DNA from: Flavobacteriales bacterium
GTDB lineage: Bacteria; Bacteroidota; Bacteroidia; Flavobacteriales_D; Crocinitomicaceae
Direction of reading: 5' to 3'
DNA: 62,917 bases
NCBI GenBank assembly: GCA_947475275.1
Contig: CANJNE010000003.1
Location: forward strand, 1 to 62,917
The notes beneath the pieces were generated by a model. It saw only the letters and a list, made by a program, of their open reading frames with translations, had not been told where the DNA came from and ran no database searches. Positions 1-62,917 of the stretch are shown in pieces. Each line of letters starts with the position of its first letter. The first letter of the stretch is position 1. A program made the translations under genes and the position numbers.

Positions 1-593
1 CCTGTAAGTGGATTGAAAAGCATTAAAAGCTTTCCATCTGAGGTATACTCCGGTTTTTTATCTTTTCCTTTTTTGCTTTTCTTCGGCTTTTTATTTTTCT
101 TCCTTTTATTCAGTTCCACATTATGTTTTTGTAGATTATTGTGATCAGCAAGCATGGCTATCCAATCTCCTTCTTCTGCGATTGAATGCGATTTATAAAA
201 AGGAAACGTGATCAAACTGTCTTTTGCAATCAAATAGACACCAAGCGTATCTTTTGGCCATTTTTTCTTATCCACTTTGTTCAATTCGCAATTTCTCAAG
301 GTGTCATAACCAGCTCCAATTTTGAATACAATAAAACTTGAATTTGTTGAAATACTAGCTTCTTTTCCTTTGTTGATGGTGTCTGTTTGATTTCTTGAGT
401 TGTGATAAATCAAAAGTTTACCATCGCCTTTTAACTTTTTCAATTCGTAGGTAATCAATTCGCCATCTTCAGAGATTTGTGCGTTTTCAAGTCGATTCCA
501 AAGGTTGTAATCCTCGTGCTTAATGATTTTTTTCTGGGCGAACAACATGACGTTGAATGCAAGGAAAAGTAAAAGAAGCGTTGTGTTTTTCAT
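1..593 (-). CDS. S9 (prolyl oligopeptidase-like) peptidase, N-terminal part
   Basis: The first 197 codons of a minus-strand gene that runs off the left edge. The ATG at 593 opens a clear signal peptide: two Lys-type residues, a Leu-rich core and an AFNVMLFAQ end, so the protein is probably periplasmic. The mature part starts with a WNRLENAQIS-DG-ITYEL stretch, like the first propeller blade of Bacteroidota S9 peptidases, followed by more beta-propeller-like segments. A very Lys-rich linker lies near residues 165-185. The catalytic hydrolase domain would be outside the window, so the enzyme assignment rests on the propeller start alone. It lies 36 bp downstream of hemW on the same strand. A different PD40-type secreted protein is possible. 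Confidence 0.6.
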   Translation of the reverse strand, partial: MKNTTLLLLFLAFNVMLFAQKKIIKHEDYNLWNRLENAQISEDGELITYELKKLKGDGKLLIYHNSRNQTDTINKGKEASISTNSSFIVFKIGAGYDTLRNCELNKVDKKKWPKDTLGVYLIAKDSLITFPFYKSHSIAEEGDWIAMLADHNNLQKHNVELNKRKKNKKPKKSKKGKDKKPEYTSDGKLLMLFNPLT

Positions 594-629
594 ATCAAGA
601 TTAAGCTATAAAAATAGTCAAATTGCTGA

Positions 630-1751
630 TTATACAAACAAGTTGGCAGCGAGGGCATCGGCTTGAAGCATTCCCTTTTTGGTGAGAATGATGTGATCAG
701 ATAGAATAAGCGCTAAACCTTCATCTATCATTTTATTGATTTCATTTTTTTTTTGTTCATCGAAAAAATTGAAAGTCTTTAAATGTTCTAAAGAAATACC
801 CCAAGAAGTTCGCAGTCCGGTCAAAATGTACTCGTTCCATTTTTCTTTTTCACTTAACATTTCTGTTTCAAACCAATTGTCGTTTTTCCCAATGTTATTC
901 ATGTAAACTTGATTATTTGCAACATTCCATCTTCTTGATTTGCCATCGAAAGAATGGGCTGAAGGTCCAATTCCCATGTAATGTTCCCCTCTCCAATAGT
1001 TTGAATTGTGAACCGCTTTTTTTTCCGGAAGCGCAAAATTTGAGATTTCGTAGTGTTGAAATCCGTTTTCACACAAAATTTCACTCATCATAAGAAATTG
1101 CCTCTCTTGGGCTTCTTCATCGGCTGGCGATAAGGTTTTATTGCGTACTAATTTATTTAACGCTGTCTTAGGCTCTACGGTTAAACAGTATGAAGAGATA
1201 TGGGGAACTTGCAATTCCATAACATTTTGAAGATGTTCTTCCCAATCTTTGTCGCTTAGTTCTGGCAGACCATAAATTAAGTCAACACTAATGTTTGAGA
1301 TACCTTGAGACTTTAGCAAAGCAATGGATGCATAGCCATCTTCAACTTGGTGAGCCCGATTCATCCATTTGAGGTCTTCTTTTTTAAAGGATTGTAATCC
1401 AACAGAAAACCGATTAACTCCCAATGCTTTCCATTCTTTAATATTTTCCAACGATATATCATCCGGGTTTGCCTCTAAAGTAATTTCTGCAGTTTGGTCG
1501 AAATTGAAATATTTGCGAATAGTTTTTAAGATTTGCTCTAGCTCCGTGAATTTCAATAAGCTTGGAGTTCCACCCCCGAGATAAATGCTTCCAAGGCTTT
1601 TGTCTGTCAGATATCCTGCTCTAAGCTCGATTTCTTCGCACATTTTGTCGATCATTTTTTGTCTATAACTTTCGAATGTAGTGCTGAAATGAAAGTCGCA
1701 ATAAGTGCATTTTTGTTTGCAGAAGGGAATATGGATGTAAATTCCGGGCAT
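630..1751 (-). CDS. hemW: Radical SAM heme chaperone HemW
   Basis: A radical SAM protein of 373 residues, the usual HemW length. The 4Fe-4S/SAM motif CxxxCxYC is at residues 11-18 (Cys11, Cys15, Cys18). It is followed by the GGGTPS glycine-rich SAM site, a YGLP strand and the HNSNYW and GIGPSAHS motifs of the HemW/HemN-like family. HemW proteins bind heme and deliver it to respiratory targets; they were long misannotated as oxygen-independent coproporphyrinogen oxidase. The sequence starts at the first motif with no long N-terminal extension, which favours HemW over true HemN. Cytoplasmic. The S9-type peptidase gene follows 36 bp downstream and may be cotranscribed. Confidence 0.9.
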   Translation of the reverse strand: MPGIYIHIPFCKQKCTYCDFHFSTTFESYRQKMIDKMCEEIELRAGYLTDKSLGSIYLGGGTPSLLKFTELEQILKTIRKYFNFDQTAEITLEANPDDISLENIKEWKALGVNRFSVGLQSFKKEDLKWMNRAHQVEDGYASIALLKSQGISNISVDLIYGLPELSDKDWEEHLQNVMELQVPHISSYCLTVEPKTALNKLVRNKTLSPADEEAQERQFLMMSEILCENGFQHYEISNFALPEKKAVHNSNYWRGEHYMGIGPSAHSFDGKSRRWNVANNQVYMNNIGKNDNWFETEMLSEKEKWNEYILTGLRTSWGISLEHLKTFNFFDEQKKNEINKMIDEGLALILSDHIILTKKGMLQADALAANLFV

Positions 1752-1866
1752 CTATCAAAAGTAATCAAGATTATGCAAATTTGATGTCTCCTCGAAAAAG
1801 ATGTTTTTTTGACTAAAGGATAGGGCAGATTTATTGCATTTGGTTAGATTTTCTTTCAATTCTGGC

Positions 1867-1874
1867 TATCTTTG
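1867..1874 (+). promoter_or_regulatory. Bacteroidota -7 element TATCTTTG upstream of queD
   Basis: An exact match to the Bacteroidota consensus TAnnTTTG, 16 bp before the GTG start of the queD-like gene. A TTTG sits at 1839-1842, but its spacing (24 bp) is longer than the usual 19-20, so the -33 element is weak. It probably drives queD-folE-BI-1. Confidence 0.5.
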
Positions 1875-1890
1875 TGAATAATTTTTTTTC

Positions 1891-2322
1891 GTGAAAACAA
1901 TATACATAACCCGTCGGGAAACATTTAATGCTGCTCACAAATTGTTCAGAGCAGACTGGTCTGATGAAAAAAATAATGAGGTTTTTGGAAAATGTGCCAA
2001 CAAGAATTGGCATGGACACAATTTTGAGATTTTTGTAACTGTCAAAGGAGTTCCGAATGAGGAAACGGGATTTGTTATCAATCTCAAGGATCTCAGTCAT
2101 ATTTTAAAAGAATATGTGGTAGAAGCTTTAGATCACAAAAATTTGAATTTGGATGTCCCATTTTTGAAAGATATCATGGCGTCAACTGAAAATATAACGA
2201 TTAAAGTTTGGGAAATTATCGAAGAACCCATTCGAAAGGTTGGAGGTGAGCTGGTCAAAATTAAAATGGTTGAAACGGAAAACAACTTCGTAGAATATTT
2301 CGGGGGGAAAGAACCATATTGA
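1891..2322 (+). CDS. queD: 6-carboxytetrahydropterin synthase / 6-pyruvoyl-tetrahydropterin synthase family (QueD)
   Basis: 143 residues from a GTG start; there is no usable upstream ATG. The zinc ligands of the family are present: His16 (FNAAHKL), His41 and His43 (WHGHN), with the catalytic Cys35 six residues before the first of that pair. A DHKNLN motif follows. The family converts 7,8-dihydroneopterin triphosphate, the product of GTP cyclohydrolase I, either to 6-carboxytetrahydropterin (queuosine route) or to 6-pyruvoyl-tetrahydropterin. The next gene is folE, which makes that substrate, so the two genes supply consecutive steps. No queC, queE or sepiapterin reductase is in the window, so the end product is not settled. 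Confidence 0.85.
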
Positions 2323-2357
2323 TCTACAATTGTTTATTTGTAAATAAAGAATCCTTT

Positions 2358-2939
2358 ATGATGTATGATGAACTAAAAACTAAGAGCGTTGCCTTAAACT
2401 ACCAAAGAGTTATTGAGCAAATTGGAGAGGATCCTCATCGTGAAGGATTATTGAAAACACCGGAAAGAGCAGCTAAAGCCATGCAATTTCTTACTCATGG
2501 ATACGACATTAATCCTGATGAAATTGTTCAGCAAGCTATTTTTCATGAAGAATATTCCGAAATGGTAATCGTTAAGGATATAGAAGTGTATTCTCTTTGC
2601 GAGCACCATTTACTTCCTTTTTTTGGAAAAGCTCATGTCGCATATATACCGCAAGGTAGAATTGTTGGATTGAGTAAAATTCCACGTGTAGTTGATGCTT
2701 ATTCACGAAGATTGCAAGTTCAAGAACGGTTGACAATCGAAATTAGAGATTGTATTCAAAGAACCTTAGACCCAAAAGGTGTAGCGGTAGTTATTGAATG
2801 TTGCCACATGTGTATGCAGATGAGAGGTGTTCAAAAGCAGAATTCTGTAACGACATCCAGTGCTTTCACGGGAATATTTTTGAGAAACGAAGCAACAAGA
2901 AAAGAATTTATTAATTTAGTACAAGCTAAATTACATTAA
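2358..2939 (+). CDS. folE: GTP cyclohydrolase I
   Basis: 193 residues from ATG 2358; a second ATG follows directly at 2361. The frame stays open back to a TTG at 2319 that overlaps the queD stop, but family alignment favours the later start. The zinc ligands can be placed as Cys81 and His84 ([10 protein letters not shown]) and Cys152 ([10 protein letters not shown]), matching Cys110, His113 and Cys181 of the E. coli enzyme. The enzyme turns GTP into 7,8-dihydroneopterin triphosphate plus formate, the entry to folate, queuosine and tetrahydropterin. The gene lies 35 bp after queD and 2 bp before the BI-1 gene, consistent with one operon. Confidence 0.95.
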
Positions 2940-2941
2940 AT

Positions 2942-3664
2942 ATGAGTGAAATAATAGATCATCAAGGCAGTTACGCCAAGTCGGCAACGCTTGAATTTTT
3001 CAGAAATGTTTACAGCTACATGTTCGCTGCATTAGGGATTTCTGGATTGGTTGCCTATCTTTTCGGGATAGGGGAATACAGTAATTTTCTTTATGAAGTT
3101 GATTATGCAACAATGACCAAGGCGCCATCAGGGTTTTTCTTTGTCATTGCTTTCGCACCTTTGATTATTGGAATTGTTATTCAATCTGCATTTCATAGGC
3201 TTTCGTTGGGTGTTCTTTTGTTTTTGTTCGTTTTATACAGCTTTACAATGGGGCTCTCATTAAGTAGTATCTTTTTGGTTTACAACATGGGGGCTATTGC
3301 AATGACCTTTTTCGTTACAGCAGGAGCATTTGGAGGAATGGCAATACTTGGTTATACCACAAAAACTGACTTGACGAGATTTGGCAGCTTACTGTACATG
3401 TTGCTTATAGGAATTGTAATTGCCTCAATAGTAAACTTGTTCCTTCAGTCAAGTGGTTTCGATTTTCTTATTTCAGTGCTTGGTGTTTTTGTATTCACCG
3501 GTTTAACGGCTTACAGTATGCAGCAATTGAAGGAGTTAGCCCAGGATACTTCGATAAGTGTTAACGACCGCAATAAACTTGCATTAATTGGGGGTTTACA
3601 ACTTTATATTTTATTTGTGAATTTGTTCCTATCTTTACTTCGAATTTTAGGTTCAAAAGAGTAA
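2942..3664 (+). CDS. Bax inhibitor-1/YccA family membrane protein
   Basis: 240 residues with seven hydrophobic segments spread over residues 25-235 and short charged loops, the layout of the BI-1/YccA/TMBIM family. Typical features are the SATLEFFRNVY entry into the first helix, the glycine-rich TAGAFGGMA segment in the middle and a final helix rich in Leu, Ile and Phe. Members are inner-membrane proteins linked to calcium leak (BsYetJ) or to FtsH-dependent quality control (YccA). The specific role here is unknown. It starts 2 bp after folE, so it is probably translated from the same message, although no functional link to pterins is known. Confidence 0.85.
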   Translation: MSEIIDHQGSYAKSATLEFFRNVYSYMFAALGISGLVAYLFGIGEYSNFLYEVDYATMTKAPSGFFFVIAFAPLIIGIVIQSAFHRLSLGVLLFLFVLYSFTMGLSLSSIFLVYNMGAIAMTFFVTAGAFGGMAILGYTTKTDLTRFGSLLYMLLIGIVIASIVNLFLQSSGFDFLISVLGVFVFTGLTAYSMQQLKELAQDTSISVNDRNKLALIGGLQLYILFVNLFLSLLRILGSKE

Positions 3665-3691
3665 TATTAACTGATATTAAAAATTAAAATC

Positions 3692-3790
3692 ATGTCTGAT
3701 AATTTTTTTGATAACTCAACAGCAGCGGTAGGAACGATATTTACGATAATTGCTTTGGCTATTATTGGTTCAATTCTAATTTGGGGATAA
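3692..3790 (+). CDS. 32-residue single-pass membrane miniprotein
   Basis: An ATG-started ORF of 33 codons including the stop, 27 bp after the BI-1 gene. It encodes an acidic, Asn/Asp-rich N-terminus (MSDNFFDNSTAA) followed by one membrane-spanning segment (about residues 13-31) and stops just after a Trp-Gly. The length, the charge pattern and the helix that fills the rest of the protein look like a real membrane miniprotein. I do not recognise a family. It could act with the BI-1 protein, but that is only suggested by position. A strong terminator follows about 60 bp later. Confidence 0.5.
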   Translation: MSDNFFDNSTAAVGTIFTIIALAIIGSILIWG

Positions 3791-3851
3791 AAGTCCGAAT
3801 TGATTTTTGATTAATAAAAGAAAAGCTCATTCTTTTCGTTGATACAATATT

Positions 3852-3876
3852 AAGAGACCGAAAGGTCTCTTTTGTT
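3852..3876 (+). terminator. Rho-independent terminator after the folE/BI-1 operon
   Basis: A perfect 8-bp stem (AAGAGACC / GGTCTCTT) with a GAAA tetraloop, followed by TTTGTTTTA. It closes the queD-folE-BI-1-miniprotein unit; the T-rich tail overlaps the -33 region of the GH3 promoter. Confidence 0.85.
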
Positions 3877-3902
3877 TTATATGCGCATCTTTTTTATCTT
3901 TA
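3872..3902 (+). promoter_or_regulatory. Promoter of the GH3 gene (TTG-N20-TATCTTTA)
   Basis: TTG at 3872-3874, a 20-bp spacer and TATCTTTA at 3895-3902, close to the Bacteroidota consensus. The start codon of the GH3 gene is 17 bp further on. The -33 element lies in the T-tail of the preceding terminator, so termination and the next initiation are packed together. Confidence 0.55.
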
Positions 3903-3918
3903 GAGAGAACAATTATTT

Positions 3919-5433
3919 ATGCCATTCAATTCCATTTTCGCTTGGATTATTAAAAAGAGAATTCATCAAATAGATCTCTTTAGAAAATACCCATTGGAAG
4001 TTCAGCATGAATTGCTGGAAAGAATGTTAGATATTTCAAAAGATACGGAATGGGGTAGAAGATGCAGTTATTCATCTATTAAGAATTACGAAGATTTTAA
4101 TAAACACGTTCCACTTCAAGAATATCATGATGTTGAACCAATCATAAAGCGATTAATGGCCGGTGAACAAAATCTATTGTGGCCAAGTGAAACCAAATGG
4201 TTTGCTAAATCTTCAGGTACAACTTCTTCACGAAGCAAGTTAATCCCAGTAACCAAAGAATCTTTAGAGGAGTGTCATTACAAAGGGGGCAAAGACTTAT
4301 TGGCTTTGTATTATCACAATTTTCCCAATCGTAAGTTATATAAAGGCAAGCATTTAATTGTTGGTGGAAGCGCTGAGGTAAATCAATTGTCCTCAGATTC
4401 TTATTTCGGAGATTTATCTGCGATTATTGTAAAGAATTTACCTTGGTGGGCTGAAATTAAGCGTACGCCCGCCAAAGAAATTGCGTTAATGTCAGAATGG
4501 GAAGAGAAAATTGAAAAAATGGCTCAAACTACTATTGATGATGATGTCTATATTTTGGCTGGTGTGCCAAGTTGGACCATGTTGTTGGCAAATCGGGTTT
4601 TGGAAATTAGTGGAAAAAACAACCTCAAAGAAATCTGGCCAAATTTGGAATTATTTATGCACGGCGGTGTGAGTTTTAAACCATACAAGGCTCATTTTGA
4701 AAAACTCATTCCCGATAGCGCAATGAACTACGTTGAAACTTACAATGCATCTGAAGGATTTTTCGGAATTCAAGATATTCCCGGCAGTGAGGACTTGTTG
4801 CTAATGTTAGATTACGGTATTTTTTATGAATTTATTCCGATGTGCGAATTCAAAGGTGTAAATTCAAAAATTGTTGTTCCATTGTCAGAAGTTGATATGG
4901 GAGAAAACTATGCGATGGTCATTTCAACAAATGGAGGATTATGGCGATATATTCTTGGAGATACGATTCAGTTTACCAATCTGTTTCCATTTCGCTTTAA
5001 AATTACAGGCAGAACGAAAAGTTTTTTAAATACTTTTGGAGAAGAAGTTGTTGTTGAAAATGCAGAATCTGCGATTGCCTTTGCTTGTCGTAAAACAAAT
5101 GCGCAAATCAGAGACTTTACTGTGGCCCCAATATACATGGAGAATAATGAAAAAGGTGCTCATGAATGGTTGATTGAGTTTGTGAATGAACCGACAGACT
5201 TTAGTCGGTTTAGTCAACTTTTGGATGAACATTTGCGAGAAATTAATTCAGATTATGATGCCAAAAGGTATAAGAATATGATTCTCGATAAACCCAAAAT
5301 ACAAATTATTCCAAAAGGTACATTTGATCTTTGGTTAAAATCTAAAAATAAACTGGGAGGTCAAAATAAAATACCACGTTTGCTCAATGAAAGAACCATT
5401 ATTGATGAGATTAAATTTTTTTTAAGCCATTAG
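3919..5433 (+). CDS. GH3 auxin-responsive promoter family protein (acyl-adenylating enzyme)
   Basis: 504 residues, close to the 500-600 of the GH3 family. The nucleotide-binding motif SSGTTS is at residues 98-103, followed by RSKLIPVT. A YNASEG motif, a GDTIQF loop and the hinge-region segment KITGRTKSFLNTFGEE lie in the second half, in the order seen in GH3 enzymes of the ANL superfamily. Plant GH3 proteins adenylate jasmonate or indole-acetate and join them to amino acids. The substrate of the Bacteroidota members is not established. Cytoplasmic, no signal peptide. The next gene starts 1 bp after its stop, so the pair is almost certainly cotranscribed. Confidence 0.85.
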   Translation: MPFNSIFAWIIKKRIHQIDLFRKYPLEVQHELLERMLDISKDTEWGRRCSYSSIKNYEDFNKHVPLQEYHDVEPIIKRLMAGEQNLLWPSETKWFAKSSGTTSSRSKLIPVTKESLEECHYKGGKDLLALYYHNFPNRKLYKGKHLIVGGSAEVNQLSSDSYFGDLSAIIVKNLPWWAEIKRTPAKEIALMSEWEEKIEKMAQTTIDDDVYILAGVPSWTMLLANRVLEISGKNNLKEIWPNLELFMHGGVSFKPYKAHFEKLIPDSAMNYVETYNASEGFFGIQDIPGSEDLLLMLDYGIFYEFIPMCEFKGVNSKIVVPLSEVDMGENYAMVISTNGGLWRYILGDTIQFTNLFPFRFKITGRTKSFLNTFGEEVVVENAESAIAFACRKTNAQIRDFTVAPIYMENNEKGAHEWLIEFVNEPTDFSRFSQLLDEHLREINSDYDAKRYKNMILDKPKIQIIPKGTFDLWLKSKNKLGGQNKIPRLLNERTIIDEIKFFLSH

Positions 5434-5434
5434 A

Positions 5435-6253
5435 ATGAAATTGATTGCCTTAATTACATTTGTTATTTTTGTTTCCCACTTTTCAAAAGCTCAGGAACAT
5501 ATCAACGTTTCTTGGAAACTAAGGGATTCAATTGCTTGCGATTCCAATGCCGTTTGGACTGTCGACTGGATAGGGAATTTAATCATACAGCAAGGTGGAA
5601 CAATTGATAAATATGATACAACAGGTAATAAGTTGTTTTCTCAAAGTATTAAGAAATTGGGTAATATTCAAGCTATTTTACCTGTGAACGCAATGAAAAT
5701 AGCGCTTTTTAGCGAAGAACAACAATCTGTTTGTATTCTTGATAATACGCTTACATTATCTCAAGAATGCATTGATTTGGATCGTTATGACATTCAATGG
5801 GCAAGTTGTTTCTCTCCTTCGGGTCAACAAGAAAAGATGTGGGTTTTTGATGAATTGAATAATCGATTACTACTCATTAGCACAAATAATACGAATCAAT
5901 TTCAAGAAATTAAAAACGTCACAGGTATATTGAACAGTACCCGAATTACAGAAATTGAGGAATTTGAGAACAGGCTTTTTATCAGAGAAGATAATGGTCG
6001 CCTCTTTGAGTTCGATATTTATGGCTCCTTGGTAAGTGTTTACGATATGAATGCAGCCCTTGATTTTGAATTTAGAAATGGTAAAATCGTTTTTTTAGAT
6101 GCGAATCAAGAGGAATTCAGACTTGTTAATGAAACATCTGAAACCCGTTTTAAGCTTCCAGTTCAAAATGTTCGAAAATTTAAAATTTCAGGTTCCTGTT
6201 TTTTTCTGCAAACCGTGGATAAAATTTTAAAATACGAAGTAAGCTTCCTTTAA
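5435..6253 (+). CDS. Secreted protein of unknown function, beta-propeller-like
   Basis: 272 residues starting with a signal peptide (MKLIALITFVIFVSHFSKAQ), so exported. The mature part is made of repeated short beta-strand units with the pattern of six- or seven-bladed propellers: alternating hydrophobic strands, Asp/Asn turns and a repeated W-x-x-D or F-D-x-x-N motif. I cannot name a family. It starts 1 bp after the GH3 gene and is probably translationally coupled to it. That pairing of a cytoplasmic acyl-adenylating enzyme with an exported protein is the only clue to its role. Confidence 0.7.
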   Translation: MKLIALITFVIFVSHFSKAQEHINVSWKLRDSIACDSNAVWTVDWIGNLIIQQGGTIDKYDTTGNKLFSQSIKKLGNIQAILPVNAMKIALFSEEQQSVCILDNTLTLSQECIDLDRYDIQWASCFSPSGQQEKMWVFDELNNRLLLISTNNTNQFQEIKNVTGILNSTRITEIEEFENRLFIREDNGRLFEFDIYGSLVSVYDMNAALDFEFRNGKIVFLDANQEEFRLVNETSETRFKLPVQNVRKFKISGSCFFLQTVDKILKYEVSFL

Positions 6254-6301
6254 AAGTTTATTGAATTATTGTAATTTAGTCACCCTAAAAAACAAGGAAT
6301 T

Positions 6302-6916
6302 ATGCACGTAGCCGTAGCTGGAAACATTGGTTCTGGAAAAACCACACTCACTGAAATGCTTTCAAAACATTATGGTTGGGATACACATTTTGAAGATGTG
6401 GAGCAGAATCCATACCTCAATGATTTTTATGAGGATATGCAAAGATGGTCTTTCAATCTTCAAATTTATTATTTGAATAGTCGATTTACACAAATTCAGG
6501 AAATCAAAGAAACGGATAGAAACGTGATTCAAGACAGGACCATTTATGAAGATGCCTTCATTTTTGCGCCCAATTTACATTCTATGGGTCTCATGACTAC
6601 TAGAGATTTTGAAAATTATTTCTCCTTGTTCAATTTAATGGAATCATTTATTTCTGCTCCTGATTTGTTAATTTATTTGCGTGCGAGTATTCCAACATTA
6701 GTAAATCAAATTCAACGTCGAGGCAGAGATTATGAAGAAAGCATTCGACTTGATTACTTGAAAAGACTAAATGAACGCTACGAAGCTTGGATTTCTACCT
6801 ATGATAAAGGTAAACTTCTGATCATCGATGTGGATAACAACAATTTTCCCGAAAGCCAAGAAGATTTAGGGAAAATTATCAGTTCTATTGATGCAGAAAT
6901 TAACGGGTTATTTTAA
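6302..6916 (+). CDS. Deoxynucleoside kinase
   Basis: 204 residues. The P-loop GNIGSGKT is at residues 7-14, the DRT motif (equivalent of DRS) at 78-80 with IYED after it, and the arginine-rich lid RRGRDYEESIR near 140-150. This is the dNK/dGK/dAK family, which phosphorylates deoxynucleosides with ATP for nucleotide salvage. Which deoxynucleoside it prefers cannot be read from the sequence. Cytoplasmic. It lies 48 bp after the secreted protein and 8 bp before the heptose epimerase on the same strand. Confidence 0.88.
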   Translation: MHVAVAGNIGSGKTTLTEMLSKHYGWDTHFEDVEQNPYLNDFYEDMQRWSFNLQIYYLNSRFTQIQEIKETDRNVIQDRTIYEDAFIFAPNLHSMGLMTTRDFENYFSLFNLMESFISAPDLLIYLRASIPTLVNQIQRRGRDYEESIRLDYLKRLNERYEAWISTYDKGKLLIIDVDNNNFPESQEDLGKIISSIDAEINGLF

Positions 6917-6924
6917 AAGGTCTT

Positions 6925-7911
6925 TTGGAAGAATATCAAAATAAACTTATTGTTGTAACTGGTGCAGCTGGTTTTATTGGAAGTGCACTCGTTGGTCGAT
7001 TGAACCTTGAAGGTTTTCATAATATTGTCGCTGTTGATGATTTTTCTAGAACTGATAAAATAAAAAATCTTGAAGGGAAAACTTTAGCCGCAAAAGTGGG
7101 TAGAAAAGATTTTATTACTTGGTTAAATGATTTTGGAAACGAGGTTGATTTCGTCTTTCACATAGGTGCCCGCACAGATACTACTGAATTTGATAAGTCC
7201 ATTCTCGATGAATTGAACTTGAACTTCTCTAAAGAGGTTTGGAATGCTTGTGTAAGATTTAATATCCCTTTGGTTTATGCCAGTTCAGCGGCTACTTATG
7301 GTTTAGGTGAATTTGGTTATGATGATGATCACAGTATTATTCCAAAACTTAAACCACTTAATCCATATGGTGAATCAAAAAATGACTTTGATCAATGGAT
7401 ACTGAACCAAGATAAAAAACCACCTTTTTGGTATGGTTTGAAATTTTTTAATGTTTATGGACCAAATGAATACCATAAAGGAAGAATGGCTAGTGTTATA
7501 TTTCATACCTACAAGCAGATTCAAGAAAATGGTTCCATGAAACTCTTTCGTTCCCACAATCCTAATTATTCAGATGGCGGGCAATTGAGAGATTTTATTT
7601 ATGTCAAAGATATTTTAGAAGTTGCCCTTTTCTTAATGGTTAAAAAGCCTCAAAGCGCAATATATAATCTGGGAACAGGTAAGGCAAGAACATTCCTGGA
7701 TTTGGCGCGTGCAACATTTATCTCTCTAGGAAAAGAACCTGACATTCAATTCATCGATACTCCTGAAGATATTCGTGATAAGTACCAATATTTCACAGAA
7801 GCGAATATGTCAAAACTTATCAATCAAGGCTATTCAAAACCTTTCTTCACATTGGAAAATGGAATTAAAGATTACGTAACCAATTATTTGGAAGGCAATA
7901 AATATTATTGA
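6925..7911 (+). CDS. hldD: ADP-L-glycero-D-manno-heptose 6-epimerase
   Basis: 328 residues of an extended short-chain dehydrogenase. The NAD(P)-binding motif TGAAGFIGS is at 12-20, and the catalytic Tyr148 and Lys152 sit in NPYGESK. FHIGARTDT near 78-86 and the FFNVYGPNEYHKGRMAS stretch are hallmarks of RfaD/HldD rather than other epimerases. It epimerises ADP-D-glycero-manno-heptose to the L form used in lipopolysaccharide core. The start is a TTG at 6925 after an AAAAGG sequence; the only in-frame ATG upstream would lie behind a stop. None of the other heptose-pathway genes (hldE, gmhA, gmhB) is in the window. Confidence 0.88.
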   Translation: MEEYQNKLIVVTGAAGFIGSALVGRLNLEGFHNIVAVDDFSRTDKIKNLEGKTLAAKVGRKDFITWLNDFGNEVDFVFHIGARTDTTEFDKSILDELNLNFSKEVWNACVRFNIPLVYASSAATYGLGEFGYDDDHSIIPKLKPLNPYGESKNDFDQWILNQDKKPPFWYGLKFFNVYGPNEYHKGRMASVIFHTYKQIQENGSMKLFRSHNPNYSDGGQLRDFIYVKDILEVALFLMVKKPQSAIYNLGTGKARTFLDLARATFISLGKEPDIQFIDTPEDIRDKYQYFTEANMSKLINQGYSKPFFTLENGIKDYVTNYLEGNKYY

Positions 7912-7917
7912 AATCTT

Positions 7918-8136
7918 TTACTTTATTGCGCAACCCTGATAGTCCTGCCAACCTAGTGAATAACTTAAGGACTCACATTCTGTTTGAGCATTCGATTTCG
8001 TCCCTTCAATAGCCACATTAGTTATAATTGGATTCCAATCCTCCCCATTTACAATTCGTTTGCATTCGCATTGATAAACTTTTTTACACCCCAATAAGGA
8101 TGAAGAACATACGAGAATTAAAACAGCCTTTTTCAT
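7918..8136 (-). CDS. Small Cys-rich lipoprotein
   Basis: 72 residues. A lipoprotein signal ends in LLGC, placing the lipidated residue at Cys17. The short mature chain has four more cysteines (23, 25, 54, 69), enough for two disulfides, beginning with a YQCECKR motif. No family is recognised. It begins 12 bp after the DUF4249 gene and is the last gene of the TonB-dependent receptor operon. It ends 6 bp from the convergent hldD stop. Its role is unknown; the position suggests an accessory surface or periplasmic part of the receptor system. Confidence 0.7.
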   Translation of the reverse strand: MKKAVLILVCSSSLLGCKKVYQCECKRIVNGEDWNPIITNVAIEGTKSNAQTECESLSYSLGWQDYQGCAIK

Positions 8137-8148
8137 TTTATTAATCTT

Positions 8149-9099
8149 TTAAGGGAGACAAATTAAAGTATCATACCAAGGTGAATAACCTGCCCAAATT
8201 CCAAGAGCACCGTTACTTAAGTTGGTTGGAATATTAATGGGTGTAGAAAATGGGTTGCCGGCTGAATAAATTTGATTGTATTTTTTCTCTAAAAATTCAA
8301 ATGTCGTCCTATCCATTTTCGATAGTTTAACGACTACAGTATCTCCAAGTTGATAAAATCCTTTGTATTCGTCCGGAACATTTGGATCATCCCAAACCAT
8401 TGGATTTTCATAAAAGAATTCAAAGGTCAAACCGTCAAAAAAGTCATCGTCAAAAACAGGATTGAAAGTTGGTGTAAAAATAGGGTCGATAGGTTGACCA
8501 TTCAGACCGGTATTAATTCTTTTAACTTGCCATCTATAAGCATCATATTGCCCAACAGGATCACTTAGTTTAGCCCAGGAAAAACCGTAATTGGTAAGAT
8601 TATCCTCAGGTTTCCAGTAGAGATCGTCTAATGCTGTCGTTGACTTAATTTCAGTAGTTGCTTGATATTCCTTTCCATCGTATTGAACGGTTAGTTGATA
8701 GGTTTTACCGACCTCTCCCCATATGTCAGAATTAAAGGATGTATAAGCGCAAATTTTGTTGGTGGTCAATTCAGAAATTGGAATACCTAAAAGATTGGCG
8801 GCAATCTCCTCTGTTCCTGGAGGTAGGTTGTCTGAACAAATTTCATCTAAAGTATCGGTGATAGTTCCATTACTAACTATGACAGTTGCTCCTGAAACAA
8901 ATCCATTCAAAAATGCATCAAGGTTAGTAGGAGAAAAAATATCTTTCGATTTTGAAATTAAAACCACTGGAGGCATTCCTGTTTCAATGCTGCCATCAAT
9001 GACAATTTGTTCCTTATATCCTGGAATTTCAATGTCTACTTCTTTGGTACAACCCCAAATTAGAACGATAGTCAATATGAAAGTAATCGGCTTCATCAT
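8149..9099 (-). CDS. DUF4249 domain-containing lipoprotein
   Basis: 316 residues; start at ATG 9099 with a second Met directly after it. A lipobox (ILIWGC) puts the lipidated Cys near residue 17. It then has the DUF4249 opening (a VIDGSIETG segment, then an immunoglobulin-like fold with ATVIVSNG and YQLTVQYDGKEYQATT). DUF4249 proteins occur next to TonB-dependent receptors in Bacteroidota and are thought to be surface-exposed partners. It lies 3 bp downstream of the receptor gene, which supports that role. Ligand unknown. Confidence 0.85.
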   Translation of the reverse strand: MMKPITFILTIVLIWGCTKEVDIEIPGYKEQIVIDGSIETGMPPVVLISKSKDIFSPTNLDAFLNGFVSGATVIVSNGTITDTLDEICSDNLPPGTEEIAANLLGIPISELTTNKICAYTSFNSDIWGEVGKTYQLTVQYDGKEYQATTEIKSTTALDDLYWKPEDNLTNYGFSWAKLSDPVGQYDAYRWQVKRINTGLNGQPIDPIFTPTFNPVFDDDFFDGLTFEFFYENPMVWDDPNVPDEYKGFYQLGDTVVVKLSKMDRTTFEFLEKKYNQIYSAGNPFSTPINIPTNLSNGALGIWAGYSPWYDTLICLP

Positions 9100-9102
9100 G
9101 GC

Positions 9103-11502
9103 TTAAAATTCAAAATTCCATGTTACACTAGGTATGATTGGAAACAAGGTCACTTGCTTCACAGATATTTTAAAATCCCCATTAAGGAAATCTCCATCAT
9201 TATCAACATAAACGAAAAAAGGATTCGCTCGGTTGTAAACATTATAAACCGAGAATGACCAATTGCTACGCACCCTTTTAGGAACTTTTATTTCTTCTCC
9301 AGTTCCTGGATCAGTTTTAATCTTATATCCTTTATCGTACAAGGTAGCAGATAAATCCAATCGGTGATAAGGTGACAGTCGTGTTGAATTCCGTGCACCA
9401 TAATTGAATAGCAACGCCTGTTCCTGAACATACCACGATGTTGGCAATGTCAGCGTATTCCCTGTTGCATATATAAAGCTACCGCCAAATGTCCAACGAT
9501 CATTCAACTTATAGCTAGCTACCACAGTCAAGTCATGTCTTCTGTCATATTTAGCTGGGAATACATCACCATTGTTCAAATCTGGGAATTTTCTTTCTGT
9601 TTTTGACCATGTATATCCAATCCAACCGTTAAAATCACCTAGTGCTTTTTTAAAGAAAAATTCAATTCCGTATGCCCATCCATCGCCAAATACAAGCAAA
9701 TTATCTGTATTGTCATTCAAATTATCACCTGGCAAAGCTCCTTCCTTAAATTCGATGAGGTTTTTCATGCCTTTATAATAAACTTCTACTGAGGCTTCGT
9801 AAGTGTTGTTCATGAAATTATGAAAATAACCTATAGTTCCTTGCCATCCTTTTTGTGGCTTGGCTTTATCTGTAGTTGGGTACCAAATGTCTGTAGGTAG
9901 AGAAACCGCGCTCAATGAAGTTAAATGAACATATTGATAATTGTAGGTATAACCGGCTTTTATGGAACTGTTATCACTCAATAACCATCTTCCTGAAATT
10001 CGTGGTTCTAATCCATTGTAAAATTTGATTAAATCTCCTTTGTTGTATGAGATTGAGGTATCTGGTGTGCTAATGTCACCTTTTATATAACGCGTAAATG
10101 GGCCCACATGAGCAAATGCACTGTATCTAAGTCCGGCGTTAATCTTTATTTTTTCATTCAGATCGAATTCATCAAGAATGTAAGCAGCTGTTTCATGACT
10201 GTATAACTTTTGAGCTTCGCCAGTATCGAAAACAACATCTTCAGTTTCAGCAGAAACGCTTGTAGGGTTGAAGGTATGGTAAATGTAATCCAAGCCCCAT
10301 TTCAATTTGTGCCTTGTTGATGGGAAGTAAGAAAAATCAACTTTTGCTCCTACATCTCTTACTCCTGAAGTTAGCGAAATACTGAACTCATCCTGTTTCG
10401 AACCAAAACTAAATTGGTAATCCGAAAAAGTACTTGTCAAATTCATAAAAAGCTTGTTACTAAAAAGATGGTTCCAACGCAATGCTGCAATACCATTTCC
10501 CCAGGGCATATCAACACCAAAATCATCTTCTTTACTTCTGAAAAAGAAAAGATCTTTCCCATAATATCCACTTAAGAAAATTCGGTCTTTTTCGCTTAAT
10601 CGGTAATTAAGTTTCAAGTTCATGTCGTAAAAATAATATCCCGAACCAGCAAATGGGGATGAATCAGGAATAGCCGCTTTCATTATTAAATCAATGTAAG
10701 TGCGTCTTCCTGAGATGATAAATGAACCTTTATCCTTTTTTAACGGACCTTCAATTGTTAAACGAGAAGCAATTGCTCCGATTCCACCCTTAACTTTGAA
10801 TTTTTTATAATTTCCTTCATTCATGTTAACCTCCAAAACAGAAGAAAGACGCCCCCCAAAATTGGCGGGAATACCACCTTTTATAAGGTTTACACTTTTA
10901 ACAGCATCAACATTAAAAACAGAAAAAAAACCAAATAAATGTGCCGCGTTGTATACAACACCTTCATCCAACAAAACAAGATTTTGGTCAGGACCGCCAC
11001 CACGGACATAGAATCCTTGTCCCCCCTCTGAAACAGATGACACCCCTGGCAATAGTTGTATGGTTTTGATTACATCAACTTCTCCCATGAAGGCTGGTAA
11101 AGTTTTAATTTTTTCAACTTCCAATTCCATCTGACCAATTTTGGTAGAGTTCACATTTTCACCTTGCTTTGCATTGATGGTTACTTCCCCAAGTTGGGTT
11201 GTTTGTGAGTTCAATTCGATGGAAACTGTCGTATCCTTTGATAAATCAATTGATTTGGTCAAGTTTTCTTTTCCAGCGGCACTAAATGTAACTGTATAAG
11301 TTCCTTTTTTAGCTGTAAGAGAATAAAAACCATAATTATTTGTATTTGTTCCTGATTTTAATTCATTTATTGTGATTTTCGCACCAATGACTGTCTCTCC
11401 TGTTTTGGCATCTGAAACATAACCACTTAGGGTGAAATTAGATTGACCTTGAGCCGTTAAAACGAGGAAAGTAAATAAAATGGGTACAAAAATGAACTTC
11501 AT
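9103..11502 (-). CDS. TonB-dependent outer-membrane receptor with carboxypeptidase-like N-terminal domain
   Basis: 799 residues. Signal peptide (ending TAQGQS), then a carboxypeptidase-regulatory-like domain at about 22-105 (FTLSGYVSDAKTGETVIGAKI), a plug domain at about 115-240 including YVRGGGPDQNLVLLD, and a long beta-barrel ending in a terminal Phe (TWNFEF). The receptor imports an unknown substrate across the outer membrane with energy from TonB-ExbBD. At about 800 residues it is shorter than SusC proteins and is paired with DUF4249 rather than SusD, so a polysaccharide role is less likely than a metal, siderophore or peptide ligand. First gene of a three-gene operon. Confidence 0.9.
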   Translation of the reverse strand: MKFIFVPILFTFLVLTAQGQSNFTLSGYVSDAKTGETVIGAKITINELKSGTNTNNYGFYSLTAKKGTYTVTFSAAGKENLTKSIDLSKDTTVSIELNSQTTQLGEVTINAKQGENVNSTKIGQMELEVEKIKTLPAFMGEVDVIKTIQLLPGVSSVSEGGQGFYVRGGGPDQNLVLLDEGVVYNAAHLFGFFSVFNVDAVKSVNLIKGGIPANFGGRLSSVLEVNMNEGNYKKFKVKGGIGAIASRLTIEGPLKKDKGSFIISGRRTYIDLIMKAAIPDSSPFAGSGYYFYDMNLKLNYRLSEKDRIFLSGYYGKDLFFFRSKEDDFGVDMPWGNGIAALRWNHLFSNKLFMNLTSTFSDYQFSFGSKQDEFSISLTSGVRDVGAKVDFSYFPSTRHKLKWGLDYIYHTFNPTSVSAETEDVVFDTGEAQKLYSHETAAYILDEFDLNEKIKINAGLRYSAFAHVGPFTRYIKGDISTPDTSISYNKGDLIKFYNGLEPRISGRWLLSDNSSIKAGYTYNYQYVHLTSLSAVSLPTDIWYPTTDKAKPQKGWQGTIGYFHNFMNNTYEASVEVYYKGMKNLIEFKEGALPGDNLNDNTDNLLVFGDGWAYGIEFFFKKALGDFNGWIGYTWSKTERKFPDLNNGDVFPAKYDRRHDLTVVASYKLNDRWTFGGSFIYATGNTLTLPTSWYVQEQALLFNYGARNSTRLSPYHRLDLSATLYDKGYKIKTDPGTGEEIKVPKRVRSNWSFSVYNVYNRANPFFVYVDNDGDFLNGDFKISVKQVTLFPIIPSVTWNFEF

Positions 11503-11661
11503 TCTGCGAATATACTACTGTTGTTTCATCTAAGAACAAAATTTATGTGAAATGGTTCGACAAATGAATAGCGTTATTAAGCTTTTTAGACTTTTGATTT
11601 TAAATCGAAGGTGCCAATTATCATCAAGTTTCATTAAATTCGCAAATATTATTTTTATCAC

Positions 11662-14091
11662 ATGAAGATTTCTCACAATTGGCTTAAAGACTATCTTGAA
11701 ACGGATTTATCACCTGAAGAAATTGGTAAAATTTTAACGGATACGGGTCTTGAGGTTGAGAGTGTCGAGAAATTTGAATCTATTCAAGGTGGTCTTGAAG
11801 GTGTCGTGATTGCTGAAGTACTTACTTGTATTAAACACCCAAATGCCGATAAACTCAAGGTTACAACAGTTAGCGTTGGTGGAGATCCAATTCAAGTTGT
11901 ATGTGGTGCTCCAAATGTAGCTGTGGGTCAAAAGGTATTATTGGCCACGGTTGGATGCACCATTTATCCAAAACCAAATGAACCACTCAAAATAAAGAGT
12001 GCAGAAATAAGAGGTGTTCTATCTAATGGGATGCTCTGTGCTGAGGATGAATTGGGTTTAGGTGAAAGTCATGAAGGGATTTTGGTTCTTGATGAAAATT
12101 CTATTGTTGGAACCCCTGCAGCTGAACTTTTTGGAATAGAAACAGATTATGTTTTGGAAATCGGTTTAACACCGAACCGAGCTGACGCCATGGGTCATAT
12201 TGGTGTTGCTCGTGATTTGAAGGCCTATTTGAATTTTCACAGAGATTTGAATAAGCAAATTTGCTTACCCGAAGTCAATACTTTGAAATTTGATCAAAAT
12301 ATTAAAATTGATCTTAACATCGAAAATCAAAAAGCTTGTCTTAGATATTCCGGTTTGGTATTGGCAAATGTAAGAATTGAGCCATCTCCAGTTTGGATGC
12401 AGAATAGATTAAAGGCTGTTGGTTTGAGTCCGATTAATAATATTGTAGATATTACAAATTACGTGATGCGTGAGTTTGGGACCCCACTCCATGCGTTTGA
12501 TTTAGACAAAATCGGTCGCCGTATAGAAGTTCGAAATGCTAAACCGAATGAAGAAATTGTAACACTTGATGGTGTTTCAAGGAAATTATCGACAGATGAC
12601 CTATTGATTACTAATGGAGACAATGCGCTTTGTATAGCTGGGATTTTTGGAGGTTTGGAATCAGGTGTTACAAATGAAACACAAACAATATTTATAGAGT
12701 CAGCATATTTTGATCCAACAACGATAAGGAAATCTGCAAAATACCATGGTTTATCTACGGATGCCAGCTTCAGATTTGAAAGGGGAGTCGATCCTGAATT
12801 GACTTTAGTTGCACTTAATCGGGCCGTTAGTCTAATTTTAGAATTGACAGGAGGGGAAATAGCATCTGAAATTGCAGAATTTTATCCTGAAAAATTTGAA
12901 AATAAAACATTTGATTTAAGCATCTCATATTGCAATCAAATAATAGGTTCTTCTTTATCAAGCGAAGAGGTTCAAAAGATTCTTACAAATCTTGATTTTG
13001 AAATCAGCAAAAAAGATGAAGATATTTTGCATGTCAAAGTTCCACTTTATCGTGTCGATGTAACACGTCCAATTGATGCAGTTGAAGAATTGTTAAGGAT
13101 TTATGGTTTTAATAATGTGACTATTCCTGAAAAAATGAATGCTTCCGTGGTTGCGTTTCCAAAACCTGATTTAGAAAAAATTCAGAAGTTGCTTGCTGAA
13201 AATTTAGTTGGTAAAGGATTCTCAGAGGTCATGAATAATTCTCTTTCAAGTTCAAATTGGATTCAAAATTATGGAAAAGAGGTGTTTAAGGCTGAAAACA
13301 GCGTTAATATTCTCAATCCACTAAGCAACGAGTTGAATGTAATGCGACAATCTTTGATTTTTGGTATCCTGAACTGTATTGAATACAATCAAAATCGTCA
13401 ATCAGCTGATTTAAAGTTGTTTGAATTTGGTAAAGTTTACTTTCAAGAGGGTGAGAAATATTTAGAAAATCAAAGGTTGATTCTTGCTATCACAGGAAGA
13501 AAACAATCTGAATCTTGGAACGCATCAAAAGAAAATTTCTCGTTTTTCTCTATAAAGGGAATTTTAGATGGACTTCTCACACGCATGGGTCTTGATGGGT
13601 TTTACAGAGAAGAAAAATCGGAAAATTCTATATTAGAAGGTGCCTTAGATTGTTTTGTACTGAAACAAAAAATAGGTCAGATTGGATGGATTTCCAAAAA
13701 CCTAAAAAAGGGCTTCGGAATAAAAAATGATGTTTTTATTGCTGATTTAGATTGGGATGGCCTTACAGCTGCCCTTCGACTAACAAAAATTCAATACAAA
13801 GAACTTCCTAAAACCTTTGCTATACGTAGAGATTTTTCGCTTTTGTTGGATGAAACAGTGTCTTTTGAGGATGTAAAGAGTATTGCAATATCCTGTGACA
13901 AAAAAATCCTTAAAAATGTCCAACTTTTTGATGTTTATGAAGGGGATAAATTAGAAAAGGGTAAAAAATCTTATGCGGTTTCCTTTACTTTTCAAGATAA
14001 AGATGAAACATTAAAGGATGAACAGATTGATATTGTAATGCATAAAATTCGTCAACAATTGGAGACAAAATTGAAGGCGGTTCTTCGTTAA
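11662..14091 (+). CDS. pheT: Phenylalanine-tRNA ligase beta subunit
   Basis: 809 residues, normal for the bacterial beta subunit. In order: an N-terminal MKISHNWLKDYL start, an OB-fold tRNA-binding domain at about 40-150 (HPNADKLKV, VCGAPNV), a B3/B4 editing region (VDITNYVM, GTPLHAFDLDK, RFERGVDPE), B5 DNA-binding-like domain, a synthetase-like core and a C-terminal FDX-ACB anticodon-binding domain from about 715 (RRDFSLLLDE). It forms an alpha2-beta2 enzyme with PheS, which is not adjacent here. A candidate -7 element TAAATTCG lies at 11635-11642, just before the gene. Confidence 0.96.
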   Translation: MKISHNWLKDYLETDLSPEEIGKILTDTGLEVESVEKFESIQGGLEGVVIAEVLTCIKHPNADKLKVTTVSVGGDPIQVVCGAPNVAVGQKVLLATVGCTIYPKPNEPLKIKSAEIRGVLSNGMLCAEDELGLGESHEGILVLDENSIVGTPAAELFGIETDYVLEIGLTPNRADAMGHIGVARDLKAYLNFHRDLNKQICLPEVNTLKFDQNIKIDLNIENQKACLRYSGLVLANVRIEPSPVWMQNRLKAVGLSPINNIVDITNYVMREFGTPLHAFDLDKIGRRIEVRNAKPNEEIVTLDGVSRKLSTDDLLITNGDNALCIAGIFGGLESGVTNETQTIFIESAYFDPTTIRKSAKYHGLSTDASFRFERGVDPELTLVALNRAVSLILELTGGEIASEIAEFYPEKFENKTFDLSISYCNQIIGSSLSSEEVQKILTNLDFEISKKDEDILHVKVPLYRVDVTRPIDAVEELLRIYGFNNVTIPEKMNASVVAFPKPDLEKIQKLLAENLVGKGFSEVMNNSLSSSNWIQNYGKEVFKAENSVNILNPLSNELNVMRQSLIFGILNCIEYNQNRQSADLKLFEFGKVYFQEGEKYLENQRLILAITGRKQSESWNASKENFSFFSIKGILDGLLTRMGLDGFYREEKSENSILEGALDCFVLKQKIGQIGWISKNLKKGFGIKNDVFIADLDWDGLTAALRLTKIQYKELPKTFAIRRDFSLLLDETVSFEDVKSIAISCDKKILKNVQLFDVYEGDKLEKGKKSYAVSFTFQDKDETLKDEQIDIVMHKIRQQLETKLKAVLR

Positions 14092-14244
14092 ACATTATTG
14101 CTTAAAGCATTTATTTTTCAATTTTTAATCATCAATTTCTAAATCTAACTGGGAATAATTATTTATTTATATTAATGTATGTTATAAAAAACATATATAA
14201 AAATATATGAAATTACTTCGTGATATTTGTCAAAAAATTTAATT

Positions 14245-15678
14245 ATGACAACTATTACAGTAGCTAAAGGTGATGGAATAGGTCCAGAAATAATGGACGC
14301 AACTTTGAGAATTTTAAAGGAAGCTGGTGCCCAACTAAAAATTGAAGAAATAGAGGTAGGAGAAAAGGTTTATTTGGGTGGAAATACAGCTGGAATTTCA
14401 AATGAATCTTGGGATATTATTCGAAGAAATAAGATATTTTTAAAAGCTCCGATAACTACACCACAAGGAGGTGGTTACAAAAGTTTAAACGTTACGACCC
14501 GAAAGTTTTTAGGATTGTATGCAAACGTTCGCCCTTGTAAAAGTATACATCCTTTTGTTCAGACAAAACACCCGGTTATGGATGTTTTAATCATCAGAGA
14601 AAACGAAGAGGATTTATATGCAGGTATCGAGCATCAGCAAACGGATGAAGTTGTTCAATGCTTGAAATTGATAAGCAGACCTGGTTGTGAGAAGATAATT
14701 CGTTATGCTTTCGAATACGCTAAGCAGCAAGGAAGAAAAAAAGTGACATGCTTTACTAAGGACAACATTATGAAGCAGACGGATGGATTGTTTCATAAAG
14801 TTTTCGATGAAATTGCAATAGAATACCCAGAAATTGAGAATGAACATTGGATTATCGACATTGGTGCTGCAAAATTAGCCGATACTCCTGAGGCTTTTGA
14901 TGTAATCGTTATGCCGAATTTATATGGTGATATTTTATCTGATGTTGCTGCACAAATTACAGGTTCCGTTGGTTTAGCGGGATCTGCAAACATTGGTGAA
15001 GAATGTTCCATGTTTGAAGCTATTCACGGTTCAGCCCCTCGTCGTGCAGGACAAAATGTTGCCAATCCCTCAGGTTTGTTACAGGGAGCAATCATGATGT
15101 TGAACCACATCGGACAAAATGATGTTGCAGCTAAGATTCAAAATGCTTGGTTAAAAACAATGGAGGATGGAATTCATACCTATGATATTTTTCAAGAAGG
15201 GGTTAGTAAAAAACTGGTTGGAACGAAAGAATTCGCAGATGCAGTGATTAATAACTTAGGAATGGCACCTTCAACACTGGAGCCTGTAAAATCTCAGGTG
15301 AATGCAACTTTGAATTTGCCAAAATATGTTCGCAAAGCTCCGAAAAATAAGGAACTCGAAGGTGTAGATTTATTCGTTCATTGGGCGGGAACTGATCCAA
15401 ACGCACTTGCTGAACTTGTAAAACCGATTTTGAATGAAAATCAACAATTGGTTATGATAACGAACAGAGGTATAAAAGTTTGGCCAGATGGTTTTAAAGA
15501 AACATTTTGTACAGATCATTGGAGATGTAGGATTAAGGCTGAAAATGGTCTTTTTCAAAAACAATATATTATTGAATTAATGAAAAGTGCTTCAGACCTA
15601 AATATTGATATAATAAAAACAGAAAACTTATACCGTTTCGATGGTGTAGCTGCGTATTCATTAGGGCAAGGACAATAG
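14245..15678 (+). CDS. icd: Isocitrate dehydrogenase, Thermus/Rickettsia-type
   Basis: 477 residues from ATG 14245 (the frame is open to a TTG at 14227, but the alignment starts at MTTITVAKGDG). It shows the beta-decarboxylating dehydrogenase fold: GDGIGPEIM at the N-terminus, the substrate loop (RENEEDLYAGIEH), and the conserved NLYGDILSDVAAQ and HGSAPRRAGQ motifs. A C-terminal domain of about 140 residues after PKYVRKAPK is characteristic of the long Thermus/Rickettsia-type enzymes and absent from E. coli Icd. It oxidises isocitrate to 2-oxoglutarate in the TCA cycle. Cofactor (NADP or NAD) cannot be called with certainty from the sequence. Confidence 0.92.
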   Translation: MTTITVAKGDGIGPEIMDATLRILKEAGAQLKIEEIEVGEKVYLGGNTAGISNESWDIIRRNKIFLKAPITTPQGGGYKSLNVTTRKFLGLYANVRPCKSIHPFVQTKHPVMDVLIIRENEEDLYAGIEHQQTDEVVQCLKLISRPGCEKIIRYAFEYAKQQGRKKVTCFTKDNIMKQTDGLFHKVFDEIAIEYPEIENEHWIIDIGAAKLADTPEAFDVIVMPNLYGDILSDVAAQITGSVGLAGSANIGEECSMFEAIHGSAPRRAGQNVANPSGLLQGAIMMLNHIGQNDVAAKIQNAWLKTMEDGIHTYDIFQEGVSKKLVGTKEFADAVINNLGMAPSTLEPVKSQVNATLNLPKYVRKAPKNKELEGVDLFVHWAGTDPNALAELVKPILNENQQLVMITNRGIKVWPDGFKETFCTDHWRCRIKAENGLFQKQYIIELMKSASDLNIDIIKTENLYRFDGVAAYSLGQGQ

Positions 15679-15694
15679 CAATTTGTGTCTTCCC

Positions 15695-15850
15695 ATGAAA
15701 TTATCTCTGATTTTAGGATTTTTTTTCATGTTGTTGGGAACTGTGGCGTCATTTTTATTAGGTAATAATTATGACGCCCTCTCAGCGGCCTTAGTTGTAA
15801 TTTGTGGGTGTCTAATATTCGCCATTACAAAACCTGCAGAGAACTCATGA
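15695..15850 (+). CDS. 51-residue two-helix membrane miniprotein
   Basis: An ATG-started ORF of 51 codons, 16 bp after the isocitrate dehydrogenase stop. It has two hydrophobic segments (about residues 3-22 and 29-44) joined by GNNYDA, and a polar tail KPAENS. The length, hydrophobicity and close spacing to the upstream gene argue for a real membrane miniprotein. No family is recognised. Confidence 0.5.
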   Translation: MKLSLILGFFFMLLGTVASFLLGNNYDALSAALVVICGCLIFAITKPAENS

Positions 15851-15949
15851 TTTCTTAGAAGAAATTTATTTTATTTCTCGTACACAAGAAAATTTTCTTT
15901 CTTCTCAGTGCACAAATTTTTCTTTACTTTGTTTCTAAATAAAATGTTT

Positions 15950-16438
15950 ATGAAACACATGGGTTTTCTTATTGCTAGTTTGCTTTTTGCTGCATGCAAT
16001 GCACAAACGAATTCCTCATCGTTTCATGCCGATACAACAAATTCAATGAAATATAATAAACTCTCATTTCAAGAGGAAAGGGTACTTCTTAAAAAAGCCA
16101 CAGATCCGCCTTTTACAGGTGATATGTATAATAGTAAGCTTGAAGGCATATACTTGTGTAAAATGTGTAATAATCCTTTATATGTATCGGAAGATAAATT
16201 CGATTCACATTGTGGCTGGCCAAGTTTTGACCAAGAAATACAAGGAAGTGTCGAGCGCATTCCTGATGCAGATGGATACCGAACGGAGATTATTTGCGCA
16301 AATTGTAAGGGGCATCTCGGGCATGTGTTTCTGGGTGAAGGTTTTACGTCAAAGAATACAAGGCATTGTGTCAATACCAGTTCCCTACAATTCTTCACCA
16401 AGGAAGATATAGAGAATTTGCCAGAGGTCATTAAATAA
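15950..16438 (+). CDS. msrB: Peptide-methionine (R)-S-oxide reductase, lipoprotein form
   Basis: 162 residues from ATG 15950. The frame is open further upstream to a GTG at 15908 and an ATG at 15944, but the chosen start gives a clean lipoprotein signal with lipobox LFAAC (Cys16). The MsrB domain covers about 36-150: zinc ligands in two CxxC pairs (Cys70/Cys73 and Cys116/Cys119), the SHCGWPSF motif and the catalytic Cys140 in RHCVNTSSL. It reduces R-methionine sulfoxide in proteins. The lipid anchor puts it in the cell envelope. It ends immediately before the next gene. Confidence 0.92.
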   Translation: MKHMGFLIASLLFAACNAQTNSSSFHADTTNSMKYNKLSFQEERVLLKKATDPPFTGDMYNSKLEGIYLCKMCNNPLYVSEDKFDSHCGWPSFDQEIQGSVERIPDADGYRTEIICANCKGHLGHVFLGEGFTSKNTRHCVNTSSLQFFTKEDIENLPEVIK

Positions 16439-16804
16439 ATGTATTTCGATAATCTTTTTAGAGAATTTAAGGATATTCAATTTCAATCGCAAAAGATATT
16501 GAATGTTTCTACCTTAAATGAGCAACAATTAGAAAATTTTTCAGCTCAAGTAGAGAGACTTAAAAATACGCTTAATGAATTGAGCTTTGCGCACGAAATT
16601 GCGATACATGTTCAAGATATTCAGTTGGTAAGTCCTAATTATCAACCTAAAAAGTTCTTTGGCCTTGGATTTTTAAATACTATAACCTTTGGTTGGTACA
16701 ATAGGAGAAGAAACAAGATTAAACGACTGCATTACTTTAAATCTAACGCAAAAAGATTAATGCAGCAGTTTGCCCATATTGAGTTTTTAATTAAGGAAAT
16801 ATAG
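16439..16804 (+). CDS. Hypothetical coiled-coil protein
   Basis: 121 residues starting at the base after the msrB stop. The sequence is helical: a heptad-rich stretch at about 10-60 (QSQKILNVSTLNEQQL onward) and another at 85-121, separated by an aromatic, glycine-containing link (FFGLGFLNTITFGWYNRRR). No signal peptide or clear membrane helix. I recognise no family. Its direct contact with msrB suggests cotranscription. It converges on the aminotransferase gene with a 3-bp gap. Confidence 0.65.
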   Translation: MYFDNLFREFKDIQFQSQKILNVSTLNEQQLENFSAQVERLKNTLNELSFAHEIAIHVQDIQLVSPNYQPKKFFGLGFLNTITFGWYNRRRNKIKRLHYFKSNAKRLMQQFAHIEFLIKEI

Positions 16805-16807
16805 CTT

Positions 16808-17998
16808 TTATTCAGCCGTTTCCGTAATTGCTTCCAAAATAATATTAGCGGCCTTTTGTATTTCTTCCTCCGTAATATTCAAAGGTGGTGAAAGTCTAAA
16901 ACTATATGGGTGGGAAAGGAACCAAAAGCTAATCAAGCCTTTTTCCATGCATTTATTTACAACTTTTTCTACCCGTTCTGCTGACAGCATATCGAAGGCG
17001 AACATCAAACCTATTCTCCTTGATTCAAGAATTTCTTTACTTGTATTGATTTTATCTTGAAGTAACTTTCCAAGTCTTTCAACTTCATCAAAGTCAATTT
17101 CTGAGGAAAGAACTTCTAGAAAAGCTCCTGCACTTGCACATATTAATGGATGTCCACCAAAAGTTGTTATATGACCCAACATCGGGTTGAATGTAAATTG
17201 TTTAAGATGTTTTTCATTAGCGACTAAAGCTCCAATTGGCAAACCGCCTCCCAATGCTTTTCCCAATGTAAGAACATCAGGTATGATGTTAAAATGTTCA
17301 AAGGCGAATATTTTTCCTGTTCGACCCATTCCACATTGAATTTCGTCAAAAATAAGCAAACATCCAACTTCATTGCATTTAGCACGAAGTTTGGTTATGA
17401 ATTCAAAATCGGGAATTCTAACTCCCGCATCACCTTGAATGGTTTCAATGATTACTCCTGCAGTCTTTGATGAGATTTGCTCAAGTTGTTCGATACAATT
17501 AAATTGTAAAAATCGAATATCAGGTAACAAAGGTCTATAAGCCTGTTTTTTTATTTCATTTCCCGATATACTCAATGAACCATGGGTGCTTCCATGATAG
17601 GATCCCCTAAATGAAACTATTTCTGTTCTTCCCGTAACGCGTTTTGCCAATTTTATGGCAGCTTCATTTGCTTCCGTACCTGAATTTACGGGATATACTG
17701 CATTAAGAGATTTTGGAAGGATTGACGATAATTGTTTGGCGAAATTCATTTGAGTATCCTGAATGAATTCACCATAAACCATTACATGCAAGTGTTTTTC
17801 AATTTGCTGATGCAGGGCTTCTTTAATTTTTGGATGTCCATGTCCAAGGTTAGAAACAGCAACACCAGAAATCATATCCATGTATGATTTTCCTTTTTTA
17901 TCAAAGATATAAATGCCTTCGGCACGGTCAACCTCTAAAAGGAAAGGAAAGGGAGAAGTTTGCCCTAGAATTTGTTTGAACCATTCAGCACTGTTCAT
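16808..17998 (-). CDS. Class III pyridoxal-phosphate aminotransferase (acetylornithine/ornithine aminotransferase family)
   Basis: 396 residues, typical of class III aminotransferases. Motifs in order: the N-terminal GVAVSNLGHGHP, the PLP phosphate-binding NSGTEANEAAIKLA at about 105-118, FDEIQCGMGRTGK at 217-229 with Asp218 for the pyridine nitrogen, and the Schiff-base Lys247 in TLGKALGGG. The family moves amino groups from omega-amino acids such as ornithine, acetylornithine or GABA. The substrate cannot be fixed from sequence, and no other arginine genes are nearby. It follows the C-terminal transketolase gene by 25 bp on the same strand. Confidence 0.85.
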   Translation of the reverse strand: MNSAEWFKQILGQTSPFPFLLEVDRAEGIYIFDKKGKSYMDMISGVAVSNLGHGHPKIKEALHQQIEKHLHVMVYGEFIQDTQMNFAKQLSSILPKSLNAVYPVNSGTEANEAAIKLAKRVTGRTEIVSFRGSYHGSTHGSLSISGNEIKKQAYRPLLPDIRFLQFNCIEQLEQISSKTAGVIIETIQGDAGVRIPDFEFITKLRAKCNEVGCLLIFDEIQCGMGRTGKIFAFEHFNIIPDVLTLGKALGGGLPIGALVANEKHLKQFTFNPMLGHITTFGGHPLICASAGAFLEVLSSEIDFDEVERLGKLLQDKINTSKEILESRRIGLMFAFDMLSAERVEKVVNKCMEKGLISFWFLSHPYSFRLSPPLNITEEEIQKAANIILEAITETAE

Positions 17999-18023
17999 GT
18001 GAAACCTGAGCGCTATATTTTAT

Positions 18024-18980
18024 TTAATTCTTTCTTGCAATTGCCTTCAAACTGGCATCAACAATATTCGCTGTATCAATACCATATTTGGTCATTAATT
18101 CCATAGGTGTGCCACTTTCTCCAAATGAATCGTTAACTGCAACAAACTCTTGAGGTACAAGAAGATTTTGCACAAGTACTTGAGCAACGGCTTCTCCTAG
18201 ACCACCATTCTTCATGTGTTCCTCTGCTGTAACAACACATCCGGTTTTAGCAACAGATTTCAAAATAGCTTCTTCGTCTAAAGGTTTTATCGTATGCATA
18301 TTGATCAAATCCACCGAAATGCCTTTTTCAGAAAGAATTCTTGCAGCTTCTATAGATTTCCAAACCAAATGGCCGCATGCGATTATCGTTACATCAGAAC
18401 CTTCAAGGAGAACATCGGCCTTACCAATGATAAAAGGAGTATCAGGTTTAATAAATATCGGCATAACAGGACGTCCAAATCTCAAATATACTGGACCAAC
18501 ATGATCAGCAATTGCAATAGTTGCTTGTTTTGTTTGGTTGAAATCAGCAGGAACAATTACCGTCATATTGGGCAACATTCTCATCATTCCAATATCTTCA
18601 AGAATTTGATGTGTCGCTCCATCCTCTCCAAGAGTTAATCCAGCATGTGAAGCACATATTTTTACATTTTTTTGAGAATATGCTATCGACTGTCTTATTT
18701 GATCATATACCCTTCCAGTAGAAAAGTTAGCGAAAGTCCCAGTGTAGGGAATTTTTCCACCGATTGTCATACCGGCCGCTAAGCCCATCATGTTTGCTTC
18801 TGCTATTCCAACTTGAAAAAACTTATCAGGATTTTCTTTTTGGAAGGTGTCCATTTTCAAAGAGCCTGTCAGATCTGCACACAAGGCAACAACATTATCA
18901 TTTTTTCTACCTAATTCAGCCAAACCCTCACCGAATCCTGAGCGTGTATCCTTGTTTCCAAAAATTTCAAAATCTTTCAT
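18024..18980 (-). CDS. Transketolase C-terminal subunit (split transketolase)
   Basis: 318 residues from ATG 18980; the frame is open further upstream, but that part overlaps the VWA gene and is not like transketolase. It has the pyrimidine-binding domain with the conserved THQ motif (LGEDGATHQ, including the catalytic Glu) followed by the C-terminal domain ([24 protein letters not shown]). Together with the N-terminal subunit encoded at 20343-21185 it forms a full transketolase of the two-gene type. The enzyme transfers two-carbon units in the pentose phosphate pathway. The ATG is 1 bp after the stop of the intervening VWA gene, so translation is probably coupled. Confidence 0.88.
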
Positions 18981-18981
18981 G

Positions 18982-20337
18982 TTAAAAATATATTGTTGTT
19001 GTTTTATTTGACGAAATAGTGAATTCATTAACAGCTGTTTCTTTCGAATCAAGTTTATTTAAATAGCGGTAAACGACTTTGTATTTCCCTGGTTGTAATT
19101 GAAGCATACCACTTTTATTTGAAGTGTCTAGATTACAAACCCACTCCTCCTTATTCTCAGAATCTGTTAAAAATAATTGTGCAACAACATCTCCTTTTGT
19201 CGAAAATGAAAGGTTGCCAGGAGCAAGTACGTCTATAGTGGTGTTTGTACTTTGGGTAATATCAACGGTAATGGTTTTCCTAGGTAATGTTAAGAGTTCT
19301 ACATCGTATTTTCCGACTATGTACTTGTCGGTTTGATTTACTTGTTGTGCATTTATAGTTTCACATGAACCATTTTGCATAACTCTGCACATCAAAGGAT
19401 AAGTCTTTGTTGCATTGCTGTATTTTAGCTTTAAAAAGCCTTGTGGAGCATCCAATATGATAGTATTGTGAACATTTTTGTATATAACAATATCCTTTTT
19501 TTCAAGTTTTGGAATGGTGTTTACTACCAAGTCATATTTTATTTTCGGATCTATAATGAGCGTATCTGGGTTGCCAAATTTATTTATAGTATGCACAAAG
19601 GTATATTTGAGATTGCTTGTGCCAGATTCATAAAGAAACATCGTAACATTTGTTTCATTAGGTTTCTTATTGATATCATTCAAATTGATTTGAACGGTTG
19701 TATTGTAAACAATTTTAGATAAAACATTGGATAAAACGGACTGAAGCGCATTTCTATTTTCAGCATCCGAATAGTTACCTATACAATTAAATTTCTCCAA
19801 GTAGGATAAATCCATGCCTAATCCAATAACAAAAGGTTTAACCTTCACCCCTTTGTCTTTAAGTTTTTTAGCAATTACACAAGGGTCATTATCACAAGCT
19901 TCAAGTCCATCCGTAATTAGAATAATAATATTTCTCGAATTTGTGTCGGGAAAATCTGAAGCTGCTGCTTCCAGAGATCTTGCTATCGGTGTAGTACCTT
20001 TGGCGGTGATAGATTTAATTCTTGTTTGTATTTCCCCATAGTTGTCGCTAGCAAAAGGAACCTCCAATTTCGTGTCATTACAATCTTGATAATCTGCGGT
20101 GATAGGGGATTGATGGCCATAAACTCGAAGCGCAACTTCTAGATTCGGGGTTCCTTTTAAACTGTCTATTGATTTGGAGAGTAAATCCTTGGCTGCCTCA
20201 ATTCTTGTTTCACCTACACTCCATTTTTCGTTCATACTATTGGAGGCGTCCAAAATGAATAAAATTCTTGTGAGTTGCTCTTGTGCAATTGAACTCGAAG
20301 CGAGAATTAAAGATAATATGAAGAGTAGGACTTTCAA
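18982..20337 (-). CDS. Secreted von Willebrand factor A domain protein
   Basis: 451 residues from a TTG start at 20337; no earlier in-frame ATG exists. A signal peptide (ending SSSIAQ, about residue 19) marks it as exported. The VWA domain spans about 22-190 with an intact metal-ion-dependent adhesion site: Asp30, Ser32, Ser34, Thr115/116 and Asp143 ([11 protein letters not shown]). The remaining 260 residues are beta-rich, probably immunoglobulin-like repeats, with no enzyme motif that I can see. The gene sits between the two transketolase genes, 5 bp after one and 1 bp before the other. Such VWA proteins bind metal and protein ligands; its partner is unknown. Confidence 0.85.
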
Positions 20338-20342
20338 GTTAT

Positions 20343-21185
20343 TTAATAATCTCCTAAAGTTTCTTCTAATTGATTAAGTGCTAATTCCAACTGCTCTGTA
20401 TTCGGTGCTGAACCATGCCATTTGTGTGTCCCCATCATATAATCAACACCCATTCCCATTTCAGTTTTCATTATTATCACAACAGGTTTTCCTTCACCAC
20501 ATAAACTTTGTGCTTTAGTTATAGTGTTTTTCATATCCAAGAAATTGTGGCCGTCCATTTTTAGAACCATCCAACCAAAGGCCTTCCATTTGCCTTCTAA
20601 ATCTCCCAAACTTAGCACGTCATCAACGTCGCCATCAATTTGCCTGCCATTAAAATCGATTACGGCAATAATGTTGTCTACTTTTTGAGCTGCAGCATAC
20701 ATGGCTGCCTCCCAAATCTGACCCTCCTGCAATTCTCCGTCACCGTGAAGGGTAAATACGTAAGAATGATCGTTGTTTAATTTTTTCGCTTGCGCCGCAC
20801 CTATTCCAACCGAAAGACCTTGACCAAGCGATCCAGATGCCATTCTAATACCAGGTAATTTTTTATCTGTAGAGGGGTGTCCTTGAAGTTTAGATGAAAG
20901 TTTTCTAAAAGTTGCAAGATCACTTACTGGAAAATAACCTGAACGCGATAAAACACTATACCAAACAGGAGATATGTGACCGTTTGAAAGAAAGAATAAA
21001 TCTTCATCCTTTCCATCCATCGTGAAATTTTCAGGGTCGTGCTTTAAGATATCGAAGTATAGCAAGGTTAGAAAATCTGCGCAACCCAATGAGCCACCTG
21101 GATGACCTGAGTTCACAGCTGCTACCATTCTAACGATGTCTCGTCTAACTTGCGATGCGATATGCTTAAGTTTTTCTATTTCCAT
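20343..21185 (-). CDS. Transketolase N-terminal subunit (split transketolase)
   Basis: 280 residues from ATG 21185, chosen because similarity begins at MEIEKLKHIASQVRR; the frame stays open to 21278. It carries the N-terminal TPP-binding domain: the AVNSGHPGGSLGCADFL opening, the LSNGHISPVWY strand, SLGQGLSVGIGAA, and the thiamine-diphosphate motif GDGELQEGQ...DFNGRQ (GDG with the metal-binding Asn). It lacks the C-terminal half, which is encoded separately after the VWA gene. The two-gene transketolase is common in Bacteroidota and archaea; a gene in between is not usual. Confidence 0.9.
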   Translation of the reverse strand: MEIEKLKHIASQVRRDIVRMVAAVNSGHPGGSLGCADFLTLLYFDILKHDPENFTMDGKDEDLFFLSNGHISPVWYSVLSRSGYFPVSDLATFRKLSSKLQGHPSTDKKLPGIRMASGSLGQGLSVGIGAAQAKKLNNDHSYVFTLHGDGELQEGQIWEAAMYAAAQKVDNIIAVIDFNGRQIDGDVDDVLSLGDLEGKWKAFGWMVLKMDGHNFLDMKNTITKAQSLCGEGKPVVIIMKTEMGMGVDYMMGTHKWHGSAPNTEQLELALNQLEETLGDY

Positions 21186-21324
21186 TTGAATTTTATTTAC
21201 TTCTGAAATACTTGCAAAACTAACCTTAATAATTAACTTTATCCTTTCAATAAATTGAACTTTATCACCTAAATGCAACTTTTTTTTAACAATTTAGGTC
21301 TTTGTATTTGAAACTATATTTACC

Positions 21325-21708
21325 ATGAAAATTTTAATTACTTCGTTTCTGTTATTGTCTTTTTTTCAGGTGTCCTACGCTCAAAAAATAGATTCACGCT
21401 TGTTAAATAATTATTCAGAAGTTTATTTATCAGAATTAATCTCTAACGAAACTCAAGAATACAATTTATTGGTCTATGCAATAGATAATGCATGTTATCT
21501 TACCCAGGCCCCTGCTTCCAAAAGTTCGGAATTCACTAAATCAATTTCTTGGACTCTTGATTCAATACCTGCGTTTTTAGATTTAAACCTTAAATACGGT
21601 ATTGTTTTGGAAAACTTCAATCAATATATTCAGCTTGAGGGCACTGATAAAATGTTAGTGGTAAAATCAAGAATAGTATTGGAAAACGAATTAAAAACTA
21701 AAAAATAA
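21325..21708 (+). CDS. Secreted hypothetical protein
   Basis: 127 residues with a signal peptide (MKILITSFLLLSFFQVSYAQ). The mature part is short, acidic and without recognised motifs. It lies 11 bp before the large gliding-type secreted protein, so the two are likely one operon. A partner or chaperone role for that protein is conceivable, but nothing in the sequence proves it. Confidence 0.65.
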   Translation: MKILITSFLLLSFFQVSYAQKIDSRLLNNYSEVYLSELISNETQEYNLLVYAIDNACYLTQAPASKSSEFTKSISWTLDSIPAFLDLNLKYGIVLENFNQYIQLEGTDKMLVVKSRIVLENELKTKK

Positions 21709-21719
21709 TCAACTACATC

Positions 21720-24161
21720 ATGAAGCATTTGTTATTCTTAACAGCGTTTTGTCTTTCATTTGGTAAGCTATATTCACAAATGGTAACTATGGGAGATCCA
21801 GGTTTTCCTCAAAATAATCCTGCGAACTGTAATACTTTTGGTGTCAGTTCAAATAATTTCCAAGATCCGGGTGCTGGAGGTAATTACACTCCTAATTATA
21901 ACGATACAATTACGTTTTGTCCAGATCTTAACCTAGGTACTAAAATGTCCATCACAATGGCCATAAATGCAGGCTATACCTTTAACGTTGATGCATCAGA
22001 TTCAATTTATGTGTTTGACGGACCTAATACTTCAGCGCCACTGTTAGGTGTTCATAATTCTGCTACCGACCCAACCGGTTTTACTCATCAAGCATCATGG
22101 AATAATCCGAGTGGGTGTTTGACGATTGTTTTTGTATCCAATGGTTCCGTTGAAGGAACAGGTTGGTTGGCGAATGTGCAATGTGGAAATCAATTTCAAC
22201 CATTCGAACCACATATTGAAGCTTTTATAAACGGAACAGGATCAAATGCCTTAAATCCTATTGATACAGGTTTTGTTGATGTTTGTTATGGCGATAGTAT
22301 CCTTTTTGTTGCCAAACCTTTATTTCCTTATGCTGAAGAAACAACTGGATATGGGTATTCTCAAAATGTGAATTCAACCATAGATTTTGAATGGAACATA
22401 TCGGATGGTGGTACATATGCTAACAACGATTCTATTTGGTTTACTCCTCCTGCAAGATCTGGGTATTTGGTAGACTTGAAAATAACAGATATTTTCCCTC
22501 AATCGGAACGCATGCTTTGTAAAGTTAGGGTTTCACAGCTTCCAGATTTTACGGGTACCGGCCCCTTAGAAGATACTGTTTGTCTTGGAGAATCAACTAC
22601 ACTATTGGGTGGCGTTACACCTACAGATACGGTAGGGGTAACGATTCCAGAAGGCACGTTTGAATTGGGGGGTGCTTATGCAGGTTTAACATACTTACCA
22701 GATGGATCTGGACAAGTTTATTCCACATCAATTCCTATTGCTGGTTTCCCGAGTGGTTCTACAATTACCAGCGATCAATCTTTAAATGAGGTTTGTATCA
22801 CTATAGAGCATTCCTATCTTGGTGATTTAGAACTTTGGTTGCAGTGCCCATCTGGTCAAATAGTACCTTTGGTCAATTCGTATAGTCCAGGCAATATACC
22901 TGGAGGAAACAGTGGAGGGGGAACTTTTCTTGGGCAACCATACGATGATGCAGGAGGAGGTGGTGCCGGCATTGGATGGGAATATTGTTTCAGCTCTGTT
23001 TTTAATACAATTAATGGTTCAATGACCCAAAATCTTGGCAATACTGTTCCTGTGCCTGGAGTTCCAACCAATGTTCCGCCATTGACAGCTGGTAACTCAA
23101 TAGATAATTCAGTAGTGTATCAACCTGAAGTGTCATTTAACAGTTTTGTTGGATGCCCTGTAAATGGTAACTGGACAATTTTTGTTCAAGATAATCTTGG
23201 TATCGATGATGGTTACATATTCGAATGGGGTCTATTTTTCGATGGGTCTTACTTTCCTGGCCTAGGTGGTTATCAAACGGTTGTTGCGAATGACTTCTGG
23301 TCAAGTGATCCTACTATTGTTAGTGGTCAGAATGATACCTTAATTGTTGTCCAACCCAATCTTGTCGGAAATTACAACTACACCTATAATGTTGTAGATA
23401 ATTTTGGTTGTCCTTATGATACGACAGTAACGCTTTTCGTTCAACCGCTTCCGGAAATATTTTCAGATACGTTGATTTGTGATTTTTCTTTTCAAGTAAC
23501 AGGTACCACAGCAGTTGATGGTGGTGTATGGACTGCAGCTGATACATCAATATATTTCTCACAATATACAGCAAACAATCCTATAATATCAACAGCTGCT
23601 CCTGGAACCTATACGGTCTCCTTTACAGATAATGAATGCGATATTACCCTTTCGAGTGATATAACATTCCCTTCTTTGGCTTATACTCAAGTGCTGGATA
23701 CAACGATATGCGCTGGGGCATCCGTAACCTTATATGCTCAGCAAAATCCAACCGTTACTGATTTTCTTTGGAGTACCGGGGAAACAGGGCCATCAATTAC
23801 TGTAAATGCTGAAGGAGATTATATCGTCACGGGTTCCAATTTATGTTACGATCATATCGATACGGCTACGGTTGATTTCAAGATTTGTGAAATTGAAGCG
23901 CCGAATATTATTTCGCTTTCATCGCTTGTGGGTAACGAATTGTTTTTTGTTAATGCCGAGGGCGTGGCTCAATTCAATTGTGTGATTTTAAACCGTTGGG
24001 GAAATAAAATATACGAGTTCAATGATCCTTCAGGTTCTTGGGACGGAAAAACACAGAACGGTACTTTAGTTGAAGAAGGCACCTATTTTTATATTATTAG
24101 AGCTACATTCGAGGGCGGTGAAGAAGTTGAAAAGCAAGGCTTCGTTCAGGTCAGGTATTAA
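21720..24161 (+). CDS. T9SS-secreted protein with CUB-like and P-domain modules and a gliding-type C-terminal domain
   Basis: 813 residues. A signal peptide is followed by a CUB-like domain at about 30-155 (DSIYVFDGPNTSAPLLG, CLTIVFVSNGS), a PKD/Ig-like part, then a proprotein-convertase P-domain at about 340-505 (VCITIEHSYLGDLELWLQCP, NGNWTIFVQDN). More Ig-like segments follow, then a C-terminal CHU_C/gliding-motility sorting domain in the last 75 residues (ILNRWGNKIYEF, SWDGKTQNG, GTYFYIIRA). That last domain directs export by the type IX system and, often, attachment to the cell surface. No protease catalytic triad is visible. Likely an adhesin or surface-associated protein. Confidence 0.88.
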   Translation: MKHLLFLTAFCLSFGKLYSQMVTMGDPGFPQNNPANCNTFGVSSNNFQDPGAGGNYTPNYNDTITFCPDLNLGTKMSITMAINAGYTFNVDASDSIYVFDGPNTSAPLLGVHNSATDPTGFTHQASWNNPSGCLTIVFVSNGSVEGTGWLANVQCGNQFQPFEPHIEAFINGTGSNALNPIDTGFVDVCYGDSILFVAKPLFPYAEETTGYGYSQNVNSTIDFEWNISDGGTYANNDSIWFTPPARSGYLVDLKITDIFPQSERMLCKVRVSQLPDFTGTGPLEDTVCLGESTTLLGGVTPTDTVGVTIPEGTFELGGAYAGLTYLPDGSGQVYSTSIPIAGFPSGSTITSDQSLNEVCITIEHSYLGDLELWLQCPSGQIVPLVNSYSPGNIPGGNSGGGTFLGQPYDDAGGGGAGIGWEYCFSSVFNTINGSMTQNLGNTVPVPGVPTNVPPLTAGNSIDNSVVYQPEVSFNSFVGCPVNGNWTIFVQDNLGIDDGYIFEWGLFFDGSYFPGLGGYQTVVANDFWSSDPTIVSGQNDTLIVVQPNLVGNYNYTYNVVDNFGCPYDTTVTLFVQPLPEIFSDTLICDFSFQVTGTTAVDGGVWTAADTSIYFSQYTANNPIISTAAPGTYTVSFTDNECDITLSSDITFPSLAYTQVLDTTICAGASVTLYAQQNPTVTDFLWSTGETGPSITVNAEGDYIVTGSNLCYDHIDTATVDFKICEIEAPNIISLSSLVGNELFFVNAEGVAQFNCVILNRWGNKIYEFNDPSGSWDGKTQNGTLVEEGTYFYIIRATFEGGEEVEKQGFVQVRY

Positions 24162-24183
24162 TTCGGTGAATTTTGAAAAAATA

Positions 24184-24210
24184 GAAGCGGTCTCAGGCCG
24201 CTTTTTTTTA
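24184..24210 (+). terminator. Rho-independent terminator
   Basis: Stem AGCGG/CCGCT (24186-24190 with 24198-24202) and a 7-base loop, followed by a run of eight T. It ends the transcript of the gliding-type secreted protein, about 24 bp before the GAPDH start. Confidence 0.75.
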
Positions 24211-24233
24211 TTTTTACTTTTAAAATTGGAGGG

Positions 24234-25223
24234 TTGAAAGTAATAGGAATCAATGGTTTTGGTAGGATAGGTAGGTATGTCATGAGATTGGCAATTAACG
24301 ATCCTTCGATTGATGTTGCACTAGTAAATGATTTAGCCGATATCAAAACATTGGCACACCTATTAAAATATGATAGTGTTCACGGTCAATATAACTTGTC
24401 ATTTGAGGTTAAAGGTGATTTTTTGGAATTTTCCAATGGTAAGAAAGTTTTTTTTACAAATTATGAAAACCCATATGAAATTCCTTGGGGAAAATACAAT
24501 GTGCAAACTGTTATAGAATCTTCCGGAAAATTTTTAACAAAGCAAGAAGCCAGCGGCCATTTAACCTCTGGAGCGAGAAAGGTCATTTTATCAGCGCCAT
24601 CCAAAAGTGAGGAAATTAAAACAGTTGTTTTAGGTGTAAATGGGGATGTGATTAATGCAGATGATGTAATTATTTCAAATGCAAGCTGCACGACAAATAA
24701 CGCAGCTCCTATGGTTAAGGTGATGCTTTCATTATGTGAAATAGAAAGCGCCTACATAACAACTGTACATAGCTTTACAACCGATCAAAGATTGCATGAT
24801 GCACCTCATAATGATTTGCGCAGGGCTCGCGCTGCGACACAGTCTATTGTTCCAACTTCTACCGGCGCAGCAAAGGCAATTACCAAAATATTTCCTGAAC
24901 TTGATGGCAAAATAGGGGGGTGTGGTGTGCGTGTTCCCGTTCCTGATGGTTCTTTTACAGATCTTACTATGGTCGTTAAAAATCCTCCAACAGTAGAAGA
25001 AATTAATCGAGCAATGAAGGTTGCATCTGAAGGAGCACTTAAAGGAATATTAACTTATACAGAAGACCCGATAGTTTCTATAGATGTTATTGGCAATCCT
25101 AGTAGTTGTGTTTTTGATTCAGGGTTGACTAGTGTGATTAATAATATGGTAAAAGTAGTAGGTTGGTACGACAATGAAGCGGGTTATTCCAATAGATTAA
25201 TTGATTTAATTAAAAGGATTTAA
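24234..25223 (+). CDS. gap: Glyceraldehyde-3-phosphate dehydrogenase, type I
   Basis: 329 residues from a TTG start, the only plausible one because similarity begins at KVIGINGFGRIGR. The Rossmann motif is at 5-12, Asn32-Asp33 fit NAD binding, the catalytic Cys152 lies in SNASCTTNN and His179 in TTVHS. WYDNEAGYSNR closes the domain. It converts glyceraldehyde-3-phosphate to 1,3-bisphosphoglycerate in glycolysis or the reverse. A GGAGGG sequence touches the TTG directly and is too close to act as a normal Shine-Dalgarno site. The stop overlaps the end of the convergent SPOR gene by 4 bp. Confidence 0.93.
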   Translation: MKVIGINGFGRIGRYVMRLAINDPSIDVALVNDLADIKTLAHLLKYDSVHGQYNLSFEVKGDFLEFSNGKKVFFTNYENPYEIPWGKYNVQTVIESSGKFLTKQEASGHLTSGARKVILSAPSKSEEIKTVVLGVNGDVINADDVIISNASCTTNNAAPMVKVMLSLCEIESAYITTVHSFTTDQRLHDAPHNDLRRARAATQSIVPTSTGAAKAITKIFPELDGKIGGCGVRVPVPDGSFTDLTMVVKNPPTVEEINRAMKVASEGALKGILTYTEDPIVSIDVIGNPSSCVFDSGLTSVINNMVKVVGWYDNEAGYSNRLIDLIKRI

Positions 25224-26539
25224 TCCAATTTCAGTACCCAAGCATTTTTAATTGTTGCTTTTAGTTTTTTAAGCGCTTTATTGGCTGATTTTAAATCGTC
25301 AAATGCTTCAATTACAACAAAATTTTGATTGTTTCGATTTAATACCTCACAGTGCACACCTCCTTTTTTCAATTTTTTAGAAAATGATTCAGCAAATTGT
25401 GATTTCTGAAATGTTCCAGCAATTATCTTATAGGGTTTTGATACGTCTAAATCCAATTGTGTAGGGCCTTCTTTTGATTCTAATTCATTAACATTAGGTT
25501 GAATAGGATCTAATTCTGTCGAATCGGTTGTTTCATTTCCAGTAATATTATAGGATGTATCGTTTTCTGCATTTATCGTGTCACTATTTAAAACCTGATT
25601 TTCTTCTTTTGGCTTTGTAAGTGCCGTATTATTTGACTGGTTTTGAATTTCTTGATTGAATACAAATACATACAAAATAATTCCAAGAACTCCTGAGGTT
25701 ATCAAAACTAATATCCCAATTAATAATGGTTTTTTTGAAGATGGTTTAGAAGTTTTGTTTGACTCAGATTTTAATTTCTCTTCTTTTAATCTCTCATCTT
25801 TTTTTTCAGTTACTTCAATGTTTGACTTTATTTTTTCTGTTCCTGAAACACTTTCATTATTTATTATGCTTTCCGTTGCGCTAGATATTGATTCTTGAAT
25901 AATGCTGATTGACTTATTACTTTCAGTTGATTCAGATGTTTTTTCTAGATGATCGTTTTCTTTTATATAACTGGCACTTGCAGAGGCTTTATTAATTTCC
26001 TCATTAGTTTTTATTTCCTTTTCTTTTATTTCTTCAACTTCACCTTTTATATTTTCAGCAATACTTTTGTTAGGTTCTTCTAAAATAGGCACTACTATTT
26101 CTGTCACATCCTGTTCAAGATCTTTTTTGGTCTTTGTTTTAGTTTTTTTCTTGTCAATTTTGTTCTCTGTTGCAATCCCTTCCTCTATTTCTGTTTTGAT
26201 TTTATTTTTTGTCGATTTAGCTGACTTTTTGTATTGTTCAAATTCAAATTCTCCTTTGTCATTTTTAAAAAACGATCCAAATTTAAAGATGGAATAAGTT
26301 TCGCCCTTATTTAAAATAGCTGTAATTTCTCTGCTATGTTTTGCTAAAATATTTTTAGCCTCTTGTTGGGAAATACTTTCTTTATTAGATATAAATTGAG
26401 CAAGAGTGCCATCATCATGTTTTAAGTAATTCAAGAACATGAGTTCACCTGTGGTTTCGTTGATTTTAGTTAAGGCACCAATTTCAGGAATTATAATGGT
26501 TTTTGATGTTTTAAGTGCTTCTTTGATGTAATGGTCCAT
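25220..26539 (-). CDS. HU-CCDC81 and SPOR domain protein
   Basis: 439 residues with three parts. Residues 1-110 match the HU-like (CCDC81-type) domain of Bacteroidota: IIIPEIGALTKINE, a conserved LNYLKHDDG and FKFGSFFKND. A long Lys/Glu/Ser-rich low-complexity linker follows, then a single membrane helix at about 270-293 (LLIGILVLITSGVLGIIL), a second acidic linker, and a C-terminal SPOR domain at about 362-439 (YKIIAGTFQKSQFAESF). SPOR domains bind denuded glycan strands of septal peptidoglycan. The layout suggests an inner-membrane protein tying the cytoplasm to the septal wall, perhaps in division. First gene of no obvious operon. Confidence 0.85.
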   Translation of the reverse strand: MDHYIKEALKTSKTIIIPEIGALTKINETTGELMFLNYLKHDDGTLAQFISNKESISQQEAKNILAKHSREITAILNKGETYSIFKFGSFFKNDKGEFEFEQYKKSAKSTKNKIKTEIEEGIATENKIDKKKTKTKTKKDLEQDVTEIVVPILEEPNKSIAENIKGEVEEIKEKEIKTNEEINKASASASYIKENDHLEKTSESTESNKSISIIQESISSATESIINNESVSGTEKIKSNIEVTEKKDERLKEEKLKSESNKTSKPSSKKPLLIGILVLITSGVLGIILYVFVFNQEIQNQSNNTALTKPKEENQVLNSDTINAENDTSYNITGNETTDSTELDPIQPNVNELESKEGPTQLDLDVSKPYKIIAGTFQKSQFAESFSKKLKKGGVHCEVLNRNNQNFVVIEAFDDLKSANKALKKLKATIKNAWVLKLD

Positions 26540-26566
26540 TTGATTCTTCTAATCTGTTCTTAAAAA

Positions 26567-27421
26567 TTAAAAATGATTGGTAAAATTAAAAGTATCTTCT
26601 AAGCGAATACCTTTTTCTGTTCTTTGAAGCGAACAGCATTCATTGTAATAATCATGTTCCATGAACAAAATATATTTATTATCGACAGCTTTGTTGAGAA
26701 ATTTTTCTTTTTCGGATAATGTTAATAAAGGTCTTGTGTCGTAACCCATAACATATGGTAAAGGAATATGTCCTGTACTAGGTAACAAATCCGCCATAAA
26801 TACAATGGTTTCATTTTTATAATGTATGTGAGGAATCATCATGCTATCGGTATGACCATCAACGAACAACACATCAAATTGAGGAAACGCATTTTCTAAA
26901 TAATCCCCATTTCTATGTATAAATTGTAATTGACCACTTTCTTGGATGGGAAGAATGTTTTCAGATAAAAAAGACGCTTTTTCTCTTGGGTTAGGTTGAG
27001 TTGCCCATTCCCAATGTTGCTCATTACTCCAGTAAATGGCATTTTTAAAAACAGGTTTGTAACCCGTTTTATCTTTATTCCATTCAACCGCACCACCACA
27101 ATGATCAAAATGCAGGTGTGTTAAAAATACATCTGTGATATCATCGGTTGAAAAGCCATGTAGTTTTAAACCCTTTTTTAATGAATCATCGCCATGAAGG
27201 TAGTAATGTGAAAAAAATTTATCTGCTTGCTTATCACCAATTCCTGTATCAATAAGTATGAGTCTATTGCCAATTTCAATTAGCATGCTTCGCATAGCCC
27301 AACTGCACATATTGTTTTCATCTGCAGGGTTTGTTTTTTGCCAAAGTGTTTTGGGAACTACACCAAACATAGCACCACCATCTAATTTGAAATTACCGGT
27401 ATTAATGGAATAAATATTCAT
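26567..27421 (-). CDS. Metallo-beta-lactamase-fold hydrolase
   Basis: 284 residues, no signal peptide. The metal motif HxHxDH is intact (His102, His104, Asp106, His107: THLHFDHCGG), preceded by ILIDTGIGDK and followed by VDGHTDSM with a further His and MEHD near the C-terminus. The family hydrolyses lactones, thioesters and phosphoesters; the substrate cannot be told. It is 46 bp downstream of the DMT transporter on the same strand and may share its transcript. Confidence 0.85.
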   Translation of the reverse strand: MNIYSINTGNFKLDGGAMFGVVPKTLWQKTNPADENNMCSWAMRSMLIEIGNRLILIDTGIGDKQADKFFSHYYLHGDDSLKKGLKLHGFSTDDITDVFLTHLHFDHCGGAVEWNKDKTGYKPVFKNAIYWSNEQHWEWATQPNPREKASFLSENILPIQESGQLQFIHRNGDYLENAFPQFDVLFVDGHTDSMMIPHIHYKNETIVFMADLLPSTGHIPLPYVMGYDTRPLLTLSEKEKFLNKAVDNKYILFMEHDYYNECCSLQRTEKGIRLEDTFNFTNHF

Positions 27422-27467
27422 GTTAAGATTTACTAATACAAAGATGCAAACATTTTCAAATTTTTAA

Positions 27468-28343
27468 TCAATTGGCGTAATATATGAGTAATATAGCACC
27501 AATTGCAGCTATTAATCCAATAACTTTAAGAGGGGTAATTTTCTCTCTAAAAGCACTAAAGCCAATAATTGATGTAATTAAAACTACAGAAACATTGGTA
27601 ATAGCTAAAACAGCAGAACCACTCCAGCCTGTTGTGCTGTAAGAAAGCATTAGTAAGTAAATGGAAAAATAGTTTGGAATTCCTAAAATAATACCTGCCC
27701 AAACATTTCGAAATGCAAATTGCGTTTTTCGCTTAAGCATTCTTATAAAGAGAACTAGTAGTCCTATTAGTCCAGCAAATCCTAATCCGAAAGCTGAAAA
27801 TAGAGCAGGATTAATATTTTGTTTTTCTGTTGATTCAACATGATTCAATAAAAGGTCCAGAAGACTGCTCCCAATAAATAGCACGGAAAGCATCCATGTT
27901 GCTTTCGACTTGGTATTTTTTTCTTTTTTCTCGTAACTAGAAAGAAAAACACCAGAAATAGCCAAAATGAATCCTAAAACAAGAGAAGTGGAAAGAGATT
28001 CTCTTGAATTATTGAATAGAAAAAGTATAGTTACTACAGATAACGCCATACTCATTTTTACGGCTATGGAGGTTTGTGCTACCCCATTTCTTTGAGAACT
28101 GATACCCATAACCAGAAATAGTGAAATGAATAAAATGGAAGCCATTAGACAATAATAAATCCAATTACCCTGAGAAAATGAATTTGGATTAAATGTATCA
28201 CCATATAATGCTATTCCAGAAATAAAGGCAGTTATATAATTGAATACAATTGCCTGAAATGTATCAATTTTGAATTTTGGGAAAATTTTGAAGATAACAA
28301 ATATTGACGTTGAAGCCAATATAGAACAAATCAGTGGGATCAT
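27468..28343 (-). CDS. EamA/DMT-superfamily transporter
   Basis: 291 residues with ten predicted membrane helices in two repeats of five, the EamA architecture. Positive charges lie mostly in the cytoplasmic loops (a YEKKEKNTKSK loop between the halves and an MLKRKTQ loop). Its ATG overlaps the ribD stop by 4 bases, a sign of translational coupling. DMT proteins export metabolites or import nutrients; the RibN subfamily of this superfamily moves riboflavin. The overlap with ribD makes a flavin-related cargo a reasonable hypothesis, but no residue proves it. Confidence 0.82.
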   Translation of the reverse strand: MIPLICSILASTSIFVIFKIFPKFKIDTFQAIVFNYITAFISGIALYGDTFNPNSFSQGNWIYYCLMASILFISLFLVMGISSQRNGVAQTSIAVKMSMALSVVTILFLFNNSRESLSTSLVLGFILAISGVFLSSYEKKEKNTKSKATWMLSVLFIGSSLLDLLLNHVESTEKQNINPALFSAFGLGFAGLIGLLVLFIRMLKRKTQFAFRNVWAGIILGIPNYFSIYLLMLSYSTTGWSGSAVLAITNVSVVLITSIIGFSAFREKITPLKVIGLIAAIGAILLIYYAN

Positions 28344-29374
28344 TTTCTTGTATAATAATAAATCATATCAGTACTAAATGGAATGGCTTTATTGGGTGCT
28401 TTAGAGATAAATGGAGCTCTTGTTCCGTCGTTTAGCTTTGTTTTTCCTACAATCACTCTTGCTTCGTCCCAAACATTGCCAAATATGAAGTAATGAAGTG
28501 TTCGACTTCCTCCTTCAACAAAAACTGAAGTGATGTTTCTTTTATAAAGTTCAAATAAAATGGTTTCAACATTTGTTTCGGTAAGTTTGATCCATTCAAT
28601 ATTATCTTTAGTGTCGTTTTTAACGCGATTAAAGACTAAAGTTTGTGCGTCTTTAGAAAAAATATTTAGATTTTCCTGAACCTGCAATTGTGCGTCAATA
28701 ATTATTCTAATAGGATTATTACCACTGTACTCCCTTACCGTTAAATAAGGATTGTCATTTTGAACTGTTTTTCGTCCAACCATAATACTTTGCTCTTCGG
28801 ATCGCCATTTGTGAACAAGGATTTTCGTTTCAGGAGAGGATAACCAGTGAATTCCTTTTTCTTCTGGAGTTCTAATTTTGTCCAAATAACCATCTGCAGA
28901 TTGAGCCCATTTTAATATCACATATGGTCTTTGTCTTTCATGAAAGGTGAAAAAACGTTTATTCAATTCACGGCATGCTTTATCAAGTATTCCAACAGTA
29001 ACTTCAATACCAGCTTTTTTTAAACGTTCGATTCCGCCACCATTGACTTTTAGATGGGTGTCTTTGGTTCCAATTACAACCTTTTTAATTTCATTTTGAA
29101 TGATAAGATTAGAACAAGGTGGTGTTTTTCCGAAATGCGAACAAGGCTCCAATGATACGTAGAGTGTGGAATCTTTTAACAACGATTTGTCTTTTACAGA
29201 TGCTATTGCGTTTACTTCAGCATGCGCCTCTCCAAATTTTTGATGATAACCTTCTCCAATTATTCGATTTTCATGAACTATAACAGCACCCACCATTGGG
29301 TTAGGTGATACTCGACCTGAACCCATCCTGGCCAGATCGATACATCGTTGCATATACAATTCATCGGTGTTCAT
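28340..29374 (-). CDS. ribD: Bifunctional riboflavin biosynthesis deaminase/reductase
   Basis: 344 residues. The N-terminal deaminase has the zinc motif HAE (His51-Glu53) and PCxxxGKTPPC (Cys78, Cys87), with SPNPMVGAV before it. The C-terminal reductase part (from about 150) includes PYVILKWAQSADG, a conserved NDNPYLTVR and the EGGSRTLHYF motif. It deaminates and reduces the pyrimidine intermediate after GTP cyclohydrolase II. No FMN riboswitch is visible in the 123 bp upstream. Other rib genes are not in the window. Confidence 0.93.
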   Translation of the reverse strand: MNTDELYMQRCIDLARMGSGRVSPNPMVGAVIVHENRIIGEGYHQKFGEAHAEVNAIASVKDKSLLKDSTLYVSLEPCSHFGKTPPCSNLIIQNEIKKVVIGTKDTHLKVNGGGIERLKKAGIEVTVGILDKACRELNKRFFTFHERQRPYVILKWAQSADGYLDKIRTPEEKGIHWLSSPETKILVHKWRSEEQSIMVGRKTVQNDNPYLTVREYSGNNPIRIIIDAQLQVQENLNIFSKDAQTLVFNRVKNDTKDNIEWIKLTETNVETILFELYKRNITSVFVEGGSRTLHYFIFGNVWDEARVIVGKTKLNDGTRAPFISKAPNKAIPFSTDMIYYYTRK

Positions 29375-29497
29375 CGAATTGTAAATTTAATAATTAAAGA
29401 CCATTTTTCTAAAAAATCCGTCAACTGCAGTAAGCTGTTTGTTTTTCATGTTTTTTGGAAGGAATAAATTTTATCTTCGCAAATTCAACTATTTAAA

Positions 29498-30787
29498 ATG
29501 CAAAAAAAATCACAGGTTGCTTTTTTAATTGTCGTTGCTGCTTTAGGATATTTTGTAGACATCTACGATTTAACATTGTTTGCTGTTGTTAAGTCAGAAA
29601 GTTTGCAGGATATTATGCAAGGTGCATCTAAAGAAAGTATTTCCGAAACCGGGAAGTTTTTGTTCAATATGCAGATGCTTGGAATGTTGTTTGGGGGATT
29701 AATTTGGGGTATACTTGGCGATAAAAAAGGAAGGTTAAAAGTATTATTTGGATCAATACTACTTTATTCTTTGGCAAATATTGCGAATGCTTTTGTTGCA
29801 GATATTCCAACTTACGCGGTGGTGAGAATAATTGCAGGTATAGGTTTGGCTGGGGAACTCGGTGCTGGAATTACTTTAATATCTGAAATGATGCCGAAGG
29901 AAAAAAGGGGGTATGGCACAATGATAATTGTCACATTTGGTGCGCTTGGAGCTGTAGTAGCTTCATTAGTTGGAAGTAAAGGTGCGTCTATCGGGCTCTT
30001 CATGACAGATATTTTTGGTTTTGCTTTTCAGAATTGGCAAGTAGCATACATTATTGGTGGAGTTTTGGGTTTAATGTTGCTGCTACTAAGGGTTGGAACT
30101 ATAGAATCAGGTTTTTATAATGAGGCAAAATCAAATAAATCAATCAAAAAAGGTGATTTAAGGTTGTTGTTATCAAATAAGAAGAATTTTTTTAAATATA
30201 TACATTGCATTGTCATTGGAATTCCGGTCTGGTTTGTAATTGGTCTGCTCATTATGAATTCGGAGAATGAATTTGCACCTATGCTAAATATTGAAGGTGT
30301 GGTAAATGCTCAAGCAGTTACGTATGCGTATATCGGACTTTCTGTTGGCGATTTAATTTCAGGGGTCTTAAGTCAAATATTAAAGAGTAGGAAAAAGGTT
30401 GTACTCATTTATCTCTTGATGTCCTTCGCATTGACATTAATTTTTCTTTTTGGAATAGAAGGTTCAAACAAAGAAACTTATTATTTGTGCTGTTTCTTTC
30501 TGGGTGCTGCCACGGGTTACTGGGCTATTTTTGTAACTATTGCAGCTGAACAATTTGGAACAAATATTCGTTCGACAACCGCTAATACAGTGCCCAATTT
30601 TGTGAGAGGATCTGTCAATTTAATCACCATATTATTTGCATTATTGCTCTCCTTAAATTTCGCTAAAGATTGGTCAGCTCTGATTATAGGCATGTGTTGT
30701 ATTACTCTGGCCATTTACAGTCTTTCCAAATTGAAAGAAACCTTCGGTAAAGACCTAAATTATTTGGAAGAAAGCCAAATCTCCTAA
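29498..30787 (+). CDS. MFS transporter
   Basis: 429 residues with twelve membrane helices. The MFS signature between helices 2 and 3 is present (GGLIWGILGDKKGRLKVL), and the N-terminus (GYFVDIYDLTLFAVV) has the acidic pair near helix 1 seen in metabolite:H+ symporters. A second GD-x(n)-SRKK motif lies between helices 8 and 9. The substrate cannot be called. A TATCTTCG element at 29472-29479 may be its -7 box. It converges with the peroxiredoxin gene. Confidence 0.82.
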   Translation: MQKKSQVAFLIVVAALGYFVDIYDLTLFAVVKSESLQDIMQGASKESISETGKFLFNMQMLGMLFGGLIWGILGDKKGRLKVLFGSILLYSLANIANAFVADIPTYAVVRIIAGIGLAGELGAGITLISEMMPKEKRGYGTMIIVTFGALGAVVASLVGSKGASIGLFMTDIFGFAFQNWQVAYIIGGVLGLMLLLLRVGTIESGFYNEAKSNKSIKKGDLRLLLSNKKNFFKYIHCIVIGIPVWFVIGLLIMNSENEFAPMLNIEGVVNAQAVTYAYIGLSVGDLISGVLSQILKSRKKVVLIYLLMSFALTLIFLFGIEGSNKETYYLCCFFLGAATGYWAIFVTIAAEQFGTNIRSTTANTVPNFVRGSVNLITILFALLLSLNFAKDWSALIIGMCCITLAIYSLSKLKETFGKDLNYLEESQIS

Positions 30788-30799
30788 AGAAATTTATTT

Positions 30800-30829
30800 C
30801 AAAAAAAATGGCCGTCAATTGACAGCCAC
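30800..30829 (-). terminator. Terminator of the peroxiredoxin gene
   Basis: On the minus strand a hairpin TGGCTGTC-AATT-GACGGCCA (one mismatch) is followed by a run of eight T. It lies just after the peroxiredoxin stop and between two convergent genes. On the plus strand the downstream bases are less T-rich, so its main direction is minus. Confidence 0.7.
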
Positions 30830-30851
30830 CTTTGTAAGTTCTATTTTTTTA

Positions 30852-31484
30852 TTAGTGCGATGCAAGGTAATCTGCAACACCGTCAAAGCTTGCTTTCATT
30901 CCTTCATCTCCTTTGTGCCAGTTTGCTGGACATACTTCACCATTTTCTTCGAAGAATTGCAAAGCATCTACCATTCTCAATGCCTCGTCAACATTTCTTC
31001 CTAATGGGAACATGTTTACCAATTCGTGCATTACAACTCCCTCTTTGTTAATTAAGAACAAACCACGGTAAGCAATCATTGGACCCGTAGCGACCAAATT
31101 CCCATCCATATCGTATTCATATTCTCCAGCTAATACCCCAAAAGCTTCAGAAATGGTTTTTGACGTATCTGCAACTATTGGATATTTTACTCCTTCAATA
31201 CCTCCTTTGTTTTTCGGAACTTGTAACCATCCCCAGTGAGATTCTTCTGTATCGGTAGAACAAGCTACGACTTTCACGCCACGTGCTTCGAATTCAGCCA
31301 ATTTCGATTGAAATGCATGTAATTCAGAAGGGCAAACGAATGTAAAATCCTTCGGATAGAAAAAGAAAATTACATGGTTTTTACCAAGATATTGATCCAA
31401 AGAAAAATCATTTACGATTTCTCCACCATTTACTACTGCTGCGGCCTTGAATGAAGGCGCCTTTTTACCTACTAATACTCCCAT
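30852..31484 (-). CDS. Typical 2-Cys peroxiredoxin (AhpC/Prx1)
   Basis: 210 residues. The peroxidatic Cys51 sits in DFTFVCPSEL, and the resolving Cys185 in GEVCPANW near the C-terminus, so it is a typical 2-Cys enzyme. YPIVADTSKTISEAFGV and the ATGPMIAYRGLFLI segment are also standard. It reduces hydrogen and alkyl peroxides using thioredoxin or AhpF; no ahpF is adjacent. It is transcribed away from oxyR, which starts 203 bp away, and is an obvious target for that regulator. Confidence 0.93.
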   Translation of the reverse strand: MGVLVGKKAPSFKAAAVVNGGEIVNDFSLDQYLGKNHVIFFFYPKDFTFVCPSELHAFQSKLAEFEARGVKVVACSTDTEESHWGWLQVPKNKGGIEGVKYPIVADTSKTISEAFGVLAGEYEYDMDGNLVATGPMIAYRGLFLINKEGVVMHELVNMFPLGRNVDEALRMVDALQFFEENGEVCPANWHKGDEGMKASFDGVADYLASH

Positions 31485-31687
31485 TTTATTGTTTGATTTA
31501 TTGATTTTATTTAAAGTGTTAACAAAATTAGTTATTTAAGGTTTGTTCAAATTAAAATTTCTATGAAATCACTGTCAAAATTTTTTGATTCTGATTCTTA
31601 AAAGAACTTCAAAAACTTGAACAAATTTAGACATTTACAGTTATTGTTAAAATTGATTATTTTTATTTTTTCATAAATAATAACTAT
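31485..31687. promoter_or_regulatory. Divergent peroxiredoxin/oxyR control region
   Basis: A 203-bp AT-rich region between two divergent genes. It contains a nine-base inverted pair, TTTGTTCAA at 31542-31550 and TTGAACAAA at 31617-31625, centred about 75 bp apart. On the minus strand TAATTTTG (31530-31523) fits the -7 consensus TAnnTTTG for the peroxiredoxin gene, with TTG (31550-31548) 17 bp upstream inside the left arm. A site for OxyR is expected here, but the exact operator is not proven. Confidence 0.45.
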
Positions 31688-32611
31688 ATGGTTTCTATCC
31701 AACAAATGCAATACATTCTGGCTTTGAGTGAACAATTGAGTTTTCAAAGGGCCGCAGACCAATGTTTTGTAACGCAACCAACACTTTCAATGCAAATTCG
31801 AAAAGCGGAGGAGATTTTAGGTTTTCCAATATTTGATAGATCGCGAAATCCTATAGAATTGACTTTTTTTGGAAATGAACTTTTACCAATATTGAGGGAG
31901 ATTTTGAATGAAAATCAAAAAATAAAAACTTTACAATTACGAATGAATGGTCACCATGTTGAACAGTTAAGATTAGGTATTATTCCAACGATTGCCTCAT
32001 ACATGGTAGCAGATATGTTTAATGTTTGGAAGGATAAATTGAATGGAGTCCATTTGCAGATTTTGGAATTGACGACCCACGAAGCGCTAGATTCTTTGGA
32101 AAAAAAAGAAATAGATGCGGTAATTATTGCTGGACCTTATGTTCATCCAAGATGGAGGACTGCTAAATTGTACCAGGAAGAAATACTTGTTTTTGCCCCG
32201 CATTTGGATAATGCCTTTGTTACTCAAGATGATCTCAATGGACTTCAGCCATGGTTATTGAGTAAAGGAAATTGTCTTCGAAATCAGATGGTGCATTTCT
32301 GTAGAATTGAAGATGGTACGACAGACGATTGGGATTACCAAGGAGGAAATTTAGATTTATTAATGCGAATGGTTGAAATCAATGGAGGATATTCTTTGAT
32401 TCCATATTATTATACGGTGAATGAAGATAAAAAAAGGTTTTTAAAATCCTTGGTTACTTCGAATCATACCAAGCCGGCCCGAGAGATTATAGCTTTGGTC
32501 CCAAACAAGTCAATTAAGTGGAGCTTTATAGAAACAATTATTCGTGAAATTCAATTAAAATATTCAAATGTAAATGAAGGAAATCTGGAAATAATCAGTT
32601 GGAATCCCTAA
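31688..32611 (+). CDS. oxyR: LysR-family peroxide sensor OxyR
   Basis: 307 residues. The N-terminal helix-turn-helix spans about 1-60 (LSFQRAADQCFVTQPTLSMQIRKAE) and a LysR substrate domain follows. Two cysteines in the motif CLRNQMVHFC (Cys196 and Cys205) have the same nine-residue spacing and context as the redox pair Cys199/Cys208 of E. coli OxyR. That identifies it as a peroxide-sensing activator rather than a general LysR protein. Its divergent neighbour is a peroxiredoxin, the classic target. It ends 3 bp from the convergent waaA. Confidence 0.9.
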   Translation: MVSIQQMQYILALSEQLSFQRAADQCFVTQPTLSMQIRKAEEILGFPIFDRSRNPIELTFFGNELLPILREILNENQKIKTLQLRMNGHHVEQLRLGIIPTIASYMVADMFNVWKDKLNGVHLQILELTTHEALDSLEKKEIDAVIIAGPYVHPRWRTAKLYQEEILVFAPHLDNAFVTQDDLNGLQPWLLSKGNCLRNQMVHFCRIEDGTTDDWDYQGGNLDLLMRMVEINGGYSLIPYYYTVNEDKKRFLKSLVTSNHTKPAREIIALVPNKSIKWSFIETIIREIQLKYSNVNEGNLEIISWNP

Positions 32612-32614
32612 CTT

Positions 32615-33817
32615 TTAAATTATAAAGGAAATGATTTTTTCATCGGTTCCGCACTGATTTTCTATGTAAGATGAAGTTTTTATTTGAAGTTCATTCAGGT
32701 TATTACTAATCTTTTTTTCAATATCTTTTAATGTCTCTGTGGTCTGGGCAGAAAAGCCAATACCCATTTCAAGGAAGGTTTGTGCTTCAGGAAATCGATC
32801 GTATTTCGGTCCGAAAATCACGGGTAAACCAAAGACTGCCGGTTCAAGAATGTTATGTAACTTGCCCGAGAATCCTCCGCCTACATATGCATATTTCCCA
32901 TAGTGATATGCAGTATTAAGGTGACCAATGGTATTTAATATTAAAACCGGGCTTTCATTTTTTTGCTCGTCTGTATAACGCTGGGTTAAACCCTCAAGAT
33001 TTTTTTCGATTCTCTTAATATTCTTCTCGCTGATGTCATGCGGTGCAATGATAAAGGTATCATTTTTATTCCCAAGTATAAATGGAAAAAGCATCGTTTC
33101 ATCTTCTTCCCAGCTACTGCCAATAATAATTGCTTTTTTACCATTAAGAAATGTTTCAATTTTTGGATTAGGCACGAAGTGATTTTTGTTTTGTAGAACT
33201 TGATCAATCCTTGGATCCCCGGTCAAAACACATTTTTCTATTCCGATTGAGTTTAAAAGGTCTATCGTATTTTGATTTTGAGTAAAAAAACAATCAAATA
33301 GCGCTAAGGTTTTTCTGAAAAATTGACCATAAAACTTGAAATAATGCTGGTTTTTGCGCAATAATGTTCCGATCGAATATAATTTTGCGCCATTTTTTTT
33401 TGCTTCAAGAATATGATTGTTCCAAAATTCATATTTCACAATGATACCAAGTTCTGGTTTTAAATATGCCATGAATCTTTTGGCATTTCTTCTTGTATCT
33501 AATGGAAGGTATAGCGCTAAATCTACTGGATTTTTGCGTTTTTGGTAATGCTCCATCCCTGAAGGGGAGAAAAAGGTAACTACCAAATAGTAATTAGGAT
33601 TTTTTTCCTTAAGTTTTCGAAGTACAGGTAACGCCATATCGAATTCCCCAAGCGATGCGCAATGCACCCAACAGATAGGGTTTTTAGGTAATTCTGGTAA
33701 ATTTTCGAAAAAGTTTTTTCTTCCGGTTGACCATTTTCCAGCCTTGTCGTTAAAAAGAGCTGCTATGCGAATGATTAATCCGTATGTTCTAATGCTAAAA
33801 TTGTAAATCAGGAACAT
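32615..33817 (-). CDS. waaA: 3-deoxy-D-manno-octulosonic acid (Kdo) transferase
   Basis: 400 residues from ATG 33817, which overlaps the preceding TGA by one base; an earlier in-frame start at 33868 would lie well inside the preceding gene. An N-terminal hydrophobic anchor (FLIYNFSIRTYGLIIRIAALF) is followed by the conserved HCASLGEFDMALP with the probable catalytic Glu58. The GT-B second half has YVGGGFSGKLHNILEPAVFG and GPKYDRFPEAQ. It adds Kdo from CMP-Kdo to lipid A at the inner membrane. The presence of this gene and hldD points to a lipopolysaccharide with Kdo and heptose. Confidence 0.92.
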   Translation of the reverse strand: MFLIYNFSIRTYGLIIRIAALFNDKAGKWSTGRKNFFENLPELPKNPICWVHCASLGEFDMALPVLRKLKEKNPNYYLVVTFFSPSGMEHYQKRKNPVDLALYLPLDTRRNAKRFMAYLKPELGIIVKYEFWNNHILEAKKNGAKLYSIGTLLRKNQHYFKFYGQFFRKTLALFDCFFTQNQNTIDLLNSIGIEKCVLTGDPRIDQVLQNKNHFVPNPKIETFLNGKKAIIIGSSWEEDETMLFPFILGNKNDTFIIAPHDISEKNIKRIEKNLEGLTQRYTDEQKNESPVLILNTIGHLNTAYHYGKYAYVGGGFSGKLHNILEPAVFGLPVIFGPKYDRFPEAQTFLEMGIGFSAQTTETLKDIEKKISNNLNELQIKTSSYIENQCGTDEKIISFII

Positions 33818-34575
33818 CAATTGAAGTAGAAATCTTTTGGCTGTCTTTTGTAAAAAGGGATGTACCATCCAGCCCGCAATCCAAATTGAATATCTAATCG
33901 TGTATCCGTTGAAACTGGTAAATCAGGTTGGTCGTAAAAAATGGTTCTTCTGTTTTTAGTAAACCCCTCCTGGACATAAATCCCTGCGTAAAAATTATAA
34001 TAACCACCATTTGACATGAACGAATAGCCAACAAATTGATGGGTGTTCAGCCCTGTAGTCATTCTATCATAACCTTTTTTGTAATCTAACTCGATTTGTG
34101 GAACAACCTGATCTTGGGTTTCTATGCGCATACGATGCAAAAGGTAACCAGCTCCAAAGTGTACGAAAATTCCTGAGTTTTCATTTGGACTCAAAACTGT
34201 GAACAGGCGACCAAAACTCAAGTTTGTATTAAAACCCCTTGGATAAACGTAAACCAAAGCTATATCTCCATTCACATCCGTAATATTTCCATAAGAATCA
34301 ACCAAATGATCAAATATTCCAGTCATTCTTACATCATTGCCAAAGATAAAATTACCGTCAAAACCAATGTACCACTTGGAGGCAAATTTATATCCTGCGC
34401 TTAAACCAATATGATTTAGAAAACCATAACGGTCAGCCAAATCTCCTTCGGTCCATACACCTGAATAATGAACCCCAATTAAAGGTGTACTGATAGAAGA
34501 GTCTTTTACATTTCTTTGCGCTTGAATTTGAGAAAGACTTCCAAATAGAAAAATTATGACAATCAATTTTTTCAC
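33817..34575 (-). CDS. Outer-membrane beta-barrel-like protein
   Basis: 252 residues. Signal peptide (ending SQIQAQ), then alternating amphipathic beta-strands with many aromatic residues (GLSAGYKFASKWYIGFDGNFIFG, GLRAGWYIPF), as in small outer-membrane barrels. It ends one base into the waaA start, so expression is coupled to waaA. A part in lipopolysaccharide or envelope assembly would fit the location but is not shown by any motif. Confidence 0.7.
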   Translation of the reverse strand: MKKLIVIIFLFGSLSQIQAQRNVKDSSISTPLIGVHYSGVWTEGDLADRYGFLNHIGLSAGYKFASKWYIGFDGNFIFGNDVRMTGIFDHLVDSYGNITDVNGDIALVYVYPRGFNTNLSFGRLFTVLSPNENSGIFVHFGAGYLLHRMRIETQDQVVPQIELDYKKGYDRMTTGLNTHQFVGYSFMSNGGYYNFYAGIYVQEGFTKNRRTIFYDQPDLPVSTDTRLDIQFGLRAGWYIPFYKRQPKDFYFN

Positions 34576-34702
34576 GTTTCAAAAATAAGTTCTTTTCCAG
34601 AAATTATCGTCAAAAACGAATAATTCCCAATAAGATTGTTGATTTGAATAAAACTTGGGCAAATCACCTTGTCAATCTCAAATGCATTTGGCACTTTTTA
34701 TT

Positions 34703-34710
34703 TATCTTTG
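34703..34710 (+). promoter_or_regulatory. -7 element TATCTTTG before the sugar-nucleotide block
   Basis: Exact match to TAnnTTTG, 28 bp before the ATG of the first gene. No well-spaced TTG is found (the nearest are 12 and 31 bp upstream), so only the -7 half is supported. It is the only such element I see ahead of the eight-gene block. Confidence 0.5.
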
Positions 34711-34738
34711 CGCTTCATATTCAAGTAAAATATTTTGG

Positions 34739-35878
34739 ATGAGAAAAATTCAAATGGTTGATTTGATTTCGCAGTACGAACAAATTAAACCGGAAATCGA
34801 TATTGCCATTTTATCAGTAGTTGAAAAAGCACAATTCATAAATGGTCCAGAGGTAAGTGCTTTTCAAACGGAATTGGAAAACTATTTGAATATTAAGCAT
34901 GTAATTCCTTGTGCCAATGGAACAGATGCACTTCAAATTGCATTAATGGCATTGGGACTTAAGCCAGGTGATGAAGTAATTACACCTTCCTTCACATACA
35001 TAGCAACTACAGAAGTAATGGCGCTTTTGGGATTGAAACCAGTATTTGTTGAGGTTGATAAAAACACCTTTTGTATCGATCCCGAATCTATTAGATCAGC
35101 AATTACACCTAAAACAAAAGCAATTGTGCCGGTTCATCTTTATGGTCAGTCTGCTGCAATGGAATCAATAATGAAAATAGCAAACGAGTTTGACTTATTT
35201 GTTGTTGAGGATAATGCTCAAGCAATTGGATGCGATTATACTTTCGCCGATGGAACTAAGAAGAAAACTGGAACTATTGGGAACATTGGCTGTACCTCCT
35301 TCTTTCCTTCCAAAAACCTTGGATGCTATGGTGATGGTGGAGCTATGTGTACCAATGATGATGAGCTTGCTGAAAAAATACGAATGATAGCTAATCACGG
35401 TCAAAGCAAGAGATATTATCATGATGTTGTAGGTTGTAATTCACGATTAGATAGCATTCAAGCTGCAATATTGAGAATAAAATTAAGTAGGTTAGATGCA
35501 TACAACAACGCAAGACAAAATGTTGCGGCATATTATAACGAAGCTTTTGAGAACGTGCAAGAAATAACTACTCCATTTAAAGCGTCAAATTCCAATCATG
35601 TTTACCACCAGTATACCTTAAAGTTAGATGGTATTCAAAGAGATGATTTGCAAAATTATTTAGCTGAAAAAGATATTCCTTCAATGATTTATTATCCTGT
35701 TCCTGCACATCGACAAAAAATGTTTTCAGCATTTGGGAGTAATGCATTGAATTTGCCAATTACTGATTGGCTTACGGAAAGGGTAATTTCTTTACCAATA
35801 CATACTGAAATGGAAGAAGAACAGTTGAGATTTATTGCAGATGAAGTAAAAACATTTATCCAACAGACTAAAAAATAA
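34739..35878 (+). CDS. DegT/DnrJ/EryC1/StrS sugar aminotransferase (WbpE-like)
   Basis: 379 residues from ATG 34739; the open frame upstream has no similarity. PLP-binding features are GTDALQIAL at 61-69, VVEDNAQAIG with Asp158 and Gln161, and the Schiff-base Lys192 in FFPSKNLGCYGDGG. HLYGQSAAM and NSRLDSIQAAIL are standard for the family. With the acetyltransferase and two dehydrogenases downstream it fits WbpE, which aminates C3 of UDP-2-acetamido-3-keto-glucuronate using glutamate. Because rmlB is in the same block, an aminotransferase for a dTDP-keto sugar remains possible. Confidence 0.82.
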   Translation: MRKIQMVDLISQYEQIKPEIDIAILSVVEKAQFINGPEVSAFQTELENYLNIKHVIPCANGTDALQIALMALGLKPGDEVITPSFTYIATTEVMALLGLKPVFVEVDKNTFCIDPESIRSAITPKTKAIVPVHLYGQSAAMESIMKIANEFDLFVVEDNAQAIGCDYTFADGTKKKTGTIGNIGCTSFFPSKNLGCYGDGGAMCTNDDELAEKIRMIANHGQSKRYYHDVVGCNSRLDSIQAAILRIKLSRLDAYNNARQNVAAYYNEAFENVQEITTPFKASNSNHVYHQYTLKLDGIQRDDLQNYLAEKDIPSMIYYPVPAHRQKMFSAFGSNALNLPITDWLTERVISLPIHTEMEEEQLRFIADEVKTFIQQTKK

Positions 35879-35886
35879 AGATTGAA

Positions 35887-37209
35887 ATGAAAAAAATTAC
35901 TGTTGTTGGAACTGGATACGTTGGATTGGTCACAGGAACTTGTTTCGCAGAAACGGGCAATCAGGTTTTATGTGTAGATATCGATCAGAAAAAGGTTGAG
36001 CGTATGCAAAATGGGGAAGTTCCTATTTATGAGCCACACCTTGATGTAATTTTCGAAAGAAACATTAAAGCGGAAAGATTAAAGTTCACAACCAGTTTGG
36101 AAGAAGGCGTAAATCACGGTGAGATAATATTTTTAGCACTACCAACACCTCCAGGCGAAGATGGTTCTGCGGATTTATCGTACATTTTAGGAGTTGCAAA
36201 GCAACTAGGCAAACTAATTAAAGACTATAAAGTTATCGTTGATAAAAGTACTGTCCCAGTTGGTACCGCTGACAAAGTACATGCGGCAATAGCTACTGAA
36301 ACTGAAATTCCTTTCGATGTAGTCTCAAACCCTGAATTTTTAAGAGAAGGATTTGCAGTAGATGATTTTTTAAAGCCAGATCGTGTTGTAATCGGTACCA
36401 GTTCAGAAAAGGCTCAAAAGGTAATGGAGCAACTATACAAACCATTTGTTAGGCAAGGAAATCCAATAATCTTCATGGATGAAAAGTCTGCCGAACTTAC
36501 AAAATATGCTGCAAATGCTTTTCTCGCAACCAAAATTACATTCATGAATGAAATTGCAAATTTCTGTGAATTGGTTGGCGCAGACGTAGATAAAGTAAGA
36601 GCTGGAATTGGTTCGGATGAACGAATAGGAAAAAGATTTTTGTTCCCAGGTATTGGATACGGAGGTTCATGTTTTCCAAAAGATGTGCAAGCTTTGGTGA
36701 AGTCTGGAATGGATAATCATTTTTCATTCAATATACTCAACGCTGTTATGTCGGTAAATGAGCGACAAAAGACGATTATAATTCCCAAAATTAAAGCGTT
36801 TTTTAATGGAGATTTAAAAGGTAAAAATATAGCCATTTGGGGTTTGTCATTCAAGCCTGATACGGATGATATTAGGGAGGCTCCAGCACTCTATATTATT
36901 AAAGATTTATTGGAAGAGGGGGCAAAAGTAAAAGCATACGATCCGGAAGCGATTGATAATGTTAAGAATCTTCTTGGCAATACTATTTCTTACGCTTCGA
37001 ACGAGTATGAAGCTATAGAGAAAGCTGATGCGCTTGTTATTTGTACCGAATGGGGTATTTTTAGAAATCCTGATTTTAATAGAATTAAAGATGCTTTAAA
37101 TCAATCTGTTATCTTTGATGGAAGAAATTTATTTGATCCCGAAGAAATGAAAGATAAAGGATTTTTCTATAGCTCAATTGGAAGAAATATTGTAGGTAAT
37201 GGAGACTAA
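35887..37209 (+). CDS. ugd: UDP-glucose 6-dehydrogenase
   Basis: 440 residues with the N-terminal NAD motif [10 protein letters not shown] at 8-17, the substrate and catalytic stretch [20 protein letters not shown], and the catalytic Cys in [13 protein letters not shown]. The C-terminal domain begins [17 protein letters not shown]. It oxidises UDP-glucose to UDP-glucuronate. This class has the GGSCFPKD form typical of Ugd, unlike the GGHCIGVDP form of the second dehydrogenase in the block, so the two act on different sugars. It overlaps the next gene by 11 bp. Confidence 0.9.
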
Positions 37210-38200
37210 TGCAAAAAAAAGGGTTTTAATTACCGGAGCTGCTGGTTTTCTGGGTTCGCATTTGTGCGATCGATTTATCGGTGATGGTTACCGCGTCGTT
37301 GCGATGGATAATTTAATAACGGGTAGGTTAAAGAATATAGAGCACCTTTTCAAAAATGAAAATTTTGAATTTTACAATCATGATGTTTCAAAGTTTATTC
37401 ACGTTTCGGGACCTCTTGATTTTATTCTTCATTTTGCATCTCCAGCAAGCCCAATTGATTACTTAAAAATACCCATTCAAACACTTAAGGTGGGTTCCCT
37501 CGGTATCCACAATTGTCTTGGTTTGGCAAAAGCCAAGGGAGCAAGAGTCCTCATTGCTTCAACTTCCGAAGTATATGGAGATCCAACGGTTCATCCTCAA
37601 AATGAAGATTATTGGGGTAATGTAAATCCTGTTGGTCCAAGAGGGGTTTATGACGAGGCTAAAAGATTTCAAGAAGCTATTACAATGGCCTACCATAATT
37701 TTCATGGTATAGAGACCAGAATCGTTCGTATTTTTAATACTTATGGACCAAGAATGCGCTTGAATGATGGTCGTGTGCTGCCTGCTTTTATTGGTCAAGC
37801 TTTACGAGGTGAAGATCTTACCATTTTTGGCGACGGAAGTCAAACCCGCTCATTTTGTTATGTTGAAGATTTAATTGAAGGTATTGTTAGATTACTCCAT
37901 TCTGATTATGCCTTACCTGTTAATATTGGTAACCCAGATGAAATAACCATTAGCGATTTTGCCGAAGAGATTATTAAATTGACGCAAACCAATCAAAAAG
38001 TAATTTATAAAGATTTACCCGTAGACGATCCAAAACAAAGACAACCTGATATTACTAGAGCAAAGAAACTATTGAATTGGGAGCCTAAAGTATCTCGTGA
38101 AGAAGGTTTGAAAATAACATATGATTATTTCAAAAGTTTGACTGAGGAAGAATTGTTGCAAACCGAGCATAATGATTTCGATAAATTTATAATAAGGTGA
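37199..38200 (+). CDS. UDP-glucuronate decarboxylase-like (UDP-xylose synthase) epimerase/dehydratase
   Basis: 333 residues of an extended [14 protein letters not shown] is at the N-terminus, then [15 protein letters not shown], a TSEVYGDP serine/threonine element and the [10 protein letters not shown] active-site motif in which Tyr and Lys act. The ASPASP and YDExKR combination and [10 protein letters not shown] are typical of Uxs, which decarboxylates UDP-glucuronate to UDP-xylose. That is the product of the gene directly upstream. UDP-4-keto-pentose or UDP-apiose routes cannot be excluded. Overlaps both neighbours. Confidence 0.85.
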
Positions 38201-38772
38201 TGGAATATTTTGCTCATGAAACAGCTGTAATTGATAGCGGTTGCCAAATTGGAAAGGGAACCAAAATATGGCATTTTAGCCATATTATGCCTAACGCGAT
38301 ATTAGGTGCAAATTGCAATATTGGGCAAAATGTCGTGATATCACCTGAAGTTGTTTTGGGTGAAAACGTCAAAGTGCAAAATAACGTTTCTATTTATACT
38401 GGGGTGATCTGTGAGGATGATGTTTTTCTCGGACCATCAATGGTGTTTACCAATGTTACCAATCCCCGGAGTGCAGTTAATAGAAGAGATCAATACTCCA
38501 AAACAAAGGTTGGAAAAGGAGCTAGTATAGGTGCTAATGCAACTATTGTATGTGGCCATGACATTGGTGAATACGCTTTTATCGGAGCTGGAGCAGTGGT
38601 AACAAAAAACGTATTACCTTTCGCTTTGGTCGTTGGTAATCCAGCGCGTCAGATAGGATGGATTAGTGAATACGGACATCGACTAGAATTTAATGCCCAT
38701 GGTGAGGCAATTTGTCATGAAAGTCAACAAAAATATATATTAAAAAACGGCTCGGTTGAGAGAGCTGAATAA
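38200..38772 (+). CDS. Left-handed beta-helix acetyltransferase (WbpD/WlbB-like)
   Basis: 190 residues from ATG 38200, which shares one base with the preceding TGA. Hexapeptide repeats run through residues 15-140 (IGKGTKIWHFSHIMPNAILG, VVLGENVKVQNNVSI, VGKGASIGANATIVCG). FTNVTNPRSAVNRR is the loop typical of WbpD/WlbB. These enzymes acetylate the C3 amino group of UDP-2-acetamido-3-amino-glucuronate. The product of the step before is supplied by the aminotransferase at the start of the block and the MocA-type dehydrogenase downstream. Confidence 0.87.
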   Translation: MEYFAHETAVIDSGCQIGKGTKIWHFSHIMPNAILGANCNIGQNVVISPEVVLGENVKVQNNVSIYTGVICEDDVFLGPSMVFTNVTNPRSAVNRRDQYSKTKVGKGASIGANATIVCGHDIGEYAFIGAGAVVTKNVLPFALVVGNPARQIGWISEYGHRLEFNAHGEAICHESQQKYILKNGSVERAE

Positions 38773-38783
38773 TTTTGAAACTA

Positions 38784-39821
38784 ATGATATCTAGCAATAA
38801 AGTAAGATTTGTAGTTTTAGGTGCTGGTCATATTGGCAAGCGACATGCCGAAATGATTCGCAGAGATGAAGAAGGTGAGTTAGTGGCTCTTGTTGATGTA
38901 AGGTCAAAGGCAGATTGTAATGTTGAAGATTTCGGTGTTCCTTTTTACCATTCCTTAGAGGAGGTGATCCAGTCCGGTGTGGAATTCGACGTTGTTAATG
39001 TTTGTACTCCAAATGGTTTTCACGCATCGCAAAGTATCGCTGCACTAGAGGCGGGTAAACATGTCGTTTGCGAAAAACCAATGGGGTTAACGAAGGATAG
39101 CTGTGAGAAAATAATTTACAAGTCTTTGCAAGTAAGTAAACAGGTGTTTTGTGTAATGCAAAACAGGTATTCACCACCCTCACAATGGATTAAATCTGTT
39201 ATTGACCAAAAATTATTAGGTAACATATTTATGGTTCAATTGAATTGTTATTGGAATCGTGACGATCGCTATTACAAAAAAGAGGGATGGAAGGGGAGTA
39301 AGGATCTTGATGGCGGAACATTGTTTACCCAGTTTTCACATTTTATTGATATCATGTATTGGTTGTTCGGCGATATTGAAAACATTCAAGGAAAATTTGC
39401 AGATTTTACCCATTCCCATTCAACAGATTTCGAGGATTCAGGATTTGTAAGCTTTGATTTTCTCAACGGAGGAATGGGGTGTATTAACTATTCAACTGCT
39501 GTAGCTGATCAAAACCTCGAAAGTTCAATCACAATTATTGGCGAAAAGGGAAGTGTGAAAATTGGCGGACAATACATGAACGAGGTTGAAATATGCAATA
39601 TTCAAGATTATGTTATGCCGGTATTGGCACCAACAAATCCAGGGAATGATTACGGCGCCTACAAAGGATCCGCTGCGAACCATAATTATGTAATTAAAAA
39701 TGTTATTGATACCTTAAAAGGAAGAACATCACCAACTACTAATGCTTTAGAAGGGTTAAAGGTTGTTGAAATTATTGAACGAATCTATAAAGTAAGAAAT
39801 GAACAACTCGATTTATCATAA
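38784..39821 (+). CDS. Gfo/Idh/MocA-family dehydrogenase (WbpB/WlbA-like)
   Basis: 345 residues from ATG 38784 (a TTG lies at 38775). The Rossmann motif GAGHIGKRHAEMI is followed by VCTPNGFHA and the EKPMG lysine motif conserved in this family. QNRYSPPSQW and DGGTLFTQFSHFIDIMYW resemble WbpB/WlbA, which oxidise C3 of UDP-N-acetyl-glucosaminuronate before amination. The end of the gene overlaps wbpA-like by 23 bp. Confidence 0.85.
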   Translation: MISSNKVRFVVLGAGHIGKRHAEMIRRDEEGELVALVDVRSKADCNVEDFGVPFYHSLEEVIQSGVEFDVVNVCTPNGFHASQSIAALEAGKHVVCEKPMGLTKDSCEKIIYKSLQVSKQVFCVMQNRYSPPSQWIKSVIDQKLLGNIFMVQLNCYWNRDDRYYKKEGWKGSKDLDGGTLFTQFSHFIDIMYWLFGDIENIQGKFADFTHSHSTDFEDSGFVSFDFLNGGMGCINYSTAVADQNLESSITIIGEKGSVKIGGQYMNEVEICNIQDYVMPVLAPTNPGNDYGAYKGSAANHNYVIKNVIDTLKGRTSPTTNALEGLKVVEIIERIYKVRNEQLDLS

Positions 39822-41103
39822 TTTGCTTCAAAAAGAAGCGACATTGGCTGTCGTTGGACTTGGTTATGTCGGACTTCCAATAGCATTAGAATTTGCAAGA
39901 AGAATTAAGGTCGTCGGATTTGATATCAATCCGGATCGCGTCGCACTTATGCAAAATGGAATAGATCCAAGTAATGAACTAGTAGCTGACGATTTTTTAG
40001 GTTGTGATATCACATTTACGCATTCTTTGGATGATCTGAAAAATGTCAATTTCTTTGTCGTTGCTGTGCCTACGCCTATTGATGATTCAAATCTGCCAAA
40101 TTTGAAACCTTTGTTGAGCGCAAGTCAAACGGTTGGTAAGGTTTTGAAAAAAGGAGATTACGTGGTATTTGAATCTACAGTATATCCAGGTTGTACAGAA
40201 GAAGATTGCATTCCTGTATTAGAAGAAATTTCCGGACTAAAATTCAATGAAGATTTCAAAGTGGGATATTCTCCTGAAAGAATCAACCCTGGAGATAAAG
40301 AACACACACTTCAAAATGTTGTTAAAGTTGTTTCTGGATGTTGTGAAAATTCACTTGAAGAAATAGCCAAAACATACGAATTGGTCGTAAGAGCAGGGGT
40401 TCACAGAGCTTCAAGTATTAAGGTTGCTGAAGCAGCAAAGATTATTGAAAACACCCAAAGGGATGTTAATATTGCATTGATTAATGAACTATCTATAATT
40501 TTTAATAAACTAAAAATCAACACATTTGATGTGCTTGAGGCGGCAGGAACGAAATGGAATTTTCTTAAGTTTTTCCCTGGCTTGGTTGGGGGCCATTGTA
40601 TTGGTGTTGATCCCTATTATCTAACCCATAAGGCACAGCAGGCCGGATACCATTCTAAGGTAATTACAAGTGGTCGTTATGTGAATGATTCCATGGGCTT
40701 TTATATCGGAAAACAAACGGTGAAGAAAATTATCGCTCAAGGAAAACATATTCAAGACGCCAAAGTTCTCGTAATGGGAGCCACCTTTAAAGAAGATGTT
40801 AGTGATATTAGAAATTCCAAAGTAATTGATGTAATCAATGAATTGAAATCTTTTCAAGTTCATGTTGATGTAATTGATCCGCATGCTTCTTCCGATGAAA
40901 TGATCCATGAATATGGAATTGGCTTGGTCAATGAAACTGGAATTGAATACGATGCCATAATCGTAGCTGTTAATCATTTAGAATATAAAAACATGGATGA
41001 AAATGATTTTAAAAAGTTGCTAAAAGACGGAAGTGGAGTATTTGTTGATGTGAAGGGAATCTTTAAGAATAAAATTAGGGATTTGGAATACTGGTCTTTG
41101 TAA
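39799..41103 (+). CDS. UDP-N-acetylglucosamine 6-dehydrogenase-like (WbpA/TviB family)
   Basis: 434 residues. GLGYVGLPIALEFA is the NAD motif, STVYPGCTEEDCIP and FKVGYSPERINPGDKEHTL are subfamily markers, and the catalytic Cys lies in VGGHCIGVDPYYL, the form found in dehydrogenases that act on N-acetylated UDP-hexosamines. It would convert UDP-GlcNAc (or the Gal/Man epimer) to the uronic acid. With the MocA dehydrogenase, aminotransferase and acetyltransferase in the same operon it forms the first step toward UDP-2,3-diacetamido-glucuronate. Confidence 0.88.
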   Translation: MNNSIYHNLLQKEATLAVVGLGYVGLPIALEFARRIKVVGFDINPDRVALMQNGIDPSNELVADDFLGCDITFTHSLDDLKNVNFFVVAVPTPIDDSNLPNLKPLLSASQTVGKVLKKGDYVVFESTVYPGCTEEDCIPVLEEISGLKFNEDFKVGYSPERINPGDKEHTLQNVVKVVSGCCENSLEEIAKTYELVVRAGVHRASSIKVAEAAKIIENTQRDVNIALINELSIIFNKLKINTFDVLEAAGTKWNFLKFFPGLVGGHCIGVDPYYLTHKAQQAGYHSKVITSGRYVNDSMGFYIGKQTVKKIIAQGKHIQDAKVLVMGATFKEDVSDIRNSKVIDVINELKSFQVHVDVIDPHASSDEMIHEYGIGLVNETGIEYDAIIVAVNHLEYKNMDENDFKKLLKDGSGVFVDVKGIFKNKIRDLEYWSL

Positions 41104-41115
41104 TATCTATTTGAA

Positions 41116-42171
41116 ATGCAGTTTAAAAAGAAAATCCTTGTAACTGGTGGAGCCGGTTTTATTGGTTCCCATCTCGTTAGACATTTTGTTACGAAATACC
41201 CTGATTACCTGATAATAAATTTTGATAAACTAACTTATGCGGGAAATTTAGAAAATCTAAAAGATATTGAGGGTGCTCTAAATTATCGTTTTTTTAAAGG
41301 TGATATCGTAAACAAAAATGATGTTATGGATGCTTTTGTGGCATTCGAATTTACGGATGTGATTCATCTTGCAGCAGAATCTCACGTTGACCGATCAATT
41401 GAAGGTCCAATGGACTTTGTTATGACCAATGTGGTAGGTACGGTTAACCTTCTTCAGATCTGCAAAGAAAAATGGGTAGGAAACGACCATGTGTTTCACC
41501 ATGTTTCAACAGATGAGGTTTTTGGAAGTCTAGAGGAAGAAGGTTTCTTTACAGAAACTACGCCTTACGATCCCAGAAGTCCTTACTCTGCATCTAAAGC
41601 ATCCTCAGACCATTTTGTAAGAGCTTTTTACCATACTTACGGTTTCCCAATTAAAATCTCAAATTGCTCGAATAATTATGGAAGTCATCATTTTCCTGAG
41701 AAATTAATCCCACTAATGATCAATAATATTTTAAATATGAAGCCACTTCCAGTATACGGAAATGGTTTGAATATTAGAGATTGGTTGTGGGTAGTGGATC
41801 ATGTAAGGGCAATAGATACCATTTTTCATAACGGTGAATTAGGTGCTTCATATAATGTGGGAGGGTTAAATGAATGGACAAATATTGATTTGGTTAAGTA
41901 CCTCTGTAAGGTAATGGATAAAGAACTGAATCGACTTGAAGGTACTTCTGAACAATTGATTGTATATGTTGAGGATAGAAAAGGACATGACCAACGTTAT
42001 GCTATTGACGCATCTAAACTTGTAAATGAATTAGGTTGGAAACCTTCTGTAACCTTTGAGGAAGGATTGGCATTAACAGTCAATTGGTATCTTGAAAATC
42101 AAAACTGGATTGAAAAAGTAACCTCTGGAGCATACCAAACTTATTATGAAAAAATGTACAGTACGAAGTAA
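41116..42171 (+). CDS. rmlB: dTDP-glucose 4,6-dehydratase
   Basis: 351 residues with TGGAGFIGSHL, FDKLTYAGNLENL, AAESHVDRSI and STDEVFGSL, and the YSASKASSDHFVRA catalytic segment. The NNYGSHHFPEKLIP and RDWLWVVDHVRAID motifs are diagnostic of RmlB. It makes dTDP-4-keto-6-deoxyglucose, the branch point for rhamnose and several amino or deoxy sugars. rmlA and rmlC are absent from the window. An RmlD-like reductase lies separately at 54235-55167, so rhamnose cannot be assumed. Confidence 0.93.
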   Translation: MQFKKKILVTGGAGFIGSHLVRHFVTKYPDYLIINFDKLTYAGNLENLKDIEGALNYRFFKGDIVNKNDVMDAFVAFEFTDVIHLAAESHVDRSIEGPMDFVMTNVVGTVNLLQICKEKWVGNDHVFHHVSTDEVFGSLEEEGFFTETTPYDPRSPYSASKASSDHFVRAFYHTYGFPIKISNCSNNYGSHHFPEKLIPLMINNILNMKPLPVYGNGLNIRDWLWVVDHVRAIDTIFHNGELGASYNVGGLNEWTNIDLVKYLCKVMDKELNRLEGTSEQLIVYVEDRKGHDQRYAIDASKLVNELGWKPSVTFEEGLALTVNWYLENQNWIEKVTSGAYQTYYEKMYSTK

Positions 42172-42176
42172 GCTAA

Positions 42177-42926
42177 ATGGGTTGGTTGGGTAGTATTTTT
42201 TCTTCAAAGAAAATTCAAAATACAGATTATTTAAATTTTGAAAAGATTGGAACGGATATGCATAGTCATATTATTCCTGGAATTGATGATGGTTCTCGTA
42301 CCTTAGATGAGTCAATTGCGTTAGTTCATAAATTCAAATCACTAGGTTACAGAAAATTGATTACCACGCCACATATCATGGCTGAGGTATATCCAAATAA
42401 TAGAGAACTAATAAATAAAGGTCTGGGCAATTTGAAAAGGGAGCTTGATCGCATTCAATTGGACATTGAAATTGAAGCAGCAGCCGAATATTATTTCGAT
42501 GATACTTTTTTCGATATGGTAAAAACCGGTGATGTCCTTTCCTTTTCTGATAATTATGTTTTGGTCGAATTCTCTTTTCATTCAGAGCCAACCAATGAAA
42601 AAGCTCTATTTTTTGAAATGCAAATGAAGGGTTACAAACCTGTGCTCGCTCATTTTGAAAGATATACTTATTTCGATGATTTCATAGATAAAGCAAATAG
42701 ATACAAAGAACATGGGGTAAATATTCAATTAAATCTGAATTCCCTTACTGGACATTATGGCCAAACCGTAAAAAAACAAGCTGAAAAATTGGTTGATAAT
42801 GATTTGATTCATTTTATAGGTACTGATTGTCATCGTATGCAACATCTCAATTTGTTGGAATCTCATGCTGGAGATTATTATTTTTCTAAACTCAATAACC
42901 TCCAATTAAAAAATCAATTGCTCTGA
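42177..42926 (+). CDS. PHP-type tyrosine phosphatase of the CpsB/YwqE family
   Basis: 249 residues. It opens with the metal-binding DMHSHIIPGIDDG motif (His29, His31, Asp37/38), followed by TTPHIMAE, EAAAEYYFDD, LAHFERY and a final GTDCHRM, all the ligands of a polymerase-and-histidinol-phosphatase (PHP) site. CpsB/YwqE proteins dephosphorylate the bacterial tyrosine kinases that control capsule or exopolysaccharide export. That fits the sugar-nucleotide block, which it closes. No partner tyrosine kinase (Wzc type) lies in the window. Confidence 0.88.
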   Translation: MGWLGSIFSSKKIQNTDYLNFEKIGTDMHSHIIPGIDDGSRTLDESIALVHKFKSLGYRKLITTPHIMAEVYPNNRELINKGLGNLKRELDRIQLDIEIEAAAEYYFDDTFFDMVKTGDVLSFSDNYVLVEFSFHSEPTNEKALFFEMQMKGYKPVLAHFERYTYFDDFIDKANRYKEHGVNIQLNLNSLTGHYGQTVKKQAEKLVDNDLIHFIGTDCHRMQHLNLLESHAGDYYFSKLNNLQLKNQLL

Positions 42927-42957
42927 AATTAAGCTAAATACATACCGCGGTAATTAA

Positions 42958-42965
42958 TATATTTG
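42958..42965 (+). promoter_or_regulatory. -7 element TATATTTG before the YceI-fusion gene
   Basis: Exact TAnnTTTG match, 14 bp before the ATG. No TTG lies at the expected distance; a second, unrelated feature nearby is CCGCGG at 42945-42950. Weak evidence on its own. Confidence 0.4.
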
Positions 42966-42979
42966 TAAAAACTTTTACA

Positions 42980-44536
42980 ATGGAAAATTACTTTTCACTT
43001 TACTTCTTAGGTATATCAATTTTCATATTGTCTCTTATTTACTTTAACAAACAATCGCTTTTTAATTTTTCATATTTACTATTTGGCATTGGAATTCTTG
43101 CATTATTTTGCAATACTGCTTTAAATGAAACCATTTCTTCTTTCTTTATTTCCAGCATTTCTGTCCTGATTATTGCTTTTTTGATTGGAAAATATAATTC
43201 TTCAAAAGAGATATATAAACATTTATTGGCAGTTACGATTTGTTCGTTGCCCATTGTATTATCTTGGTCTGCAAACATTACTGTTCAAGATTATACGTTT
43301 AAAATTGGTCCAATTCATCTTGTCCTAATATTATATGGTGGACTCATAAATGTTTTGAGCGTTTTAAAATATAAAATCCTCAATCGATTTGTTAAACATA
43401 TTGATAAAGAAGATACACATCTTGCCTTCCAGTTGATCTTTTTAGGCATTGGCGTATACGTAGGAAGCTTTTTTGCCTCGTTTTTCGGTGTGCTTTTAAT
43501 TGCATTAGGAGCAACTGTTTCGTCTTTTCAAACGCGTGATTTTAAAATCTCGCTTTTTACTTTAACCTATTCGATTTTTGCCATATTTATAGTTAAACAG
43601 AACATTGAGGTCATAGACCTATCGCTAGGTAAAATACTTTTTGGATTTGTATTAGGTGTTTTTTCATTGCTTATTTTTAACCTTTTTAGTCACGCTGAAA
43701 AAAACAGTATTTTAAATCTGCTGTTTCCAACAATTGTTCAGTCATTATTGGTGGGATTAATCATTTGGTTGGGTACGCAAAAAACGGATTTGGGTGGTTT
43801 TGATGCATATTTAGCATCATTATTTGGAATAATATCCGCACAATTATTTACAGGAGTTTTTATTAAAAACCTATATGTTATTGTCTTATCCTTAGCTGTT
43901 GGACTTGGCTTTGCGGTTATGATAAAACCAAATTTGGATGCAGAAAATCAAAATTTAAAACTTCCTGAAATAGTTAGTTCTTCAAATTCAGCGAACAAGA
44001 AGGCTGTTGACCCTTTCGATTTACCTGGAAAAAATTTAGAAGAAATCACGGGAAACTATAAGATTGATGATACAAATTCAGAATTGACTTTTCAACTTGG
44101 ACCTAAAGGTGGTAAAACAATAGGAGCCATTAAACTTTTTACAGGCCAAATTAAATTGACCAAAGTCTCAGAAAATTCCGAATTTAAGGTTGAGATGCCA
44201 GTAAATAAATTGACAACTTTTAATGCGTACCGTGATGAATCCTTGATGGAAGCATCATATTTCAATGTTGCCAAATTTCCAAAAATGAATTATTGGTCTA
44301 AAAAAATGGTTGCGGAAGATGACTACTATACCATTTCTGGTGATTTTGAAATGTTAGGTATTAAACAAAATGTCGATGTTAATGTGAAATATCTTGGTAA
44401 AAATGAAAAAGGAGTACCTATTTTAATTGGTAAATCATCTTTGGATAGAACGCTTTTTGGAATGAAACCGGACCCGAAAGAAGGAAATGTTGTTGATTTT
44501 CAATTTAAAATCGAACTCCTAGAAATAAAGCCATGA
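42980..44536 (+). CDS. Polytopic membrane protein fused to a YceI domain
   Basis: 518 residues in two very different halves. Residues 1-315 are about ten to eleven hydrophobic helices with short loops and one charged linker (KYKILNRFVKHIDKEDTHLAF), with no signature I can name. Residues about 355-518 form a YceI domain (YKIDDTNSELTFQL, GDFEMLGIKQNVDV, SLDRTLFGMKPDP), a lipocalin-like barrel that binds isoprenoids such as polyprenols. Stand-alone YceI proteins of about 190 residues have signal peptides; here the barrel would be held at the membrane by the helices. Its last 18 bp overlap the convergent DUF2279 gene. Confidence 0.85.
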   Translation: MENYFSLYFLGISIFILSLIYFNKQSLFNFSYLLFGIGILALFCNTALNETISSFFISSISVLIIAFLIGKYNSSKEIYKHLLAVTICSLPIVLSWSANITVQDYTFKIGPIHLVLILYGGLINVLSVLKYKILNRFVKHIDKEDTHLAFQLIFLGIGVYVGSFFASFFGVLLIALGATVSSFQTRDFKISLFTLTYSIFAIFIVKQNIEVIDLSLGKILFGFVLGVFSLLIFNLFSHAEKNSILNLLFPTIVQSLLVGLIIWLGTQKTDLGGFDAYLASLFGIISAQLFTGVFIKNLYVIVLSLAVGLGFAVMIKPNLDAENQNLKLPEIVSSSNSANKKAVDPFDLPGKNLEEITGNYKIDDTNSELTFQLGPKGGKTIGAIKLFTGQIKLTKVSENSEFKVEMPVNKLTTFNAYRDESLMEASYFNVAKFPKMNYWSKKMVAEDDYYTISGDFEMLGIKQNVDVNVKYLGKNEKGVPILIGKSSLDRTLFGMKPDPKEGNVVDFQFKIELLEIKP

Positions 44537-45427
44537 TGAAGACACCTTTTTGTCGCTAATAATTAATGCTGGAAAAGGAATTTTCAAATAATTCAATTGT
44601 TTTAAAATAGCTTTTGCCCAAGGAGATTTTACTGGAATTTTAGACAAATCAATGTCTAACGAAAAGACCAATTCCCGTTTTGCATTGAATTGATAAATGC
44701 TTCCGTTCTGATTTATTTCAAAGAAATCGTTATCAGCTTTTAATTTTTGGTCAATACTATAACCTAGAGAAAGACAGAGCCATTTTGGAAATTTAGCAGA
44801 ACTTAGAAAACGCCCAGGACTAAAAGTTAGCCAATAGGTTTGTCCATTATAATCTTTTAAAATTCTTTCCGCTAAATTTGACCCTAAAATTCCCGGTCTA
44901 TATTGAGCATATTGAGTAGGATGGGTGGAGAATTTTAACTTGAAAAGAGGTTCTTTCAAAAATAATTCTTGACCAAGGTAAATTGCTGTTCCAGCGCTGT
45001 TGGCTGCAATATCGCACCATGAAAAACCCCACTCAGGACTCAAACCGTCAAAAATTTCTAGCGTTGTTTGATAAGTAAATCCTATGGATGCACCAATTAT
45101 TGCCGATTTTTTTGGTGACACTCCGCTCCATTTATATAAATCACCTGTAAATTGACCAAGCATATAACTGGTAAACAAGTGTCCCGTTTTATCCATTTGC
45201 ATCCAATTGGAGCAGTCATTAAAAGTGTGAAACTTACCAAGACCCTCCTTACTATACCAAACATTGTATAAACCCACTAAACTTCCTGCTCCAGTTAATC
45301 CAATTCCTGAAGTTGTGCATAATATTCTTTTTTTATTAGGGCTTTTGCTCGCGTTAATAAATTGAGCATTCGGTGTCGCTGTAATTCCAACAAACAGTAT
45401 GATTAATATGGAAATTGGCCATTTCAT
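44519..45427 (-). CDS. DUF2279 family envelope protein
   Basis: 302 residues with a signal sequence (SILIILFVGITATPNA). The DUF2279 core is at about 35-165: a DKTGHLFTSYMLGQFTG motif, SAIIGASIGFTYQTTLEIFDG and GFSWCDIAANSAGTAIYLGQE. Two or three weak hydrophobic segments suggest membrane contact. The family is widespread in Bacteroidota and of unknown function. It is convergent with the YceI-fusion gene, and the two coding regions share 18 bp. Confidence 0.82.
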   Translation of the reverse strand: MKWPISILIILFVGITATPNAQFINASKSPNKKRILCTTSGIGLTGAGSLVGLYNVWYSKEGLGKFHTFNDCSNWMQMDKTGHLFTSYMLGQFTGDLYKWSGVSPKKSAIIGASIGFTYQTTLEIFDGLSPEWGFSWCDIAANSAGTAIYLGQELFLKEPLFKLKFSTHPTQYAQYRPGILGSNLAERILKDYNGQTYWLTFSPGRFLSSAKFPKWLCLSLGYSIDQKLKADNDFFEINQNGSIYQFNAKRELVFSLDIDLSKIPVKSPWAKAILKQLNYLKIPFPALIISDKKVSSSWLYF

Positions 45428-45541
45428 AAACTAATTATGTTGTTAAATTAAGTAAAATGCACTATTTGTTGATAAAAATGGCAATTATCAAAAATGAAGA
45501 AACATCTTATTAAAGTACTTTTATGTAATAATTAGAAGACA

Positions 45542-46225
45542 ATGAATAAAATAAGGAAGGATTGGAATGACATAAAAATCAATGATAGTTGGGCAATTTT
45601 TAAGATTATGTCTGAGTTTGTCGAAGGTTATGAAAGAATGGCAAAAATTGGACCTTGTATTTCAATTTTTGGTTCCGCAAGAACAAAAGAAGAAAATCAA
45701 TACTATAAAATAGGAGTTGAAATTGCAGAGATGCTCGCTGAGGCTGGATACGGCGTAATAACTGGAGGTGGCCCAGGAATAATGGAAGCTGCAAATAAAG
45801 GAGCCCAAAAAGGTGGCGGCAAATCAGTAGGTTTAAATATTGATCTTCCTTTTGAGCAAAATCATAACTCCTTCATCGATCCAGAGCATAATCTGGAATT
45901 CGATTATTTCTTTGTTCGTAAAGTAATTTTTGTAAAATATGCTCAAGGCTTTGTCATTCTACCTGGTGGATTTGGTACTTTAGATGAGGCATTTGAAGCT
46001 TTAACGCTCATACAAACAAAGAAAATCAATAAGCGACCAGTTGTTCTTATTGGAAAATCATACTGGGGTGGTTTGGTGTCATGGATTGAGGAAGTAATGC
46101 TCCATAAAGAAAATAATATTTCAGCTGGAGATATGAATCTTTTTAAAGTTGTCGATACCGCTCAAGAGGCATTTGATTATATAGATGATTTCTATAAGAC
46201 TCATGAACTTTCACCAAACTTTTAA
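45542..46225 (+). CDS. LOG-family protein (cytokinin riboside 5'-monophosphate phosphoribohydrolase type)
   Basis: 227 residues with the lysine-decarboxylase-like Rossmann fold. The signature PGGFGTLDEAFEA is present, with GGGPGIMEAANKGA before it, as in the TIGR00730/LOG family. Members release adenine-type bases from nucleoside monophosphates. Whether this bacterium makes cytokinin-like molecules or just recycles nucleotides is unknown. Stands alone, 114 bp downstream of the divergent DUF2279 gene. Confidence 0.88.
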   Translation: MNKIRKDWNDIKINDSWAIFKIMSEFVEGYERMAKIGPCISIFGSARTKEENQYYKIGVEIAEMLAEAGYGVITGGGPGIMEAANKGAQKGGGKSVGLNIDLPFEQNHNSFIDPEHNLEFDYFFVRKVIFVKYAQGFVILPGGFGTLDEAFEALTLIQTKKINKRPVVLIGKSYWGGLVSWIEEVMLHKENNISAGDMNLFKVVDTAQEAFDYIDDFYKTHELSPNF

Positions 46226-46262
46226 ATTCGATTGATGCTAAAAAATACGATACTTTATTTTC

Positions 46263-46270
46263 TATATTTG
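46263..46270 (+). promoter_or_regulatory. -7 element TATATTTG before the PASTA operon
   Basis: Exact TAnnTTTG match 16 bp before the ATG of the PASTA gene; no correctly spaced TTG. It would start the PASTA-T9SS-rluD operon. Confidence 0.45.
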
Positions 46271-46286
46271 TGTTCTTATTAGAAGT

Positions 46287-47132
46287 ATGGAATTCTTTAA
46301 AAAACTGAAGCTTTTTATTTGGAGTAAGCACTTTCTTAAGCACTTTGGCTTAGTCATTCTTTTTTATCTTGTCGTAATTAGTATTACTATTTTCTATTTA
46401 GATGCTTATACCAATCATGGTCAGAAAATAAAAGTTCCAAATTATCTGGGTAAAACTTTAAATAGCGTAAAGGCTGATATTGAAAGCCATGGTTTACAAT
46501 ATGAGGTTTTGGATTCAATTTATAAACCAGATCTGCCAGTAGGAACTATTTTAGAGCAAGATCCTGAGCCAACAGATTTGTCACAAGTGTATGTGAAGGA
46601 TGGCAGAATTATTCGATTTAGAATTTCAAAAAACAGAGATTTTAAGCAACTACCCAACCTGAGAAATTATATGGAGAGTTTTGCTATTAATGTGCTCAAA
46701 ACAAGAAGTTTTAATTACATAGTTCAATACAAGCAAACAACTGAGGAAGATGGTGCGGTTATAGACCAACTTTATAACGGAAAATCCATTAAAGAAGGTA
46801 CTTGGTTGCCAATTGGGTCAACTATCGTGCTAATTGTTGGAGAGAATAATACACCCGAACCTGTGCAAGTGCCTAATTTATATGGATTAACAATATCTGA
46901 AGCACAACAGCGTTTAGCTTCAATTGGTGAATTTGAACTGATAACAATTTGTACAGATTGCTTATCAAGTGAAGATTCATTAATGGCTAGAGTTTCAATG
47001 CAACAACCAGAATATTTAGAAGGTGTCAATATTGCTGTTGGTACCCCGATAAAGATTTTTGTGAGTAAAGATTTTGTTCCACAACCTGTTGAAACCCCAG
47101 AAGAGAATCAAAATAAACCAAATACTGATTAG
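46287..47132 (+). CDS. PASTA-domain membrane protein
   Basis: 281 residues: a short cytoplasmic start, one membrane helix at about 23-44 and three PASTA repeats outside (about 50-110, 115-192 and 194-270), each opening with a VPNL/LPNL-type motif, and a Pro/Glu/Asn-rich tail. In Gram-positives PASTA modules sit on Ser/Thr kinases and bind muropeptides, but no kinase domain is present here. It is 19 bp upstream of a T9SS cargo gene, then rluD. The role is probably peptidoglycan sensing or binding in the periplasm. Confidence 0.87.
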   Translation: MEFFKKLKLFIWSKHFLKHFGLVILFYLVVISITIFYLDAYTNHGQKIKVPNYLGKTLNSVKADIESHGLQYEVLDSIYKPDLPVGTILEQDPEPTDLSQVYVKDGRIIRFRISKNRDFKQLPNLRNYMESFAINVLKTRSFNYIVQYKQTTEEDGAVIDQLYNGKSIKEGTWLPIGSTIVLIVGENNTPEPVQVPNLYGLTISEAQQRLASIGEFELITICTDCLSSEDSLMARVSMQQPEYLEGVNIAVGTPIKIFVSKDFVPQPVETPEENQNKPNTD

Positions 47133-47151
47133 CAATTTAGAATCTTAGTAT

Positions 47152-49374
47152 ATGAAGTATTTTCCCTTACTGTCTTTACTTTTTGTGTCGATTCAAGTTG
47201 TCGCCCAATATGAAACTGTAACTCCTATCCAGTATAATTTGGAATTGATGCATAAACAAAAAGGAGCAAGTATTAAAAGTAACAGTCAAACTTTTGATAG
47301 TACCTTTATTTACAAAAGTGATACATTGAGTTTGCCTTTTTTTGATGAGTTTTCTAAAAATCATTTTCAGGTTTATAGCAATGAATTTAGTGCCCCTGGC
47401 GTTACTTGGGATAAGAAATACCGAATATTGGATGCGGTTAATTCATTACCAATTTCCAATGGTGTTTTTTTTACGGATCAACAAACTTTTCGCAGAACAT
47501 ATGATGTCAACACGCAGTCTAGTGTTGATGATAACTTTATTGCTACGAGTTATCAAGTTGGAGATTTAACAACTTATCCTGTTGCCTATTTACCTACCGA
47601 TTTGTATCCGCCCTATTATATTTACGACACAATTGGTGTAAGCGACATTTCTGACACCATTTGGATTGCCAATCCAACATACTTTCAAGATTCAGCAACC
47701 CAATTTTTCGCCAACTTGAATGATTTGAACGCTTATTGGCTAGATGATTTTGCCTATCATAATTACAGATTTGCAAAAAATCCCAGATCTCTTGGTGTTG
47801 TAACCTTCGATGGTTTAGATCAAAATGGTTATCCCTATGCAATCAATTCTGCCATTACCAATTATGCAGATTTTTTAACATCAAAACCTTTGAACATGGA
47901 AGGATTAGATGCTGCGGATTCTGTTTACTTTAGCTTTTTATATCAAACCGAAGGTTTTGGTGACGTTCCAGAGGCCTCCGATTCTCTTGTATTGGAATTC
48001 TATGCAAAAGAAATTGATCAATGGTTTAGAGTGTGGAGTGCATCAGGTGAACCCGTGTCAGATTTCAAAGTAGGGCATATAAATATTTCTGACCCCAAAT
48101 ATTTTAAAAAGGGGTTCCAATTCAGATTTAAAAATTATGGTGCCTTGTCTGGAATGCTTGATGTCTTTAATATTGATTATGTTAACCTCAGAACTTTGTC
48201 TGGATATCAAGACACTTTATTTAAAGATTTTGCATTTGTTTATCCTGTCGGATCTTTGCTAAAGAGATATACCTCAGCTCCATGGGATCATTATAAAAAT
48301 AATGCGCCGGGTAAAATGAATGATATATTTCAGGTCACCCTTCACAATGGAAGTAATTTACCTGAAAACAATCAAAATGGTCAAGTTAATGTAAGTTACA
48401 ATGGTGTTAGTGAAGGAAATTTTTTGTTGAATGCCCAAAATCTTTCTGGGGGTGATTTGAATTATGCACCAAGTACTACTTATGCCACCACTCATGATTT
48501 GTCATCAGGTTATCAATTCGATATCAATAAACCAGGTACATTTCAAAGTTTCGATATTCGTTGCAACGCATCGGCACAATTTCCTAATTTGGCTCAGAAT
48601 GATTCCACACAAGGTGTACAAATTTTTTCCAATTATTACAGTTATGACGATGGATCTGCTGAGGCTGCATACGGTCCAACAGGAACTCAGGCAAGGTTAG
48701 CCATTAAATATGAATCGTATGAATCAGATTCATTAATCGGAATTTCAATACATTTTGTCCCATCTGTAGTCGATGTTTCTAACAAATTATTTTTACTATC
48801 TGTTTGGAATGACTATAACGGTTCCCCTGGACAATTACTTTACGAAGATGATGTTTTCTTTCCTCGTCAACCTCAATATGGAGCGAACCCAAATGAATTT
48901 TATAATTATTATTTTATCGACACCCAAAAGGTTAATGTTGGAACAACTTTTTATGTTGGTTGGAGACAGTTTGATGCGGAAAGATTAAATGTTGGTCTGG
49001 ATCGGAATCACGATAATTCTCAATATACATACTACAGTGTTAACGGAGGTGCTACATGGAATCAATCCATCATTGAGGGTTCAGTGATGATTCGTCCTAT
49101 TTTTTCAACTTCCCTGGATGCTGAATTGGGCGTGAATGAAGAAAACTTTGAAGCAATTAAAGATATTAGTATTTATCCAAATCCAACTGGTAATATTTTG
49201 AATGTAAAGTTAGAGCAACATTCTTTCTCTGGAATGGAACTTTGGTCTGTTGAGGGTAAAATCTTGAAAGCTGAGCGTGAAAATCAATTTTTTGAACTTT
49301 CAGATTTGCCAGCTGGGTATTATTTCTTAAAAGTGTTCGGTTTTGATGAGCTTTTTAAAATTGTCAAATATTGA
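47152..49374 (+). CDS. T9SS type A sorting domain protein
   Basis: 740 residues. A signal peptide (ending QVVAQ) is followed by a large beta-rich region with no enzyme motifs (FDEFSKN, PLNMEGLDAADSVYFSFLYQ and many Asp/Asn turns). The last about 75 residues are a T9SS type A sorting domain: ISIYPNPTGNILNV, then MELWSVEGKIL and LPAGYYFLKV. It would be exported by the type IX system to the surface or medium. It is the middle gene of a three-gene operon with only 3 bp before rluD. Function unknown. Confidence 0.87.
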   Translation: MKYFPLLSLLFVSIQVVAQYETVTPIQYNLELMHKQKGASIKSNSQTFDSTFIYKSDTLSLPFFDEFSKNHFQVYSNEFSAPGVTWDKKYRILDAVNSLPISNGVFFTDQQTFRRTYDVNTQSSVDDNFIATSYQVGDLTTYPVAYLPTDLYPPYYIYDTIGVSDISDTIWIANPTYFQDSATQFFANLNDLNAYWLDDFAYHNYRFAKNPRSLGVVTFDGLDQNGYPYAINSAITNYADFLTSKPLNMEGLDAADSVYFSFLYQTEGFGDVPEASDSLVLEFYAKEIDQWFRVWSASGEPVSDFKVGHINISDPKYFKKGFQFRFKNYGALSGMLDVFNIDYVNLRTLSGYQDTLFKDFAFVYPVGSLLKRYTSAPWDHYKNNAPGKMNDIFQVTLHNGSNLPENNQNGQVNVSYNGVSEGNFLLNAQNLSGGDLNYAPSTTYATTHDLSSGYQFDINKPGTFQSFDIRCNASAQFPNLAQNDSTQGVQIFSNYYSYDDGSAEAAYGPTGTQARLAIKYESYESDSLIGISIHFVPSVVDVSNKLFLLSVWNDYNGSPGQLLYEDDVFFPRQPQYGANPNEFYNYYFIDTQKVNVGTTFYVGWRQFDAERLNVGLDRNHDNSQYTYYSVNGGATWNQSIIEGSVMIRPIFSTSLDAELGVNEENFEAIKDISIYPNPTGNILNVKLEQHSFSGMELWSVEGKILKAERENQFFELSDLPAGYYFLKVFGFDELFKIVKY

Positions 49375-49377
49375 ATC

Positions 49378-50418
49378 ATGGAGGAAAATGTCCCCGATGT
49401 CGAAAACGAGGAAGAGGATTTATTTGAACATTTCAATATAAAAGTAGATTTAGGACAGGAAATAGTTCGAATCGATAAATTTTTAATTGATCGTCTCCCT
49501 AATACTTCCAGAAGTAAAATACAATCTTCAGCTAAGAATGGAAATATTAGGGTTAATGGAATATTTGTTAAATCTAATTACAAGGTAAAGCCTAAAGATG
49601 ATATTTCTATTGTTTTACCTTATCCTGTTCGGGAAATAGAACTTATTCCAGAGGATATTCCTATTGATGTTATTTTTGAAGATGATAATTTGATTATCAT
49701 AAATAAACCGGCAAATATGGTAGTTCATCCAGGTTATGGAAATTACCGAGGAACGCTTGTTAATGCTTTGGTTTATCATTTCAATAACCTTCCACAAATT
49801 AATAATGAATATTACGGCAGACCTGGTTTGGTTCACCGGATCGATAAACATACCACAGGCTTGTTGATTATTGCAAAAACCGAAAATGCTTTAACCCATC
49901 TTGCTAAGCAATTTTATGATAGAACCATACAACGTAGATATCTAGCGCTTGTTTGGGGGGATGTTCAACAAGATGGCACCGTTGTTGGAAATTTGGGTCG
50001 GTCACCAAAAAATAGAAAGGTGATGACTGTTTTTGATGATCCAAGTCTAGGAAAACATGCTATTACGCATTACAAAGTTTTGGAAAGGTTTGGTTTAGTT
50101 ACACTGCTAGAATGCAAACTAGAGACGGGAAGAACGCACCAAATCCGCGTTCATATGAAACATCTGGGGCATCCGTTATTTAATGATTTAGAGTACGGTG
50201 GAAATCTGATATTAAAAGGAACCGTTTCAACAAGCTATAAAAAGTTTATCGAAAACTGTTTTGAATTGATTCCCGGACAAGCGCTTCATGCTGCAACCTT
50301 AGGGTTTGTTCATCCAGTATCTAATCAATCACTCAATTTTGATTCTAAGATCCCTGAAGGATTTGAAAAGCTATTGGAAAAATGGAGGAAATATACTTCA
50401 AGTGCCCATGAAATATAG
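49378..50418 (+). CDS. rluD: 23S rRNA pseudouridine synthase, RluD family
   Basis: 346 residues. An S4 RNA-binding domain at about 27-85 (IDKFLIDRLPNTSRSKIQ) precedes the RluA/RluD catalytic domain with NKPANMVVHPG and the catalytic Asp156 in HRIDKHTTGLL. GRTHQIRVHMKHLGHP and LHAATLGFVHP complete the fold. It makes pseudouridines in helix 69 of 23S rRNA. An acidic N-terminal extension of about 20 residues is a small oddity. Probably cotranscribed with the T9SS gene 3 bp upstream. Confidence 0.92.
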   Translation: MEENVPDVENEEEDLFEHFNIKVDLGQEIVRIDKFLIDRLPNTSRSKIQSSAKNGNIRVNGIFVKSNYKVKPKDDISIVLPYPVREIELIPEDIPIDVIFEDDNLIIINKPANMVVHPGYGNYRGTLVNALVYHFNNLPQINNEYYGRPGLVHRIDKHTTGLLIIAKTENALTHLAKQFYDRTIQRRYLALVWGDVQQDGTVVGNLGRSPKNRKVMTVFDDPSLGKHAITHYKVLERFGLVTLLECKLETGRTHQIRVHMKHLGHPLFNDLEYGGNLILKGTVSTSYKKFIENCFELIPGQALHAATLGFVHPVSNQSLNFDSKIPEGFEKLLEKWRKYTSSAHEI

Positions 50419-50574
50419 TTTTTGATTCATTATTACCTTAAAGTTATAACCTTCTTCATGCCAATTTATAAAATGAATTTTTAGTTTTTTTGTATAAATT
50501 CATTCAAATTTGATGAAATCTCGCAAATTATTATTTTCTTCGCTAATTAATTCCTAATTGAAAAAAGTATTACT

Positions 50575-52719
50575 ATGTGCTATAAATTACTTTTACCTAT
50601 AATTTTTACTGGATTTTCCCTTGGTCTTTTTGGGCAACAGAAATACATTGTTGAGGCTAATGATTATTTTAATCGAAACATGTATTGTGAAGGTGCAGCA
50701 AAATGTATCTTAGCATACTCCAAAATCAAAAAAACAGGAAAACAAGCACTGAGAGACAAAGGTGATATGGCTTTCAAAACAGCTGAATGCTACCGTTATA
50801 CTGATAAATTCAAAGAGGCTAATGAGTGGTACGAAAGATCTGTTTTACTTGACTATCAGAAAATAAACCCTGAGTTATTGTACAGTAACGGCGAAATGTT
50901 AAGAATGATGGGTGAGTTTGAAAAAGCTCAAAAAAGTTACGAAGATTACAAATCGCTAGTTCCAGGTGATGAAAGGGTAGATATGGCTATTGATAACTGC
51001 AAGAATGCGAAAAGTTTTATGAATGATAAAACCAAGCATGTTGTTGAAAATGCTGGATCGATTAATAAATCTGGAATTGATATGGCTCCAACCTTCGATT
51101 TGAAGGAAAATAGAATGTATTTTGCTTCAAGTAGGGATGCAAACGTTGGGAATTTAGACCCAATATCTTGCGAGAAATATATGGATGTATGGGTAACTGA
51201 ATTTGATAAAAACGGAAACTTCAGTGAGCCTAAACTAGTAGATGAATCAGGATTGGTAAATACCGGAGAACATGAAGGATCGGTTTGCTTCGACGGTAAG
51301 AAAACAATGTTTTTTACAAGATGTCCTGACCAAAAGAAACAAAATCTTGGTTGTGATATTTGGATGGTGAAACGCAGCGGTAAAGAAGACTGGGATACTC
51401 CGGTGAAATGTAATTTAAAAGATGGCTTTAACGATAGTGTATCTGTTGGTCATCCATGTGTTAATGAAGAAGGTTTGTACCTCATATTTGCTTCCGATAT
51501 GCCGGGTGGAATTGGCGGTAAAGATTTATGGTATTCTACTTATGATAAAAAGTCGGAAAGTTGGGCGAAACCAATAAATTTAGGAAAAGGAATTAATACC
51601 GTTGGAAATGAATTGTTTCCTACTTATGGTAAAGATGGAAAATTGTATTATTCATCTGATGGTATGAAAGGTCTAGGAGGTCTAGATATTTATTCAGCTG
51701 AAAGGGTTGAGTCAAATGATACGGTTTATTGGCAAAATCCGACAAATCTAAAATCTCCTATAAATTCTGAAAATAATGATTACTCTTTGTATGAATTTAC
51801 AGATAAACAAGGGTATTTCACTTCGGAAAGAAAAGATCCTAATGGAGTTTTCAATGCAGATATATATAGTTATGTGCTTCCGCCTAATCTATTTGACCTA
51901 CAAGTTATTATAAGTGAAAGAATTGATAAATCTGTGAAAATTCAGGACGCTAAAGTGAGTGTTGTAGGTTCTGATGGTACAAAATGGGAAGGTTATACCA
52001 AGAAAAACGGGTATACGGTTTTGTGGGATAAGAAACCTGATGGTAATAGATGGATTAATGCAGGTGTACAATATCAAATTTCTGTATCGAAAGAAGGATA
52101 CTACGAAAATAAAAAAATAGAAAAATTTACTACAGAGGGCCTTAATGATGATCAAAGTTTTGTAATTGAAATGGATTTAATTCCTATCAAAAAACCTATT
52201 CGTCTTCCAGAGGTGCGTTATGTATTTAACCAATGGGTTTTCGTAAATGATTCAACTATTCAATCACAAGATTCTTTGATTTATGTTTACAATCTATTGA
52301 AAGACAATCCAGAAATCGTTTTAGAATTGAGTTCGCATACTGACTCTAGGGGAACAGCAGACGCTAATCAGAAATTATCTGAGAATCGTGCGCGTGCTTG
52401 TTACAAATACCTAATTGAAGAAAAAGGAGTAGACCCTAGAAGAATTGTACCAGCTGGAAAAGGTGAATCTGCTCCAAGAACAGTTTACAAGTTAGGCGAT
52501 AATTATTTGGTTACCCAACCTTCAGACATGACAGGGGTAGAAACGATCGTGTTAACGGAAACGTATATCAATCAATTCCAAAAAACTAACAAAACTTTAT
52601 TCGAAACATTGCATCAGTTAAATCGACGAACGGAAGGAGCGGTGTTGCGAACAGATTTCGATCCAGCGACATCTCCAGCGGCTGATTCTAAGTATTTACA
52701 ATTCGTTAAATACCCTTGA
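50575..52719 (+). CDS. TPR/PD40/OmpA outer-membrane protein
   Basis: 714 residues. A signal peptide (about 1-20, ending LFGQQ) is followed by TPR-like helices at about 25-135 (CAKCILAY-type and YERSVLLDY segments), a WD40-like PD40 propeller at about 150-440 (repeats of GTFDLKEN/YFASSR type), a carboxypeptidase-like Ig domain and a C-terminal OmpA domain at about 560-655 (VLELSSHTDSRGTADANQ, LSENRARACYKYL). OmpA domains bind peptidoglycan. The same layout is seen in PorE and in related type IX system or gliding proteins, so a T9SS link is plausible but not proven. Confidence 0.85.
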   Translation: MCYKLLLPIIFTGFSLGLFGQQKYIVEANDYFNRNMYCEGAAKCILAYSKIKKTGKQALRDKGDMAFKTAECYRYTDKFKEANEWYERSVLLDYQKINPELLYSNGEMLRMMGEFEKAQKSYEDYKSLVPGDERVDMAIDNCKNAKSFMNDKTKHVVENAGSINKSGIDMAPTFDLKENRMYFASSRDANVGNLDPISCEKYMDVWVTEFDKNGNFSEPKLVDESGLVNTGEHEGSVCFDGKKTMFFTRCPDQKKQNLGCDIWMVKRSGKEDWDTPVKCNLKDGFNDSVSVGHPCVNEEGLYLIFASDMPGGIGGKDLWYSTYDKKSESWAKPINLGKGINTVGNELFPTYGKDGKLYYSSDGMKGLGGLDIYSAERVESNDTVYWQNPTNLKSPINSENNDYSLYEFTDKQGYFTSERKDPNGVFNADIYSYVLPPNLFDLQVIISERIDKSVKIQDAKVSVVGSDGTKWEGYTKKNGYTVLWDKKPDGNRWINAGVQYQISVSKEGYYENKKIEKFTTEGLNDDQSFVIEMDLIPIKKPIRLPEVRYVFNQWVFVNDSTIQSQDSLIYVYNLLKDNPEIVLELSSHTDSRGTADANQKLSENRARACYKYLIEEKGVDPRRIVPAGKGESAPRTVYKLGDNYLVTQPSDMTGVETIVLTETYINQFQKTNKTLFETLHQLNRRTEGAVLRTDFDPATSPAADSKYLQFVKYP

Positions 52720-52740
52720 TTTTAATTGAATAAGTTTTCA

Positions 52741-52766
52741 AAAAGCGCCCTAGTGGCGCTTTTTTC
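52741..52766 (+). terminator. Rho-independent terminator
   Basis: Stem AGCGCC/GGCGCT (extended by AAA/TTT) with loop CTAGT and a T-run. It ends the OmpA-type gene, just ahead of the DUF2851 gene. Confidence 0.88.
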
Positions 52767-52781
52767 GTTAAATTGGGTTAT

Positions 52782-53993
52782 ATGAATGAATATTACCTAC
52801 ACTATCTATGGACTAATAAAAGCTTGCCATTTCATCAAATGAAACTTGTCGACGGTCGAGATTTTAAAATTCTTGATTTTGGTCAATACAATCCTGTTGA
52901 ATCTGGGCCAGATTTTTCAAATGCAAAAATTATTATTGATGGAATTACGTGGTGTGGCAGCGTAGAAATTCATTTAAAAAGTAGCGACTGGTACAAACAT
53001 AAACACCATAAAGATCAGGCTTACGATAACGTTATTTTACATGTTGTACTTAATTCGGATGAATTGGTTGTTCAAAATGGAATTGCTATTCCCGAAATAA
53101 GTTTAGCTGATTTTATTGATTTAGAACATCACACCAAATTCAAAAAACATTATCGATTCAAAAAAAATTGGAACTGTTCTGGTATGTTGGGTTTTGTCCC
53201 TTCCAATTTGGTTAATTCACATATTAATAAATTTTTAAACCAGAGATTAAAAAGGAAAACAGATGAATTGTTAAGGAATTACCATTTCTTAGAACAAAGA
53301 AGTGTCTTTTGCTTGCTGTTGGCTAAATCTTTTGGCACGAAACCGAATCAACTTCCATTTGAAATGCTGGCACGGTTAATTTCAAAAGTTGATTTTTCAA
53401 AGTATCAGGAAAGTGAACAAATAACTTTAATTCTTTTTTCTTCAGGTTTATATTATCCGAAAACAACCAAGGAGAAAATTTTTTATCAGATTTTTATTAG
53501 ACAAAATGAATGTTTGCCTTCTACAATTTGGAAGAAAGGGGGGCTAAGACCACATAATCAGCCAGAGAAACGCATTAAAGAATTCGCATATCTCTACAGT
53601 TATTTGATTAGATTAAATGATAAAGAATGGGATAGATTGGTTGATCAAAATTTATTCGGTAGTTATTTCTTAAAATATAATTTTTCAGAAAAATTTGTAG
53701 GTCATCTATTAATTAATTCAATATCACCCTTTTATTTTTGGATGGCGGAGCATAACTATAACTTAAAGTTTAAAGAATATTACCTGCAAACACTAGAACA
53801 ACAGGCCCCAGAAATAAACAGAATTACAAAATTGTGGAGCAATTCTAAAAATTATCTGAGAAATGCACGTGATTCCCAAGCTTTTTTGGAGATTTATGGT
53901 GAACTTTGTTCTAATAAACTTTGTTTGAATTGCAGCATTGGTAAATATTTAATTAAAGATGAGAACAATTCAGAAGATAATTTTCTTTTTTGA
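52782..53993 (+). CDS. DUF2851 family protein
   Basis: 403 residues from ATG 52782 (a TTG precedes it at 52773). The N-terminal half holds the conserved GPDFSNAKI, WCGSVEIHLKSSDW and YDNVILHVV motifs with His residues (YKHKHHKD) that could bind metal, resembling a restriction-endonuclease-like core. The C-terminus has a CSNKLCLNC cysteine cluster. The family is widespread in Bacteroidota and uncharacterised. The next gene starts 1 bp after its stop. Confidence 0.85.
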   Translation: MNEYYLHYLWTNKSLPFHQMKLVDGRDFKILDFGQYNPVESGPDFSNAKIIIDGITWCGSVEIHLKSSDWYKHKHHKDQAYDNVILHVVLNSDELVVQNGIAIPEISLADFIDLEHHTKFKKHYRFKKNWNCSGMLGFVPSNLVNSHINKFLNQRLKRKTDELLRNYHFLEQRSVFCLLLAKSFGTKPNQLPFEMLARLISKVDFSKYQESEQITLILFSSGLYYPKTTKEKIFYQIFIRQNECLPSTIWKKGGLRPHNQPEKRIKEFAYLYSYLIRLNDKEWDRLVDQNLFGSYFLKYNFSEKFVGHLLINSISPFYFWMAEHNYNLKFKEYYLQTLEQQAPEINRITKLWSNSKNYLRNARDSQAFLEIYGELCSNKLCLNCSIGKYLIKDENNSEDNFLF

Positions 53994-53994
53994 G

Positions 53995-54195
53995 ATGAGG
54001 TCATTTGGTGTGTGTTCCTGGTTGGCCAGAAAACTAGGAATACAAAGTTCTAAAGTCCGATTAGGATTTATATATGCCTCCTTTATTGGTTTAGGTTCTC
54101 CATTAATTTTATATTTAATTATGGGATGGATTCTTGAACATCAGCATTATTTTAAATTTCAAAAAAGACGAAGAACGACCATCTGGGAATTGTAG
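53995..54195 (+). CDS. PspC-domain small membrane protein
   Basis: 66 residues from ATG 53995, right after the DUF2851 stop; the frame is open into that gene, but similarity starts here. A short charged start (RSFGVCSWLARKLGI) is followed by a membrane helix (about 25-48: GFIYASFIGLGSPLILYLIMGWIL) and a basic tail (KFQKRRRTT). This is the PspC-like fold found in Bacteroidota. PspC proteins respond to envelope stress, but pspA/B are not near. Role uncertain. Confidence 0.75.
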   Translation: MRSFGVCSWLARKLGIQSSKVRLGFIYASFIGLGSPLILYLIMGWILEHQHYFKFQKRRRTTIWEL

Positions 54196-54234
54196 TATTT
54201 TTAATTCATCACAGGATTCAATTTTAAGAATTGT

Positions 54235-55167
54235 ATGGTGAGTTTGAGTTTTATATTTATTAATAGAAAAACAAAATTAATAGTGAATTTATTAATTACA
54301 GGTTCAAACGGTTTACTTGGTCAAAAGTTAGTGGAAAGATGTGTTAAACATCAGATCAGCTTCTTGGCGACTTCCAAAGGTGTCAATAGAAATCCGGATT
54401 GTTATGATACCAATTATCGTGAAATGGATATTTCTTCAGTACATGATATCGAAAAAGTCTTTAAAGATTTCCAACCTACTCATGTTATTCATACAGCTGC
54501 TATAACAAATGTAGATTATTGCGAATTGCATCCTGATGAGTGTAAAGTAACAAATACGGATGCTGTTAAATTACTATTTGATGCTTCTAAAAAATATAAT
54601 TCACATTTTCAATTGCTGTCAACTGATTTTGTGTTTGATGGCGAAAAGGGTAATTATAAGGAAGAGGATCCAGTCAATCCATTAAGCCATTACGCTCAAA
54701 GTAAAGTTGATGCTGAAAATATATTAAGGAGTGAACACAATTATTCCAATTGGTCAATAGTTAGAACAATAATCGTTTATGGCACAGGAAATAACCTTTC
54801 CCGTTCAAATTTAATCAGTTGGACAATCTCCACTTTGAAGAATAACGAGCAAATTAAAGTTATAGACGATCAATTTAGAGCACCTACTTGGGCACCCGAT
54901 CTAGCCTATGCATGTATAGAGATTTGTTTGCGAAATAAAAATGGTATCTACCATATAAGTGGTCCAAATACTTTTTCAATTATAGAAATTGTTCAGAAAG
55001 TTGCAGATTTTTACGGTCTATCGAAGGAAAACATTCAAAAAATAAGTTCTCAAGAGCTCAATCAACCAGCGAAAAGACCACCAAAGACTGGATTTGATCT
55101 CACAAAAGCAATAAAAGGATTAGGCTACAATCCTAAAACTATTGAAGAAACCTTAGATTTGATCTAA
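54235..55167 (+). CDS. RmlD-like sugar-nucleotide reductase (SDR)
   Basis: 310 residues from ATG 54235; a GTG at 54283 would start MNLLITGSNG and may be the true start. The motif TGSNGLLGQKL, AAITNVDYCE, STDFVFDGEKG and YAQSKVDAEN place it in the RmlD (dTDP-4-dehydrorhamnose reductase) family. Its substrate is uncertain: rmlA and rmlC are missing, and the only rmlB is 12 kb away. In Bacteroidota several such reductases have unrelated roles. Confidence 0.78.
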   Translation: MVSLSFIFINRKTKLIVNLLITGSNGLLGQKLVERCVKHQISFLATSKGVNRNPDCYDTNYREMDISSVHDIEKVFKDFQPTHVIHTAAITNVDYCELHPDECKVTNTDAVKLLFDASKKYNSHFQLLSTDFVFDGEKGNYKEEDPVNPLSHYAQSKVDAENILRSEHNYSNWSIVRTIIVYGTGNNLSRSNLISWTISTLKNNEQIKVIDDQFRAPTWAPDLAYACIEICLRNKNGIYHISGPNTFSIIEIVQKVADFYGLSKENIQKISSQELNQPAKRPPKTGFDLTKAIKGLGYNPKTIEETLDLI

Positions 55168-55191
55168 GTTTTAGGTTAAAATAAAAAATAG

Positions 55192-55199
55192 TATATTCG
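55192..55199 (+). promoter_or_regulatory. -7 element TATATTCG before the first APC permease
   Basis: One mismatch from TAnnTTTG, 24 bp before the ATG; no TTG at the expected spacing. Low support. Confidence 0.35.
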
Positions 55200-55223
55200 T
55201 CGTTCATAAAAAAAACTATAAAC

Positions 55224-56747
55224 ATGGCAGGAAGTGTTTGGCGCAAAAAACCAATGAGCGCATTTGAAGCGGACATGAAGAAAAGCGAACTAAAACGTGT
55301 TCTTGGAAAGTGGAGTTTAACAGCAATAGGTGTTGGCGCAATTATCGGAGGCGGGATATTTGTTTTAACAGGTACTGGAGCTTACTATCATGCAGGACCA
55401 GCTTTGGCATTATCGTTTGTAATTGCAGGAATTGCTTGTGTGTTTGCAGCGTTATGCTACTCTGAATTTGCATCTGTTTTACCCGTTGAAGGTTCTGCTT
55501 ATGCCTATGCTTACGGAACAATAGGTGAGATATTAGCATGGATTATTGGATGGGGACTCGTTTTAGAATATGCAATGGGTTCAATGACCGTAGCTGTTTC
55601 GTGGTCGGGTTACTTTAATAAACTACTTAAAATGTTCGGGATTGTACTCCCAGATTGGTTAACAACTGATCCGGCCAGTTATACTGGGTCAGGTTTTTCA
55701 ATGAATTTACCTGCATTTTTAATTGTTTTATTGGTTGTAGCCATTTTAGTTAGAGGAACAAAAGGCGCTGCTAAAGCAAACAATTTTATTGTGATTTTAA
55801 AAGTTGCTGCTGTACTTTTTGTTATCGTAGCAGGTTTGTTTTTTATTAATTTGGCAAATTGGTCACCGTTTATACCTGATGTAAAGAAAATTGTAAGTGA
55901 AAACGGCCTAACCGAAGCATACGGTATTACAGGTGTAATTTCTGGAGCAGCGGCGATTTTCTTCGCATATGTTGGTTTTGATGCAGTTTCCACGCAAGCA
56001 GGAGAAGCTATTAATCCTAAAAAAGATGTGCCGTTTGCTATTGTAGCTTCTCTGTTAATCTGCACTGTATTGTATATTCTCGTTTCATTGGTTCTTACTG
56101 GCATGATGAATTATCAAGATTTTGATCCAAAAGGAGCATATCCTGATGCAATTAAAGCTCCTGTTGCTTATGCTTTTGATATTGCCGGTCAAAATTGGGC
56201 AAGTTATATTATCACTTTTGCAGCTACAATTGGGTTGATTTCGGTTCTTATGGTAATGATTATGGGGCAATCTAGGATTTTCCTTGGAATGTCGAAAGAT
56301 GGATTGTTGCCTAAAGTGTTCTCTCGAATGAATAAAGTTACTGGTACACCAGAAAGAAATTTATACATTCTAGGAGTCGTTATCGCTATTGTTGCAGCAT
56401 TCACACCAATCAATAAATTAGCTGACATGACTAGTTTTGGAACATTGTTCGCTTTCATGATGGTATGTATCGCTGTTTGGGTTTTACGTGTGAAACAGCC
56501 AGAATTACCAAGATCATTTAAAGTTCCGGCTTTACCTGTAATTGCTGTTTTAGGAATATTGATTAATGTTTACTTGATGTGGAACCTTAGTTTAGACGCG
56601 CAATTACTGTCTTTGAGTTGGTTAGCGATAGGTATAATTATTTATTTCTTGTATAGTCGCAAAAAAAGTAACTTGAATCATTACAATCTAGATGCAGCAA
56701 TTACACATCACGATGAGGAACCTACTCAAGAAGCGATTGAAGATTAA
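55224..56747 (+). CDS. APC-superfamily amino acid permease (cationic-type)
   Basis: 507 residues with about twelve membrane helices. The first helix has the unwound GVGAIIGGGIFVLTG substrate-binding motif of APC transporters, and helix 6 has FFAYVGFDAVSTQAGEAINPKKD. It resembles the CAT/YfnA branch. It probably imports an amino acid with protons; specificity unknown. The soluble tail is short and acidic. A second APC gene follows after 54 bp. Confidence 0.87.
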   Translation: MAGSVWRKKPMSAFEADMKKSELKRVLGKWSLTAIGVGAIIGGGIFVLTGTGAYYHAGPALALSFVIAGIACVFAALCYSEFASVLPVEGSAYAYAYGTIGEILAWIIGWGLVLEYAMGSMTVAVSWSGYFNKLLKMFGIVLPDWLTTDPASYTGSGFSMNLPAFLIVLLVVAILVRGTKGAAKANNFIVILKVAAVLFVIVAGLFFINLANWSPFIPDVKKIVSENGLTEAYGITGVISGAAAIFFAYVGFDAVSTQAGEAINPKKDVPFAIVASLLICTVLYILVSLVLTGMMNYQDFDPKGAYPDAIKAPVAYAFDIAGQNWASYIITFAATIGLISVLMVMIMGQSRIFLGMSKDGLLPKVFSRMNKVTGTPERNLYILGVVIAIVAAFTPINKLADMTSFGTLFAFMMVCIAVWVLRVKQPELPRSFKVPALPVIAVLGILINVYLMWNLSLDAQLLSLSWLAIGIIIYFLYSRKKSNLNHYNLDAAITHHDEEPTQEAIED

Positions 56748-56801
56748 AAACAATTAACCTCTTATCCTCCTGATTCTAAGAAGCAGGGCTTATGTTTTAA
56801 T

Positions 56802-58238
56802 ATGGAAAAAAAACTTGGTAAAACATTAGGCTTACTTGATGCAACCAGTTTAGTAGCTGGTTCTATGATTGGTTCTGGAATTTTTATTGTCAGTTCCAAT
56901 ATGGCTCGTGACGTAGGTGCTTCAGGATGGTTGATTGTACTTTGGTTGATAACAGGCTTAATTACGATTTTAGCTGCGCTTAGTTATGGTGAACTTGCTG
57001 GAATGATGCCAAATGCTGGCGGACAGTATGTTTATATTTCAAGGGCTTATGGAAGGCTGACATCTTTCCTCTATGGCTGGTCTGTTTTTACAGTTATACA
57101 AACGGGAGTTATTGCTGCAGTTGCCGTGGCGTTTTCAAAATATGCAGCAGTTTTTTTTCCAGGTCTAAATAAGGTACTGTTCAATCATGCTTTTGGGGCT
57201 GTAAATTATGGTCACATTTTGTCTATTGCTAGTTTGGTCTTTTTAACTTTCATAAATAGTAGGGGTGTGCAAAATGGTAGAATTGTCCAACTTATATTCA
57301 CTTCGACTAAAATTTTTGCGCTTTTTGCAATAATTGTGCTTGGTCTTGTAATCGGTCTGCAAACAGATACACTTACAAATAATTTTACCGATATGTGGTC
57401 GGCTTATAAAACCACTGTAGGTGAAAATAATGAGATCTCACAAATACCCCTTGAAGGATTTGTTTTAATGGGCGCTCTAGGAGCAACAATTATCAATTCT
57501 TTATTTTCGTCTGATGCCTGGAACAACGTAACTTTTATTGCCGGTGAAATAAGGGATCCAAAAAGAAATTTACCGCGAAGTCTGATTTATGGAACGCTCA
57601 TCGTTACAGGGATTTACATACTCGTAAATCTAGCATACCTGGCTTTATTACCAATTTCAGGTGATATTAACGCAACTGGAACCTTCGAAAAAGGAATTAT
57701 GTTTGCTGAAAACAATAGGGTTGGAGCTTCTGCTGCATCTGTTATTTTTGGAAATGCCGGTGCATATATTATGGCGGGCTTAATTATGATATCGACTTTT
57801 GGGTGCAATAATGGACTAATTTTATCTGGTTCCCGCTTGTTCTATGCCATGTCAAAGGACAAACTTTTTTTTCAAACTGCAAAAGAAATCAATAAATATG
57901 ATGTCCCCGGAAAAGCACTTTGGATACAATGTTTTTGGGCGAGTATTCTTTGTCTTTCGGGTACTTATGAAGACCTATTGGTATATGCTACTTTTGTATC
58001 GCTATTGTTTTACATTTTGACGATCGGAGGGCTTTTTATATTAAGAGTTAAAGAGCCAAATATGGAAAGACCCTATAAAGTTTTCGGATATCCCATTTTG
58101 CCAGCTTTATACATTTTAATAACTGGAGCAATTTGTATTGATTTACTAATTTATGATACAACAAATACTGGAATTGGATTGATATTAGTTGGTCTTGGTT
58201 TACCTGTTTATTTTATTATTCGTAAAAATGAAAAATAG
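56802..58238 (+). CDS. APC-superfamily amino acid permease (LAT/SteT-like)
   Basis: 478 residues with about twelve helices and the SMIGSGIFIVSS motif in helix 1. GELAGMMPNAGGQYVYISRAYG and FSSDAWNNVTFIAGEIRDPKRN are typical of the LAT-type branch, different from the upstream permease, so this is not a recent duplicate. Likely an amino acid exchanger or importer. It overlaps the start of the HhH gene by 11 bp. Confidence 0.87.
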   Translation: MEKKLGKTLGLLDATSLVAGSMIGSGIFIVSSNMARDVGASGWLIVLWLITGLITILAALSYGELAGMMPNAGGQYVYISRAYGRLTSFLYGWSVFTVIQTGVIAAVAVAFSKYAAVFFPGLNKVLFNHAFGAVNYGHILSIASLVFLTFINSRGVQNGRIVQLIFTSTKIFALFAIIVLGLVIGLQTDTLTNNFTDMWSAYKTTVGENNEISQIPLEGFVLMGALGATIINSLFSSDAWNNVTFIAGEIRDPKRNLPRSLIYGTLIVTGIYILVNLAYLALLPISGDINATGTFEKGIMFAENNRVGASAASVIFGNAGAYIMAGLIMISTFGCNNGLILSGSRLFYAMSKDKLFFQTAKEINKYDVPGKALWIQCFWASILCLSGTYEDLLVYATFVSLLFYILTIGGLFILRVKEPNMERPYKVFGYPILPALYILITGAICIDLLIYDTTNTGIGLILVGLGLPVYFIIRKNEK

Positions 58239-59094
58239 ATTTCAACTATCCCTTCAAACCAAAAAGGGAATTGTAGGATTGATTTCAATTTTGATTTGCT
58301 GTACTTTCTTGCCTAGAATTTTAATGTCTTTCAAGGACAATAGCTTTTATGTCAGTGCCACGGATATTGAAGAATTCAAAAAGGAGGTAAAACAATATTC
58401 CAATAAGCAGTATAAATCGAGTTATCGAAAATATAAAAAAGTATATAATGTTCCTCCTTTAGCTTTCGACCCAAACAGTTATCAGCTGCAAGATTGGGTG
58501 GCTCTAGGGCTCTCCGAAAAACAAGCCAATGTCATTTTGAAATTTGCAAAGTATGGGATAAAAAGCGATGAAGAATTGAGAAATATTTTTGTCATTTCTC
58601 CCGAGTTATTTTCTGTGATTAAAGATTCTACTTTTTATACGACACCAACTTTTACTGCTTACGAGGAGAAAAAATTTGACAATAAAGAAAAACAAATAAT
58701 CCTCGTCGAATTAAATGCAGCGAATCAAGAAGTTTTAGAAACAATACCAGGAATAGGCCCGTATTTTGCAAAAAAAATAATATCATTTCGGGATAAATTA
58801 GGAGGTTACTTCGGCAAGGATCAGCTTCTGGAAATAGGTAAAATGACTACTGAAAAATTAGCAGCCATTCAACAATACATTACATTTGACAACGAATTAC
58901 TTAAGCAAATCAATATAAATGAGGCTTCCTCTGAAGAGCTATCTATGCACCCTTATATTACTTGGAATGTGGCTAATGCAATTGTTAAATATCGCGAGCA
59001 GCATGGAACATACAGTGATTTGAATCAAATTCTTAAAACAAGGGTAATTGATAATGAATTATTTTTGAAGATAAAACCATATTTGACGTTTTAA
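58228..59094 (+). CDS. Membrane-anchored helix-hairpin-helix (ComEA-like) protein
   Basis: 288 residues from ATG 58228; a longer frame begins at a TTG at 58189 inside the permease gene. One membrane helix at about 13-32 is followed by a charged region and three helix-hairpin-helix segments: LGLSEKQANVILKF at about 85-135, LETIPGIGPYFAKKI at about 165-220 and a degenerate third unit (MHPYITWNVANAIVKYRE) to the end. HhH pairs of this kind bind DNA in ComEA. The protein could take part in DNA uptake, but no other com gene is near. Confidence 0.82.
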   Translation: MKNRFQLSLQTKKGIVGLISILICCTFLPRILMSFKDNSFYVSATDIEEFKKEVKQYSNKQYKSSYRKYKKVYNVPPLAFDPNSYQLQDWVALGLSEKQANVILKFAKYGIKSDEELRNIFVISPELFSVIKDSTFYTTPTFTAYEEKKFDNKEKQIILVELNAANQEVLETIPGIGPYFAKKIISFRDKLGGYFGKDQLLEIGKMTTEKLAAIQQYITFDNELLKQININEASSEELSMHPYITWNVANAIVKYREQHGTYSDLNQILKTRVIDNELFLKIKPYLTF

Positions 59095-59095
59095 A

Positions 59096-59626
59096 ATGGA
59101 TTTAATTGAAAAACTAAAAGGAACAATTAGAGACGTACCTGATTTTCCAAAGGAAGGAATAATTTTTAAAGATATAAGTACTATCATGCTTGATCCTTCC
59201 CTCTCTGCTGAAGTTCTTGATTATTTAACAGATTTCTATAAAGAACAGCACCTTGATGCCATTGCAGGTATTGAAAGTCGGGGATTCTTATTTGGTTACC
59301 CGCTAGCTATTCGATTAGGGATTCCTTTCATCCTGATTCGTAAAGAAGGAAAATTGCCTTACAAAAAAATAAGTCATGCTTATCAGCTGGAATACGGATC
59401 CGCTGTCATCGAAATGCATACAGATGCTGTTGTCAAGGGGCAAAATGTATTAATTCACGACGATTTATTGGCTACAGGTGGTTCTGCTGCCGCTGCTGCC
59501 GAATTAATTCAAAAATGTGGCGGAAGAATTGCCGGATTTAGTTTTTTGGTAAGTCTAGATTTTTTAAAAGGTGACGAGAAGCTTAAACCGTTTTCAGACA
59601 ATATTGTTAACTTAGTGCGCTATTAA
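59096..59626 (+). CDS. apt: Adenine phosphoribosyltransferase
   Basis: 176 residues. The start has RDVPDFPKEGIIFKDIS, the middle GIESRGFLFG and LIRKEGKLPYK, and the PRPP-binding loop reads VLIHDDLLATGGSAAAA, all standard for Apt. It recycles adenine to AMP. It begins 1 bp after the HhH gene stop. Confidence 0.95.
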   Translation: MDLIEKLKGTIRDVPDFPKEGIIFKDISTIMLDPSLSAEVLDYLTDFYKEQHLDAIAGIESRGFLFGYPLAIRLGIPFILIRKEGKLPYKKISHAYQLEYGSAVIEMHTDAVVKGQNVLIHDDLLATGGSAAAAAELIQKCGGRIAGFSFLVSLDFLKGDEKLKPFSDNIVNLVRY

Positions 59627-59648
59627 AAAAAATTCAAAAAAAATAACC

Positions 59649-60788
59649 ATGAACTTTGATATGAATGAAAACCAACTGATGATTACTCAGATGGTTAGAG
59701 ATTTCGCTGAAAAAGAAATAAAACCGAATCGTAATAAGTGGGATGCTGAGGAGTATTTTCCGGTAGAAATCATGAAAAAAATGGGTGATCTCGGTTTGTT
59801 AGGAATTTTTGTCCCCGAAGAATATGGAGGTTCAGGTTTTGGATATTTCGAATACGCAACAGCTTTGATGGAACTTGGTAAGGTATGCGGGGGAGTAGGT
59901 TTAAGTGTAGCTGCACATAATTCATTATGTACCGGTCACATTTATTACCATGGTAACGAAGAACAAAAAAGAAAATACCTTCCAAAACTCGCTTCTGGTG
60001 AATTCATAGGAGCTTGGGGTTTAACTGAACCAAATACGGGTTCAGATGCAATGAGAATGAAAACAGTTGCCCAAAAAGATGGTGAGTATTGGGTTATTAA
60101 TGGAGCTAAAAATTGGATCACTCATGGTTTATCTGGTGATGTTTCTGTTGTACTTGTTAGAACAGGGGATTTATTGGATAGTAATGGTATTACTGCCTTT
60201 ATTATTGAAAAAGGCACTCCAGGATTTTCAGCCGTAAAAATTAAAGATAAGTTTGGTGTGCGCGCAAGTGAAACGGCTGAGCTTATTTTTGATAACGTTC
60301 GTGTTCATGAAAGTCAAGTTATAGGGGCTGTTGGTAATGGTTTCAAACAAGCAATGCAAGTGCTGGATGGTGGAAGGATTTCTATTGCAGCCTTAAGTTG
60401 TGGTGTCGCAAGAGGTGCGTATGAAGCAGCTCTGCAATATTCAAAAGAAAGGGAACAGTTTGGGCAACCAATATCGAATTTTCAAGCCATTGGTTTTAAA
60501 TTGGCAGATATGGCCACAGAAATTGACGCTGCTGAATTACTTACTTTTCAAGCCGCTTATCTAAAGAATTCCAAAAAAGGCCTTACAAAACAAGGTGCCT
60601 TCGCAAAATTATATGCAAGTGAAGTTGCTGTGAAATGTGGAAATGAAGCTATGCAAGTTATGGGGGGTTATGGTTACACCAAAGAGTATCCAGCAGAAAA
60701 ATACCTTCGTGATGCGCGGCTGATGACTGTGGGTGAGGGAACCTCCGAAATACAAAAATTAGTTATTTCAAGAGAAATTTTGAAATAA
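59649..60788 (+). CDS. Acyl-CoA dehydrogenase (short-chain type)
   Basis: 379 residues, usual for short-chain or butyryl-CoA dehydrogenases. FAEKEIKPNR near the N-terminus, GAWGLTEPNTGSD for FAD and substrate, and the catalytic Glu363 in VGEGTSEIQ, the position used by short-chain, butyryl-CoA and glutaryl-type enzymes rather than the long-chain ones. It introduces the alpha-beta double bond in beta-oxidation or amino acid breakdown. No ETF genes are adjacent. Confidence 0.92.
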   Translation: MNFDMNENQLMITQMVRDFAEKEIKPNRNKWDAEEYFPVEIMKKMGDLGLLGIFVPEEYGGSGFGYFEYATALMELGKVCGGVGLSVAAHNSLCTGHIYYHGNEEQKRKYLPKLASGEFIGAWGLTEPNTGSDAMRMKTVAQKDGEYWVINGAKNWITHGLSGDVSVVLVRTGDLLDSNGITAFIIEKGTPGFSAVKIKDKFGVRASETAELIFDNVRVHESQVIGAVGNGFKQAMQVLDGGRISIAALSCGVARGAYEAALQYSKEREQFGQPISNFQAIGFKLADMATEIDAAELLTFQAAYLKNSKKGLTKQGAFAKLYASEVAVKCGNEAMQVMGGYGYTKEYPAEKYLRDARLMTVGEGTSEIQKLVISREILK

Positions 60789-60790
60789 TA

Positions 60791-60820
60791 TTGTTTTGTT
60801 TTTATTATTTACTATATTTG
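60791..60820 (+). promoter_or_regulatory. Promoter of rpsU (TTG-N19-TATATTTG)
   Basis: TTG at 60791-60793, a 19-bp spacer and TATATTTG at 60813-60820: a full match to the Bacteroidota housekeeping promoter. The rpsU ATG is 33 bp downstream. Confidence 0.8.
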
Positions 60821-60852
60821 CAACCCTTAAAGAAAATTAAATAAAGAAGATT

Positions 60853-61044
60853 ATGCTTATTATTCCGGTTAAAGAAGGAGAAAATATCGAGAGAGCTCTT
60901 AAAAAGTACAAGAAAAAGTATGATAAGACAAATGTGATGAAAGAGCTAAGAAGAAGAAAAGAGTTTGTAAAGCCTTCTATAATTCAACGTCAAGGAAAAA
61001 TTAAAGCATCCTACATTCAAAAAATGAAATCTAGTGAAATGTAG
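60853..61044 (+). CDS. rpsU: 30S ribosomal protein S21
   Basis: 63 residues, basic and helical, with IPVKEGENIERALKKYKKKY and the LRRRKEFVKPS motif of S21. It has a long basic C-terminal extension that reads QRQGKIKASYIQK, as in other Bacteroidota. S21 sits near the 3' end of 16S rRNA and the anti-Shine-Dalgarno region; in Bacteroidota it is part of how that region is occluded. It has its own promoter and terminator. Confidence 0.95.
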   Translation: MLIIPVKEGENIERALKKYKKKYDKTNVMKELRRRKEFVKPSIIQRQGKIKASYIQKMKSSEM

Positions 61045-61068
61045 TAACATTCACAAAAAATATACGTA

Positions 61069-61092
61069 AAGGAGCTTATGGCTCCTTTTTTA
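61069..61092 (+). terminator. rpsU terminator overlapping the recombinase start
   Basis: A perfect seven-base stem (AAGGAGC at 61069-61075, GCTCCTT at 61081-61087) with loop TTATG, followed by a T-run. The ATG of the Xer-type recombinase (61078-61080) is inside the loop. Confidence 0.8.
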
Positions 61093-61971
61093 TTGCTTTC
61101 ACAATTTGAAAAATACCTTGCGATAGAGAAAAGATATTCTCAAAATACAATCCGTGCGTACTTAAAGGATTTGAGTCAGTTTATTGATTACACTTGCGTT
61201 ACCTCAATTGATCAATTCAATCAAGTAACACATTCCTCTGTTCGTTCATGGATTGTTTCTCTAGTTGATGGGTCCATAGAAAATAAATCTGTTAATCGTA
61301 AACTTTCATCGTTAAGAACATTCTTTAAATGGCTTAGAAAAGAAAAGATTTTGGTGCAAAGTCCATTATCAAAAATTAATGGGCCTAAAATTTCAAAAAG
61401 ATTGCCAGTTTTTGCCAAAGAATCAGATCTTGATTCAAAGAGAATGGAAAAAGTGTTTAGTTCTGATTTTTATGGTGTTCGTGATAAGCTAATATTTGAA
61501 TTGCTGTATCAAACGGGAATCCGTTTAAATGAAATACTCAATCTCAAGGAAATTGATGTTAATGATAAGGCAATTAAGGTTTTGGGTAAAAGAAACAAGG
61601 AAAGGTTTATACCTATTACAAATGAGCTGTTTTTACTGATTGTAAATTATAGAATACTAAAGCAAAGTCTTAGTTTAGAAAATGATTATCTTTTAGTACT
61701 GAATAATGGTAATAAATTATATCCAAAATTTGTATACCGAAAAATTATTTATTATCTTGGTTTAACTACCAATTTAGATAAAAAAAGCCCACACGTTCTT
61801 AGACATACTTTTGCAACCCATTTATTAAATAATGGTGCAGGTTTAGAGACAATTAAAGATTTATTAGGTCACGCGAATCTTGCAGCTACTCAGGTTTATA
61901 CCCATAACTCTTTCGCAAAGCTTTCAAATATTTATTCACATGCTCATCCTCGCGGTGGCAAAAACAATTAA
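61078..61971 (+). CDS. Tyrosine recombinase XerC/XerD-like
   Basis: 297 residues. N-terminal core-binding domain at about 8-90 (SQNTIRAYLKDLSQF), catalytic domain after 115 with Arg149 (TGIRLNEILNL), Lys171, the HxxR box (His239 and Arg242 in PHVLRHTFATHLL), His265 and the nucleophile Tyr274 in TQVYTHNSF. This is the Xer family that resolves chromosome dimers at dif. The single chromosomal copy between rpsU and hpf is a housekeeping gene here, not a mobile-element integrase. The ATG lies in the loop of the rpsU terminator; a TTG at 61093 is the only nearby alternative. Confidence 0.88.
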   Translation: MAPFLLLSQFEKYLAIEKRYSQNTIRAYLKDLSQFIDYTCVTSIDQFNQVTHSSVRSWIVSLVDGSIENKSVNRKLSSLRTFFKWLRKEKILVQSPLSKINGPKISKRLPVFAKESDLDSKRMEKVFSSDFYGVRDKLIFELLYQTGIRLNEILNLKEIDVNDKAIKVLGKRNKERFIPITNELFLLIVNYRILKQSLSLENDYLLVLNNGNKLYPKFVYRKIIYYLGLTTNLDKKSPHVLRHTFATHLLNNGAGLETIKDLLGHANLAATQVYTHNSFAKLSNIYSHAHPRGGKNN

Positions 61972-61974
61972 ATT

Positions 61975-62268
61975 ATGGAAATTCAAATTCACTCAATTCA
62001 TTTCGATGCAGACAAAAAACTTATTGATTTTATAAATGAGAAGGTAAATAAATTAGAATTGTTTTTTGATCATATTATTGCCAGTGAGATTTACCTGAGG
62101 ATCGACAAAAGTCAAGACAAGGAAAACAAAAACGTGGAAATTAAATTATTAATTCCTGGAAAAACCCTAATTGCAAAAAAGCAATGTAAATCATTTGAAG
62201 AAGCTACTGATGAGGCAGTTGAGGCCTTGCGTAAACAACTTGCCAAATTTAAGGAGAAATCTTCTTAA
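61975..62268 (+). CDS. hpf: Ribosome hibernation-promoting factor / RaiA
   Basis: 97 residues, the short form with only the ribosome-binding domain (MEIQIHSIHFDADKKLIDFI, and FEEATDEAVEALRKQL at the end). It binds the decoding centre and stops translation in stationary phase. It begins 3 bp after the recombinase stop. A tRNA block follows. Confidence 0.93.
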   Translation: MEIQIHSIHFDADKKLIDFINEKVNKLELFFDHIIASEIYLRIDKSQDKENKNVEIKLLIPGKTLIAKKQCKSFEEATDEAVEALRKQLAKFKEKSS

Positions 62269-62551
62269 GTAATTTCGTGAATTATTCCGTGGTATTTTAT
62301 ATTAATCCCTTATTTGACCCTTTTAACAAATACTAATTAATAGAATTGATTAACCTAATTGATTAATTTTCTAACTTTTTTGAATTTCAAGAAAAGTCTA
62401 AACGCAGTTAATTTTAGTGTTTGAATATCAAAAAAAATAAAGAAGAAAAAAAATATCTTCAAAATCTTGTATAAAAAGAAATCTTTAGTAAATTTGCAAT
62501 CCCAAATCGGGTTTAAAAGAAATTCGTTCTTTATTTTTTGACCAATATATT
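62269..62551 (+). promoter_or_regulatory. tRNA-cluster leader with strong promoter
   Basis: 283 bp of AT-rich, non-coding sequence between hpf and the first tRNA. I find no ORF of note. The promoter TTG (62467-62469), 19-bp spacer and TAAATTTG (62489-62496) is a full consensus match, about 55 bp before the tRNA. Confidence 0.75.
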
Positions 62552-62625
62552 GCCGATGTAGCTCAGCTGGCTAGAGCAGCTGATTTGTAATCAGCAGGTC
62601 GGGGGTTCGAGTCCCTCCATCGGCT
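62552..62625 (+). tRNA. tRNA-Thr (anticodon TGT)
   Basis: 74 bases forming a full cloverleaf: acceptor GCCGATG/CATCGGC, D-arm, anticodon arm CTGAT-TTGTAAT with TGT, and TPsiC arm with GGTTCGAGTC. No encoded CCA. Reads ACA codons. Confidence 0.93.
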
Positions 62626-62639
62626 CAATAAAATATGTT

Positions 62640-62721
62640 GGGGATGTCGCATAGTGGCTATTGCAGCAGACTGTAAATCTGTCACCTCACGGTATCGTTG
62701 GTTCGAGTCCATCCATCCCCA
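62640..62721 (+). tRNA. tRNA-Tyr (anticodon GTA)
   Basis: 82 bases with acceptor GGGGATG/CATCCCC, a long variable arm (class II), and the anticodon loop CTGTAAA giving GTA. TPsiC sequence GGTTCGAGTCC. No encoded CCA. Confidence 0.92.
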
Positions 62722-62740
62722 CAAAAATTAAAAATAGTAA

Positions 62741-62813
62741 GCGGGAGTAGCTCAGTTGGTAGAGCGTCAGCCTTCCAAGCTGAGGGTCGCGAGTTCGAAT
62801 CTCGTCTCCCGCT
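62741..62813 (+). tRNA. tRNA-Gly (anticodon TCC)
   Basis: 73 bases with acceptor GCGGGAG/CTCCCGC and anticodon loop CTTCCAA giving TCC. TPsiC arm AGTTCGAATCT. No encoded CCA. Confidence 0.93.
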
Positions 62814-62820
62814 CAAAGAA

Positions 62821-62892
62821 GCCGGTGTAGCTCAGGGGTAGAGCGCTTCCTTGGTAAGGAAGAGGTCACGAGTTCAAATCTCGTCATTGGCT
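62821..62892 (+). tRNA. tRNA-Thr (anticodon GGT)
   Basis: 72 bases with acceptor GCCGGTG/CATTGGC containing two G-U pairs, and anticodon loop TTGGTAA giving GGT. Follows the Gly tRNA by 7 bases, and the window ends 25 bases later. In many bacteria the gene next in line is tuf. Confidence 0.92.
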
Positions 62893-62917
62893 CATTGAAG
62901 GATTTTTTCACTCTTAA

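What the first reader, a model, noticed from the sequence alone, without database searches (positions are those of the whole stretch)
18024..21185. A secreted von Willebrand A protein gene sits between the two halves of a split transketolase
Sequence: the N-terminal subunit (20343-21185), a VWA protein with signal peptide and intact metal site (18982-20337) and the C-terminal subunit (18024-18980) follow each other with gaps of 5 bp and 1 bp. The VWA gene starts with TTG, so its translation may rely on ribosomes ending on the first gene. Knowledge: two-gene transketolases are common in Bacteroidota, and the halves are normally adjacent. A secreted protein translated between two parts of one cytoplasmic enzyme is odd, and suggests either a recent insertion or a deliberate coupling of expression levels.
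Basis: partly seen in the sequence, partly recalled or inferred. Interest (0 to 1): 0.6.

Follow-up and report, generated by a model that had tools for sequence, protein, structure and literature searches.

The report
Secreted-protein gene inside split transketolase operon
A gene for an exported von Willebrand A protein sits between the two halves of a metabolic enzyme, and this odd order is not a recent accident: most sampled families of the same bacterial class keep it, although the exported protein can also live without the enzyme beside it.

Summary
"Recent insertion" is refuted. In the same family (Crocinitomicaceae by named relatives) VWA lies directly 3' of the N half in 60 of 60 genomes paired from printed rows. 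It follows N in 35 of 40 loci from 40 other families of the class, and in 114 of the 148 class genomes with a printed N row. Gene trees agree, VWA dN/dS is 0.02-0.08 in 18 pairs, and loci without VWA look like scattered losses. "Coupled expression" is partly supported: in 87 of 101 family-type loci the first VWA start is within 10 nt of the N stop (often TAATTG, TAATG or TAGTG), but elsewhere the gap is mostly longer. VWA is an exported metal-site protein. Four genomes with a one-gene transketolase keep it behind tsaD, so it is not a transketolase part. Best reading: an ancient operon in which an envelope protein rides at low level on a housekeeping mRNA. Its molecular role is unknown.

The parts
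20343..21185 (-). Transketolase N-terminal subunit gene (TPP-binding half), 280 aa, ATG start, TAA stop
   Evidence: PF00456 E 4.2e-50; NCBIfam transketolase models match in their N part, below the cut-offs set for whole enzymes
18982..20337 (-). Exported VWA protein gene, 451 aa, TTG start 5 nt after the N-half stop; signal peptide, VWA/MIDAS domain (about residues 22-205), then a mostly beta region (about 213-451)
18024..18980 (-). Transketolase C-terminal subunit gene (pyrimidine-binding plus C domains), 318 aa, ATG start 1 nt after the VWA stop
   Evidence: PF02779 and PF02780
20335..20345 (-). N-stop / VWA-start junction: TAA, 5 nt, TTG. In relatives often TAATTG, TAATG or TAGTG
18978..18984 (-). 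VWA-stop / C-start junction: TAA, 1 nt, ATG. V-C gap is -2 to 12 nt in the family-type loci where it could be read
16808..17998 (-). Class III aminotransferase gene 25 nt downstream of the C half, same strand; found near the trio in many family loci, in 4 of 40 loci of other families of the class

Best explanation
SHOWN: N half - VWA - C half is an old gene order of this class (Bacteroidia; the class name is recalled), inherited vertically, under strong purifying selection in the pairs tested, and lost several times. VWA encodes a protein with a signal peptide, as a rule no lipobox, a metal-site VWA domain and invariant cysteines, so probably periplasmic. INFERRED: the three genes are one transcript read from upstream of the N half. 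In Crocinitomicaceae VWA is translated mainly by ribosomes that finish the N half and restart at the abutting weak start (TTG, or overlapping ATG or GTG), so VWA is made in small amounts that follow the output of a housekeeping gene. The C half starts on its own ATG and keeps pace with the N half. INFERRED, weakly: VWA works in the envelope as a metal-dependent binding or scaffold protein independent of transketolase. Its place reflects a favourable, constitutive expression slot; in two families with a one-gene transketolase the slot is behind tsaD instead.
For: Order conserved: 60/60 paired family genomes, 29/29 loci, 16/20 loci from 11 other families of the order and 35/40 loci from 40 further families of the class, 114/123 class genomes with both genes printed and 114/148 with N printed, 71/80 named loci complete N-V-C. 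The four family genomes without VWA also have no N-half match. Trees: N-V distance correlation 0.805 against 0.737 for N-C, 130 loci, maximum of 500 permutations 0.181. VWA dN/dS 0.020-0.079 in 18 pairs. N-C adjacent tips are scattered in the N tree, and one genus holds genomes with and without VWA. Junction: 27 TTG at 0 nt, 16 ATG at -1, 14 GTG at -1, 87/101 within 10 nt. VWA codon bias is weaker than N in 62/71 and than C in 65/71 family loci; dS is higher than N in 16/18 pairs. Export: hydrophobic segment in 171/171 usable loci, small-x-small-Q after it in 126, as the Bacteroidetes Q-rule expects (PMC5837995, abstract). tsaD context.
Against: No expression data. Outside the family the first in-frame VWA start is more than 10 nt after the N stop in 48 of 71 loci, and re-initiation is nearly abolished at about 20 nt in two tested organisms (PMC10666635, abstract). 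In the window itself codon bias does not single out VWA as the weak gene (Nc 50.3 for N, 46.6 for VWA, 42.4 for C). The more structured VWA start (87/94 loci) is explained by base composition. If C depended on VWA translation, a weak VWA start would upset the 1:1 ratio of the halves; independent C initiation is assumed, not shown. 25 of 148 class genomes with a printed N row have no printed VWA and 9 have it elsewhere. VWA is much rarer in genomes with one-gene-like transketolase (4 of 18) than in the rest (135 of 179), which could mean a real link.
Confidence: 0.66

Rival explanations
1. Frozen accident (not fully exclusive of the best explanation): the order was set once in an ancestor and persists only because breaking a tight operon costs expression of its genes. 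There is no advantage in VWA being with transketolase and no useful coupling.
For: VWA stands away from both halves in 11 of the 20 loci that were fetched because VWA lay away from N, was a second copy, or had no printed N row (four of the 11 behind tsaD, two of them second copies). Loci without VWA can have the halves adjacent (5 of 60; no VWA elsewhere in the five genomes concerned). Junction spacing outside the family is loose.
Against: Neighbours of the window outside the trio are almost gone at class level (aminotransferase 4/40, upstream genes 0-1/40, with short flanks fetched) while VWA stays (35/40). In the family the tight junction is kept with three different start codons.
Confidence: 0.4
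2. VWA is functionally tied to transketolase or the pentose phosphate pathway, for example an envelope protein whose amount must follow sugar-phosphate flux, or a partner of an exported form of the enzyme.
For: Co-occurrence: VWA in 4 of 18 genomes with a one-gene-like N hit against 135 of the other 179 in the class sample; very long retention of linkage; when one half is absent from the site, VWA is sometimes with N and sometimes with C.
Against: Signal peptide in all usable loci separates it from a cytosolic enzyme. Four one-gene-transketolase genomes keep VWA next to tsaD. The co-occurrence is confounded by kinship. No enzyme or sugar-binding domain was reported for VWA.
Confidence: 0.15
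3. Recent insertion of a secreted-protein gene into a two-gene operon in this lineage.
For: None beyond the oddness of the order.
Against:: the order is class-wide and vertically inherited.
Confidence: 0.01
4. VWA is a VWA aerotolerance (Bat) type or type IX cargo protein that merely lies here.
For: BatB of Bacteroides thetaiotaomicron is the second best solved relative by sequence (1.6e-7) and Foldseek rank 5.
Against: The BatB sequence match covers residues 18-175 only. The region after the VWA domain is modelled as mostly beta, with no long helix (no membrane predictor was run). No type IX sorting domain was reported by NCBIfam for VWA or by Pfam for 48 family members.
Confidence: 0.05

Closest known systems
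Two-gene (split) transketolase
   Same: Separate N (TPP-binding) and C (pyrimidine plus C domain) genes; full-length transketolase models cover both parts
   Different: Here the two genes are separated by an exported-protein gene; halves touching each other directly is the minority state in the loci read (5 of 60)
VWA/MIDAS exported proteins: BatB (3ibs), mussel PTMP1 (4cn8), pilus adhesins SpaC and RrgA
   Same: VWA domain with intact metal site, exported, followed by beta domains as in adhesins
   Different: Own C-terminal mostly-beta region with no consistent Pfam family; fold similarity over the whole chain is low (TMq 0.36 or less in the 50 rows shown). Plasmid relatives: 0 of 88 records reach 80% coverage, and the 15 rows shown stop at or before residue 260
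Translational coupling by termination-reinitiation of overlapping genes (PMC10666635, abstract read; PMC6728339, search listing and start of abstract only)
   Same: Stop/start overlaps of 1 nt and abutting codons at the N-VWA junction in the family
   Different: The partners are not known subunits of one complex and by prediction go to different compartments; TTG starts are frequent; spacing is loose in the rest of the class

Membership tests
Transketolase, two-gene form | N and C parts both present as separate complete genes matching transketolase domains | tested here: met
Transketolase, two-gene form | Both subunits needed for transketolase activity | not testable with these tools
   needs enzyme assay
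VWA domain with MIDAS | DxSxS, T and D metal-site residues | tested here: met
   invariant D30, S32, S34, T116, D143 in 50 sequences; motif definition recalled
Sec/SPI-exported Bacteroidota protein | Signal peptide with Q right after the cleavage site (Q-rule) | tested here: met
   window SIA-Q; hydrophobic segment 171/171 usable of 174 loci, strict small-x-small-Q 126/171, lipobox-like 1; no signal-peptide predictor was run; rule from PMC5837995 abstract
Type IX secretion cargo | C-terminal sorting domain | tested here: not met
   none in VWA or, by Pfam, in 48 family members
Bat aerotolerance proteins | Gene lies in a bat/moxR cluster | tested here: not met
   neighbours are transketolase halves, tsaD or other genes (the other neighbours judged by eye)
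Bat aerotolerance proteins | Membrane-anchored VWA protein | tested here: inconclusive
   no long helix after the VWA domain in the model; no membrane predictor run
Termination-reinitiation coupled gene pair | Stop/start overlap or distance of a few nt | tested here: met
   87 of 101 family-type loci within 10 nt, window 5 nt; more than 10 nt in 48 of 71 other loci
Termination-reinitiation coupled gene pair | Downstream translation falls when upstream translation is stopped | not testable with these tools
   needs reporter experiment

The most novel reading that the evidence does not exclude
A class-wide operon, not described in the papers searched, in which an envelope VWA protein is dosed by the translation of a central-carbon enzyme: the weak start abutting the N-half stop makes VWA output a fixed small fraction of transketolase output, linking cell-surface build-up to pentose phosphate capacity, while the C half initiates independently so that the enzyme stays balanced.
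Probability: 0.25. Interest if true: 0.72.

Novelty: new variant of a known kind. Interest (0 to 1): 0.52.

Why it matters
A gene order that survives across dozens of families normally points to a shared complex or pathway, yet here the members are predicted to go to different compartments. It singles out a conserved envelope protein with no known function in a large bacterial class, and gives a natural test of how operons keep two enzyme halves balanced around an unrelated, weakly started gene.

Tried and rejected
Recent insertion: rejected. Type IX secretion as an explanation of VWA distribution: the SprA marker is present in 191 of 197 class genomes, so it has no power to discriminate. Special mRNA structure at the VWA start: the difference vanishes against shuffles. 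Bacteroidota-type promoter pattern (recalled consensus) in the window: 6 matches against 7.7 expected, none at this operon. Sigma-70 and terminator scans uninformative. A Deinococcus paper naming both words (PMC5552922, passages read) deals with separate genes of a radiation regulon and is taken as a coincidence. Plasmid relatives: none covers 80% of the query; one annotated neighbourhood (Deinococcus deserti) shows no transketolase, and another record had no annotation. Literature: the searches listed no paper that by title and start of abstract treats this pairing; only parts of the longer listings are shown, and the library holds open-licence papers only.

Limits of the counts. The printed rows of the genome search are capped and favour genomes whose N half or VWA is close to the query, so lineages with weaker matches are under-sampled: 148 of 193 genomes with an N match and 138 of 139 with a VWA match could be used. 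In one search I paired by hand the 60 family genomes with both rows printed. The 40 class loci are one each from 40 of the families that had printed rows. One-gene transketolase was confirmed by open frames of 663-701 aa in seven genomes; of the 18 in the count, the rest were classed by weak N-half E-values alone, and one of them, G389, has both a 293-aa and a 677-aa frame. The test drops 4 genomes without any N match. In one search, 171 of the 174 loci were used. Loci cut by a contig end were kept in the counts and are named as such.

Full report
Observation. Domains are Transketolase_N, VWA, and Transket_pyr plus Transketolase_C. TTG is the only possible start for the VWA frame. It is the only strong transketolase N half in the genome.

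Is it recent? No. The VWA protein was searched in 150 genomes of the family: 146 match at E 1e-3, though one of these (G089, E 9.8e-4) is not convincing and a few are fragments. The 29 best-matching relatives read as loci all have N, VWA and C in that order; L029 is cut at a contig end within C, and in L023 the N match is broken. Pairing the printed rows of two searches by hand gave 60 family genomes, and in 60 of 60 VWA is directly 3' of N, 1-110 nt apart by alignment ends. The four family genomes with no VWA match also have no N match, so the locus is probably just missing from those assemblies. By named loci the family is Crocinitomicaceae (Fluviicola, Brumimicrobium, Lishizhenia). Of the best 80 named loci, 71 are N-V-C with both gaps under 400 nt, 5 touch a contig end, 3 have N-V without C within 400 nt (in one of them, L206, C follows after an extra gene), and 1 has V-C without N.

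How deep? Twenty loci from 11 other families of the order: VWA follows N in 16, and N-C are adjacent without VWA in 4. Forty loci, one from each of 40 further families of the class: VWA follows N on the same strand in 35, after an insert in two of them (L088, L093) and truncated in one (L092). The order N-V-C holds in 31 of the 40, four of these with 0.5-0.7 kb between V and C. The other five are one N-C pair (L114) and four with N alone (L091, L110, L123, L124). In the class sample of 197 genomes, 139 hold VWA at E 1e-40, one of them (G355) over the VWA part only. N rows were printed for 148 genomes: 114 have VWA 3' of N on the same strand within 3 kb (111 within 400 nt), 9 have VWA elsewhere, and 25 have no printed VWA. 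In the phylum sample 8 of 296 match, and the two outside the class match in the VWA part only; how many of the 296 lie outside the class was not shown. So the full-length protein looks class-specific, within these samples.

Vertical inheritance and loss. Distance matrices of N, VWA and C trees for 130 loci correlate at 0.81 (N-V), 0.74 (N-C) and 0.73 (V-C); 500 permutations of N-V never exceed 0.18. N-C (5) and N-only (4) tips are scattered over an N tree of 70 loci. Ten genomes with adjacent halves, or from the same groups, have no VWA at E 1e-10, while G166, of the same genus as two of them, has it 98 nt from N. This reads as loss, not gain. In 18 close pairs dN/dS of VWA is 0.020-0.079, close to N (0.017-0.065) and C (0-0.053). 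At class level the window's flanking genes are nearly gone while VWA stays, though the flanks fetched were short.

What the protein is. All 171 usable loci of 174 have a hydrophobic segment before the VWA domain, 126 with a strict small-x-small-Q site, which fits the Bacteroidetes Q-rule (PMC5837995, abstract). One locus has a lipobox-like match. Metal-site residues and cysteines C86, C148, C153 and C185 are invariant in 50 sequences. The model (mean pLDDT 84.9, pTM 0.60) has a VWA domain and a mostly beta C-terminal part. Fold matches are VWA proteins and adhesins, with TMq at most 0.36 in the rows shown. Pfam finds nothing consistent in the C-terminal part.

Is it tied to transketolase? Evidence both ways. 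Against: in four genomes of two families whose only N-half match is in a one-gene transketolase, VWA sits behind a tsaD gene. tsaD was confirmed by Pfam and NCBIfam in two of them and judged by eye in the other two; taking the longest frame, VWA overlaps it by 4 nt in L126 and L128. Elsewhere VWA stands alone, and tandem or second copies exist. For: VWA is in 4 of 18 genomes with a one-gene-like N hit and 135 of the other 179, though kinship confounds this.

Coupling. In 101 distinct loci of the family type (VWA at least 50% identical to the window's), the first in-frame VWA start abuts or overlaps the N stop as TTG at 0 nt (27), ATG at -1 (16) or GTG at -1 (14). It is within 10 nt in 87, and in 42 every available start is TTG. 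N starts are ATG in 81 of 81 family-type loci where the start could be read (before duplicates were removed). The first start need not be the real one. In the other families the first start is more than 10 nt away in 48 of 71 loci. Re-initiation dies off at about 20 nt in E. coli and Haloferax (PMC10666635, abstract), so class-wide coupling of translation is not supported; co-transcription is the likely common ground. VWA has weaker codon bias than N in 62/71 and C in 65/71 family loci, and in 48/64 and 45/64 of the others, which suits lower expression; the window's own N half is an exception. The VWA start is more structured than the C start in 87/94 loci, but composition explains it.

Verdict. 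The insertion reading is wrong; the coupling reading is partly right. The arrangement is an old operon order with an envelope protein of unknown function; no paper on it appeared in the listings. The order and its age are shown; co-transcription, low output and envelope function are inferred.

Noticed in passing
L125-L128 (G341, G374, G403, G429): VWA gene sits right behind tsaD in four genomes of two families that have a one-gene transketolase (tsaD confirmed by family search in L125 and L126, by eye in the others).
   Followed up: partly
L129 (also G342, G375): Two VWA genes in tandem; in L129 they lie directly before the C half, with the N half on another contig.
   Followed up: partly
L143, L144 and other genomes of family f51: A second, diverged VWA copy away from transketolase.
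   Followed up: no
L088, L093, L094, L097, L116, L206: Extra genes inside the trio: by eye and recall (no family search) a DUF1016-like nuclease, a toxin-antitoxin-like pair on the other strand, a GxxExxY-like protein, response regulators and a GIY-YIG-like protein.
   Followed up: no
L023 (G111): N-half match stops at residue 228 and the VWA frame runs on upstream into it, giving one 672-aa open frame; a frameshift or sequencing error in that assembly.
   Followed up: no
L092 (G290): VWA frame ends early and the genome has two partial VWA matches; a broken gene or a sequencing error.
   Followed up: no
window 21720-24161: Divergent upstream gene for an 813-aa protein with a P-domain and a CHU_C type IX sorting domain, kept upstream in many family loci.
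   Followed up: partly
L146, L152, L153, L162, L163, L168, L209: Record titles naming Actinomyces, Kuenenia, Chryseobacterium, Chitinophaga or Saccharospirillaceae carry loci very like those of Crocinitomicaceae or other Flavobacteriales; the MAG titles look mislabelled.
   Followed up: no
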